A stretch of DNA of 34,285 bases, from the IMG/VR virus record IMGVR_UViG_3300025322_000099, positions 1-34,285 of that record, one strand, 5' to 3'. Below, piece by piece: positions 1-34,285 of the stretch. Both the position numbers and the translations under genes were made by a program. Numbering within the stretch: the stretch's first letter is position 1; every line of letters starts with the position of its first letter. The stretch is from a virus. The notes beneath the pieces were generated by a model. It was not told the origin of the DNA and ran no database searches. It worked only from the letters and a program-made list of their open reading frames with translations.

Positions 1-87
1 CGGAAGTTCTTCTATTGCTTTGCGTTTATTTATAAAGTGTGCAGCGATTGCCACAAGTGCTTTAGTGTGATTATGTTTTTTACTCAT
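1..87 (-). CDS. Partial hypothetical protein, N-terminus only
   Basis: Only the first 29 codons are inside the window, and the gene runs off the left edge. The peptide is basic at its N-terminus (MSKKHNHTKALVAIAAHFIN) and continues with KRKAIEELP. The ATG is preceded by TAAACT, so the stop of the leader ORF from palindrome A lies three bases before this start codon, which suggests translational coupling. It is probably the gene of the next cassette of the array, because it starts about 55 bases after the core heptamer of site A, as the gene at 2753 does after site E. No function can be assigned from this fragment. Confidence 0.55.
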   Translation of the reverse strand, partial: MSKKHNHTKALVAIAAHFINKRKAIEELP

Positions 88-90
88 AGT

Positions 91-204
91 TTAAAGTTTA
101 ATACAAACAGCCGCCCCTTTTCTGAAAAAAAATACAGACAGGTAACATAGGGTTGCACGTTCGCTTCGCCAATTAAAAAATATGTCCTTGTTATTTTTTT
201 TCAT
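91..204 (-). other. Leader-like short ORF reading out of palindrome A
   Basis: A 37-codon frame starts with ATG in the AT-rich loop of palindrome A (beginning MKKNNKDIFF). It passes through the left arm and core box and stops at TAA three bases before the ATG of the partial gene at 87. The same layout (ATG in the loop, frame leaving through the arm) is seen in palindromes B, C, D and E. It may be a translated leader that helps expression of the adjoining cassette, or it may be chance. There is no sign of a protein family. Confidence 0.35.
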
Positions 205-243
205 TGTATATTTTTTAACTGCGGCAACCCTCGTCCGTTAGGC
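141..243. repeat. attC-like palindrome A (cassette boundary)
   Basis: The left box is GGTAAC at 141-146 and the right box is GTTAGGC at 237-243, a perfect GTTRRRY core. The inner arms GGGTTGC (150-156) and GCAACCC (224-230) are complementary, with further weak pairing. The loop is AT-rich and carries a minus-strand ATG at 204. The bases from 237 to 251 recur inverted at 893-907, at the other end of the next unit. Built like an integron attC site, but no integrase is visible. Confidence 0.6.
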
Positions 244-261
244 GCAATGGCAGTGCATCCC

Positions 262-957
262 TCAAAACAATGTGAGTTGCGATACAAAGTCATTAAAACG
301 CTTTTCTTGTCCATCGTAATAATCTTTATCTATTTCAAATCCTGTAAATTGTTTACCCGCCTTATGGCAAGCAATCCTGCTACTTCCACTCCCCACATGG
401 GTATCTAAAATCAAATTAGCCTCTGCTCCGTATTCGTGCAATAACCATTCATATAACGCAACTGGCTTTTGTGTTGGGTGTATTCTGTTTTCTGGTTGCT
501 GTTTCCTAAATCCGTTCCATGTCCATTTAAACTTTCTTACTGCAGTTTTGAATGATGTCCATGCCAACTCACCATCAGCAAAGTCCCCGTATTGGTCTTT
601 ATCCCAAAACACCCAACAACTGCTGTTTATCGGTATGCGTTCTATGAAATGGTTTGCTCCCCAAATAATTTGATTTTTAGATACCCTCATCAGTTCGCTA
701 AAATATTCGGGGCTTGGTGCTTCGTTATCCCAATCGCCTCCCTTATATTTTTTTTGCGAATGATGTCTGCTCTGCATCCTTTTCTCATTAGCCTCTCCAA
801 TGCCATAAGGCGGGTCAACAATAGCCAAGTCAAAGTGATTATCAGAAAAGCGTTTTAATGCCTCTACGCAATCCTCATTGAACACCTGTGAAGCCACTGC
901 GCCTAACACCGTATTGGCAAAAGGCGGGCATTGTGCTGTATTTAAAGTTTTGTCCAT
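262..957 (-). CDS. Beta-class DNA N4/N6 methyltransferase in a cassette
   Basis: A 231-aa SAM-dependent DNA methyltransferase that would methylate the amino group of adenine or cytosine. The catalytic motif DPPYGIG (residues about 48-54) comes first, and the SAM-binding motif THVGSGSS follows near residue 187, which is the beta-class order. The family signature HPTQKPVALYEWLL sits between them. The first 20 residues are encoded by the loop and arm of palindrome B. A GTG at 897 (V21), three bases after the core heptamer, could be the ancestral start, giving ASQVFNEDCVEALKRF, closer to a normal family N-terminus. It is alone in its unit, between palindromes A and B. Likely roles are protecting phage DNA from host restriction or regulation. 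Family assignment is firm; target base and start are open. Confidence 0.9.
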   Translation of the reverse strand: MDKTLNTAQCPPFANTVLGAVASQVFNEDCVEALKRFSDNHFDLAIVDPPYGIGEANEKRMQSRHHSQKKYKGGDWDNEAPSPEYFSELMRVSKNQIIWGANHFIERIPINSSCWVFWDKDQYGDFADGELAWTSFKTAVRKFKWTWNGFRKQQPENRIHPTQKPVALYEWLLHEYGAEANLILDTHVGSGSSRIACHKAGKQFTGFEIDKDYYDGQEKRFNDFVSQLTLF

Positions 958-1030
958 CTAATTAACATTTGTGGTTTAACAATCATTTGTGCTTCTAATC
1001 CCGCCCTTCGCCAATACTTTTTCGTTAAAT
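901..1030. repeat. attC-like palindrome B (cassette boundary)
   Basis: The left box is GCCTAAC (901-907) and the right box is GTTAAAT (1024-1030), matching RYYYAAC and GTTRRRY exactly. The inner arms at 911-928 and 1000-1017 pair at 16 of 18 positions (GTATTGGC...GGCGGG). The 71-base loop holds the ATG of the methyltransferase. The bases at 893-907 are an inverted copy (14 of 15) of the start of the same unit at 237-251. This is the best-formed site of the array. Confidence 0.75.
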
Positions 1031-1086
1031 GCAAGCTGCCCGCGCTAATACAAGCAGCCGTAGACAGCAGACAATAAAATAAGATA

Positions 1087-1638
1087 ATGGACGACAAAGA
1101 TTTACTTAGCTTTTGGAAAATTCTTGTTGATAATAAGGACAAACAATTGACAGAAACCGAATTGACCAACTTGACAAAAGGGACAATGACACATATAGTG
1201 AAAAATGATTGTTGGTCATATTTAAATGAAAAACAATATTTTAAACAAGTTTTAGATATACAATTAGAAGACATTGGAGTAGATAAATATTTTGAATATG
1301 AAAAAGAAATTAAGCAAATAGAAAAGGACGAAAAAGTAAAACGAGAAAAATTATACCATGACGCAAAAGTGTCAAGATGGAAAGCTAATCTATTATTGCC
1401 GACTTTTATTTTATCTCTCATTGGAGGAGGAAAAGCAATTTATGATATAACCATTGCACAAATAGACAAGCATAGCACAGACAACCAATCACCGACCATA
1501 GCCCAATCGCAAAGTACCATCCATTCGACAGACAGGGCACAATCCCGGACGGTTCATTTCGGACAGACCACACATATTTCCAAAACAGATACTCCTCAGA
1601 CAAATACGCACGACACTTTAACCAACGACAAGAAATGA
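1087..1638 (+). CDS. Single-pass membrane protein, cassette gene on the opposite strand
   Basis: This is the only supported plus-strand gene. The 183-aa product has an acidic/basic N-terminal half (residues about 1-95, with a KEIKQIEKDEKVKREKL helix likely to be coiled coil). One hydrophobic segment follows (LLLPTFILSLIGG, about 102-114), then a Ser/Thr/Gln/His-rich low-complexity tail of about 60 residues. I do not recognise the family. The gene fills its own unit between palindromes B and C. The unit ends carry a perfect 12-base inverted repeat (GCTGCCCGCGCT at 1035-1046 and its complement at 1644-1655), and the stop codon lies five bases before the second copy. The tail is unusual in base composition and may be degenerate coding sequence. 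An immunity or superinfection role would be a guess. Confidence 0.65.
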   Translation: MDDKDLLSFWKILVDNKDKQLTETELTNLTKGTMTHIVKNDCWSYLNEKQYFKQVLDIQLEDIGVDKYFEYEKEIKQIEKDEKVKREKLYHDAKVSRWKANLLLPTFILSLIGGGKAIYDITIAQIDKHSTDNQSPTIAQSQSTIHSTDRAQSRTVHFGQTTHISKTDTPQTNTHDTLTNDKK

Positions 1639-1660
1639 AAGACAGCGCGGGCAGCCAGAC

Positions 1661-1792
1661 ATTTAACAGCGGCTTGCTTCTATGCGGGCTGACGTTTTGA
1701 TTTGATAATTTGTTTTTCATAGTTTATTTTTAATTCGTTAGACAATTTAGTTTTCAAAATCCCGCACAAAAGCAAGCCGCAAAACGTTATGC
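1661..1792. repeat. attC-like palindrome C (cassette boundary)
   Basis: The left box is ATTTAAC (1661-1667) and the right box is GTTATGC (1786-1792, one base off GTTRRRY). The inner arms 1669-1688 and 1761-1780 pair at 18 of 20 positions (GCGGCTTGCTT...GCGGG). ATTTAAC is the complement of the first bases of its own unit (GTTAAAT at 1024), as expected for a cassette that closes into a circle. The loop contains a minus-strand AAACTATG at about 1720 that opens a leader-like frame. Confidence 0.75.
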
Positions 1793-2122
1793 TCAATGGC
1801 TGGCAGGTGGTTTGCCTCCAACTATCGAGATAATTTTTTTGCCGTCACATACATCACAAGCATGGCTCATTTGTGAACTCATCCATCCTTGTTGGTCGCC
1901 AGCAATGTATGGTGGCTTATTCATAATTCCTTGCCCATTACATTTCGGACACGCCTGCCAGCCACTAAGCATAACAGGGGCTTGGACAAGATTTTCACTT
2001 GCTCTGAGTGTGCTATTCAAAACTTTGTTGCATTGGATTAACATTTCTGCAAGTTTTTTTTTTTGCTCTTTCATATACATAGCCATTTTTTCTTCATCTG
2101 TTTGTTTTATTATCTGCATCAT
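1793..2122 (-). CDS. Small CxxC-CxxC Zn-finger protein of phage type, cassette gene
   Basis: The 109-aa product has an N-terminal charged helical part (EEKMAMYMKEQKKKLAEML) and a C-terminal double CxxC module: CPKCNGQG at residues 58-65 and CDVCDGKK at 89-96, which resembles DnaJ-type zinc-binding CxxCxGxG repeats. Such small zinc proteins occur in phages with unknown function. The ATG at 2122 lies in the loop of palindrome D. A second ATG at 1972 is part of the core heptamer GTTATGC itself and would give a 59-aa protein made of the zinc module only. The gene fills the unit between palindromes C and D, and D is partly inside the coding sequence. I see two N-termini as possible; the zinc module is clear. 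Confidence 0.75.
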   Translation of the reverse strand: MMQIIKQTDEEKMAMYMKEQKKKLAEMLIQCNKVLNSTLRASENLVQAPVMLSGWQACPKCNGQGIMNKPPYIAGDQQGWMSSQMSHACDVCDGKKIISIVGGKPPASH

Positions 2123-2186
2123 ATTTTTTTAGTTTAGTGTTCTATTTCCGCAAGTGAAAACCTCGCCAAGCCCCGAACCGTTATTG
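1969..2186. repeat. attC-like palindrome D (long, overlaps coding sequence)
   Basis: The left box is GCATAAC (1969-1975) and the right box is GTTATTG (2180-2186). The inner arms are 1977-2001 and 2151-2174: GGGGCTTGG and TTTTCACTTG are matched exactly and joined by a short mismatched stretch. The loop is about 150 bases and encodes the N-terminus of the Zn-finger protein. The 25 bases 1951-1975 are an inverted copy (21 of 25) of 1786-1810 at the other end of the unit. Site D is the longest of the five. Confidence 0.65.
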
Positions 2187-2222
2187 GCAAATGCAAATGG
2201 GCAACAGCCAATACAAACACCA

Positions 2223-2753
2223 TCAATATTTTATGCTTTCGTTCCAACATATTATTTGTCCTTCAAACGGCTTGTTAAACCAATGATGTAATTGTATAGT
2301 TGTCAATCCGTCATTCTTTGCCAATTTTTGTAATTTACCATTGCCGATAATTTGCTCTCCAATTATTGCAAATGTTTTTCCACTTACACAAATAGTTTTT
2401 ATTCCGTAATCATTAATACTAACCTCAATGTCCCAAATCTTTTTTATCTCAATGTCTGGAGCAATAACTATCTGTTTGCTTTTATATGGCTTATCGCTCC
2501 AAACTCTCGGAGAAAATTTATCTCCAACTTTCCAACGCCTTCCATCTCTTATTGTATGGTGCTTCTTATCGGCAATAGAATGATTTAATGGTATTACATA
2601 AGAAGTATTTTTTCCATCTGGGTCTATTGCATCAGACCAATCTCCACTTTTTTCATAAAGCGAATTATATAATTGCTCTACAAAATATGTTTCATTTCCT
2701 TTTTCGGGATGATAAGAAGGAAATTTTCTGCTAAATGTTATTACTCTTGCCAT
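2223..2753 (-). CDS. ASCH-like phage hypothetical protein, cassette gene
   Basis: A 176-aa soluble protein whose middle part, KKHHTIRDGRRWKVGDKFSP (residues about 63-82) followed by RVWSDKPYKSKQIVIAPDI, resembles phage proteins of the ASCH/PUA-like type: a basic His-Thr-Ile-Arg turn, then WKVGDK, then W-x-x-KPY-x-SKQ. ASCH domains are predicted RNA-binding folds, and the function of the phage versions is unknown. The start at 2753 is preceded by the leader AAAAACTAAAATACA. It is alone in its unit between palindromes D and E, 52 bases downstream of site E in the reading direction. The family call rests on motif memory, not on a search. Confidence 0.7.
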   Translation of the reverse strand: MARVITFSRKFPSYHPEKGNETYFVEQLYNSLYEKSGDWSDAIDPDGKNTSYVIPLNHSIADKKHHTIRDGRRWKVGDKFSPRVWSDKPYKSKQIVIAPDIEIKKIWDIEVSINDYGIKTICVSGKTFAIIGEQIIGNGKLQKLAKNDGLTTIQLHHWFNKPFEGQIICWNESIKY

Positions 2754-2774
2754 TGTATTTTAGTTTTTAATATT

Positions 2775-2873
2775 TCAATCCAAGCAGCCGCCCATTTGCA
2801 TCAGCCAATAACAAGGGCTTGCCAAAAGCGGGTATTTTCTGTTACGGTTATTATTGATTTTAATTGATTTCAT
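2775..2873 (-). other. Leader-like short ORF reading out of palindrome E
   Basis: A 32-codon frame begins at ATG 2873 in the loop of palindrome E (MKSIKINNNRNRKYPLLASP), crosses the left arm and core box, and stops at TGA 2775, 21 bases before the ATG of the downstream gene. A TAAATTTG (2886-2879), resembling the Bacteroidota -7 element, lies just upstream of it without a clear TTG at the usual distance. It is parallel in design to the frames leaving palindromes A-D. It may be a translated leader; coding status is unproven. Confidence 0.35.
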
Positions 2874-2927
2874 TACTACAAATTTACCTCTGTTTTCCCG
2901 CCTTCGGTTAGCCCCGAAATGTTATTT
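2806..2927. repeat. attC-like palindrome E (cassette boundary)
   Basis: The left box is CAATAAC (2806-2812) and the right box is GTTATTT (2921-2927). The inner arms 2814-2832 and 2897-2915 pair at about 14 of 19 positions (GGGCT...CC.AA.GCGGG). The bases 2790-2812 are an inverted copy (21 of 23) of 2180-2202 at the other end of the unit. The loop holds a minus-strand ATG and a TAAATTTG. Confidence 0.65.
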
Positions 2928-2971
2928 GCAATTTGTCTTTAGCTACTTGGCTAGCAGCCAACAGCCCATAC

Positions 2972-3160
2972 TCATTGCACTTCCATGTTAAGTTTATAGA
3001 TATGTTTCATTACTGCCATCGTTACTTCTTTTAAGGTTTTTTCGTCAATAGATATTTTCTTCTTCGTCAGGTGGTCGGAAATTACTTTTTCCATTTCGGG
3101 ATTCTCTATTGGTATTCCCGAAATTTCCACATTATAGTTTACTACTGGCATTTCAACCAT
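2972..3160 (-). CDS. Small hypothetical protein (62 aa)
   Basis: A short acidic/basic protein: MVEMPVVNYNVEISGIPIEN followed by a helical C-terminal part with DHLTKKKISIDEKTLKEV. There are no membrane segments or recognised motifs. It overlaps the end of the upstream gene (3142-3390) by 19 bases in another frame, so the two are probably translationally coupled. It is the last gene before palindrome E in the reading direction and forms, with the two genes above it, a three-gene group. I do not recognise the family. Confidence 0.5.
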   Translation of the reverse strand: MVEMPVVNYNVEISGIPIENPEMEKVISDHLTKKKISIDEKTLKEVTMAVMKHIYKLNMEVQ

Positions 3161-3390
3161 TTTATTACTGCCAACAAATTATATTCGTTTCTTCCTCCCG
3201 AATATATATTGATGTCGTTTTGTGTTTTCGTCTGTGCTTCAAGGCAATAAACATTCACCCTTTCATCAACGATGATATGTAGCCCTTTCAAAAATGGGTG
3301 TTTAAAATTCTTTTGCCAATAGAAATATTTTTTATCTACTGCGTCAGGATGAACTTTTCTAAATCCGAGTTGTTTGAGTTTTTGTTCCAT
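3142..3390 (-). CDS. Small hypothetical protein (82 aa)
   Basis: An 82-aa protein with a basic N-terminal half (MEQKLKQLGFRKVHPDAVDK, then KKYFYWQKNFKHPF) and a C-terminal GGRNEYNLLAVIKWLKCQ. The Phe/Tyr/Trp content and alternating pattern suggest a small mixed alpha/beta fold. The start codon overlaps the stop of the preceding gene by one base (TAATG), a typical sign of coupled translation in a phage operon. I do not recognise the function. Confidence 0.55.
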   Translation of the reverse strand: MEQKLKQLGFRKVHPDAVDKKYFYWQKNFKHPFLKGLHIIVDERVNVYCLEAQTKTQNDINIYSGGRNEYNLLAVIKWLKCQ

Positions 3391-3611
3391 TATGTTATGT
3401 TTAAAGGTTTATTTCTGAAAATATTACAAAGTTCATCACAGTATTTTTTATCCTTACAAATTTCGGTTTGGGTAATCCCCTCTATGTATTTTGCTATCTC
3501 ACTTACCGACATATTCCGAATATCAATAAGAGGTATTTTTAACAGCCGCCCATTTGCAGCCAGACCGTTAACAGCAGCCTTGTCGCTATTAAAATTTATC
3601 TCTTTCTGCAT
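3390..3611 (-). CDS. Small hypothetical protein whose N-terminus crosses a half-site
   Basis: The frame gives 73 aa. Residues about 14-23 (AVNGLAANGR) are encoded by sequence that matches the outer part of the cassette sites (16 bases at 3543-3558 are identical to 2785-2800), so the frame runs through a degenerate attC-like half-site as the methyltransferase and Zn-finger frames do. A second ATG at 3512 gives MSVSEIAKYIEGITQTEICK and a 40-aa product that lacks this part. It starts 61 bases after the core-like GTTAAC, similar to the spacing at site E. The function is unknown and the start uncertain. Confidence 0.45.
   Translation of the reverse strand: MQKEINFNSDKAAVNGLAANGRLLKIPLIDIRNMSVSEIAKYIEGITQTEICKDKKYCDELCNIFRNKPLNIT
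3541..3572. repeat. attC-like half-site F at the border of the array
   Basis: It contains CAGCCGCCCATTTGCA (3543-3558), identical to 2785-2800 next to site E, then GCCAGACCGTTAAC, close to GCCAGACATTTAAC of site C. The complement begins with the core-like GTTAACG. I could not find a matching right arm in the following 100 bases, so the site looks truncated where the array meets the phage genes. Confidence 0.45.
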
Positions 3612-3637
3612 AGTCTTTATTGCTCATAGTTTTCTTT

Positions 3638-4120
3638 TTAATCAAACTTCAAATAAAGCGTTTCGCTGTAATATTTAATTACCGGCGGTGAAATTATCTC
3701 GCCGGTGTCCACATCAGCCATTTCTTTTTTCAACCCTTTTAAAAATTCCTCTCGCTCTTTTAATTTTTCTTTTACTTCATTCCATATTTTATCATTAGAA
3801 TAATCAAATGTTCGTTTGCCTCCAACTACTGATACATGAACGCCATGTACCTTCTCTCCTGATTTTGCCAATTTTTCTCCTTCTATCAAAGCAAGAGGTT
3901 TAAGGCGGTCAAGAGCTATCTCTAATGCTTTCTCGATATTTCTTAAGCGAATAAAGGCATCTAAAGGGTTTTCCGCGCCTTCATTCACCTTTGCAGTAAA
4001 TCTGTCAGCCATAGCAATCTGTGTGCTTTTGGAAAAGGTTTCTGCGATGGATGGCAAACCCTCCGCCTGTGTCATTTCCTGCTCACGCATTTCCATAAAT
4101 ATTTCTTTTGACGCTCCCAT
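3638..4120 (-). CDS. Conserved-type phage protein of unknown function
   Basis: A 160-aa soluble protein. The N-terminal third is Met/Glu-rich helix. The middle (residues about 60-75, RNIEKALEIALDRLKPLA) is helical, followed by GEKVHGVHVSVVGGKRTFDY and a coiled-coil stretch NEVKEKLKEREEFLKGLKKE. The C-terminus has DTGEIISPPVIKYYSETLYL. The arrangement (HG-strand-DYS-REEFLK-TGE..PP) is one I associate with phage proteins found beside ssDNA-binding proteins, but no biochemical role is known to me. It follows the SSB-like gene with a 74-base gap that holds a hairpin. There are no catalytic motifs. Confidence 0.7.
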   Translation of the reverse strand: MGASKEIFMEMREQEMTQAEGLPSIAETFSKSTQIAMADRFTAKVNEGAENPLDAFIRLRNIEKALEIALDRLKPLALIEGEKLAKSGEKVHGVHVSVVGGKRTFDYSNDKIWNEVKEKLKEREEFLKGLKKEMADVDTGEIISPPVIKYYSETLYLKFD

Positions 4121-4138
4121 ATTTTTTAGTTTTATTTG

Positions 4139-4182
4139 CTCCCTTTGTTCCGTTTGATGGTACGCCTGATGCGCAAGGGGAG
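4139..4182 (-). other. Hairpin between the SSB-like gene and the next gene
   Basis: CTCCCTTTG (4139-4147) pairs with CAAGGGGAG (4174-4182) through nine pairs including one G-U, with a 26-base loop. It lies just after the stop of the SSB-like gene, so it could stabilise that mRNA end or reduce read-through. There is no strong U-tract, so a true terminator is not shown. Confidence 0.35.
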
Positions 4183-4194
4183 TTATTGTCTGGA

Positions 4195-4734
4195 TTAAAA
4201 TGGCAAATCATTCAAAGGTGTTATTTGTCCATGATTTATAAAAGGGTCAGCCCCTTGATATAAAGCCCCCAAAAAGCATGGCTTGGCTTTAAATGCCTCT
4301 AATATCTCTGCATTAATCGGCTTATGCGGAACAGGATTAATGGTATATTCCGTGTCCATGCCATCACCCTCCTTAATTACTTTGATGTCATAAGAGAACG
4401 GATTACCCCAGTCAGCGTCTTTTGCCAACTGTTCAATAGCTGATTGAACGCTCTTTTGTGTTATTTCGAGAATTTGAATTTCTTCTTTTAAATAGTTCCA
4501 TACTATCATAGCCCAGAAGTGCTTTATTGGTTTGTTAGCATCAACTGGTTTGTCCGGCTTTGCACTCATTGAAAAGCGGAGTGGCTTTTTATCTTGCCAA
4601 TCTAACCATCCCATCATAGGGCGTGATAGGATGCGAAATTTGTTTTCGCCTTTCTCAAATTTCATGTAGTTTGAGTTTCCTTTTGGCGCGACATAATTGT
4701 CTGGCAAAAAGTCATTTGTTTGATTTTGTCTCAT
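4195..4734 (-). CDS. Probable phage single-stranded DNA-binding protein
   Basis: A 179-aa protein. The N-terminal part (residues about 23-45: YMKFEKGENKFRILSRPMMG) has the pattern of phage-encoded ssDNA-binding proteins, followed by an aromatic-rich beta region (HFWAMIVWNYLKEEIQILEI) and WGNPFSYDIKVIKEGDG near 110-130. The protein ends with NDLPF, which resembles the SSB C-terminal tip (acidic residues then D-I/L-P-F) that recruits replication partners. I infer coating of ssDNA during replication or recombination. It stands after a 123-base leader with a long hairpin (4791-4859). The assignment is by pattern only; an unrelated OB-fold protein is possible. Confidence 0.6.
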   Translation of the reverse strand: MRQNQTNDFLPDNYVAPKGNSNYMKFEKGENKFRILSRPMMGWLDWQDKKPLRFSMSAKPDKPVDANKPIKHFWAMIVWNYLKEEIQILEITQKSVQSAIEQLAKDADWGNPFSYDIKVIKEGDGMDTEYTINPVPHKPINAEILEAFKAKPCFLGALYQGADPFINHGQITPLNDLPF

Positions 4735-4790
4735 TTGGTTTGTTGGGTTTAATTGTTATTGTTTATTGGTTTGATTTTTATTATTAATAA

Positions 4791-4859
4791 AATATCCAAT
4801 CGCCTTCCATACGTTCCGGCTTGTTTCAGAGAGACCACGAGGGGTTCTGACTGGATATT
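4791..4859 (-). ncRNA. Candidate structured leader RNA upstream of the SSB-like gene
   Basis: AATATCCAATC (4791-4801) pairs with GACTGGATATT (4849-4859) at 10 of 11 positions and closes a 47-base internal region with further possible short pairings (ACC/GGT, CAGA/TCTG). It directly follows the stop codon of the 59-aa gene and precedes the SSB-like gene by 57 bases. It could be a cis-regulatory RNA or protein-binding site. I recognise no known riboswitch class. Confidence 0.3.
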
Positions 4860-5037
4860 AATTTTTGTTTTCAACTTCGTTCAGAGATTGTTTTAATGAT
4901 TCAAATTGCTTTTTTGCATAATCCACCGCCGTTTGTTTTATAAACAATTCAAGTTCTTCAAATCCTAAAACTGTATCTTCTGCATATCTTGAAAGAATTT
5001 TTATTAATTCTTTTCGGTTTACTTCGGGGCGTTTCAT
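4858..5037 (-). CDS. Small hypothetical protein (59 aa)
   Basis: A short gene that fills the gap between the SSB-like gene and the 78-aa gene. The product begins MKRPEVNRKELIKILSRYAE and continues with DTVLGFEELELFIKQ, then a Lys/Glu-rich helix and the end SLNEVENKN. It is predicted to be all-helical and soluble. It reads from the same strand as its neighbours, and no competing frame occupies the interval. The function is not recognised, and a DNA-binding or adaptor role would be speculative. The coding call rests on codon-like amino acid composition, the clean ATG and the fit between neighbours. Confidence 0.6.
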   Translation of the reverse strand: MKRPEVNRKELIKILSRYAEDTVLGFEELELFIKQTAVDYAKKQFESLKQSLNEVENKN

Positions 5038-5054
5038 AGATTTATTTATTAGTG

Positions 5055-5291
5055 TTAATTATTATTTTCACTGCATAAATGCCTGTTAAATGCGGTTACT
5101 ATTTCTTCTTCATGTAGGTCGGGATTGAGTTCCACATTCTGTTTGTTATACAACTCAAGAAGTGCTTCCGCCTCTTTGCTGTCCTTATGGTTTGAAATCA
5201 TTGAGATAACTGTTTGAAGTTGCTGGTGATTAACGCAGCTATTTATACTGCGCTTTATCTTCATGTATTGTCGTGAGCGTTTCGTATTCAT
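5055..5291 (-). CDS. Small hypothetical protein (78 aa)
   Basis: A 78-aa helical protein with a basic start (MNTKRSRQYMKIKRSIN) and an acidic C-terminal half (DLHEEEIVTAFNRHL). The segment LQTVISMISNHKDSKEAEAL looks like two helices. The ATG overlaps the stop of the preceding gene as ATGA, so translation is probably coupled. It belongs to the short early-type operon that starts at the promoter 5505-5533. No family is recognised. Confidence 0.6.
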   Translation of the reverse strand: MNTKRSRQYMKIKRSINSCVNHQQLQTVISMISNHKDSKEAEALLELYNKQNVELNPDLHEEEIVTAFNRHLCSENNN

Positions 5292-5500
5292 AGATATGTT
5301 TTATTAAAAAGTTTCGTTTGAAAGAATTTTTCAGGCGACATAAATCCTGTCTCCTTTTTTTTATTACGCTCTTTCTTTCTTGCCTCTTTAATCTTCCGCA
5401 TCAACTCCTTGTTGGGGAGAGTGTGTAAGAGTTCGTTTATAATTCTGTCGTTTTGTGAAGTTATCATTGTGATTAGTGTTATGTAGTCCTTGTTATTCAT
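5288..5500 (-). CDS. Small basic hypothetical protein, first gene after a promoter
   Basis: The 70-aa product starts MNNKDYITLITMITSQNDRI and contains a strongly basic stretch (KIKEARKKERNKKKE) that would suit nucleic-acid binding. I chose ATG 5500 because the promoter's TATCTTTG lies only four bases upstream. A longer frame with a TTG start at 5533 would have to be translated from within the promoter, so it is unlikely. The transcript would then be leaderless or nearly so. It ends in an ATGA overlap with the next gene. The function is unknown. Confidence 0.6.
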   Translation of the reverse strand: MNNKDYITLITMITSQNDRIINELLHTLPNKELMRKIKEARKKERNKKKETGFMSPEKFFQTKLFNKTYL

Positions 5501-5504
5501 AAGA

Positions 5505-5533
5505 CAAAGATAAGCACATTTTTGATATGTCAA
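5505..5533 (-). promoter_or_regulatory. Bacteroidota-type promoter for the small-gene operon
   Basis: On the minus strand TTGAC (5533-5529) and TATCTTTG (5512-5505) stand 18 bases apart (from TTG to TATCTTTG), matching the Bacteroidota sigma-70 form TTG-N18/19-TAnnTTTG. The ATG at 5500 begins four bases after it. Upstream, 5541-5554 is the palindrome GTAAACTATTTTAC, which could be an operator. Confidence 0.7.
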
Positions 5534-5540
5534 GTAAAAA

Positions 5541-5554
5541 GTAAACTATTTTAC
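5541..5554. promoter_or_regulatory. Possible operator palindrome
   Basis: GTAAACTATTTTAC has 5-base complementary half-sites around a 4-base centre and lies just upstream of the -33 element of the promoter at 5505-5533. The nearby TATCGTAAAGTATTGATA (5560-5577) has outer TATC/GATA symmetry. A repressor or activator could bind here, perhaps the HTH protein encoded next door. This rests on symmetry alone. Confidence 0.3.
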
Positions 5555-5594
5555 TAACAATATCGTAAAGTATTGATAATCAAAGCAATAAAAT

Positions 5595-5795
5595 TTAAGC
5601 TATTTTAAAGGGCTTTCTACCTGCCTTCATCTTGCGAGGTGGATAGAAGGCGGTATCTATCACTAATGCCTCGTATTTGCCATTGCTTGCTGTCTGTGGG
5701 ATGATTACGCCCCTACCTATGCGAAGATAGATAGCTGCCCTGCTCACTCCGCATAGGTCAGCATAGTCGGAAACGGATAAAAGATTTTTAGACAT
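5595..5795 (-). CDS. Small HTH DNA-binding protein (excisionase/MerR-like)
   Basis: A 66-aa protein starting at ATG 5795. The frame extends two codons further to a TTG, but the ATG fits the promoter spacing better. The segment LLSVSDYADLCGVSRAAIYL (residues about 5-24) is a helix-turn-helix of the winged excisionase/MerR type, followed by RIGRG and a short basic C-terminus (PPRKMKAGRKPFKIA). Such proteins act as phage regulators or recombination directionality factors. It has its own promoter (5811-5840). No integrase is visible, so an Xis role cannot be argued from context, and transcriptional regulation of the adjacent operon is as likely. Confidence 0.75.
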   Translation of the reverse strand: MSKNLLSVSDYADLCGVSRAAIYLRIGRGVIIPQTASNGKYEALVIDTAFYPPRKMKAGRKPFKIA

Positions 5796-5810
5796 ATTCA
5801 ATATTTAATG

Positions 5811-5840
5811 CAAACATACATATAATATTTGAATACACAA
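5811..5840 (-). promoter_or_regulatory. Bacteroidota-type promoter for the HTH gene
   Basis: On the minus strand TTG (5840-5838) and TATGTTTG (5818-5811) are separated by 19 bases, a very good fit to TTG-N19-TAnnTTTG. The ATG of the HTH gene lies 15 bases downstream. Together with the promoter at 5505 it argues for a Bacteroidota host. Confidence 0.75.
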
Positions 5841-5868
5841 TAAAATTATTTTGGAAATAAATTACCTA

Positions 5869-5894
5869 AAGCCACTTACACGTAGAGGTGGCTT
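5869..5894. terminator. Hairpin at the end of the late operon, probable terminator
   Basis: AAGCCAC (5869-5875) pairs perfectly with GTGGCTT (5888-5894) around a 12-base loop. It lies 40 bases downstream of the last lysis-region gene and before the HTH promoter, which is where late transcription should stop. The following minus-strand sequence (TAGGTAATTTATTT) is only moderately U-rich. A second hairpin (ATTGCCC/GGGCAAT, about 5900-5934) precedes it. Confidence 0.5.
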
Positions 5895-5933
5895 ATAGGA
5901 TTGCCCAAAGTATTAACCATAATCAGAGGGCAA

Positions 5934-6044
5934 TTACTTAGAAAAGACATAAACAAAAGCGAGTATCACTATACATAGCAACCAACACACCCAGAAGTTT
6001 GACTTTGGGCGTTGAGGGTTCTGTAGCAGGTCGAGATAAAACAT
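5934..6044 (-). CDS. 36-aa single-pass membrane peptide, last gene of the lysis region
   Basis: A short frame with ATG at 6044 gives a basic N-terminus (MFYLDLLQNPQRPKSN) and one strong membrane segment (FWVCWLLCIVILAFVYVFSK) up to the stop. It starts 11 bases after the stop of the holin-like gene, and its own stop is next to the terminator hairpins. Small membrane peptides in this position are commonly holin, antiholin or spanin components. There is no lipobox. Coding status is inferred from the hydrophobic pattern and position. Confidence 0.5.
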   Translation of the reverse strand: MFYLDLLQNPQRPKSNFWVCWLLCIVILAFVYVFSK

Positions 6045-6055
6045 TCCCGACAGCG

Positions 6056-6337
6056 TTATACTACTCCTTTGATATATTCAAGCAATTGGTCAATAGGAAT
6101 GATTCCTTTGATTACAAGGTATGCCAGCGTCAATGCGCCGATTACCTCTATAATCAAAACAAATTGATTGTGGCTCTTCGGTGTGCCTGTGGCAAGGTCT
6201 TTCTTCGTGATATTTTCGATAATATCTACTGCAATATTACCGACAAACGGGATGGATTTGATTCCTCCTTTAAGAATCGGTATGCCAATATTTTGTAGGA
6301 ATTTCCCTACTGCTGTTTTCTCTTTTTCTGCTGTCAT
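6056..6337 (-). CDS. Holin-like small membrane protein
   Basis: A 93-aa protein with an amphipathic, glycine-rich N-terminal region (FLQNIGIPILKGGIKSIPFV) and one clear membrane segment near residues 59-77 (FVLIIEVIGALTLAYLVIKG), ending in a short helix. It lies directly after the M15 peptidase gene in the reading direction, the usual place for a phage holin. The N-terminal hydrophobic patch could be a second membrane-associated helix. I infer a pore-forming or lysis-timing role from location and topology; there is no sequence motif for a named holin family. Confidence 0.6.
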   Translation of the reverse strand: MTAEKEKTAVGKFLQNIGIPILKGGIKSIPFVGNIAVDIIENITKKDLATGTPKSHNQFVLIIEVIGALTLAYLVIKGIIPIDQLLEYIKGVV

Positions 6338-6371
6338 GGTATTTGGTTTTTAATTGATTTGTATTTTCCTT

Positions 6372-6824
6372 TTACGGCTTCACTATTAATATATCCCTTT
6401 GGTTAGTCCATCGCGCGTCCCCGTGATTCCATCCCTTTAAATCACCTCCCACATCTCCTGTGGTAAATTTCACATCTTCAATCGTAGTTAATCCAACCTT
6501 TGAATATATAGTAAAATTATCAATAATATCTTTTGCTACCTCTTCGGGAGAAACCCCCGCGACATTCGTGTCAATGGCGTTTCTAAATTTATGCTGCGAT
6601 AGTTTTCCGCCAACTAAAGCGTCGGGTGTTCTAAATCCCCTGTTTTCAAGAGTGCCTCCGCTTTTCCAGTTATTTATAATTACCTGCTTATTATACCTCG
6701 ACCAAAGAAGCTCGGCATAGTCCACCATAAATTTAGAAATAAACCATATTGATTTATCCCCAAATTGAGTGTGAATTATTTTAGGGACAAAATCCTCGAC
6801 ATAAAAATGTGTGCTTATCTTCAT
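6372..6824 (-). CDS. Endolysin: M15-type peptidase
   Basis: A 150-aa protein with the zinc-site pattern of the M15 peptidase family (D,D- or L,D-carboxypeptidase fold): KLSQHKFRNAIDTNV supplies His and Asp ligands in the S-x-H-x(6)-D arrangement (about residues 75-82), and GWNHGDARW near residues 131-139 supplies the second His. There is no signal peptide, so it would need a holin to reach the peptidoglycan, whose peptide cross-links it would cut at lysis. It overlaps the preceding gene by four bases (ATGA) and is followed by the holin-like gene, forming a lysis cassette. Family assignment is firm. Confidence 0.85.
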   Translation of the reverse strand: MKISTHFYVEDFVPKIIHTQFGDKSIWFISKFMVDYAELLWSRYNKQVIINNWKSGGTLENRGFRTPDALVGGKLSQHKFRNAIDTNVAGVSPEEVAKDIIDNFTIYSKVGLTTIEDVKFTTGDVGGDLKGWNHGDARWTNQRDILIVKP

Positions 6825-7069
6825 AACCCTAAATGCGTCTTAGCCCATGCCATGAATGACCCTGTCCCCCCGAATAACATCGTTGCCACCGTCCATTTGA
6901 ATTTTTTATCTTTACGTATGTAGGCACTGTTCCTTTCGACCTTATGAACTAATCCGTCTTGCTTCGCCTCCTCGTCACCGATTAATATGGTGTGGATGCG
7001 GTCAATCTTCTTGTCCATGTCGCTCAGATATTGTCTATGAGTTCTTTCTGCCATAGTATTAAATTCCAT
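6821..7069 (-). CDS. XhlA-like lysis/membrane protein
   Basis: An 82-aa protein with a charged coiled-coil-like N-terminal part (RTHRQYLSDMDKKIDRIHTI ... LVHKVERNSAYIRKDKKFKW) and a C-terminal membrane segment (TVATMLFGGTGSFMAWAK). This layout is that of the haemolysin XhlA-type proteins found beside phage holins and endolysins. The frame has ATG codons at 7069 and 7054; the second (MAERTHRQ) may be the true start, and the first overlaps the upstream stop by one base. It is coupled to the endolysin gene by ATGA. I infer a role in host lysis. Confidence 0.6.
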   Translation of the reverse strand: MEFNTMAERTHRQYLSDMDKKIDRIHTILIGDEEAKQDGLVHKVERNSAYIRKDKKFKWTVATMLFGGTGSFMAWAKTHLGL

Positions 7070-7302
7070 TATAAATTGGTAATTTTTGTATCTAAATTTC
7101 CTTTAGTAATTGTGGTTTTTCCGCCAAAGCTGATTTTTTTAAATTCATCGCTTCCATTCAATAAATCATACATAGTTTCAGAAATCAAATAATTACCATC
7201 TACCTGTTCCCCGACGAAAGGGTTAAATGCCTTGTTTTGAGCATATTCAAAATACCCTATCAGAGATGCTTCTGCTTTTGTTATTTTGTAAAAGTTTTCC
7301 AT
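7069..7302 (-). CDS. Small hypothetical phage protein (77 aa)
   Basis: A 77-aa soluble protein with MENFYKITKAEASLIGYFEY at its start and a C-terminal beta-type stretch (KKISFGGKTTITKGNLDTKI). There are no membrane segments. It overlaps its neighbour on each side by one base, so it sits firmly in the virion/lysis operon. Short proteins at this point are often tail-fibre accessory proteins or chaperones, but nothing in the sequence shows it. Confidence 0.6.
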   Translation of the reverse strand: MENFYKITKAEASLIGYFEYAQNKAFNPFVGEQVDGNYLISETMYDLLNGSDEFKKISFGGKTTITKGNLDTKITNL

Positions 7303-7862
7303 TATGCTCTATAATAAATTGTTATTCTTATGTGGTCTATACTGGCTGTCTCATCTCCAATGTCCCATCCTACATTTAGAGCGGAAACTTCGCACCCGAA
7401 ATTCGAGGCGTTAATATCTTCTGGTATCCATGTTTGTCCCCATAAATCAGTTGATGTTCCGTAGGTTTTATAAGTATCGGAAGTAGGCCATACGGTAACT
7501 ATGTCTGCGTTATTCGTTCCACCCCCATCAATGCCCCCCTTCACCAAATAAATAAATTTATCTGTTATGCCAACTACGGTAGCTTGCGTGCCTCTCCTTT
7601 CCACTTCCACGACAATCCCGTCTATGACCCCCTGAGTCGGAATAGTGAATCCGAAATTCGTAGCCTTACAATAATCCGTATGGTCAACCGCTCCCATTAA
7701 AGAGGTGGTTCGAACATCATCACTTGCCGAAGCATTGGAAGGGGTTGTCCAGGCAACTCCGCCAGACTCATCTACGTTGGCAAAAGTTCCTCCTGATTTC
7801 GTTGATGTTTGAGCTACGATAATTTTAGTCACTATTTTTCTATATATTATAGGGTTAGGCAT
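7302..7862 (-). CDS. Beta-rich phage surface/adsorption protein
   Basis: A 186-aa protein, Gly/Thr/Asp-rich. It contains GGVAWTTPSNASASDDVRTT, then CKATNFGFTIPTQGVIDGIV followed by VEVERRG, and ends with SIDHIRITIYYRA. This pattern (W.TP.NA.ASDD ... L.ATNFGF.IP ... I.GI.VEVER) is one I associate with beta-sandwich minor virion proteins near phage tail or receptor-binding genes. It contains no catalytic motif. It is next to two other surface-protein genes, which supports a role in the virion exterior, possibly glycan binding. A cargo or decoration role is the alternative. Confidence 0.6.
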   Translation of the reverse strand: MPNPIIYRKIVTKIIVAQTSTKSGGTFANVDESGGVAWTTPSNASASDDVRTTSLMGAVDHTDYCKATNFGFTIPTQGVIDGIVVEVERRGTQATVVGITDKFIYLVKGGIDGGGTNNADIVTVWPTSDTYKTYGTSTDLWGQTWIPEDINASNFGCEVSALNVGWDIGDETASIDHIRITIYYRA

Positions 7863-7905
7863 GGGCGGGGGTAGAGTATCTTGTATAATTATTCATAATT
7901 ATATC

Positions 7906-8703
7906 CTAAACAGCAGAACCGATTGATAACATATATGCTTGTATGGAATTATATAAAGAAAGTTGATTAATACTTCCTGCTCCTATGAGGGACATTGATA
8001 TTTGTTTAGTACTATACCCGGTAGCTGACCCTGTTGCGTTCAAACAAAGAACAAACAGATTATAACTGGAAATTGACGCACTTGCAGCATTGATTGTTCC
8101 AAGACTAACGGCATTGCGATAAAATGTTGTTAAATCTGAAGCGGTTCTTGCCGAAATCATCAATCCACTTGAGCTTGTGTTAGCCATCGTAGAATTAGTG
8201 TTTGAATTCAAAGCCGCGTTCATTGTGTCTGTTAAGCTTCTGCTGATTATCTGCGCCCTCCTTGTGGTACCGCCGTCAAATACACCCATGTCGTATAAAT
8301 CTTCTGCCACATTGCTTCTACTATAAAGACCTATACATGCGTTGTTTTGCGTATATTGAACTGTGCCTGTTGCAATATTGATATTGCTATTCAGATAACT
8401 TGTTGTCCCGTTGCTTGTATATCCCTGATTTGCCACCCATGCGGGGGCGTTTACTTCTGTAATAGCTGTTGATGATGGATTCACCAAACTTATCTGCGCC
8501 CCCTGCTGTGTTTCAGATGCAAAAAGCCAAAGCCGGTCTATTAATGTCCAATTACCAGAGTATTTTAACGCTCTTACTAATGTATCAACAATTCTTAATC
8601 TTGATGCAGATAATGGAGTGGTTAAAAATGAATTATACTCTATTGTACCTATATCATAACTATTAGTTAATACAATATTATTATTTATATATGAATTAGA
8701 CAT
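7906..8703 (-). CDS. LamG/lectin-like virion protein
   Basis: A 265-aa protein. The N-terminal 60 residues look like an attachment region (TTPLSASRLRIVDTLVRALK, then a helix DRLWLFASETQQGAQISLVN). The rest is Ser/Thr/Asn-rich beta sequence with a pattern like concanavalin/LamG-fold phage proteins (YLNSNINIATGTVQYTQNNA, GVFDGGTTRRAQIISRS). There are no catalytic residues. Adjacent tail and surface genes suggest receptor binding to a sugar. The LamG fold is inferred from strand-rich spacing only. Confidence 0.6.
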   Translation of the reverse strand: MSNSYINNNIVLTNSYDIGTIEYNSFLTTPLSASRLRIVDTLVRALKYSGNWTLIDRLWLFASETQQGAQISLVNPSSTAITEVNAPAWVANQGYTSNGTTSYLNSNINIATGTVQYTQNNACIGLYSRSNVAEDLYDMGVFDGGTTRRAQIISRSLTDTMNAALNSNTNSTMANTSSSGLMISARTASDLTTFYRNAVSLGTINAASASISSYNLFVLCLNATGSATGYSTKQISMSLIGAGSINQLSLYNSIQAYMLSIGSAV

Positions 8704-8704
8704 T

Positions 8705-9586
8705 TTAGTCTTGTAGAATTCCCAATGCTATTGTTAAATCACCATTAGCCCATGTGGGTGTTGTTCCTCTTGCTACCAATGCAAAGAATAGTGATGTTAC
8801 TGCCGGCTTAATTACTATCCCAAGAGTGTCATCCATATAAACTTTTCCGGTAGAGCCGACTGTATACCATTTTGATGTACTAATGGGAATTACTCCAAGA
8901 CAAGTATTTATTTCTGCATCTGTTGCAGCCCAAGCAGCATTATCTGTTGGTGCTGTAAATGTTGCATTAAAAATCCATAGCTCCATTGCTACTGCTGCTG
9001 TGTTTACAAAATCTGTGATACGAATACTTTTGATTATCCCTGTACCTCCAGACGCTCTTACAACATTTGTAAAAGATGCCGGTGTTGTTGACGTACCTAT
9101 ATAATCACCTGTAGCGTATGCACCTGCCACACTAAGCGTTGGAGTAGTTACTGATAAAACACTAAATCCACCTACATTACCAGATGTTAATGTAGTTACA
9201 GTTGTAACAGCAGTAATGGTATCAGTTCCTAAACTTACCTTGTTTGTAGTTCCGGGAGTTGTTTGGTCTATCCCTACCTTTCCAATTAACGCTGACCCCG
9301 CAGCGAGAGTAACTGTTGATGCTGAGGTATCTTGAAATGCCTCTATCAGCACACGTACCGCAGAGGCGGAAGCTCCCGATGGAGTTGTTACGTCTGAATA
9401 AAGGATTCTCCATTCGTCTTTCGGGTCTTTGCCCTTGACAATTACATAATTCCCGGAATGACTTACTTCGAAGTCGTCCTTATTTATGTTTATCAACTGT
9501 GCGGAGATAACGCCTTTTCCGGCATCATAGTCCACTGTAAATTCTAAGGAGATTGTCGCTCCGCTGTCTACTAAATGAATTGCCAT
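8705..9586 (-). CDS. Large beta-rich structural/adsorption protein
   Basis: A 293-aa protein. Residues 1-100 form one beta domain (GATISLEFTVDYDAGKGVIS ... EWRILYSDVTTPSGASAS). A Thr/Val-rich linker follows (about 115-150), then a second domain (residues about 175-293: GGTGIIKSIRITDFVNTAAV, AMELWIFNATF, ending in LTIALGILQD) that resembles C-terminal domains of phage minor structural proteins. There are no membrane or catalytic motifs. Its start codon follows the tail-completion gene by 15 bases, and its stop is one base from the next start. I infer a virion surface or neck-fibre role. Confidence 0.6.
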   Translation of the reverse strand: MAIHLVDSGATISLEFTVDYDAGKGVISAQLININKDDFEVSHSGNYVIVKGKDPKDEWRILYSDVTTPSGASASAVRVLIEAFQDTSASTVTLAAGSALIGKVGIDQTTPGTTNKVSLGTDTITAVTTVTTLTSGNVGGFSVLSVTTPTLSVAGAYATGDYIGTSTTPASFTNVVRASGGTGIIKSIRITDFVNTAAVAMELWIFNATFTAPTDNAAWAATDAEINTCLGVIPISTSKWYTVGSTGKVYMDDTLGIVIKPAVTSLFFALVARGTTPTWANGDLTIALGILQD

Positions 9587-9601
9587 TGTATTTTTGTTTT
9601 A

Positions 9602-10054
9602 TTAAATTGGTATTGCGCATTGATTATTATCCCACTCCGCCCATAGCGTGATGTCGCAGTAGTTTCCCGCCACTTCATCGTCAAACTTTTCGGTGAAATC
9701 GGTTATTGAAATATTGTCAAGTTTTAATTCAAAGGCGTAAGTCCCGCCTGTTGCCTGCTGTCCGCCTTTAAATAGTTCTGTGAGTACGTCAAGCAATATC
9801 TGGTGAGTATCGCTCGAAGCGTCCACTTCGTTTTCTTTTCCTTTTTGCACCACATCCATCACGAATAATCGGTATTTATATCCCACCTCGCCTTTCTTTG
9901 CTGTGCTCCCCTCTGGCGAAACAAATAACATAGGATAGTTTATAGTTCCGCTGGTAGCGGTATTAAAAATATCCCCATATTCATAGGCATTTATCTGCAA
10001 ATGATTAGTTGCGATACTTTTAAAATTTCCCTCTATCTGTTTAATTGTCGTCAT
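9602..10054 (-). CDS. Probable tail-completion/neck protein
   Basis: A 150-aa protein starting at ATG 10054 (MTTIKQIEGNFKSIATNHLQ). A TTG six bases upstream is in frame, but the ATG overlaps the stop of the connector gene by one base (TGATG), the tighter coupling. It contains a central mixed fold (YPMLFVSPEGS ... KYRLFVMDVVQ) and ends in a strand-rich part (ELKLDNISITDFTEKF, CDITLWAEWDN). Position right after the connector gene, length and pattern fit tail-completion proteins that cap the tail at the neck. This is inference; no unique motif exists. Confidence 0.65.
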   Translation of the reverse strand: MTTIKQIEGNFKSIATNHLQINAYEYGDIFNTATSGTINYPMLFVSPEGSTAKKGEVGYKYRLFVMDVVQKGKENEVDASSDTHQILLDVLTELFKGGQQATGGTYAFELKLDNISITDFTEKFDDEVAGNYCDITLWAEWDNNQCAIPI

Positions 10055-10626
10055 CAGCAATTCCCGTATTTAGAAGTTCTCGGCTCTCTTTCCCCTGTCC
10101 CTTGTTTTCCTAAATAAAATCCTGACCCGCTCACAAGTCCGCTTCCTGTCGGATTAATGACGTTGGATGCAGTACCCGGATTCAGATACAAAGGATAGTC
10201 CACTTCCTTTTCTATTAAGTATAATCGAAGCCGCTCTGTCTTATACTCGGCTATATTCTTAAACTTTCCCTTAAGATGCACCGCTTCGTCAAGGTCAATC
10301 GGGTTAGAATTATCAGATGTTTTCTTAGCGATATTCTTATTATTAAACTTGTAAAGAAGCGGTTCTACTAATTCGTAAAGCGTCCAATATTCCATCGCCG
10401 GCTGTATATGGTCTTGAAGCAAAGTAGTGTTTAACGATGTTAGCGTACCGGCGTTAATCTGTGTCTGAAGCTGGTCGTAAATACCACTTCCTATTATCGG
10501 CTCAATCCACAACTGCTGTGCCACCTCAATAGCCACACGTATATATTTTTCGTCAATATTTTCGTCAATATAAGTGGTGTTCTTTATCGCCGCCGGATTT
10601 ATAAATAGTCCTATGGTAACTGCCAT
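10054..10626 (-). CDS. Head-tail connector (adaptor) protein
   Basis: A 190-aa helical protein with the features of phage head-tail adaptors of the gp6/DUF6712-like type: an N-terminal INPAAIKNTTYIDENIDEKY, the helix YIRVAIEVAQQLWIEPIIGS followed by GIYDQLQTQINAGTL, and a helical WTLYELVEPLLYKFNNKN. The C-terminal 50 residues are Gly/Ser/Pro-rich and probably flexible. Such proteins bind under the portal ring and close the channel. It lies directly after the portal gene, with one base between them, and overlaps the next gene, which supports this role strongly. Confidence 0.75.
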   Translation of the reverse strand: MAVTIGLFINPAAIKNTTYIDENIDEKYIRVAIEVAQQLWIEPIIGSGIYDQLQTQINAGTLTSLNTTLLQDHIQPAMEYWTLYELVEPLLYKFNNKNIAKKTSDNSNPIDLDEAVHLKGKFKNIAEYKTERLRLYLIEKEVDYPLYLNPGTASNVINPTGSGLVSGSGFYLGKQGTGEREPRTSKYGNC

Positions 10627-10627
10627 T

Positions 10628-12388
10628 TTATGTAATTATTACTTGTTGAATCCATACGTGCCGGCAATAAGGCAAAGAAGTATCTGTGCCCGGAGCCGTG
10701 TACCACCCCCCGCGCATCTCCCATGCACTCTCACCAATATCATTTGTCATTCCCTCTATTTCCTCCCGTGTCCACGTTTTACCCGATGCTGCTTCTTCCA
10801 TTCTTTCTACACACCAATCCCTTGAGGGGTGCTCCTCTGAGTCCCTGTCCTTAACGGGAATAGCATCTCTAAAAGCATAAGTATAAACCACACTAATACG
10901 TCCTATCGGCTCTCCTGTGGGGCTAATGAGCGGCTTTAAAGGATTTATAACAGGGACAATAGATGGGTTTTTCTTGATTTCCTTTTTAGCAAAGTCAATA
11001 AACTGCGCCTCATTTTCAGCAAGATTTTTAATATATGCTGATTCCATCGGGCGTTGTGAGATAACTACGCCGCCTCGTTTCTTGCCCCGCTTTTTAAATT
11101 CATCTAAAATCCTTTCTTCCCATTTAACAGAAAATTTAGCAGGTGCTTCGGGAATAATTCTTTTAGGATACTTTTTTAAATCAATTCCCATCCTCGAAGC
11201 TACCATATCGGCTATCGCCTCATGAGGTATAACATCTCTAATTATTGATTCAGAAAACTGATAACCTATCGGCTCAATCTTCCCAAGTTTCAACTCCCCT
11301 TTAATGCCTTTTGCCTTCGCTAATATCCCTATCAGCTTTTCAACCAATTGCTGTTTCGGATTAACATATAGATTTTGAAACAATTCATTCGCCTCTATCA
11401 ATTCTGTTCTCCCCCCTAATTGCCCTGCTGTCTTTATTCCGAATAACATCGGACTTGTTATATGATGCCCCGAAAAGATTTCTTGCTGGACTGTTTCATT
11501 AAGTATCTGCAAATGCTTGTCTAAGTCCTCCGGTGCAAGGCTCTGAATCTCACTTCCATTATCTTTTTTATCAGCAAAATTCAGTATAAACTTTGAACTT
11601 CTCGCCCCTGTTAACTTATCACTGATTCCCTCTTCTAACTTCTCCTGTTCTGCCTCAGTCGGTATGCCGTTATAAAAATTAATGATATGTGATGCACTAA
11701 GTCCGTTATGGATAGCATTATTCCAATAATCGGCAATCTGAACGTCTATATCAATATAAACTATCGCCCCCTGATATTCAGGTAAAGGATATGTTTTAAG
11801 TCCGGGACGGTATCCCTTATAAAAGAATAACTGCTTTCCTGTTTTATTTTTCTCATCGTAAGGCGCATAAACCTGCCAGTCCTTGTTACTCTGCGGGTTT
11901 GATATGCCGGTTACAGTCGGCTCATCCTTGTCATTCAAATAAGACTTTGTCCAAGTGTCTGTGTAATAAAACTGAGTATTATCTTTATTACTCCTCACAT
12001 CTGAAAAACAAACATGGCGAAGTTCCGCTATATTCTTTTTTCCTTTGTCCCAGATAACTTCAACATAAAAACCGGCAAACAACTCGACATCCAGTATACA
12101 TTTCTTTACGACATCATTCAAAGTTTCATTCTCAGCGTTTACAATCTCATCACCCTCTTTTTCAAACCCACTTCCGAAGACATACTTAGCTTTTCCGTTG
12201 ACAATAGCGTTATGTTTAGCTGAACGGTTATATAAGTCAAGAAGATAATCGGGATATTCATTACGATTTCCGTAATAAACAAAGTTCTTTCCATGTACCT
12301 CCTTAAATTGGGGTACATCATGGGCTGCCATCTTAAGCACCATGATACTATTTTTGTAATCAGGTGGGGTATTTATACTCTTTTTCAC
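10628..12388 (-). CDS. Portal protein with a MuF-like C-terminal domain
   Basis: A 586-aa portal that forms the dodecameric DNA gate of the head. The N-terminal pattern FVYYGNRNEYPDYLLDLYNR (about residues 35-54) then SAKHNAIVNGKAKYVFGSG is typical of Bacteroidota phage portals, and the stem and wing regions follow (LSASHIINFYNG, ETVQQEIFSGHHITSPMLFG, QLGGRTELIEANELFQNLYV). From about residue 500 there is an extra domain, HPSRDWCVERMEEAASG ... MRGGWYT ... LPYCRHVWIQ, like the C-terminal part of MuF/minor head proteins. The GTG start at 12388 overlaps the upstream gene by 29 bases; ATG 12343 is an alternative. The family is clear; the role of the extra domain is inferred. Confidence 0.9.
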   Translation of the reverse strand: MKKSINTPPDYKNSIMVLKMAAHDVPQFKEVHGKNFVYYGNRNEYPDYLLDLYNRSAKHNAIVNGKAKYVFGSGFEKEGDEIVNAENETLNDVVKKCILDVELFAGFYVEVIWDKGKKNIAELRHVCFSDVRSNKDNTQFYYTDTWTKSYLNDKDEPTVTGISNPQSNKDWQVYAPYDEKNKTGKQLFFYKGYRPGLKTYPLPEYQGAIVYIDIDVQIADYWNNAIHNGLSASHIINFYNGIPTEAEQEKLEEGISDKLTGARSSKFILNFADKKDNGSEIQSLAPEDLDKHLQILNETVQQEIFSGHHITSPMLFGIKTAGQLGGRTELIEANELFQNLYVNPKQQLVEKLIGILAKAKGIKGELKLGKIEPIGYQFSESIIRDVIPHEAIADMVASRMGIDLKKYPKRIIPEAPAKFSVKWEERILDEFKKRGKKRGGVVISQRPMESAYIKNLAENEAQFIDFAKKEIKKNPSIVPVINPLKPLISPTGEPIGRISVVYTYAFRDAIPVKDRDSEEHPSRDWCVERMEEAASGKTWTREEIEGMTNDIGESAWEMRGGWYTAPGTDTSLPYCRHVWIQQVIIT

Positions 12389-12755
12389 CGCTTGGATATT
12401 TATAAGTGTTATCTGTTCCTAAAACTTTTAACAATCCATACTCCAAAGGTACTTTATTATCAGAAGCATCCTCGTTCAAATTAGTAGAACTTAATTGTTC
12501 ATAAATCCTGTAATCATGTACCTCGCTCGTTAAACTTATTGTTCCGCTTGTCAGTACCTCCGTCGTACTTTCTGTGACGGTAAATTTATTATATCTATCT
12601 GTGTAGCTGCTTTGTTCTGATGCTAAAATAAATCTTTTTACCGTCCGCGAACTCCTGCCCTCCACCCTTACAAGATAATAAGGACTTGTCAGCGTTCTTT
12701 TTTCTTCGAGCGTAAAGATTAAGGTGTTGTTAGTATTTTTAGTTATCGTTTGCAT
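12360..12755 (-). CDS. Hypothetical phage structural protein (131 aa)
   Basis: A strand-rich 131-aa protein. It starts MQTITKNTNNTLIFTLEEKR, contains VEGRSSRTVKRFILASEQSS and EVHDYRIYEQLSSTN, and ends in KYPSGEKEYKYPT. It lies between a terminator and the portal gene, which it overlaps by 29 bases. Proteins of this kind accompany portals and capsid genes in Bacteroidota phages; their function is not known to me. A small head-surface or tail accessory role is a guess from the position. Confidence 0.55.
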   Translation of the reverse strand: MQTITKNTNNTLIFTLEEKRTLTSPYYLVRVEGRSSRTVKRFILASEQSSYTDRYNKFTVTESTTEVLTSGTISLTSEVHDYRIYEQLSSTNLNEDASDNKVPLEYGLLKVLGTDNTYKYPSGEKEYKYPT

Positions 12756-12767
12756 TTGTTTTCTAAC

Positions 12768-12793
12768 TAAAAAGGCGACCGAAGTCGCCCTTA
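12768..12793 (-). terminator. Rho-independent terminator after the tail-tube gene
   Basis: In the minus-strand reading, GGGCGAC, a UUCG tetraloop, GTCGCC and then UUUUU follow each other (stem 12774-12779 with 12784-12789, T-run from 12773). This is a textbook terminator with the most stable tetraloop. It stands between the tail-tube-like gene and the gene before the portal, so it should lower portal expression relative to capsid and tube. Confidence 0.85.
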
Positions 12794-12815
12794 AAGTGAA
12801 TGGAAACGCATATTG

Positions 12816-13346
12816 CTATACGGTTACAAGTAAGTTATAAGTCGCTGCTGACATATTCAATATTGACTGGCTTTCTTTTGCCATGAAAGTTAATTCTGTT
12901 CCGCTTCTGTCGCCACGCGCCGTACCGCTGGAATGTTTACCCGCCGTCAGGTCTGCACCATAATCCATTCCTATCAGCCAATAGTTATCATTCATATCCC
13001 GGACCGCTAATTGAACAGGGGTCTGAGCATAAATGGCAATCTCATTTCTTAGCTTAGTTGAAAACTTATTGAAAATTACTTTTAATTCTTGCTGATAAAA
13101 GGTAGTGCCGTTAGGAACATTCGTAGTAATATTCTCATCAAAAGAACACGTTTCTTTCTCCAAACTCCATGTGTACCAATCCAACCTATTACCTCCCTGC
13201 GCTGCAATCGTCACAACTCCTGAAGATACAGAATAAGCATCGCCCACTTCGGTAAGTCCGGGATGAGCGTGAATCTTTATCTCTTTTAAACCGCCTACGC
13301 TGTCGCGGCAGTTAAGTTGTAATGATGTGGTTAGAGCGCAAGCCAT
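12816..13346 (-). CDS. Major tail (tube)-like protein
   Basis: A 176-aa protein starting MACALTTSLQLNCRDSVGGL, with the pattern C-x(3)-L-x(6)-NCRDSVGGLKE seen in major tail/structural proteins next to capsid genes of Bacteroidota phages. A central beta region (VVTIAAQGGNRLDWYTWSLE) and strand-rich sequence YQQELKVIFNKFSTKLRNEI follow, then MDYGADLTAGKHSSGTARGD, a typical loop of tube proteins. It lies directly downstream of the major capsid gene in the reading direction, between two terminators, which points to an abundant product. I call it tail tube by context and fold; direct evidence is lacking. Confidence 0.65.
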   Translation of the reverse strand: MACALTTSLQLNCRDSVGGLKEIKIHAHPGLTEVGDAYSVSSGVVTIAAQGGNRLDWYTWSLEKETCSFDENITTNVPNGTTFYQQELKVIFNKFSTKLRNEIAIYAQTPVQLAVRDMNDNYWLIGMDYGADLTAGKHSSGTARGDRSGTELTFMAKESQSILNMSAATYNLLVTV

Positions 13347-13361
13347 GTGGTAGATATATTA

Positions 13362-13385
13362 AAAGGGGGGAATTAACCCCCCTTT
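13362..13385 (-). terminator. Rho-independent terminator after the major capsid gene
   Basis: AAAGGGGGG (13362-13370) and CCCCCCTTT (13377-13385) pair perfectly around an AATTAA loop, four bases downstream of the capsid stop codon. Read on the minus strand the stem ends in TTTT. It should stop a fraction of transcripts after the capsid gene, so more capsid than tail-tube mRNA is made. Confidence 0.85.
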
Positions 13386-13389
13386 AAGA

Positions 13390-14358
13390 TTATGTGTTAG
13401 CGTAAGTTACAATATGGCTTGGAAATCTAACTGCTGTACCGATGCGGAAGCGTCCGTAAATCCAGATGGCACGGTCTTTCTTCTCATACCATGTCTCCAG
13501 ATTAGCAATATCAGACATCATGTCAACACCAAGCAATAAGCTCTCTTTATAAGCGCATATCATTCTGTTCTTGACAGTAGTATTCAGAGCCCCTGTGTCA
13601 ACCGCAGTATCATTGTTGAGACCGGCTATACCATAGATACGGATGTTAGTTCCGGGATATAGTAAGCTGTTTGACGCAAGGTCGTTGGCTCCGGGAAAGT
13701 AATTGAAAGCATTATCTTCCCAAAGTTTCTGTAACAATAATCTGAAATTCTCCATTCCCATCAAAAGAACAGGAGTTTTTGCGTAAGCAGCAGATGGTAT
13801 TTTTTGGAATACTATCTCATTTACTACTGTGCGAATTGTTGATGTCGTAAGACTTGCCTGAGCAGTTGCAATCACTTCATTGGCATCGTCGTCAATACGC
13901 TTAATCCATCCGTGCGCCTGTTTAAGTACCGTACTGTTTGTATAAGCCGTATTTCCCTGAAACGCAAGCTGTTCTACTTGCAGAGCGATGTTTGCAATTT
14001 TACGGTTTATAACGTCTGAATAAATAGACATTGTATCAGGTTTAGCACCTTTAGGAATATATTTCTGTGTGAAATAGTCTTCAAGAGATTGTAAACATAT
14101 TTTTTCAGAGAATTCTACCGCGCTTGTGGCAAGAGAAACCTGAGAGATGGTAGTCGTTCCTGATGTTGTAACAGCGTTACATCCTCCGCCCGCCTGAAAT
14201 GGCACGGTGGATTCCAATTCTGCCACTTTCACGGTGGATTTCACTCCATCAATAATAGTGACGTGCTGAAATGCTGTTGAGCCAAGAATGGCTTTTGACA
14301 TGAGGTCTTCTCTGTTCTCCTCAATGTATGCTGTTAATCCTCCTAAGTCTAATGCCAT
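13390..14358 (-). CDS. Major capsid protein
   Basis: A 322-aa capsid protein of likely HK97 fold. The N-terminus MALDLGGLTAYIEENREDLM (helical N-arm) and the segment LGSTAFQHVTIIDGVKSTVK are typical, followed by a P-domain-like part (FSEKICLQSLEDYFTQKYIP), FQGNTAYTNSTVLKQAHGWI, and the C-terminal WIYGRFRIGTAVRFPSHIVT. It is soluble with no signal peptide. It is directly downstream of the scaffold-like and protease genes and followed by a strong terminator, all as expected of the most abundant virion protein. The protease may remove N-terminal or scaffold sequence. This is the clearest head gene of the window. Confidence 0.85.
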   Translation of the reverse strand: MALDLGGLTAYIEENREDLMSKAILGSTAFQHVTIIDGVKSTVKVAELESTVPFQAGGGCNAVTTSGTTTISQVSLATSAVEFSEKICLQSLEDYFTQKYIPKGAKPDTMSIYSDVINRKIANIALQVEQLAFQGNTAYTNSTVLKQAHGWIKRIDDDANEVIATAQASLTTSTIRTVVNEIVFQKIPSAAYAKTPVLLMGMENFRLLLQKLWEDNAFNYFPGANDLASNSLLYPGTNIRIYGIAGLNNDTAVDTGALNTTVKNRMICAYKESLLLGVDMMSDIANLETWYEKKDRAIWIYGRFRIGTAVRFPSHIVTYANT

Positions 14359-14376
14359 GATGTTATTTTGTTAAGG

Positions 14377-15039
14377 TTAAGGTTGGTGTTTCATGAATTT
14401 GTTGCGCCAATCTTCTAACGATAATTGCTCGTTAGCTGAGTTGGTCTTAGCTCCTTGTGTGCTTTTGGCTGAAGGTTCAGCAGAAAATTTTTCAAGAATA
14501 GAAATCACTTCGGTCTTGAAATTTTCAAATTTGTCCACTTTCGCCTTCAGTTCGGTTTTCTCTAAAGAGATTGCTGAAAGGGTTGCTTTCAATTCAGAAA
14601 GCGATGCCTCAATAGCCGTCAAATCTGTTTTAGGAAATGCTTTGAAAAGTTCGTTAGCAAAAGCGGTGAAGTCAGTAGCGGGAGTTTCAGGTGCTTTTGG
14701 CTTTTTAATGTCAACCACTTTACCTGCCTCTACTACTACCTCTGTGCCGTCTTCGTGTTTGTATGTTTTGGTGGGTGCTGGTACTTTTGAGTATCCTCCG
14801 GCTTCTGAACATTTTGTCTTTGCTTCTTCTTTACTCATTCCTTTCTCTGTTTCTTTCAAAATACACTCCTCTACTCCTTGTTTAGCGAATACATCAACAC
14901 CGATAGCAAGTTCACCTTCATAGATGAGTTCTCCATCGGCAGATAGGAATATTTGTTCGTTTGAGAATTTTGCCTTTAGCAATTTAACAAGCTCCGGCAG
15001 TTCGGGAAGGTATTTCTGAATCGTTTCTTTTAAGTCCAT
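14377..15039 (-). CDS. Scaffold-like head protein
   Basis: A 220-aa, highly charged, Lys/Glu/Ala-rich protein. A globular N-terminal half (residues about 1-100, MDLKETIQKYLPELPELVKL with EELILSAD-like strands) is followed by a long coiled-coil (about 125-185: IEASLSELKATLSAISLEKT) and a low-complexity C-terminus with LEDWRNKFMKHQP. Position between the XkdF-like protease and the major capsid gene, and coiled-coil content, match phage scaffolding proteins that guide procapsid assembly and are then removed. The exact family is not recognised. Confidence 0.65.
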   Translation of the reverse strand: MDLKETIQKYLPELPELVKLLKAKFSNEQIFLSADGELIYEGELAIGVDVFAKQGVEECILKETEKGMSKEEAKTKCSEAGGYSKVPAPTKTYKHEDGTEVVVEAGKVVDIKKPKAPETPATDFTAFANELFKAFPKTDLTAIEASLSELKATLSAISLEKTELKAKVDKFENFKTEVISILEKFSAEPSAKSTQGAKTNSANEQLSLEDWRNKFMKHQP

Positions 15040-15103
15040 GAGTTGTGTTTTATACTACTAAGTATAAGCTCACGGATTTTGTAATATTTTTTTGAGTGAT
15101 TTT

Positions 15104-15691
15104 CTATTTTCCAGTAACAATATCGGCTATTTCCTGCAATATTTCTACATCTGTTTTTATCATTTCACCCATAGCGAACATCCCCTCCACAGAAAATCCT
15201 TTTACCTCTCCTGTCTTTATATAATTATTCCACACCTCATCATTATCTACTTTCACAGTCGCCAGCCAACTGCCCTGTGATATTCCCTCAAACGCTTTTG
15301 GTGCGCTGACCCCGCGTGTATCATCTACGATAAATGATTCTATGATATAAACACCTTCCACAGTCCTGCCTTCATCGTGCATAATATTAAAATTGGATAT
15401 AAAGCCCTTACGGAAAAACTTTTGAATAATCTGATAAATAGTCTCTTTATCGAATACGACATAATACTCACCCCTTGTTTCATCCTTCCGGTAAATGGGC
15501 ATATTTGCCACCATTAAAGCTCCCATAATAAGTCGCCTTTCATTATCGGCGGCAAATCTTATCTGCTTATCAAATGCCATCCAGTTAAGTTCTACTGCCG
15601 GCGTATCTACAAGAGCCACATAGTTAACTTGCAAATCATTGTTGTCGTTTTCATTGATGTGTAACTTATACACAGGAAGTTGTTTATTCAT
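15104..15691 (-). CDS. XkdF-like prohead protease
   Basis: A 195-aa protein with the XkdF-type pattern: VNYVALVDTPAVELNWMAFD (residues about 24-43), YYVVFDKETIYQIIQKFFRK, then NIMHDEGRTVEGVYIIESFI (likely catalytic His near residue 104), SQGSWLATVKVDNDEVWNNY and IKTGEVKGFSVEGMF (with the conserved GFSVEG, likely nucleophile Ser near 167). XkdF proteins are predicted phage serine proteases of the prohead-maturation type. The stop is 65 bases from the start of the scaffold gene. The family is fairly clear; the catalytic residues are inferred. Confidence 0.75.
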   Translation of the reverse strand: MNKQLPVYKLHINENDNNDLQVNYVALVDTPAVELNWMAFDKQIRFAADNERRLIMGALMVANMPIYRKDETRGEYYVVFDKETIYQIIQKFFRKGFISNFNIMHDEGRTVEGVYIIESFIVDDTRGVSAPKAFEGISQGSWLATVKVDNDEVWNNYIKTGEVKGFSVEGMFAMGEMIKTDVEILQEIADIVTGK

Positions 15692-15701
15692 AGGTTTTGT
15701 T

Positions 15702-17498
15702 TTAAAATGTTGCTCTTTCTTCTATCCCTCTTACTCTCTTTTGTGACTCACTAACATCTGTTTCTACAACGTATGCTCTTATTGGTTTTGCTTCCGCCCC
15801 ATCTTGACCTTTAAAGCCGGTAAAATCCCCTTGCGTATTTGTCTGTGTCTGTGTTGCTGTTACCGCCTGCTGTTGCGCCTGTGGGGATTCTAAAGAAGGA
15901 GCACCGCCACCGCCCGGACTTGGAGTACCACCGCCGCCACCGGCTTCACCGGCGAATTGAGTAGCAAGTATTTTAGCTATTTGCACAGCCCCGACCACGC
16001 CCATAGATACTGATAGCGCAATATTCGCCGGAGTGTAAGGAACCATTCCAAGCGCACCAACAATAGCACGTGAAGTATCTATGATTGTCCTTGCTACTTG
16101 AAATGCTTTATCAACTTTAAACTGTCTCTTTTTTATTTCAAGCTCTTTGGCTTCATTACCCTGCGCTCTTTTTAAAGCACCCATGAAAAAAATATCTGAT
16201 ATTCCATGTAAGGCATTAAAATAGTTATCCTCAATTTGTCGTTTTTTTTCCGCTCTTTCTTCTGCCGATTCACTATCTATTTTTGTAAGATTATTTTGAT
16301 GTTCTTTTTCTAATAATTCCCTTGCCCTATTCTTTTGTTCCTCAGATAAATTTTCCGATAAAAATCTTTGGGATAATTCTTCTATTCTAATCTGATATTC
16401 GGCATCTTCAATAGATTTTTTATTTTCTTTAAGTGTAGCTTCTTTTAAATCATTATCTAATATTAGCTGTAAATTGTTGTTATAAAATTTATTCCGTGCT
16501 TCACTTTTTTGCTCAAATGCTTTTATGAAATTAGCCGCATCTTTCTGATACTTATTTTTTGCCTCATCAATTTGTTTATCTAAATCAGATAATTCTTTTT
16601 TAAATTCTTCTTCCCTTTCTTTTTTCGCGTCTTTATTATCTTTTGCAATTTCATCATTTGTTTTTTTGTTAAATTCCAATTTTGCAATCGGAATTTCTTT
16701 TTCTTTTAAAATTATCTCCGCATTAATTCTATCGAACTCGTCTGATTGCTCCTGCGTAAAATCTTTTTCTGAATCCCATATATCTTGTAGATTTTTTAAT
16801 CTTTGTCTCAAGTTTGTTAATTCATCTTGTCTTCTTTTTTCTTGCGCATCAAATATTTCTTGTGCCGTTGCATTGTTCGCAATTAATCTTCGTATTGATA
16901 AATCAGATTCGCCTGCTATATTTTTATATGAATCGGCAAGTAATTCATTTGCCTTAGTAAGAGAATCCACTTTTTCTTGCGTATCATCAAATGCTTTCAC
17001 TAATCCATATACCGCCGCCACAAGTGCCACCACCCCCACCGCAATAGCCGTAAACGGATTGCTCATAGCAAACGCTTTCATCGCTATGCCTGCCGTTGTC
17101 AACGCTTTCTGAAAACCCACCAATCCCTGCAACCCACTCGCCAGTGCTGTCGCCGCCTGCACCTTCACCAGCACCTTCATTAAGTCCTCGCTCTCACTTC
17201 CGAATAGTGCTGATGCTGCCTGCGCTGCGGCAAACCCACTCGCCACCGTAGAGCCAATCTTGGCAATAGCCGCAAACTGACGTTCAGGATTAAGGGCGTT
17301 AATCTTCTGCCTTAAGTCATCCAAATCGCCTTTCACCACACCCATCGCCTTGAGCGTATTGGTATACGCGGCTGTCCCTTTGTCAACAGTACTCAGCTCC
17401 TCATTTAATTCACGGAACTGCTGACGCAAATCACCGATGGACTGCCCCGCCCCTTCGGCAAGTATCTTAACACTTAATGCTATTTCTTCTTCTGCCAT
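15702..17498 (-). CDS. Tape measure protein
   Basis: A 598-aa tail length-determining protein. The N-terminus IALSVKILAEGAGQSIGDLR and Ala-rich helices (IGSTVASGFAAAQAASALFG) lead to a hydrophobic segment near residues 140-170 (FTAIAVGVVALVAAVYGLVK), followed by a long coiled coil (about 185-420, Lys/Glu-rich). A second hydrophobic region (VARTIIDTSRAIVGALGMVP ... VGAVQIAKILATQF) precedes a Gly/Pro/Gln-rich tail and the C-terminal motif AYVVETDVSESQKRVRGIEE, frequent at the end of Bacteroidota phage tape measures. With the general ratio of about 0.15 nm per residue the tail would be near 90 nm. It is normally preceded by chaperone genes, but here they lie far upstream. Confident. Confidence 0.9.
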   Translation of the reverse strand: MAEEEIALSVKILAEGAGQSIGDLRQQFRELNEELSTVDKGTAAYTNTLKAMGVVKGDLDDLRQKINALNPERQFAAIAKIGSTVASGFAAAQAASALFGSESEDLMKVLVKVQAATALASGLQGLVGFQKALTTAGIAMKAFAMSNPFTAIAVGVVALVAAVYGLVKAFDDTQEKVDSLTKANELLADSYKNIAGESDLSIRRLIANNATAQEIFDAQEKRRQDELTNLRQRLKNLQDIWDSEKDFTQEQSDEFDRINAEIILKEKEIPIAKLEFNKKTNDEIAKDNKDAKKEREEEFKKELSDLDKQIDEAKNKYQKDAANFIKAFEQKSEARNKFYNNNLQLILDNDLKEATLKENKKSIEDAEYQIRIEELSQRFLSENLSEEQKNRARELLEKEHQNNLTKIDSESAEERAEKKRQIEDNYFNALHGISDIFFMGALKRAQGNEAKELEIKKRQFKVDKAFQVARTIIDTSRAIVGALGMVPYTPANIALSVSMGVVGAVQIAKILATQFAGEAGGGGGTPSPGGGGAPSLESPQAQQQAVTATQTQTNTQGDFTGFKGQDGAEAKPIRAYVVETDVSESQKRVRGIEERATF

Positions 17499-17504
17499 GA
17501 TATT

Positions 17505-17804
17505 TTAATCAACAAATAATTTGTATAATGGCATTTGCAATGCCTGTAACTTCTTCTCTGCTGATAATTTTTTTAGATTATCACTTACATATCTTTTTTC
17601 TATGTCATGGAATTCATATTCTTTCGGCGCAGTTTCATTCCATGAAATTTGATTGTCAATTGTTTTGATTTTGTTTTCTTCAATTTCCTCTGATGAAAAT
17701 TTAGTCTTTTCCAAAATCTCTGAACGCAGGCATAGATTCTCAAATGAATCCGCTGCCGGCATGATTTGTTGTAATCCGATTCTGTCAGCGATAGTTAGTT
17801 TCAT
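17505..17804 (-). CDS. Small phage protein upstream of the tape measure
   Basis: A 99-aa soluble protein beginning MKLTIADRIGLQQIMPAADS, then FENLCLRSEILEKTKFSSEE and a Glu/Lys-rich C-terminal part ending in LKKLSAEKKLQALQMPLYKL. Such MKLT-starting proteins commonly precede tape measures, where a tail-assembly role is plausible, but I cannot show it. The stop is six bases before the tape measure start, so the two are co-translated or closely linked. Confidence 0.55.
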   Translation of the reverse strand: MKLTIADRIGLQQIMPAADSFENLCLRSEILEKTKFSSEEIEENKIKTIDNQISWNETAPKEYEFHDIEKRYVSDNLKKLSAEKKLQALQMPLYKLFVD

Positions 17805-17825
17805 GATGTTTTGTTTTAAATTGAT

Positions 17826-18074
17826 TTATGTATTTGGATAATTGTCTTTGACGAGTTGAACAGCAGCAGCAGTGCATATTTCTTTTAATTCATCTATATC
17901 TTTTAATTTATTCGGCAAAATAACATTAATCCTGTTTTTTCTTTGGTCAGGGGGAATGAATCCATAAATATCTCCCACTATGCCAACTGTTACAATGATG
18001 AGCTGAGTTGATGTCTCATCTCCATTGTCCCTTAAAGGGACATCTATTTTCCAGTCTTTTAATTCGTATTCCAT
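17826..18074 (-). CDS. Small hypothetical phage protein (82 aa)
   Basis: An 82-aa protein with MEYELKDWKIDVPLRDNGDE and a strand pattern LIIVTVGIVGDIYGFIPPDQ that suggests a small beta fold, then a helical end (KEICTAAAVQLVKDNYPNT). It lies between the fibre gene and the small gene before the tape measure, in the same operon. There are no motifs. A tail-tip or assembly role is inferred from the position only. Confidence 0.5.
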   Translation of the reverse strand: MEYELKDWKIDVPLRDNGDETSTQLIIVTVGIVGDIYGFIPPDQRKNRINVILPNKLKDIDELKEICTAAAVQLVKDNYPNT

Positions 18075-18087
18075 TTTATTTTAATTA

Positions 18088-19821
18088 TTATTGTTTATTT
18101 ACACTTACTTTATATGAAGCACTTGCGGGGTCTATTGCCCCCGAAGAATAATTATTAAATCTTACCGTTACTACATCTGCCGCACTAACCCAAGCAGTGA
18201 AGCAGGAATTAGCATCGGGAGCAGCCGGAAGCCCTACCATAACAGGGTCGCCAACGGCTGCTCCTGTAACTGCTATGGTCAAATCCGTTGATGTTTGGGC
18301 TGCCGTACTTCCAAAATCTAAAGTGGCGGTAGCGGTTAATATCTGTGCTATTTGTCTTCTTGCTGCTCCTGTTGTGATAGTCGCATAGTATTTGTCTGTT
18401 AAAAATTCTATTGCTCCTGCTTCAGCGGTTGTAAGAAGTGTGCCAGATGTAAATTTCAAAGGGGCTGTATTTGCTGTGGCACTGCCTGCTGGTAATTGAA
18501 GTCGGGCGGTGGGAACTGTCGACATACCTATTCCAAATCTATTGGTTGTTTCATCCCACACACTTGCGTTCACCCCAAATATGACCTTCCCTTTTGTTGC
18601 ATGGGTGGTTGAGCGCAAACTCAAACTTCCACCACTTGCTGAACCTCCATAAGCAGCCGCAACCATTAGAGATGGTGCTAATCTTACAGCAGCTGTACCA
18701 ACTCCTCCCTCGTCTTTCCCTGCACGTATCATTTGAGCAACATTATCTTGGTCATAGAATATTAGACCGCCATTCCCAAAGAAATGAATTAGTCTATCCA
18801 CGCCAAAACCCTGAATGTTGCTGTTATCTAAATATATAGAATTGCTTGTTCCGTTCCAAGCAAATGACCTGTCTGAGCCAGTTAAGAATACATCTCCGTT
18901 GACATCTAAAGCAGCAGCCGGAGCGGTGTTTATTCCAACACTGGCATTGAATCTTAGAGTTTGATTGACAACTAAAGCATCAAAGACACCATAGATTAAT
19001 GCCTCTGTTCTGCCAGTCGCTTCATTCGCCCTACTTGTATTATCAATAAACAGTCTTGATGCTCCGGTCTCCCAGTAACCAGCCAAATAACCTAATGCGA
19101 CATTATTATTAGAATTATTGCTATTAAGAGCAGCAGAACCAAAAGCGGTATTTTGAATTCCGCCCACCACAGATTCACCCGCTTGATTTCCAAAAAAACT
19201 ATTATTGCCGCCAGTAGTACCAACGCCAGCCCTATAACCAAAAAACGCATTGTTCTCTCCTGAAATACCTATCCTCCCTGCCCTTAAATTATTTACCCTT
19301 ATGTCAAAAGGTTTGTTGTCAGTATTCCCTATAAAATGTGTCCCATCAATCGTTCCTGAATTGCCTGTTGTCAGCCACGCCCCTATCGCTGCCCACGAAG
19401 GAAGTCCGGCTGCTACGGTAAGAACCTGAGCCGCTGTCCCTATCGCCAGTCTCGAAAGCGTTAAAGTGTTGCTTGCATAAAGTATATCACCTATTGCATA
19501 GTTTACGGAAGGGGAGTAAGTGACGATGCCATTTTCTACTTTAGTATTACTTTCAGTTACCGTAATTCCTGATGAATTAAAAATACTGACATTCACCAAC
19601 CCCCCTGCCACAATACACCCGCTGGAGTTTTGTATGGATACATTCTGCACATCCCCCCCCACCACATTATCATTTCCGGTTATCAATACACCCACCGCCG
19701 ACTCAGCCACAACATTGTTTAATCCTAATACCAATTGAGAAGAAGTTCTCGTTGGCGAACTGTTATTGCCGGCATAAGTACGGCTATGTATCTTTGGTAA
19801 GTCTTCGTTTTCTTCTGCCAT
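18088..19821 (-). CDS. Tail fibre-like protein with YadA-head-like repeats
   Basis: A 577-aa trimeric-fibre type protein. Residues about 30-80 contain beta-helix repeats rich in N, V, I and G (VLITGNDNVVGGDVQNVSIQ). Residues about 190-260 carry repeats of the form N(N/T)xFFGxxAG / AFGxxAL / VALGYLAG (NNAFFGYRAG, NNSFFGNQAG, QNTAFGSAAL, NNVALGYLAG), which are typical of left-handed parallel beta-roll heads of trimeric adhesins and phage fibres. The C-terminus is beta-rich. It lies between baseplate-like genes and the tail-assembly genes, which supports a host-recognition role. The repeats may be recombination targets. No chaperone domain is visible. Confidence 0.7.
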   Translation of the reverse strand: MAEENEDLPKIHSRTYAGNNSSPTRTSSQLVLGLNNVVAESAVGVLITGNDNVVGGDVQNVSIQNSSGCIVAGGLVNVSIFNSSGITVTESNTKVENGIVTYSPSVNYAIGDILYASNTLTLSRLAIGTAAQVLTVAAGLPSWAAIGAWLTTGNSGTIDGTHFIGNTDNKPFDIRVNNLRAGRIGISGENNAFFGYRAGVGTTGGNNSFFGNQAGESVVGGIQNTAFGSAALNSNNSNNNVALGYLAGYWETGASRLFIDNTSRANEATGRTEALIYGVFDALVVNQTLRFNASVGINTAPAAALDVNGDVFLTGSDRSFAWNGTSNSIYLDNSNIQGFGVDRLIHFFGNGGLIFYDQDNVAQMIRAGKDEGGVGTAAVRLAPSLMVAAAYGGSASGGSLSLRSTTHATKGKVIFGVNASVWDETTNRFGIGMSTVPTARLQLPAGSATANTAPLKFTSGTLLTTAEAGAIEFLTDKYYATITTGAARRQIAQILTATATLDFGSTAAQTSTDLTIAVTGAAVGDPVMVGLPAAPDANSCFTAWVSAADVVTVRFNNYSSGAIDPASASYKVSVNKQ

Positions 19822-19823
19822 AA

Positions 19824-22013
19824 TTAAGATGCTGCTGCCATTTGTAAGGCGAAAACAGCATCATGTCCGCCTGTGAATATTTTTGTTTTTGCCACAAAAG
19901 GTCTCCCTGCTTTAAGCTTCAAAAACTCACATTTCGTTAATGACTTTGCGCTTGGGTTGTAATCGTAAATCTTGTTCAATCTAAAGTGCTGATTCTTAAA
20001 CCTGTATATATGCCTGAAGTCCACCTCCGCAATGTCCGCAGGTCTCAGCCAAAACCACGCCGTCACCAAAGAACTGTTATAGTCCGTTATTTCCTCTATG
20101 AACTGTCTCCAGTATTTATTGTACAAATTATTGTTCGTATAGGTGGCGTTCCATGCAGGCAGGTAATACACCTCTTTAGGAACGCCGAAACTTAAATCTA
20201 TTGTTGGTGCGGCGGCATCGTCAAGGTGTCCGCAGTAAGGATATTGTGTTTCAGCAGTTCGCGTAAGATTAGTAGTGTCGCTAAAATCCCAAGACTGGCA
20301 GGTCTTTAATCCACCATAATAAAGTATTCGCACATTGGCTTGTATCTGACTTATCACCTGTGTTTTTGAGTCAACCTTCTCTATGAGCGGATATACCCTG
20401 TCGCTTACCGAATCCGAATAAAGAGGCGTGGGGGAAAATATACTCTCCATCACATTATCATTCTTTAGAAAATCATTGTCCACGTCTTTAAGGCGTTCAC
20501 CATAAGTCGAATCAGTTCCTTGCCCATAAGTGCTTTGATAAATAGAATTTAGCCAGTCATTGTCTTTTTTATATCTAAATATGTACCTCTTTGCATCCAA
20601 CGCTCCCATCGGGGTAATCTCCGGCTCACGTGTGGGGTCTAACTTATTACTCCAGTCCTGCGCAGTGCTATTATAAAAATCATTTCTCGGCTCTATTCTC
20701 AGCTTATTAGGGGTGTCTTTATCGTATTCGATGTATAGATTAAATAATTTTATTATAGCTAACAAAAACTCACTCATCTTTATTTTCTGCGGAATGGTGT
20801 TTACAAAAGGAATGGTATCGCCAGACTGTAAATCAGGAGTTACTTTTACAAAGAAATAGGAATTTACTAACACATTAAGGTCTCCGCTGTTTGGGCTTCC
20901 GGTATTAACCTGTAAGTCTATATATATCACATCCCCTGTTACTAAGAATGATGTATAAGAAATATTCAAAGTTTGTGTTGGAAATCCGGGGGTAAGAATA
21001 TTGACTCTTTCAAACATTTTAGCGGCACTGCCCTTTATTACCCTCGCCCACCCCGTCACATTCATTCCCCCGTTCCCTGAAACATTAGTCACAGATAATA
21101 ATAATTGAGAGGTAAACGTATAATAGCCATTAGCAGGGACGGTATATTTAAAAGTAGCGGTACTGTAATTATTGCCGGTATCTTCATTTGGGGATGTAGA
21201 GTCATTATTGAATTCGACGGTTGGGTAAAAATATGTAGCAATATTATTATTTACAGGAAAGCTTTTTGCTATTTGCGTGCTTGTCACCCTGCTTGCCCTG
21301 AACTGCCTTAGATTAACCTGCGACTCGCTTAACCTCATCTTGTCAGAGGTGAATGGAATAATCAGCCGTTTAAAGAAATCAGCCGTCAAAAACGTACTCG
21401 TGTACTGAAAGCCAGCATAAGAAAATATTCTGTCCCATATCTCTTTCACATAAACAGCAGGGGCGAAATGATTAACCAGATAATCTACCTTGTTAATCGA
21501 ATAGCCATAATCAATGAACGGATATACATAATTATAGCCGACAGTGGCAGTCCAGCTGTTCTTAATATTCGTTTTACTATATACATGGTCTAAATCCGTC
21601 CATGTCAAATCCGTCAGTTTCTTGTCTTTTATGTTAATAAACAAGTCATCCAACCGACCTTTAATCTCAAAATCATATTCTATCTTATGGTCTCTGAGCG
21701 TGCGAATCTTTACGAGCCGTATAAATCCTTTCATCACCATTACGCTGTCGTACAATATCCTCGCCTCCACTTTCTTGTTAGGATTATACTGTCTGTCAAT
21801 TCCTATCTCGTAAATGTGAGATAACAGCTTATTATTGTTGTTAGTTCCCGGGGCGGTAATGGTCTTGGAGTAATCAGCATTACGCTTCTCCGGTTCTTTA
21901 ATATCCGCAATTGAATAATTCAGAGAGATAGGAATGTCATCGTATAAATCAATGCTTCCTGAAGATTGATAAACCCCCGCCAGCGATGTCATTATGATTA
22001 ATTGCGTCTTCAT
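19824..22013 (-). CDS. Large tail-tip/baseplate-like protein
   Basis: A 729-aa protein with the N-terminal pattern LYDDIPISLNYSIADIKEPE, KRNADYSKTITAPGTNNNNK and HIYEIGIDRQYNPNKKVEAR (about residues 23-86), which I associate with tail proteins of Bacteroidota siphoviruses. A central domain (WTATVGYNYVYPFIDYGYSI, LVNHFAPAVYVKEIWDRIFS) and a C-terminal part with KRYIFRYKKDNDWLNSIYQS follow. It probably forms part of the tail tip. It overlaps the upstream gene by four bases (ATGA). Its large size and location after the Dit-like gene fit a hub-type protein; assignment is from pattern and order. Confidence 0.7.
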   Translation of the reverse strand: MKTQLIIMTSLAGVYQSSGSIDLYDDIPISLNYSIADIKEPEKRNADYSKTITAPGTNNNNKLLSHIYEIGIDRQYNPNKKVEARILYDSVMVMKGFIRLVKIRTLRDHKIEYDFEIKGRLDDLFINIKDKKLTDLTWTDLDHVYSKTNIKNSWTATVGYNYVYPFIDYGYSINKVDYLVNHFAPAVYVKEIWDRIFSYAGFQYTSTFLTADFFKRLIIPFTSDKMRLSESQVNLRQFRASRVTSTQIAKSFPVNNNIATYFYPTVEFNNDSTSPNEDTGNNYSTATFKYTVPANGYYTFTSQLLLSVTNVSGNGGMNVTGWARVIKGSAAKMFERVNILTPGFPTQTLNISYTSFLVTGDVIYIDLQVNTGSPNSGDLNVLVNSYFFVKVTPDLQSGDTIPFVNTIPQKIKMSEFLLAIIKLFNLYIEYDKDTPNKLRIEPRNDFYNSTAQDWSNKLDPTREPEITPMGALDAKRYIFRYKKDNDWLNSIYQSTYGQGTDSTYGERLKDVDNDFLKNDNVMESIFSPTPLYSDSVSDRVYPLIEKVDSKTQVISQIQANVRILYYGGLKTCQSWDFSDTTNLTRTAETQYPYCGHLDDAAAPTIDLSFGVPKEVYYLPAWNATYTNNNLYNKYWRQFIEEITDYNSSLVTAWFWLRPADIAEVDFRHIYRFKNQHFRLNKIYDYNPSAKSLTKCEFLKLKAGRPFVAKTKIFTGGHDAVFALQMAAAS

Positions 22014-23281
22014 GCACCCTGCCTTATTTCGTTAAACGTGTATTGAATATCAATGGTCAGATTAAATATTTTATCCGTTTTATGCTGACGCTGTGTGTAC
22101 TTAGTGTCAATAATGTTTATGGGTACAAATCCATGAGTTGCATCGTCTATAACTATTTCCGGTGATGTCAATAACTCCTCAAGCCATACGGACTGATTCT
22201 CATTTATCCAGTCTGAATTTAATTTAATAGTATGCTTATATTCAGTATAATAATTTCTTTCAAATCTATCCGTCTTATTATAGTCATAGGATGAGCCGGA
22301 CTTATATTCGCCTATCACCTTTTCAGCCTTATTGCGCTTTATGTCGGTGCTCTTTTGACTGGCACGGATGAAGGAAAAGGAATCATACGCCCCGAACTTG
22401 TTCTTGAAATGTAAACGGTAAACAGTATGTTCCGTACAAGGCGTATCTATCTTGAAATAAACGGATTCTGTGATTCTCCTATGCGCCGAATCGGTAAAAA
22501 AAATCTCATACCTCACCACCGGCGGACTCTCTGGTCGGGATAGTATAGGTAAAGAAGTTCCGCTTTGATTGGTAATACTGCTTGCCGTAATACTGTTCAT
22601 ATTATATCCGGCTGAAAACCGAAGCATCCTGTTAGCAACCGTTGTTATGGCGTGATAAGCGTGATTAATAACATGATAAGAATAAAGCAGCACATTATTG
22701 GAATCATATGTATTAACGTGGGCGAATTTTATCGCTCCCGATGTCTGACTAAGTACATTTATCCATGCGTTTTCATCTGTCCGTATCGTCCCGCTTGACG
22801 GAGCATTCGACAATATCTCCACCGGCGCTGTAAATACATTAGCCCCGTAATTAGTTATATTCCAATCCTTCCACTCTATTACCGATAAACTGCCGTTAAA
22901 AGCAGTCTTGCCCGTATAACTCAGCAGATTAGGATAGGCGACAATTCCCGAACTTGCCCCGTAAAACTCCCCTATCTTAACATCATATTCCACAACCGAT
23001 GAAGCACATTGCTGAAAGCCTAAAACGGCATTGCCGATGTCAGATGTTAATTCGCGCTGAAGTATTGGGGCTACGTTAAAAGTCCCCCGTCCATAAGTAG
23101 GGTCGGCAGGTACTTTAAACCTGAGATAGGTTGCCCCCCCTGCGAAAGTTACGCCTGTGATATATACATCAAAGATATATTCAAAATTTGCCTGCGCTGT
23201 GTTGTTTGAACTCACAACCCACCATATAGGATTGTATGATGGAGCGTGTCCACTCGGCTCTGATTGGATGGTGATAGCCAT
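22010..23281 (-). CDS. Tail protein, possible distal-tail (Dit-like) component
   Basis: A 423-aa beta-rich protein: ITIQSEPSGHAPSYNPIWWV at the start, NFEYIFDVYITGVTFAGGAT, GRGTFNVAPILQRELTSDIG, then a C-terminal half with KSTDIKRNKAEKVIGEYKSG and YNKTDRFERNYYTEYKHTIK. The start overlaps the stop of the gp10-like gene by one base and its own stop overlaps the next gene. The order gp10-like, this gene, large tail protein, fibre supports a distal-tail or baseplate role. No catalytic motif is present. Confidence 0.65.
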   Translation of the reverse strand: MAITIQSEPSGHAPSYNPIWWVVSSNNTAQANFEYIFDVYITGVTFAGGATYLRFKVPADPTYGRGTFNVAPILQRELTSDIGNAVLGFQQCASSVVEYDVKIGEFYGASSGIVAYPNLLSYTGKTAFNGSLSVIEWKDWNITNYGANVFTAPVEILSNAPSSGTIRTDENAWINVLSQTSGAIKFAHVNTYDSNNVLLYSYHVINHAYHAITTVANRMLRFSAGYNMNSITASSITNQSGTSLPILSRPESPPVVRYEIFFTDSAHRRITESVYFKIDTPCTEHTVYRLHFKNKFGAYDSFSFIRASQKSTDIKRNKAEKVIGEYKSGSSYDYNKTDRFERNYYTEYKHTIKLNSDWINENQSVWLEELLTSPEIVIDDATHGFVPINIIDTKYTQRQHKTDKIFNLTIDIQYTFNEIRQGA

Positions 23282-23877
23282 TATTGAGGTATTTCTTTTT
23301 TGATTTCTGTGAGTAATGTTATCGTTACATCTTTCTTAAACTTCTCCTTTAACACCTGGCGTAAATCGTTCATTCTCTCCGGCGTGACCACACTACTAAA
23401 GAAATGTGTCGCCCGTGTTCCTTCCTTGCCAATCTTACGGCGAATCTGAAAGGCACGTTGCTTGATTTTCTTTTCTCTGGATAGTTGCTTTAATCCCTTT
23501 CTTATACGCTTACTCTTTAAACTTTTTATCAGCCCCTTTCTTCTTTGTGATATTTGTTCTACATCAATACCTCTTTGCGAAATCCACTTCACTATCGGTG
23601 CTTCCGGCGGCATCTTTCCGGGTGAGCGTCCTGTCTCAAACCATCTCCACGAAGCAGGCATAATGATTTGACCCACGATATGATTGCCAAATGATGTAAA
23701 CTCAGGGCGCATACCAGATACTAATGAAGATGCTTCAGGGTCTCCCGCTGACGGGAACTTTGACTTTGCTTTATTAATATTCATCTGCTCAATGGCACTT
23801 TTGCGCAACTCCTCAACAATGGTCTCCGTCCACTGCTTTAGATATTGTTGTACGTTAGGAAAATTGCCTTCTGCCAT
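23281..23877 (-). CDS. HK97 gp10-like neck/tail-completion protein
   Basis: A 198-aa protein with the gp10-like centre MPASWRWFETGRSPGKMPPE followed by APIVKWISQRGIDVEQIS (residues about 70-110), and a very basic C-terminal half (KSLKSKRIRKGLKQLSREKK). Such proteins act at the head-tail joining stage. The start overlaps the end of the frameshifted chaperone frame by 23 bases. The arrangement chaperone, gp10-like and tail protein without the usual portal/capsid genes before it is part of the rearranged order of this phage. Confidence 0.65.
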   Translation of the reverse strand: MAEGNFPNVQQYLKQWTETIVEELRKSAIEQMNINKAKSKFPSAGDPEASSLVSGMRPEFTSFGNHIVGQIIMPASWRWFETGRSPGKMPPEAPIVKWISQRGIDVEQISQRRKGLIKSLKSKRIRKGLKQLSREKKIKQRAFQIRRKIGKEGTRATHFFSSVVTPERMNDLRQVLKEKFKKDVTITLLTEIKKEIPQ

Positions 23878-24627
23878 GTAGTTTCATTAAGTCATTCTGA
23901 TATTGCTGTTTGTCTTTATAAAATGCCATCGTATTTAAAAAAGCAATTATATTCATTTCTTCAAAGTAGTCCCATTTAGTTCTGTCGTTGTTGCTTAGGT
24001 TATCCAAGACATTATACCACCCCCAATGCTCGTTAAAAGTGTTGCCCGTGCTTATGCCAACATTATCTCCACTTTCTTCATCTCCCTTTTTGCTATCTTT
24101 AGGGAATAGTCCAGAATAGGTTGTTGTAAGTTCCTCAATACATTGCAAAAAAAAACATAGTACGGGTAAGCGGTACTCATTGGCATATCAAGAAAGTCAT
24201 CCGATGTTTTGTTGTAAGGCACATAAACATATTTGCCGTCAACCTGCTGCTGACACATACACGCTATTAATTCGTGCATATGGTACGGTATTTCCTCTGC
24301 GCTCGCCCCTTTCCCGCAATTACTAAAGTCAATGAACTGACCTGCTTTCATGTCCTCTGTCAATATACAAGCCCTGTATTTTTTGTCTTTTAACTCGAAG
24401 TGTGTGGTAACCTTGCCATCAGGCAAGTCGTAAAGGAACTTTAGCTTAGAGGCATGGGCGACAAAGTCCTTGCCTGTGATGGCTTCTATCTCTACCATCG
24501 GCTTCCCGCTGAACAACGTAAGTAAATGAATATCACGCTCAATAACTTCTTTGTACACGCTGAATATTGATATTAGTTTGTGGTACTGAGCGATGGTAAC
24601 GCTTTCCCAGGAGTTCGGTAAGTTCAT
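23855..24627 (-). CDS. Tail-assembly-chaperone-like protein, extended by -1 frameshift
   Basis: Two overlapping frames form one gene. The first frame (24052-24627, 191 aa) starts MNLPNSWESVTIAQYHKLIS and looks like tail-assembly chaperones. At a run of nine T (minus strand, 24155-24147) a slip back by one base joins V-F-F to the second frame, which continues LQCIEELTTTYSGLFPKDSK and ends with EHWGWYNVLDNLSNNDRTKW ... KLHGRRQFS, giving a 257-aa product. Long and short forms of such chaperones, made by a programmed -1 slip, are common in phages. The zero-frame continuation after the slip is 31 residues and looks less protein-like than the -1 frame. A sequencing or assembly error in the T-run is the main alternative. 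Confidence 0.65.
24147..24155 (-). promoter_or_regulatory. Slippery T-run, proposed -1 ribosomal frameshift site
   Basis: Nine T on the minus strand, in the zero frame GTT TTT TTT TGC. A -1 slip gives TTT TTG CAA. No stop codon lies close downstream in the zero frame; that frame ends at 24052. I saw no obvious downstream stem-loop, but did not fold it computationally. Confidence 0.5.
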
Positions 24628-24662
24628 AATTGTAAGTATAAATTTATAGTTTGTGTATTATA

Positions 24663-25856
24663 TCATGCAAAACCAATAGCATATTTACCGCTTCCTCGAT
24701 TACTTAGCTTAGAAAAAGCCAGCGCATGGGCGCATACTGTATCGTCGTGTGACCCAGAGGGGCAGGTGTAGCGCACCCCTGTCCTTGAATATTCAAACTC
24801 ATAGGATTCTAATTCATTCCTATGCACCCCCTCCAGCACCGATGTGCGCCCCTGCTGAATACCTGCCGATAACCCCTCCATAATCTGCTGTTTACTCGTT
24901 GATGTGAACTTAAACCCCTCGACACCTGAGCGCATTTTCTGTAAAGATTCTACTATCGGGTCTCCTACTCCTGTACTGTCCACAATCACGGGAACTCCCA
25001 TTGTTACATCGTAAATCTTTAGTTTTGTCTGCTCCCAATCCATCTGAAATCGTTCTAAACGGCACACATAGCCATTACTATCAAGCCCTAAAATAACTGT
25101 AAAATCGGTACTCTTGGCGAGGTCAACGCCATATATTACAGGAAAAGCATCCGACATCCCTCTTAGTTGTCGTTTGATATACTCCATACCGAAGGGATTA
25201 GCACCGTCCTCACTCGGCTCCGCCATGTATAATTCGTTGAACACATTCTCAGGCAGGTCACGCTTCGCCTGTTGTACTTCATCCGCCGTTATCAGCCCCT
25301 CTTTAACAGCGTCATAAGCGGTTATTTTAAAGTATTCAAAGTTCGGTTCATTTGCCTTTGCCTTCTGCGCCAGCCGCCACCCCCAGTTCTTCTTGCCCTT
25401 TACGTTACCGATGAACTTACATTTGCCGTTGGTCTTTGTGAGGGTAGACCGTAAGGCAAACCAAGCGTCCTCCCTTGCCCTTGTAAACTCATCAAACACA
25501 GCGGCGAATACGTCATCGCCAAATAAGTTGTCCGGCTTCTCTGCCGTCTTGAAATGTATGTGTGAGCCGGTAGGGGTGGTGAGGCGTAACTTTGTTTCAT
25601 TAACCTTAAAGAAGTTCCGCTCTGTTATCTGCTGACGCATCCTGTTGAAAGCTATCTCTGCCTGAGTATAAACAGGTGCTACCCACCAGCATGACTGATT
25701 CTCCTTAAGTCGTAACGCCTCCTCGAAGAGCCATATAATATGTGATGAGGTCTTGCCCGTTTTAGTAGCCGCTTCAGTTACAGTGAACCTCGCCTTGCTA
25801 TCAATTATGCTACGTTGGTAGCCGTAAAGAAAGGGGCGGGTGTAGTGTATGTGCAT
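24663..25856 (-). CDS. terL: Terminase large subunit
   Basis: A 397-aa DNA-packaging motor. Walker A is in FTVTEAATKTGKTSSHI (residues about 24-40, KTGKT), and Walker B is VFAAVFDEFTRA (DE near 125). The C-terminal nuclease domain has the expected acidic residues: VIYGVDLAKSTD (D near 250), VIVDSTGVGDPI and GSHDDTVCAHAL (two Asp, about 373-378). The domain order ATPase then nuclease is normal, and the length is slightly short but within the range of large terminases. It follows the small subunit by nine bases and cuts and packages phage DNA into the prohead through the portal, which is unusually distant here. Confidence 0.95.
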   Translation of the reverse strand: MHIHYTRPFLYGYQRSIIDSKARFTVTEAATKTGKTSSHIIWLFEEALRLKENQSCWWVAPVYTQAEIAFNRMRQQITERNFFKVNETKLRLTTPTGSHIHFKTAEKPDNLFGDDVFAAVFDEFTRAREDAWFALRSTLTKTNGKCKFIGNVKGKKNWGWRLAQKAKANEPNFEYFKITAYDAVKEGLITADEVQQAKRDLPENVFNELYMAEPSEDGANPFGMEYIKRQLRGMSDAFPVIYGVDLAKSTDFTVILGLDSNGYVCRLERFQMDWEQTKLKIYDVTMGVPVIVDSTGVGDPIVESLQKMRSGVEGFKFTSTSKQQIMEGLSAGIQQGRTSVLEGVHRNELESYEFEYSRTGVRYTCPSGSHDDTVCAHALAFSKLSNRGSGKYAIGFA

Positions 25857-25865
25857 TGCCAGTAA

Positions 25866-26279
25866 TTAGATGGCAGGGTTAGGTGGTATATCGTTGTCAA
25901 GATTGAATGTTATTTTAATGTCTCCTTTTATTTCCGCTTCAACTTTCAAATGGTCGCTATATCTTTTTGGTTTCAGTTTAGAAGCAATCCATTTACGAGC
26001 ATCTACCCTCACCTGAACGGCATGGGCATTATTCTTATCCGTAGCAGTATCGGCTATTTCTATAATATCTTCTGCCATTAAATCCGCTTGTGTCTCACGC
26101 GCGCGGGCGTATTGTTCCGCAAATTCTACTCTTTTACTCAACCATTCGCAAATAGTTGATAGCCCCGGCATATTATCCTGTCTGCAAATAGACCTCAAAC
26201 TTTGCCCCATCATCAATAGTTCACAAATTTTTGATACTATCTCATCATTATAATCTGTTGGTCTGCCTACTTGTGCCAT
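25866..26279 (-). CDS. terS: Terminase small subunit
   Basis: A 137-aa protein with the N-terminal pattern MAQVGRPTDYNDEIVSKICE and the HTH segment MMGQSLRSICRQDNMPGLST (residues about 23-42) followed by ICEWLSKRVEFAEQYARARE, typical of small terminases that recognise the packaging site. The central helices (MAEDIIEIADTATDK) should oligomerise, and the C-terminus (NLDNDIPPNPAI) is acidic and flexible. The start codon lies one base inside the previous gene's stop region. The large subunit follows nine bases later. Confidence 0.85.
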   Translation of the reverse strand: MAQVGRPTDYNDEIVSKICELLMMGQSLRSICRQDNMPGLSTICEWLSKRVEFAEQYARARETQADLMAEDIIEIADTATDKNNAHAVQVRVDARKWIASKLKPKRYSDHLKVEAEIKGDIKITFNLDNDIPPNPAI

Positions 26280-26629
26280 TAGTTAAATTTTGCTTTATAC
26301 AGTTCTATCACTTTCTCCATTTCGGTTTCGTAGTATGTGTCAAACTCTATTTGTAATCCGCTCTGTTCCCATAATCGGTATAACACGGCTCTAAGTCTTT
26401 GCCCTTTACTCTTCTTGGTTGTACCTGTAACCTTTTCAGCTTCAATAAGATTAGCTTCAAGGTCTGTTATATTATCGTCAGATAAGAATAACTTACAATA
26501 CTTACCTCTAAAATGGAATAACTTACCGGCTTCATCAGCACCCATTTCCTGAGTACCAAAATTAACTTTGATTGTACCATCTTGTCGAGTGCTAAGTGTT
26601 TCAACTGTGCCTATAATTATTAGTTTCAC
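26279..26629 (-). CDS. Hypothetical phage protein before the terminase
   Basis: A 116-aa protein with a GTG start (MKLIIIGTVETLSTRQDGTI), a beta-rich N-terminal half (KVNFGTQEMGADEAGKLFHF) and a helical C-terminal half (GQRLRAVLYRLWEQSGLQIE ... VIELYKAKFN). Genes of this kind commonly precede the small terminase in Bacteroidota phages; their function is unknown to me. It overlaps the small terminase start by one base. The product may act in DNA packaging, by location only. Confidence 0.55.
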   Translation of the reverse strand: MKLIIIGTVETLSTRQDGTIKVNFGTQEMGADEAGKLFHFRGKYCKLFLSDDNITDLEANLIEAEKVTGTTKKSKGQRLRAVLYRLWEQSGLQIEFDTYYETEMEKVIELYKAKFN

Positions 26630-26635
26630 CTTATC

Positions 26636-26875
26636 TCATCTTGTATTTATCAGGGTCTTGCTTTCATATTCCTTCATTATTTCATACAAGTCATTCATAG
26701 CGGCAACCTTACATCCATCACAACCATAGTTAATGGGTGCTGCGATGCCATACTTCTGACGTAAACGATTGGCGATATGTAAAGCATCACCTCCCGAATA
26801 TTGTCCTGTCTGATTAAATTGTAAAATCATTTTTCTGTGTGGGAGTATTTCCGCGTATTCATTTTCAGTAATCAT
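26636..26875 (-). CDS. Small protein with a CxxC motif
   Basis: A 79-aa protein: EYAEILPHRKMILQFNQTGQ at its start, ALHIANRLRQKYGIAAPINY, then GCDGCKVAAMNDLYEIMKEY. One CxxC pair (CDGC) could bind metal together with a partner, or form a redox pair. It overlaps the next upstream gene by four bases (ATGA). I do not recognise the family. Confidence 0.55.
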   Translation of the reverse strand: MITENEYAEILPHRKMILQFNQTGQYSGGDALHIANRLRQKYGIAAPINYGCDGCKVAAMNDLYEIMKEYESKTLINTR

Positions 26876-27138
26876 ACCGATGTATTTTTACGACCGACAA
26901 TTGATGTGATATGATAAATCAGAACGGTTACGAGTGATAAAATTGAGGCAAATATAATCATTTCAAGTATAGGTTTATGAATAAAATATAAACAACCAAG
27001 CCAAAACCCCATACACATCTGACAAGAAAACGGCTTCATGGACTTTAGGTGTTTAGTGCGCCATAATAAGTCCTTCCATGCCTGCACTAATAAACAGGCA
27101 AACCAAGCGAGTCCGATTATGGGAACTATTTCTGCCAT
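26872..27138 (-). CDS. Two-pass membrane protein with a CxxC(M)GFW motif
   Basis: An 88-aa membrane protein. Hydrophobic segments are residues about 4-20 (IVPIIGLAWFACLLVQAW) and 58-77 (EMIIFASILSLVTVLIYHI), and the loop between them contains FSCQMCMGFWLGCLYF. The C-x-x-C-x-G-F-W pattern resembles DUF1360-type phage membrane proteins. It might be an inner-membrane factor for superinfection control or lysis timing; this is inference. It overlaps the methyltransferase gene by 13 bases and the next gene by four. Confidence 0.55.
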   Translation of the reverse strand: MAEIVPIIGLAWFACLLVQAWKDLLWRTKHLKSMKPFSCQMCMGFWLGCLYFIHKPILEMIIFASILSLVTVLIYHITSIVGRKNTSV

Positions 27139-27698
27139 TGACTTATATTATATTCTCCAAACTTTTCGCCAACCCATTTTGTAATGTCAATAGTATTACT
27201 TAGTGCTGTCGCCCATGCACCTGCTTCGTGTGGGTTGGGGACGTTACTCATCACTTCAACGCAATATTTGAACTTAGGGAAATGCTGTCTCACCTGATAA
27301 TTACCTGCTCCTGTCGGTTCGGTGTCATGGATTACAATTATCTCAGCTTGGTCTTTAAAGCGGATGACATCTTCTTTGCGTCTTTCTCCGGGAGCGTGGT
27401 CAATGAATACTACCGATGGAGATGAATGTAGGTCTGAACACACATCCCATGCCTCTCTTGAGAGGAGAGTAAATTCGTGATACTCGTTGGCGGTGTCTTC
27501 AAATTTACTTATCCAGTCTTTTTCTGTTTCGTAAGAAAAAAGGCGGCGTTTATTGAGCGTGGCATATTCATGCAAGAGGGGCGTTGAGCCGTGCCCAGTA
27601 CCCATTTCAATAATTTCGCCCTTCGTTGCTTCGAGAGCCATAAAGAGTAGAGGGTAGTAAGATAGGTCATTGTTTGTGGGGGTGAATTGTTGTTTCAT
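27126..27698 (-). CDS. Class I SAM-dependent methyltransferase-like protein
   Basis: A 190-aa protein with a Rossmann SAM pocket: GEIIEMGTGHGSTPLLHEYA (residues about 27-46, E-x-G-x-G-x-G), the acidic end of strand 2 in FSYETEKDWIS, and the later SVVFIDHAPGERRKEDVIRF and AEIIVIHDTEPTGAGNYQVR. This resembles the Methyltransf_24 type, which often modifies sugars or small molecules. Its place in a glycosyltransferase cluster suggests sugar methylation. It overlaps its neighbours on both sides. Confidence 0.75.
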   Translation of the reverse strand: MKQQFTPTNNDLSYYPLLFMALEATKGEIIEMGTGHGSTPLLHEYATLNKRRLFSYETEKDWISKFEDTANEYHEFTLLSREAWDVCSDLHSSPSVVFIDHAPGERRKEDVIRFKDQAEIIVIHDTEPTGAGNYQVRQHFPKFKYCVEVMSNVPNPHEAGAWATALSNTIDITKWVGEKFGEYNISQWQK

Positions 27699-28174
27699 AA
27701 TACATATCTATTAACTATTTCTTGTATTGACATTCTTTGCCCGGTAATATTCATCTCTGTTGTCCAGTCTGGTATCATAGTCATCCAATATTTGAATTCA
27801 TCCCTTCCTATTAAATATCTATATGTATTCTCCACCCTGCTTTTGTCTTTCTTCAAATAATTAATCAATATATTTGGATTATCGCCCCACGTAATAGTCC
27901 CTAATCTAACAATCGTAGTAACGGCAAAATTATCTTTAACTAATCGCTCCATCAATTTCTTATGGCGGGTGTATGGTGTATCAGCATAATAAATACTTAG
28001 TGTGCTGAAATAAACAAGATGAGAAAATTTACTCTGAGTTAATAATAAATCTTTTTCTCTTTGAAATTCATACCAGTCGGCACATCCGCTATTGCTTACG
28101 CCTGATGCGAAGAAGATTTTATCTGCTTGGTCAATTAATACTGACGCTAAATCTCCGTGTCCAATTATTGCCAT
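27695..28174 (-). CDS. Short SDR/epimerase-like protein
   Basis: A 159-aa protein with MAIIGHGDLASVLIDQADKI at the start (reduced nucleotide-binding turn IGHGDLAS instead of GxxGxxG), the strand-Ser motif HLVYFSTLSIYYADTPYTRH and the YxxxK pair in YTRHK (about residues 68-72), as in extended SDR enzymes such as nucleotide-sugar epimerases and reductases. At 159 residues it is half the normal length, so either the NAD-binding part is compact or the gene is a shortened descendant. Its start overlaps the HNH gene's end by ten bases. It probably makes or modifies sugars for the adjacent transferases. Confidence 0.65.
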   Translation of the reverse strand: MAIIGHGDLASVLIDQADKIFFASGVSNSGCADWYEFQREKDLLLTQSKFSHLVYFSTLSIYYADTPYTRHKKLMERLVKDNFAVTTIVRLGTITWGDNPNILINYLKKDKSRVENTYRYLIGRDEFKYWMTMIPDWTTEMNITGQRMSIQEIVNRYVL

Positions 28175-28575
28175 TTTACAAATTTAAATCTCCCATCAGA
28201 ATCAATTTTCATTTTAGTATTAAATTTTTTTATTCCAGTGTCGTAAGCCCTTTTGTTATTCTGACTATGAGAACACCATTCTAAATTATCAATGTGGTTA
28301 TTTGTTTTTATATCGTCAAGGTGTCCAACACATTTATATTTATTGGGGTTTTCTAAAAACGTATTGGCAACCAACCTATGAACGGTGAATGATTTGGCAC
28401 ATAAATTAACATATTGATACCCGTGATTTCCAACTCTAGGTGACAGTATCTTTTCATCATAAATTCTACTACCACCCATTGGCATTTTAACTACCTTGTG
28501 TAATGCTTTTACTCTGCCGTAGTTACTAACTTGATAGGTATTTTCATACCCCTTAATGTCTTTAAATATTTCCAT
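28165..28575 (-). CDS. NUMOD4-HNH homing endonuclease
   Basis: A 136-aa endonuclease, with ATG 28575 chosen because it gives the family start MEIFKDIKGYENTYQVSNYG followed by RVKAL (NUMOD4). The HNH module is VHRLVANTFLENPNKYKCVG then HLDDIKTNNHIDNLEWCSHS plus QNNKRA, with the His, Asn and His catalytic/metal residues in VHRLVANTF, HLDDIKTNNHIDNLEW. The frame can be extended upstream to a TTG at 28659, but that part overlaps the methyltransferase coding region. Such genes are mobile in phages and spread by cleaving empty sites. It overlaps both neighbours, so insertion left almost no spacer. Confidence 0.85.
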   Translation of the reverse strand: MEIFKDIKGYENTYQVSNYGRVKALHKVVKMPMGGSRIYDEKILSPRVGNHGYQYVNLCAKSFTVHRLVANTFLENPNKYKCVGHLDDIKTNNHIDNLEWCSHSQNNKRAYDTGIKKFNTKMKIDSDGRFKFVKWQ

Positions 28576-29170
28576 TGAATATGTCTTTACGAATCCATAA
28601 TACATCCCACCAATTCTCTGGACACCCGTGTCTTCTTTCGTATGCGGGGTCGTTTGCAACTACATAATCCCTACTTAGCCTTTCTACAATTTTCGGATAT
28701 TCTCTATCGTGCATTTCTGGTACACAATGCCTGTGCATTTCCACGCTTATCTGTTTGGGTATTGGTTTGAATGTTTCTCCTAATATAATATATTCCGCCC
28801 CTTCGCAGTCGAGCTTTAGGATGTCTACATTCTCGCCTGTTATCTTGTAGAGGTCGTCCATTGTAATTGTCTTGCAAGGTTTGATGCGATGGTCTTGGTA
28901 GTGGTGGAGTTGTTTTAGACAGGTTGCCTCTCCGTTCTCGTAGTACTGCGAATCTCCTACTTTGTCTGAGATGGCAACATTCATATATATAAAACTATTA
29001 GATAATGGATTTTTATCATAGAAAACATCCGGGTCGGGGTCAATACAATAAACTTGGTTTTCTGTGAAATAATCTGAGAAAATAAATCCTCGACATCCCA
29101 CATCAATAATACATCCATCTGACAATATTGATTTATCTATGGTGTGCCCGCCGACTTCAATTAATTCCAT
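28562..29170 (-). CDS. FkbM-family methyltransferase
   Basis: A 202-aa SAM-dependent methyltransferase. The SAM site is GCIIDVGCRGFIFSDYF (residues about 19-35), and the FkbM motif NVDILKLDCEGAEYIIL is near 113-129. The intermediate PKQISVEMHRHCVPE is a typical strand end. FkbM enzymes O-methylate sugars or polyketides and are common in glycan gene clusters, so sugar methylation is the likely job. It overlaps the upstream exostosin-like gene by 14 bases. Confidence 0.85.
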   Translation of the reverse strand: MELIEVGGHTIDKSILSDGCIIDVGCRGFIFSDYFTENQVYCIDPDPDVFYDKNPLSNSFIYMNVAISDKVGDSQYYENGEATCLKQLHHYQDHRIKPCKTITMDDLYKITGENVDILKLDCEGAEYIILGETFKPIPKQISVEMHRHCVPEMHDREYPKIVERLSRDYVVANDPAYERRHGCPENWWDVLWIRKDIFNGNI

Positions 29171-30032
29171 ATTCTTTTCTCTTTTCGTTTATATGATTCG
29201 CCCAATAAGACATACGCATTCGCTGCGTACTCTTACCGCTTATGTCTTGTTTTTCAAGCCAATCCATAGTAATATCCTCCATATTTTGAGGACAGAAAAT
29301 AATTGGCAAATCTTCGAAGTGTCGCATTTCAGCGCAGTCGGTAACGATAGGGATAGAGCCTAACTGGATTGCAGCCCATTGCCGAGAAGCATCAGCCCCG
29401 CATCCGGCTAATGCCATTGTGTATTTATGGTCGTGTACGTTCCTGTAAAACTCATCGGCAGCCATTTGTTTGTGAGGGTATTCTAACTCATAAACAAAGG
29501 CAAACGGCTTGGTTTTCATTATCGGGATTGAAGCATTTCTGTGTGGTGTGCTGAGATTGGTATTGTAGCAAAGGAATAAACTTTTATTCGTTGGTCGTTT
29601 AGGCTCTACTGCAATCTGCTTTACTAAGTCATCCTCTCCATTTATTGAAGCGTTGCCGAAAGGTATAGCCGAAACATCGGGTTTATTTACTTGACAGTCC
29701 ACAGTATAGATATGCCTGACACTTTTTGGTTTGCAATCGTACATAAGCTGCGTGAATGGTCTATCGTTGGTGCGGTGAACTATTATGTAACTTCCGCGCC
29801 TTGGCATTGAGTTGAATGTGGTTTCGAGCAAGTGGCACATCCCGACAAAGATAACTCCCGATTCAGGTAAATTGGTATGGTCAATTAATGGTTTATTGAA
29901 TTGTTTTGATATAGCCACATAATAATCCCAAACACCGCCCTTTTCTGTGCGGCTTACATCGTCACTCCATATATGTGTACACGCCTCAATGAAGGGTGAG
30001 TTATGGATTTGGTCGAGGTGGAGGGGTTTCAT
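29157..30032 (-). CDS. Exostosin-like glycosyltransferase (GT47-like)
   Basis: A 291-aa protein. The C-terminal half has the exostosin-type pattern: HDHKYTMALAGCGADASRQW then AAIQLGSIPIVTDCAEMRHF, followed by FEDLPIIFCPQNMEDITMDW. In related enzymes this region binds the nucleotide-sugar, and the E-R-type acidic residues are present. The N-terminal half (SGVIFVGMCHLLETTFNSMP) would bind the acceptor. The start overlaps the next gene by four bases. It transfers sugars to a surface polymer or to phage proteins. Confidence 0.75.
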   Translation of the reverse strand: MKPLHLDQIHNSPFIEACTHIWSDDVSRTEKGGVWDYYVAISKQFNKPLIDHTNLPESGVIFVGMCHLLETTFNSMPRRGSYIIVHRTNDRPFTQLMYDCKPKSVRHIYTVDCQVNKPDVSAIPFGNASINGEDDLVKQIAVEPKRPTNKSLFLCYNTNLSTPHRNASIPIMKTKPFAFVYELEYPHKQMAADEFYRNVHDHKYTMALAGCGADASRQWAAIQLGSIPIVTDCAEMRHFEDLPIIFCPQNMEDITMDWLEKQDISGKSTQRMRMSYWANHINEKRKEYGIN

Positions 30033-30667
30033 ATTTCTTTTTGGTTAATATAGCGAAAATTCGATTCACTATATTGATTAACCCCGCATTTAAACATAGA
30101 TAAAGCCATGCAACTCTCATCGCACCAATGGTCTCCTTTCATAAAAGCATCCTGATTCTGAAATATCCCGGCTTCCTCTGCTTTCTTCCAAAGATTAAAT
30201 ACTTCTACCACTTTTTTATTATTAAAGTTAAAACAATAAACAGTTCCACCAATGTGATTAATACCTGCAATCTGTTCATCTGTAACCCCAAACCAATCTT
30301 TTGCTTTTTGATTCGTCATTTTAGAAAGTGGCGCATCTCCTTTAACAACTACCATCTGATGTTCGTCTAAGGCATCAAAAAGAATTTGAACGGATGTAGT
30401 AGGTAATACGGAAGGGTCAAACCAAATTATTTTTTTATATCCTTTGTCTATCGCTAATTGAATTGCATGAGGTTTGAATCCGTATAGTGATTTTTGAAAT
30501 TCGCCGACAAGGGTATCGGTATTGGTATGTATTCTCCCCTTACAAGGTAGTTGATTCCTGTAAGTTAAAATTGATACATCGGAACACAACTCTTTCACCC
30601 TTATCTCCTGAGTATGGCTATGCCTTAGATACGGCTCGCGGAAGGCAACGGAGGTAATACAGTTCAT
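30029..30667 (-). CDS. Glycosyltransferase-like protein of the sugar cluster
   Basis: A 212-aa protein with GYKKIIWFDPSVLPTTSVQI (residues about 75-94) in the place of a DxD nucleotide-sugar site (only one Asp is clear here), followed by HQMVVVKGDAPLS and a later GINHIGGTVYCFNFNNKKVV and HWCDESCMALSMFKCGVNQY. The general architecture is a GT-A-like fold with a His/Asp pair near the C-terminus. It lies in the operon of clear transferases. A degraded or atypical acceptor-modifying enzyme is possible. Function inferred from context. Confidence 0.6.
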   Translation of the reverse strand: MNCITSVAFREPYLRHSHTQEIRVKELCSDVSILTYRNQLPCKGRIHTNTDTLVGEFQKSLYGFKPHAIQLAIDKGYKKIIWFDPSVLPTTSVQILFDALDEHQMVVVKGDAPLSKMTNQKAKDWFGVTDEQIAGINHIGGTVYCFNFNNKKVVEVFNLWKKAEEAGIFQNQDAFMKGDHWCDESCMALSMFKCGVNQYSESNFRYINQKEI

Positions 30668-31437
30668 GGATAAAACTTATTAAACACTTTTAAGAACGGC
30701 TCTAACTTAACAGGATGCATTACGTTGTTATTCTCGCAGTGCATATCAATAAAAGGTTCGGGTTGGTTTTGTGTTACCTCCCAGTTATGCCGGTCAATTC
30801 TACCCTTTGCAAGTGTAGCTCCGCCTATTTCAATCTGACCCCTGTCAATGAAAGTTATTTGTTTCTCAAATGGTTTTAGTCTTTTTGTTATCAATGTCCA
30901 GTCGTGATTCCACCAGCTATTCCAATCAGGATGGTAAGCAACTTCTATTTCTTTGGCATCTCGTATAAGTTCATCATGCGTATTGCCATTAAGATTCATA
31001 TATTTCTTCCAGTTATTTCCGCTCATGGCTATATAACCCATCGGATAAAAGCTACGCCAAGTAAGGTCGTGTCCATAAACTGTTATGTCCTCAATCTTCG
31101 GATGCCAGTAATCTGATAATGGTATTAAATCCATATCGCAGGTCATTATTAAAGCATCGTCTGGTAAGTAATTAGCGGCATATAAACGCCCCGCCTGTGC
31201 AATAGTTTCAGTTCTCAATCCTTCTATGGCAGGCATGGGTATTATAGATGTGGGATATGGATTATATTGCGATTGCCTCATAGTTAAATTTAATTTTCCA
31301 ATATCTACATCTTGCGTTATCACTATACACACTTCCCACCCATAAGTGTTCCACGCTTTTTCCTGATAAGGAATATACCAATAATAATCAGGGTTGTTAT
31401 TAGTGCTGATGACAACTATTTTTTTATTCATGTGCAT
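30664..31437 (-). CDS. DxD-containing glycosyltransferase-like protein
   Basis: A 257-aa protein with a nucleotide-sugar motif ALIMTCDMDLIPLSDYWHPK (DMD near residue 99), the N-terminal strand KKIVVISTNNNPDYYWYIPY and GRLYAANYLPDD before it. Later GYIAMSGNNWKKYMNLNGNT and WWNHDWTLITKRLKPF contain the residues that would bind the acceptor. I read it as a GT-A-fold transferase. The start codon overlaps the 55-aa gene by 14 bases. M3 (31431) is another possible start. Confidence 0.7.
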   Translation of the reverse strand: MHMNKKIVVISTNNNPDYYWYIPYQEKAWNTYGWEVCIVITQDVDIGKLNLTMRQSQYNPYPTSIIPMPAIEGLRTETIAQAGRLYAANYLPDDALIMTCDMDLIPLSDYWHPKIEDITVYGHDLTWRSFYPMGYIAMSGNNWKKYMNLNGNTHDELIRDAKEIEVAYHPDWNSWWNHDWTLITKRLKPFEKQITFIDRGQIEIGGATLAKGRIDRHNWEVTQNQPEPFIDMHCENNNVMHPVKLEPFLKVFNKFYP

Positions 31438-31591
31438 TAATTAATTTACCAAAAACAAATTCAAAAACAAATTCTTTTTCTTTTGTTTTCAGTATGATTG
31501 TTCTCTGTTCATCCGTTGAATCCTGTAAATATATTTTTCTTTCTATAATAGAAATATCCGCATCCTGATATATACATTTAAAGTCACTCAT
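31424..31591 (-). CDS. Small hypothetical protein between two transferase genes
   Basis: A short frame gives MSDFKCIYQDADISIIERKI followed by YLQDSTDEQRTIILKTKEKE and a strand-rich end (FVFEFVFGKLINAHE). The ATG overlaps the end of the upstream transferase as ATGAGTGA (eight bases), and its stop lies inside the next gene start (14-base overlap), so it exactly fills the 146-base gap and is translationally coupled on both sides. No family is recognised. Confidence 0.65.
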   Translation of the reverse strand: MSDFKCIYQDADISIIERKIYLQDSTDEQRTIILKTKEKEFVFEFVFGKLINAHE

Positions 31592-32498
31592 CAAAAGTTC
31601 CGTCTTTAGTCCAGTAAAAAATATCTGAATATTGTTTTTCTATTTCCAGTAAATCAGTAAATCTCTCTTTATATTTTCTTAATACATTAAATGTGGGGGG
31701 AGGATAAAATCCGCTACTTCCGATATGTCCGCAAATGCTATTGGTTTCTTTTAACTCCTCAGATATGTCAAGCGGTATATTATTCGGGCAGTCATTATTG
31801 TGTCCTGATGGCGGATGGCAACCACAGGTATGCCAGTCAGATAAAAATGTTTTTCCGTGTCCATTAAAATAATGCTGCGTGATGCTGTCTGTTCCTTTCT
31901 CCGCAAAGCGGGGGTAGACCTGAGAGTTTAAAAATAATTGGTCGCTTCCTTTTGAGCTTAAATCTCTCCTGCTTATTTTCATCATATCTGCCCATGTATT
32001 CACATTAAGCCTCGCAGAGAAGCCATCAGGGCGCACACCTATCATTCCACCAAGCAAAGGCACATCGTGGCTCACACTGTCTGTAATAGCGTGCATCGCC
32101 TTATTCGTACCCACCCAATACTGAACAGCTTGCGCCTCCCGATAGGTGGCTGGGCTGTCAAGGTCACGGCAGAGAACGTGAGAGAACTCCCACGTCTGGT
32201 CTGATTTATTAGTCCAGAACACAGGTTTTAGCCGCCATAACATTGCCTCACACAATGGGGCGTTGTTTGCGTTCTTTTCAATTCTAATAATATTTTTTTC
32301 TTCCAACGCTTTAAATAACGGCTCAAACCCGGCATATGTGGCATGGTCGGTTTCGAGAATGGTTTTCCATTCAGGATAAAGCAAGCGATTGAAGCGTAAG
32401 CAGAGCATCAAACCTCTCGCGTAACTGTTGAAATCGAAACAATTAGCAGCCCGTTCGCGGTCAAACCCGAATAATGCGTAGGAAATTGCCAGATTCAT
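31584..32498 (-). CDS. Glycosyltransferase-like protein with RDLDS motif
   Basis: A 304-aa protein. Near residue 110 it has EFSHVLCRDLDSPATYREAQ, where the RDLDS would serve as the DxD nucleotide-sugar site, and the following AVQYWVGTNKAMHAITDSVS and HDVPLLGGMIGVRPDGF form part of the active cleft. The C-terminal half has CGCHPPSGHNNDCPNNIPLD, an uncommon Cys/His-rich patch that could bind zinc. It lies in a chain of overlapping transferase genes. The family label is from motif, and the zinc patch is only a suggestion. Confidence 0.65.
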   Translation of the reverse strand: MNLAISYALFGFDRERAANCFDFNSYARGLMLCLRFNRLLYPEWKTILETDHATYAGFEPLFKALEEKNIIRIEKNANNAPLCEAMLWRLKPVFWTNKSDQTWEFSHVLCRDLDSPATYREAQAVQYWVGTNKAMHAITDSVSHDVPLLGGMIGVRPDGFSARLNVNTWADMMKISRRDLSSKGSDQLFLNSQVYPRFAEKGTDSITQHYFNGHGKTFLSDWHTCGCHPPSGHNNDCPNNIPLDISEELKETNSICGHIGSSGFYPPPTFNVLRKYKERFTDLLEIEKQYSDIFYWTKDGTFDE

Positions 32499-33061
32499 TT
32501 GTGTGTTTTATAATTATAATGATAAAGTATTCCATCAATAGCAGTTTCTTTTTTCAATAATCCACTTTTAAAAATCTGAGTTGCATAGTCTGTGTCCTCT
32601 CCGTGATTTATTTCTGGGAACTTTAACTGCTTTGCGATAGAACTTTTAATCACATTAAGGTGGTTAGGATAACGCTCGTATTTAACAGGATTCGTGGTGG
32701 TTTTATATTCTTTGTATTTCAATGAGTGTTCAAATATTTCAGGTCGCTCTCCATCCCAGGTAATCACTCCTGTCATGGAGCAATTATCACAATCGGTTTT
32801 AATACATTCAAGCAGTTTTTCTATATAGTTGGATGCGGGGAAATCGTCGTCATCGAAAAAAGCAAGATACTTTCCGCCTGCCCGGGATAATAGTCTGTTT
32901 CGCTTTGCACCAATAGTCATCTCGCCATTGTCAATATCGGTAAGTATTTCAACATCGTCCTCTGCCTTACAATGAATTATCTGCCTGAATAAATCCGCCT
33001 TCAGGTTAACCAACTCATGGCTTCTGCTTTCGAGGGACGGGACAAGAATACTAAGTAACAT
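32495..33061 (-). CDS. Family-2-like glycosyltransferase
   Basis: A 188-aa short GT-A transferase. It starts MLLSILVPSLESRSHELVNL (the typical N-terminal strand and helix of GT2), has IGAKRNRLLSRAGGKYLAFF and the metal site FFDDDDFPASNY (DxD about residues 70-74), and ends with GEDTDYATQIFKSGLLKKE, the acidic catalytic motif of the family (usually E-D-x-D/E). It overlaps the upstream gene by 11 bases and the downstream gene by four. It transfers sugar from a nucleotide donor. Confidence 0.85.
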   Translation of the reverse strand: MLLSILVPSLESRSHELVNLKADLFRQIIHCKAEDDVEILTDIDNGEMTIGAKRNRLLSRAGGKYLAFFDDDDFPASNYIEKLLECIKTDCDNCSMTGVITWDGERPEIFEHSLKYKEYKTTTNPVKYERYPNHLNVIKSSIAKQLKFPEINHGEDTDYATQIFKSGLLKKETAIDGILYHYNYKTHK

Positions 33062-33737
33062 TCAAATAAAAATTATTTGCCTTTCTGTTTATGTATGTCT
33101 GCTCATCCCTATCCCTTATCGCCCTGTCATATCTGCCCTCTGTTTTATCGTACTGATTATCGTAAGGCGTATGTCCGAAGGAAGGGTGATAGTGATTAAA
33201 TATTCTTTTATTTATAAATTTGTATCTGCCCAATATTTTACCTACATCTTCCGCTTCTTTGTCTGACCATAAACTTTCATAATCAGAATGATAGATATAA
33301 TTAAACCGCTCATAATATTTCTTGTCCATGATACTCATGGTCATGCAATTTTCGCCTTGATTCTGGTCTGGGAAATGAAGCAGGCAATCGCCGTCAGGAA
33401 AATATTTATTCATTGCCGCTTCAATGATTTCATCATATCCCTTTTCAATAAAAGTCATATCATCACTCATGTTTATTAGCAAGTCATATTCAGGTGCTTG
33501 TATCATTGCCCTGTTGATAGCGTCAATTTTGTTTTTTGAAGCCCCCCATATCGGGTATAGTTTGTCGTATCGCTTCATCTTCTCAATCATGTTTTCATTG
33601 TTCATTGTTGTATCGTCAATGTCTAAAGCGGCAAGTATGTCAAAATTTTTATTGCGGGAATTGATATAAATATTCTCCACGCCGGCTATAAATTTATCAG
33701 GACGGCTGCGAGATGCGAAGGCGTATAGGAATTTCAT
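33051..33737 (-). CDS. Family-2-like glycosyltransferase
   Basis: A 228-aa protein beginning MKFLYAFASRSRPDKFIAGV, a common start of such transferases, with NFDILAALDIDDTTMNN (a first acidic cluster at about residues 38-41) and YDLLINMSDDMTFIEKGYDE near residue 87 (DD metal site). The C-terminal part FNHYHPSFGHTPYDNQYDKT is unusual and His/Asn-rich. It overlaps the upstream and downstream transferase genes, so all are co-expressed. Function from motif only. Confidence 0.75.
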   Translation of the reverse strand: MKFLYAFASRSRPDKFIAGVENIYINSRNKNFDILAALDIDDTTMNNENMIEKMKRYDKLYPIWGASKNKIDAINRAMIQAPEYDLLINMSDDMTFIEKGYDEIIEAAMNKYFPDGDCLLHFPDQNQGENCMTMSIMDKKYYERFNYIYHSDYESLWSDKEAEDVGKILGRYKFINKRIFNHYHPSFGHTPYDNQYDKTEGRYDRAIRDRDEQTYINRKANNFYLNVT

Positions 33738-34285
33738 AACGGCTGATATATAATTTGTATATCTTTAATATATGCTTCCTGATTTTGTTTTAAATAACTT
33801 TCTAATTTATGAAATTCATTTGATATTGACGGAGAATGATTAACTAATTTATTAAAAGGTTTATCAAACATATAATCCATAGAATAAATATACTCTTCAA
33901 TGCCGGCAGGACAAGTGTATGCGCCTAAAGGAGTAAGCCCCGCATTAAATATTCTTTGAGAAAAACCGGCGTGTTCAAACCCATAGGGCATTGGGTACTG
34001 CCCATATCCCCCCACCTTTTCAATCACTTCTTTAGTAAGAAATAAAAAGCAACCGGCGCAGTTATTGTATTCGTAAATCTCTATCACATTGGCAGATATT
34101 TTTATTTTCATTGTATCTAATACCTGATTAGATTCTATCTGCCCTATGTGTGTCCCTATTCTTTTTATCGTCGGTGTTTCTTTTAGAAACATAAAGTGAT
34201 GCTGTCCGCTTGCTTTATGTGCTTCGATAAAAAATTCAGCCCATCCCTCTTTAATCGGAAAACAATCATCGTCAAGAAATATATA
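33734..34285 (-). CDS. Partial glycosyltransferase-like protein (N-terminus beyond window)
   Basis: The frame is open to the right edge. The upstream codons read YIFLDDDCFPIKEGWAEFFI, an LDDDC nucleotide-sugar motif, so the real start lies outside the window and the internal ATG at 34192 (MFLKETP) is not the gene start. Inside the window it shows AGCFLFLTKEVIEKVGGYGQ, PMPYGFEHAGFSQRIFNAGL and PAGIEEYIYSMDYMFDKPFN, the acceptor-side pattern of GT-A glycosyltransferases. It is the first visible gene of the sugar cluster, ending in a four-base overlap with the next transferase. Confidence 0.75.
   Translation of the reverse strand, partial: YIFLDDDCFPIKEGWAEFFIEAHKASGQHHFMFLKETPTIKRIGTHIGQIESNQVLDTMKIKISANVIEIYEYNNCAGCFLFLTKEVIEKVGGYGQYPMPYGFEHAGFSQRIFNAGLTPLGAYTCPAGIEEYIYSMDYMFDKPFNKLVNHSPSISNEFHKLESYLKQNQEAYIKDIQIIYQPL

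Follow-up and report, generated by a model that had tools for sequence, protein, structure and literature searches.

In phages, the tail chaperone gene customarily lies directly upstream of the tape measure gene, as it also does in lambda; the position is not strictly defining. The products of a G/GT pair bind the tape measure and tail tube proteins and do not occur in virions. Lambda makes two products from its chaperone gene at a molar ratio of 30:1, G binding the tape measure and T binding the tube protein, and passages of PMC5009743 describe the frameshifted tail chaperone as widespread in tailed phages and generally treated as ribosomal. In programmed transcriptional slippage, coding homopolymers of A or T lead to products in two frames, with Shigella mxiE and spa13 and Thermus dnaX named as cases in PMC5009743 and PMC3711429. 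These are bacterial genes, whereas the present case is a phage tail gene. Among the matches listed in our literature search, there was no phage tail chaperone made by transcriptional slippage.

In the present study, we analyzed a virus record of 34,285 bases (hereafter, the window) and its relatives. The window carries, on its minus strand, a gene resembling lambda G/GT in that a short product and a presumably rarer -1 fusion with a C-terminal extension are encoded in a structural module. It differs from lambda, where the slip is ribosomal, in that its junction is a run of nine Ts (T9) found in two codon registers and in that the gene follows a terminase gene. Our main reading, with a probability of roughly 0.6, is that this is a G/GT-type tail chaperone gene whose long form most likely arises by slippage of RNA polymerase on T9. 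The two frames, their conservation, the near-invariant T9, and the gene order are observed; the mechanism, the chaperone function, and the host group are inferred from them and from the data below.

Methods

Relatives in IMG/VR were collected with patterns of the -1 domain, one of which touches the end of the run (43 loci); with a profile pattern placed some 50 residues beyond the run, in which the run itself gives no bias (80 loci); and with the zero-frame protein of Nonlabens phage P12024S as the query (63 further loci), where one pattern spans both Phe codons. The patterns that touch the run or the Phe codons accept any synonymous codon. The final census of 157 entries includes repeats from the same contig (for example, L046 and L044), and the contexts counted as distinct drop identical ones only; counts by cluster are more reliable. 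The rows left out were L001 (a chance match in an unrelated protein), L075 (no site), L045 (the window itself), and L162 and L163 (repeat contigs).

Results and discussion

Anatomy of the gene

The zero-frame gene of the window (24627..24052, minus strand), which encodes the G-like short product of 191 aa, has homologs that we placed in a 26-row alignment (A3). Its coding strand reads ...TAC TAT GTT TTT TTT TGC AAT... around the T9 (24147..24155, minus strand; nine As on the plus strand), with the heptamer T_TTT_TTT inside the run and in frame, and the protein reads V-F-F-C at this point. Residues 1-160 are common to the short and long products, and the FF at residues 159-160 is invariant in the alignment. 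The -1 frame provides a T-like domain of 98 codons counted from the second Phe (23855..24151, minus strand), so that the joined product is 160 + 97 = 257 aa; the first ATG of this frame is codon 63 after the run. The coordinates and lengths given in the initial annotation, a 191-aa zero frame and a 257-aa joined -1 product sharing this T9, were reproduced. The -1 continuation had also been described as protein-like, and its conservation among the relatives (27-row alignment A4) indicates that it is no chance frame. We regard the two-frame gene, with its frame change directed to -1, as almost certainly real and conserved.

Length of the run in relatives

The first set collected with the -1 domain, including the window, had T9 at all 44 loci. 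Among 42 further loci, 41 had T9, and the remaining contig (L075) begins inside the domain, without the site; both -1-domain sets combined therefore had exactly T9 at the junction in 85 of 86 entries. The loci found with the P12024S zero-frame protein comprised 62 with T9 and one with T10 (n = 63). Six of seven additional contigs, two of which were duplicates of contigs already collected, had T9 (L088-L093), and the seventh had T8 (L094). The isolates P12024S and P12024L have T9. In the full census, 157 entries gave 119 distinct contexts of 249 nt, of which 117 had T9, one T8 (L094), and one T10 (L110). After clustering, T9 was found in 39 of 40 clusters at 90% identity, 32 of 33 at 70%, and 19 of 20 at 50%, the exception being the T10 each time.

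The zero frame was open for at least 140 codons before the run in 152 of the 157 entries. The five exceptions were L011, L071, and L161, which are cut by the start of the contig, and L038 and L063, in which a stop interrupts the zero frame upstream of the run, where relatives stay open. None of the collected loci had one continuous frame. Comparison with related phages, which the initial annotation had proposed, thus found both the run and the two-frame gene retained, and the objections raised there, namely eight or ten Ts as a simple assembly error and a continuous frame in relatives, did not hold against the run lengths and frames of the relatives.

In the two exceptional contexts, the surroundings of the run were as follows. 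Past the T8 (L094:3232-3239), each of the two frames can still be read, with a shift of one base; this is either a single miscall or a true variant that would rely on longer slippage. The T10 (L110:2903-2912) arises from a TTT codon ahead of the two Phe codons, a position at which relatives carry CTT, ATT, or GTT.

Beyond the run, the zero frame stayed open for 15 to 78 codons in 33 representatives. The longest case is the clade of L117 (e.g., L117:1893-2600), in which the zero frame is open 78 codons past the run and overlaps most of the -1 domain, leaving two frames open over a considerable length. A conserved zero-frame tail was considered as proof of a selected short form and dropped, because we read its G[DV]G motif as a shadow of KWGW in the -1 frame. 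The +1 frame closed within 24 codons in all 33 representatives; therefore, a lost U would yield a truncated product only. One contig of 33,889 bases carries two similar, distinct copies of the gene near its opposite ends (L022 and L023), which reflect either two related phages joined or a duplication.

Two codon registers

The T9 occurs in two registers: GTT/CTT/ATT-TTT-TTT-TGC/TAT/TAC (register 1, 82 contexts) and xxT-TTT-TTT-TTG/TTA (register 2, 35 contexts), in which the codon before the Phe codons ends in a single T. The flanks of the run trade off, and the total of Ts stays at nine across both registers. Fisher's test of this trade-off gave p = 7.8e-9 with the 32 T9 clusters at 70% identity treated as independent, a figure that is weakened by their kinship. 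Among the T9 rows, the register changed at least three times on the G tree, which spans 27.7 changes per column, and four times on the T tree.

The eighth T of register 1 is silent in both frames (TTC is also Phe; CTG and CTA are also Leu), yet it is T in 82 of 82 contexts. With a C at this position, the site would remain a heptamer of X_XXY_YYZ form, and C was never seen. Of the 256 Phe codons that precede the run in the G genes, 77 are TTC; the corresponding expectation, 0.70^21 = 5.6e-4, overstates independence because the clusters are related. Elsewhere, the gene strand of the 33 representative loci (297,879 bases) had 106 T6, 43 T7, and 8 T8 but no run of nine or more Ts; runs of nine or more As numbered eight in the same loci. 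Conservation extends to the full length of nine and is not confined to the heptamer T_TTT_TTT, which lies in the zero frame in the T9 contexts of both registers. A conserved A/T run of about nine is what is expected of programmed transcriptional slippage.

Identity of the proteins

The gene had been called tail chaperone-like in the initial annotation. Its two-frame anatomy and its conserved slip-prone site are in line with that name, as is a weak fold resemblance to the HK97 chaperone, whereas no named family was matched with a convincing score: scans of PHROG, Pfam, and NCBIfam named no function convincingly, the lowest E for Phage_TAC_7 was 0.059, with matches in 2 of 26 members, and neither profile gave a meaningful match among the sequences of solved structures. 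The combination of a short and a frameshifted long product with a common N-terminus, which is typical of G/GT, appears in the predicted gene anatomy of the window and its relatives, and the junction is conserved at the level given above (T9 in 117 of 119 contexts).

The model of the zero-frame protein had a pLDDT of 94.6. In VIA-align 2 against the PDB, its match to the HK97 tail assembly chaperone (2ob9_A) had Z = 3.5 over 79 residues with 9% identity; it ranked second, tied with gyrase fragments and helices, over a longer stretch than most of these. It was the only phage tail match listed for this model (residues 74-166), and suggests a common fold. Foldseek found nothing significant for the model in the PDB. 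In a predicted viral library, it found 35 matches with E of 0.001 or better, many of them unnamed phage proteins; the P12024S protein matched with E = 5.3e-9, and one protein named tail assembly chaperone with E = 0.018. The T domain was modeled with low confidence (pLDDT 66.3), and the viral protein that matched this model best (E = 8.6e-3) was unnamed. From the weak fold similarity together with synteny, the zero-frame gene is likely a tail assembly chaperone of the G/GT type.

Neighborhood and the tape measure gene

The immediate upstream neighbor in the window is the gene for the terminase large subunit, TerL (24663..25856, minus strand; phrog_2, E = 6.7e-33), and both the small and large subunits are encoded upstream. 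TerL matches lie upstream of the gene in many relatives, and TerL is annotated there in P12024S. The downstream gene (23281..23877, minus strand) shares 23 nt with the final part of the -1 frame and weakly matches phrog_21534, of unknown function (E = 0.0067); from the look of its sequence, its product may be a tail-completion (gp10-like) protein. It was matched downstream of the gene in many relatives; in the L041 and L085 groups, its place is taken by a homolog of window 9602-10060. Further downstream, the window encodes an XkdF-type protease (PF14550), a portal (phrog_11226), and a virion structural protein (phrog_1623), which we take as the capsid protein.

The tape-measure-like gene (15702..17498, minus strand; phrog_9483, tail length tape measure protein, E = 9.6e-12) lies 6.36 kb downstream, so that the gene in the window is not at the customary position directly upstream of the tape measure gene. 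In 16 relatives, too, several kb separate the -1 domain from a downstream tape measure match of the same strand; in L072, the match is on the opposite strand. The unusual distance pointed out in the initial annotation is thus shared by the 16 relatives.

Isolated phages and the host

The same two-frame gene is present in the Nonlabens phages P12024S (genes 38 and 39) and P12024L (genes 40 and 41), which infect Persicivirga sp. IMCC12024. As in the window, the zero frame comes right after TerL, the run is T9, and the -1 domain is homologous; unlike our reading of the window, the two frames were deposited as separate hypothetical proteins, with no frameshift annotated. The P12024S proteins belong to phrog_32199 (gene 38) and phrog_38404 (gene 39), and matched our profiles with E = 7.8e-12 for the zero frame and 2.1e-6 for the -1 domain. 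In the P12024S record (L095, JQ823122.1), genes 38 and 39 look like one frameshifted gene at 12501-13195, with the start of the -1 domain unannotated. The order in P12024S is TerL, G, T, and a pair of small genes on the plus strand, one of which has a weak match to tail completion; further on, there are members of the PHROGs matched by the 423- and 729-aa proteins of the window and then a weak tape measure match. Judged by these matches, the gene order of P12024S resembles that of the window.

Flavobacterium phage 6H has a distant G-like protein (Foldseek E = 4.5e-3; profile E = 9e-4), with T6C at the site and no clean -1 extension, and Polaribacter phage P12002L and Flavobacterium phage 11b gave no profile match of note. 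A tblastn search of INPHARED with the two halves of the window gene, the -1 domain of L043, the joined L041 protein, or the L085 zero frame gave no match, and with the zero frame of L043 or with P12024S it gave the Nonlabens phages plus one match each at chance level (E = 0.6 and 0.8). Two scans of bacterial genome contigs gave 11 and 28 pattern matches, none of which was a relative by tblastn, and thus no proof of a host from prophages. The window TerL matched 178 phage records at less than 60% identity, mostly Vibrio and Pelagibacter phages, with no pointer to Bacteroidota. A Shine-Dalgarno (SD)-like motif was found in none of 24 gene leaders of the window, most of which are A-rich by eye; such leaders fit with Bacteroidia, whose ribosomes do not recognize SD sequences according to the portion of PMC9976891 that deals with them. 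We read the phage as a tailed, probably lytic one, presumably of the Bacteroidota type.

Proposed slippage by RNA polymerase and alternative explanations

Standard expression of the gene would give the 191-aa protein, and a share of expression events would move to the -1 frame on T9, giving the 257-aa fusion with its extra C-terminal domain. In the mechanism that we favor, the short rU:dA hybrid would realign on T9, leaving an extra U in some transcripts, which normal ribosomes would read as the fusion. If lambda is a guide, the short product would serve as a coat for the tape measure, and the long product, the scarcer of the two, would bring in the tail tube protein. Slippage by RNA polymerase is favored because the length of nine is kept in two registers and because no stimulator of a ribosomal slip was found. 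According to the literature, a run of nine As or Ts makes bacterial RNA polymerase slip very efficiently in vivo, the RNA-DNA hybrid in this enzyme is 9-10 bp long (PMC5009743), Tn with n > 8 is given for transcriptional realignment (PMC3711429), and the E. coli enzyme slips more on T than on A runs, with a minimum of seven Ts (PMC6260861). The one T8 and the one T10 in the census speak against a strict rule of nine.

The initial annotation had read the junction as a -1 ribosomal slip. In such a slip, as in lambda G/GT and related phage genes, tRNA-Phe in the P and A sites would re-pair on T_TTT_TTT. The conserved two-product frame change to -1 and the in-frame heptamer, a standard type of -1 ribosomal site present in both registers, agree with this claim; the ribosomal nature itself does not follow, as a length of nine fits RNA polymerase better. 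Lambda and many other phages are described as making this pair of products by -1 ribosomal slips in passages of PMC5009743, and 6% and 7% frameshifting are given for two reporters of a tail chaperone cluster in part of PMC3711429. However, a ribosomal slip needs seven Ts, whereas nine are kept in both registers, and the wobble T that is free to be C is never C.

We also found no consistent stimulator, neither a downstream stem-loop nor an upstream SD sequence, although some ribosomal sites need none and our folding tests are blind to pseudoknots. Downstream of the 33 representative sites, folding was no stronger than at randomly chosen positions of these loci (mean z 0.02 and 0.10), and consensus folding downstream in three clades, which has little power at such divergence, revealed no conserved helix apart from a four-pair hairpin in one clade. 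Folding directly upstream of the run was slightly stronger than background (mean z -0.98; 7 of 33 below -2), and a positional scan showed two mild dips with a mean z of about -0.8 to -0.9, one immediately before the run and one some 80-90 bases after it. An upstream nascent hairpin was considered as a stimulator of slippage and rejected, since the hairpins were inconsistent among loci. An SD-like motif upstream occurred at 3 of 33 sites, and if the host belongs to Bacteroidia, with ribosomes blind to SD sequences in the account of PMC9976891, this type of stimulator is removed altogether. A ribosomal slip is therefore a possible but doubtful source of the long form, and our preference for transcriptional slippage over it is roughly two to one. 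A -1 ribosomal slip and the addition of one U give the same junction peptide, so the junction peptide cannot separate the two mechanisms.

Translation of the -1 frame as a separate gene from an internal start is how P12024S is annotated (gene 39, 55 aa, deposited as its own gene and with its own PHROG, phrog_38404). However, the conserved part of the -1 domain starts right after the run, and among the 33 representatives the first ATG lies at least 24 codons past the run in 28, at codon 6 in two, and nowhere in three. Even with GTG and TTG counted, a start within ten codons is present in 5 of 33, and the -1 frame is open for no more than three codons upstream of the run in 12 of 33. Because an internal start would also leave the near-invariant T9 unexplained, we consider a separate gene very unlikely. 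Phase variation, in which replication slippage would switch the gene on and off at a homopolymer, a typical site of such switching in the part of PMC3711429 on this topic, is still less credible given the near-constant run length across the 119 contexts. A homopolymer error of sequencing or assembly hiding one continuous gene would agree with the error-prone nature of long T runs and with the T8 in L094, but its probability is negligible in view of T9 in 117 of 119 contexts from many metagenomes and two isolates and of a zero frame that continues 15 to 78 codons past the run.

Implications of the proposed slippage by RNA polymerase

We lean slightly toward the view that a whole lineage of Bacteroidota-type tailed phages sets the ratio of its chaperone forms not by ribosomal frameshifting but by RNA polymerase slippage on T9, a run roughly as long as the hybrid. 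If this is true and the host enzyme transcribes the phage, control of the tail-assembly ratio would pass to the host RNA polymerase. A ratio set in this way would suit hosts without SD pairing. The same switch made in transcription would suggest that evolution keeps the ratio of two products and not the mechanism. A simple rule, namely a T9 close to the end of a gene located after TerL, may allow the repair of annotations, such as that of P12024S genes 38 and 39, and may point to candidate tail chaperones in uncultivated phages. The T8, the T10, and the two registers offer a natural comparison set for the measurement of slippage.

Other features of the window

A run of 11 As on the coding strand is present at window 2054-2064 within a 109-aa ORF (1793-2122, minus strand), where it encodes QKKKL; the neighboring frames close soon, with no obvious second product. 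A long stretch at 27126-33737 contains possible genes for sugar and methyl transfer. Seven of ten proteins scanned from it had no Pfam match, and Pfam named the other three as an FkbM methyltransferase (28562-29170), a GT2 glycosyltransferase (32495-33061), and a NUMOD4/HNH homing-type endonuclease (28165-28659), the gene of which overlaps that of the FkbM methyltransferase.
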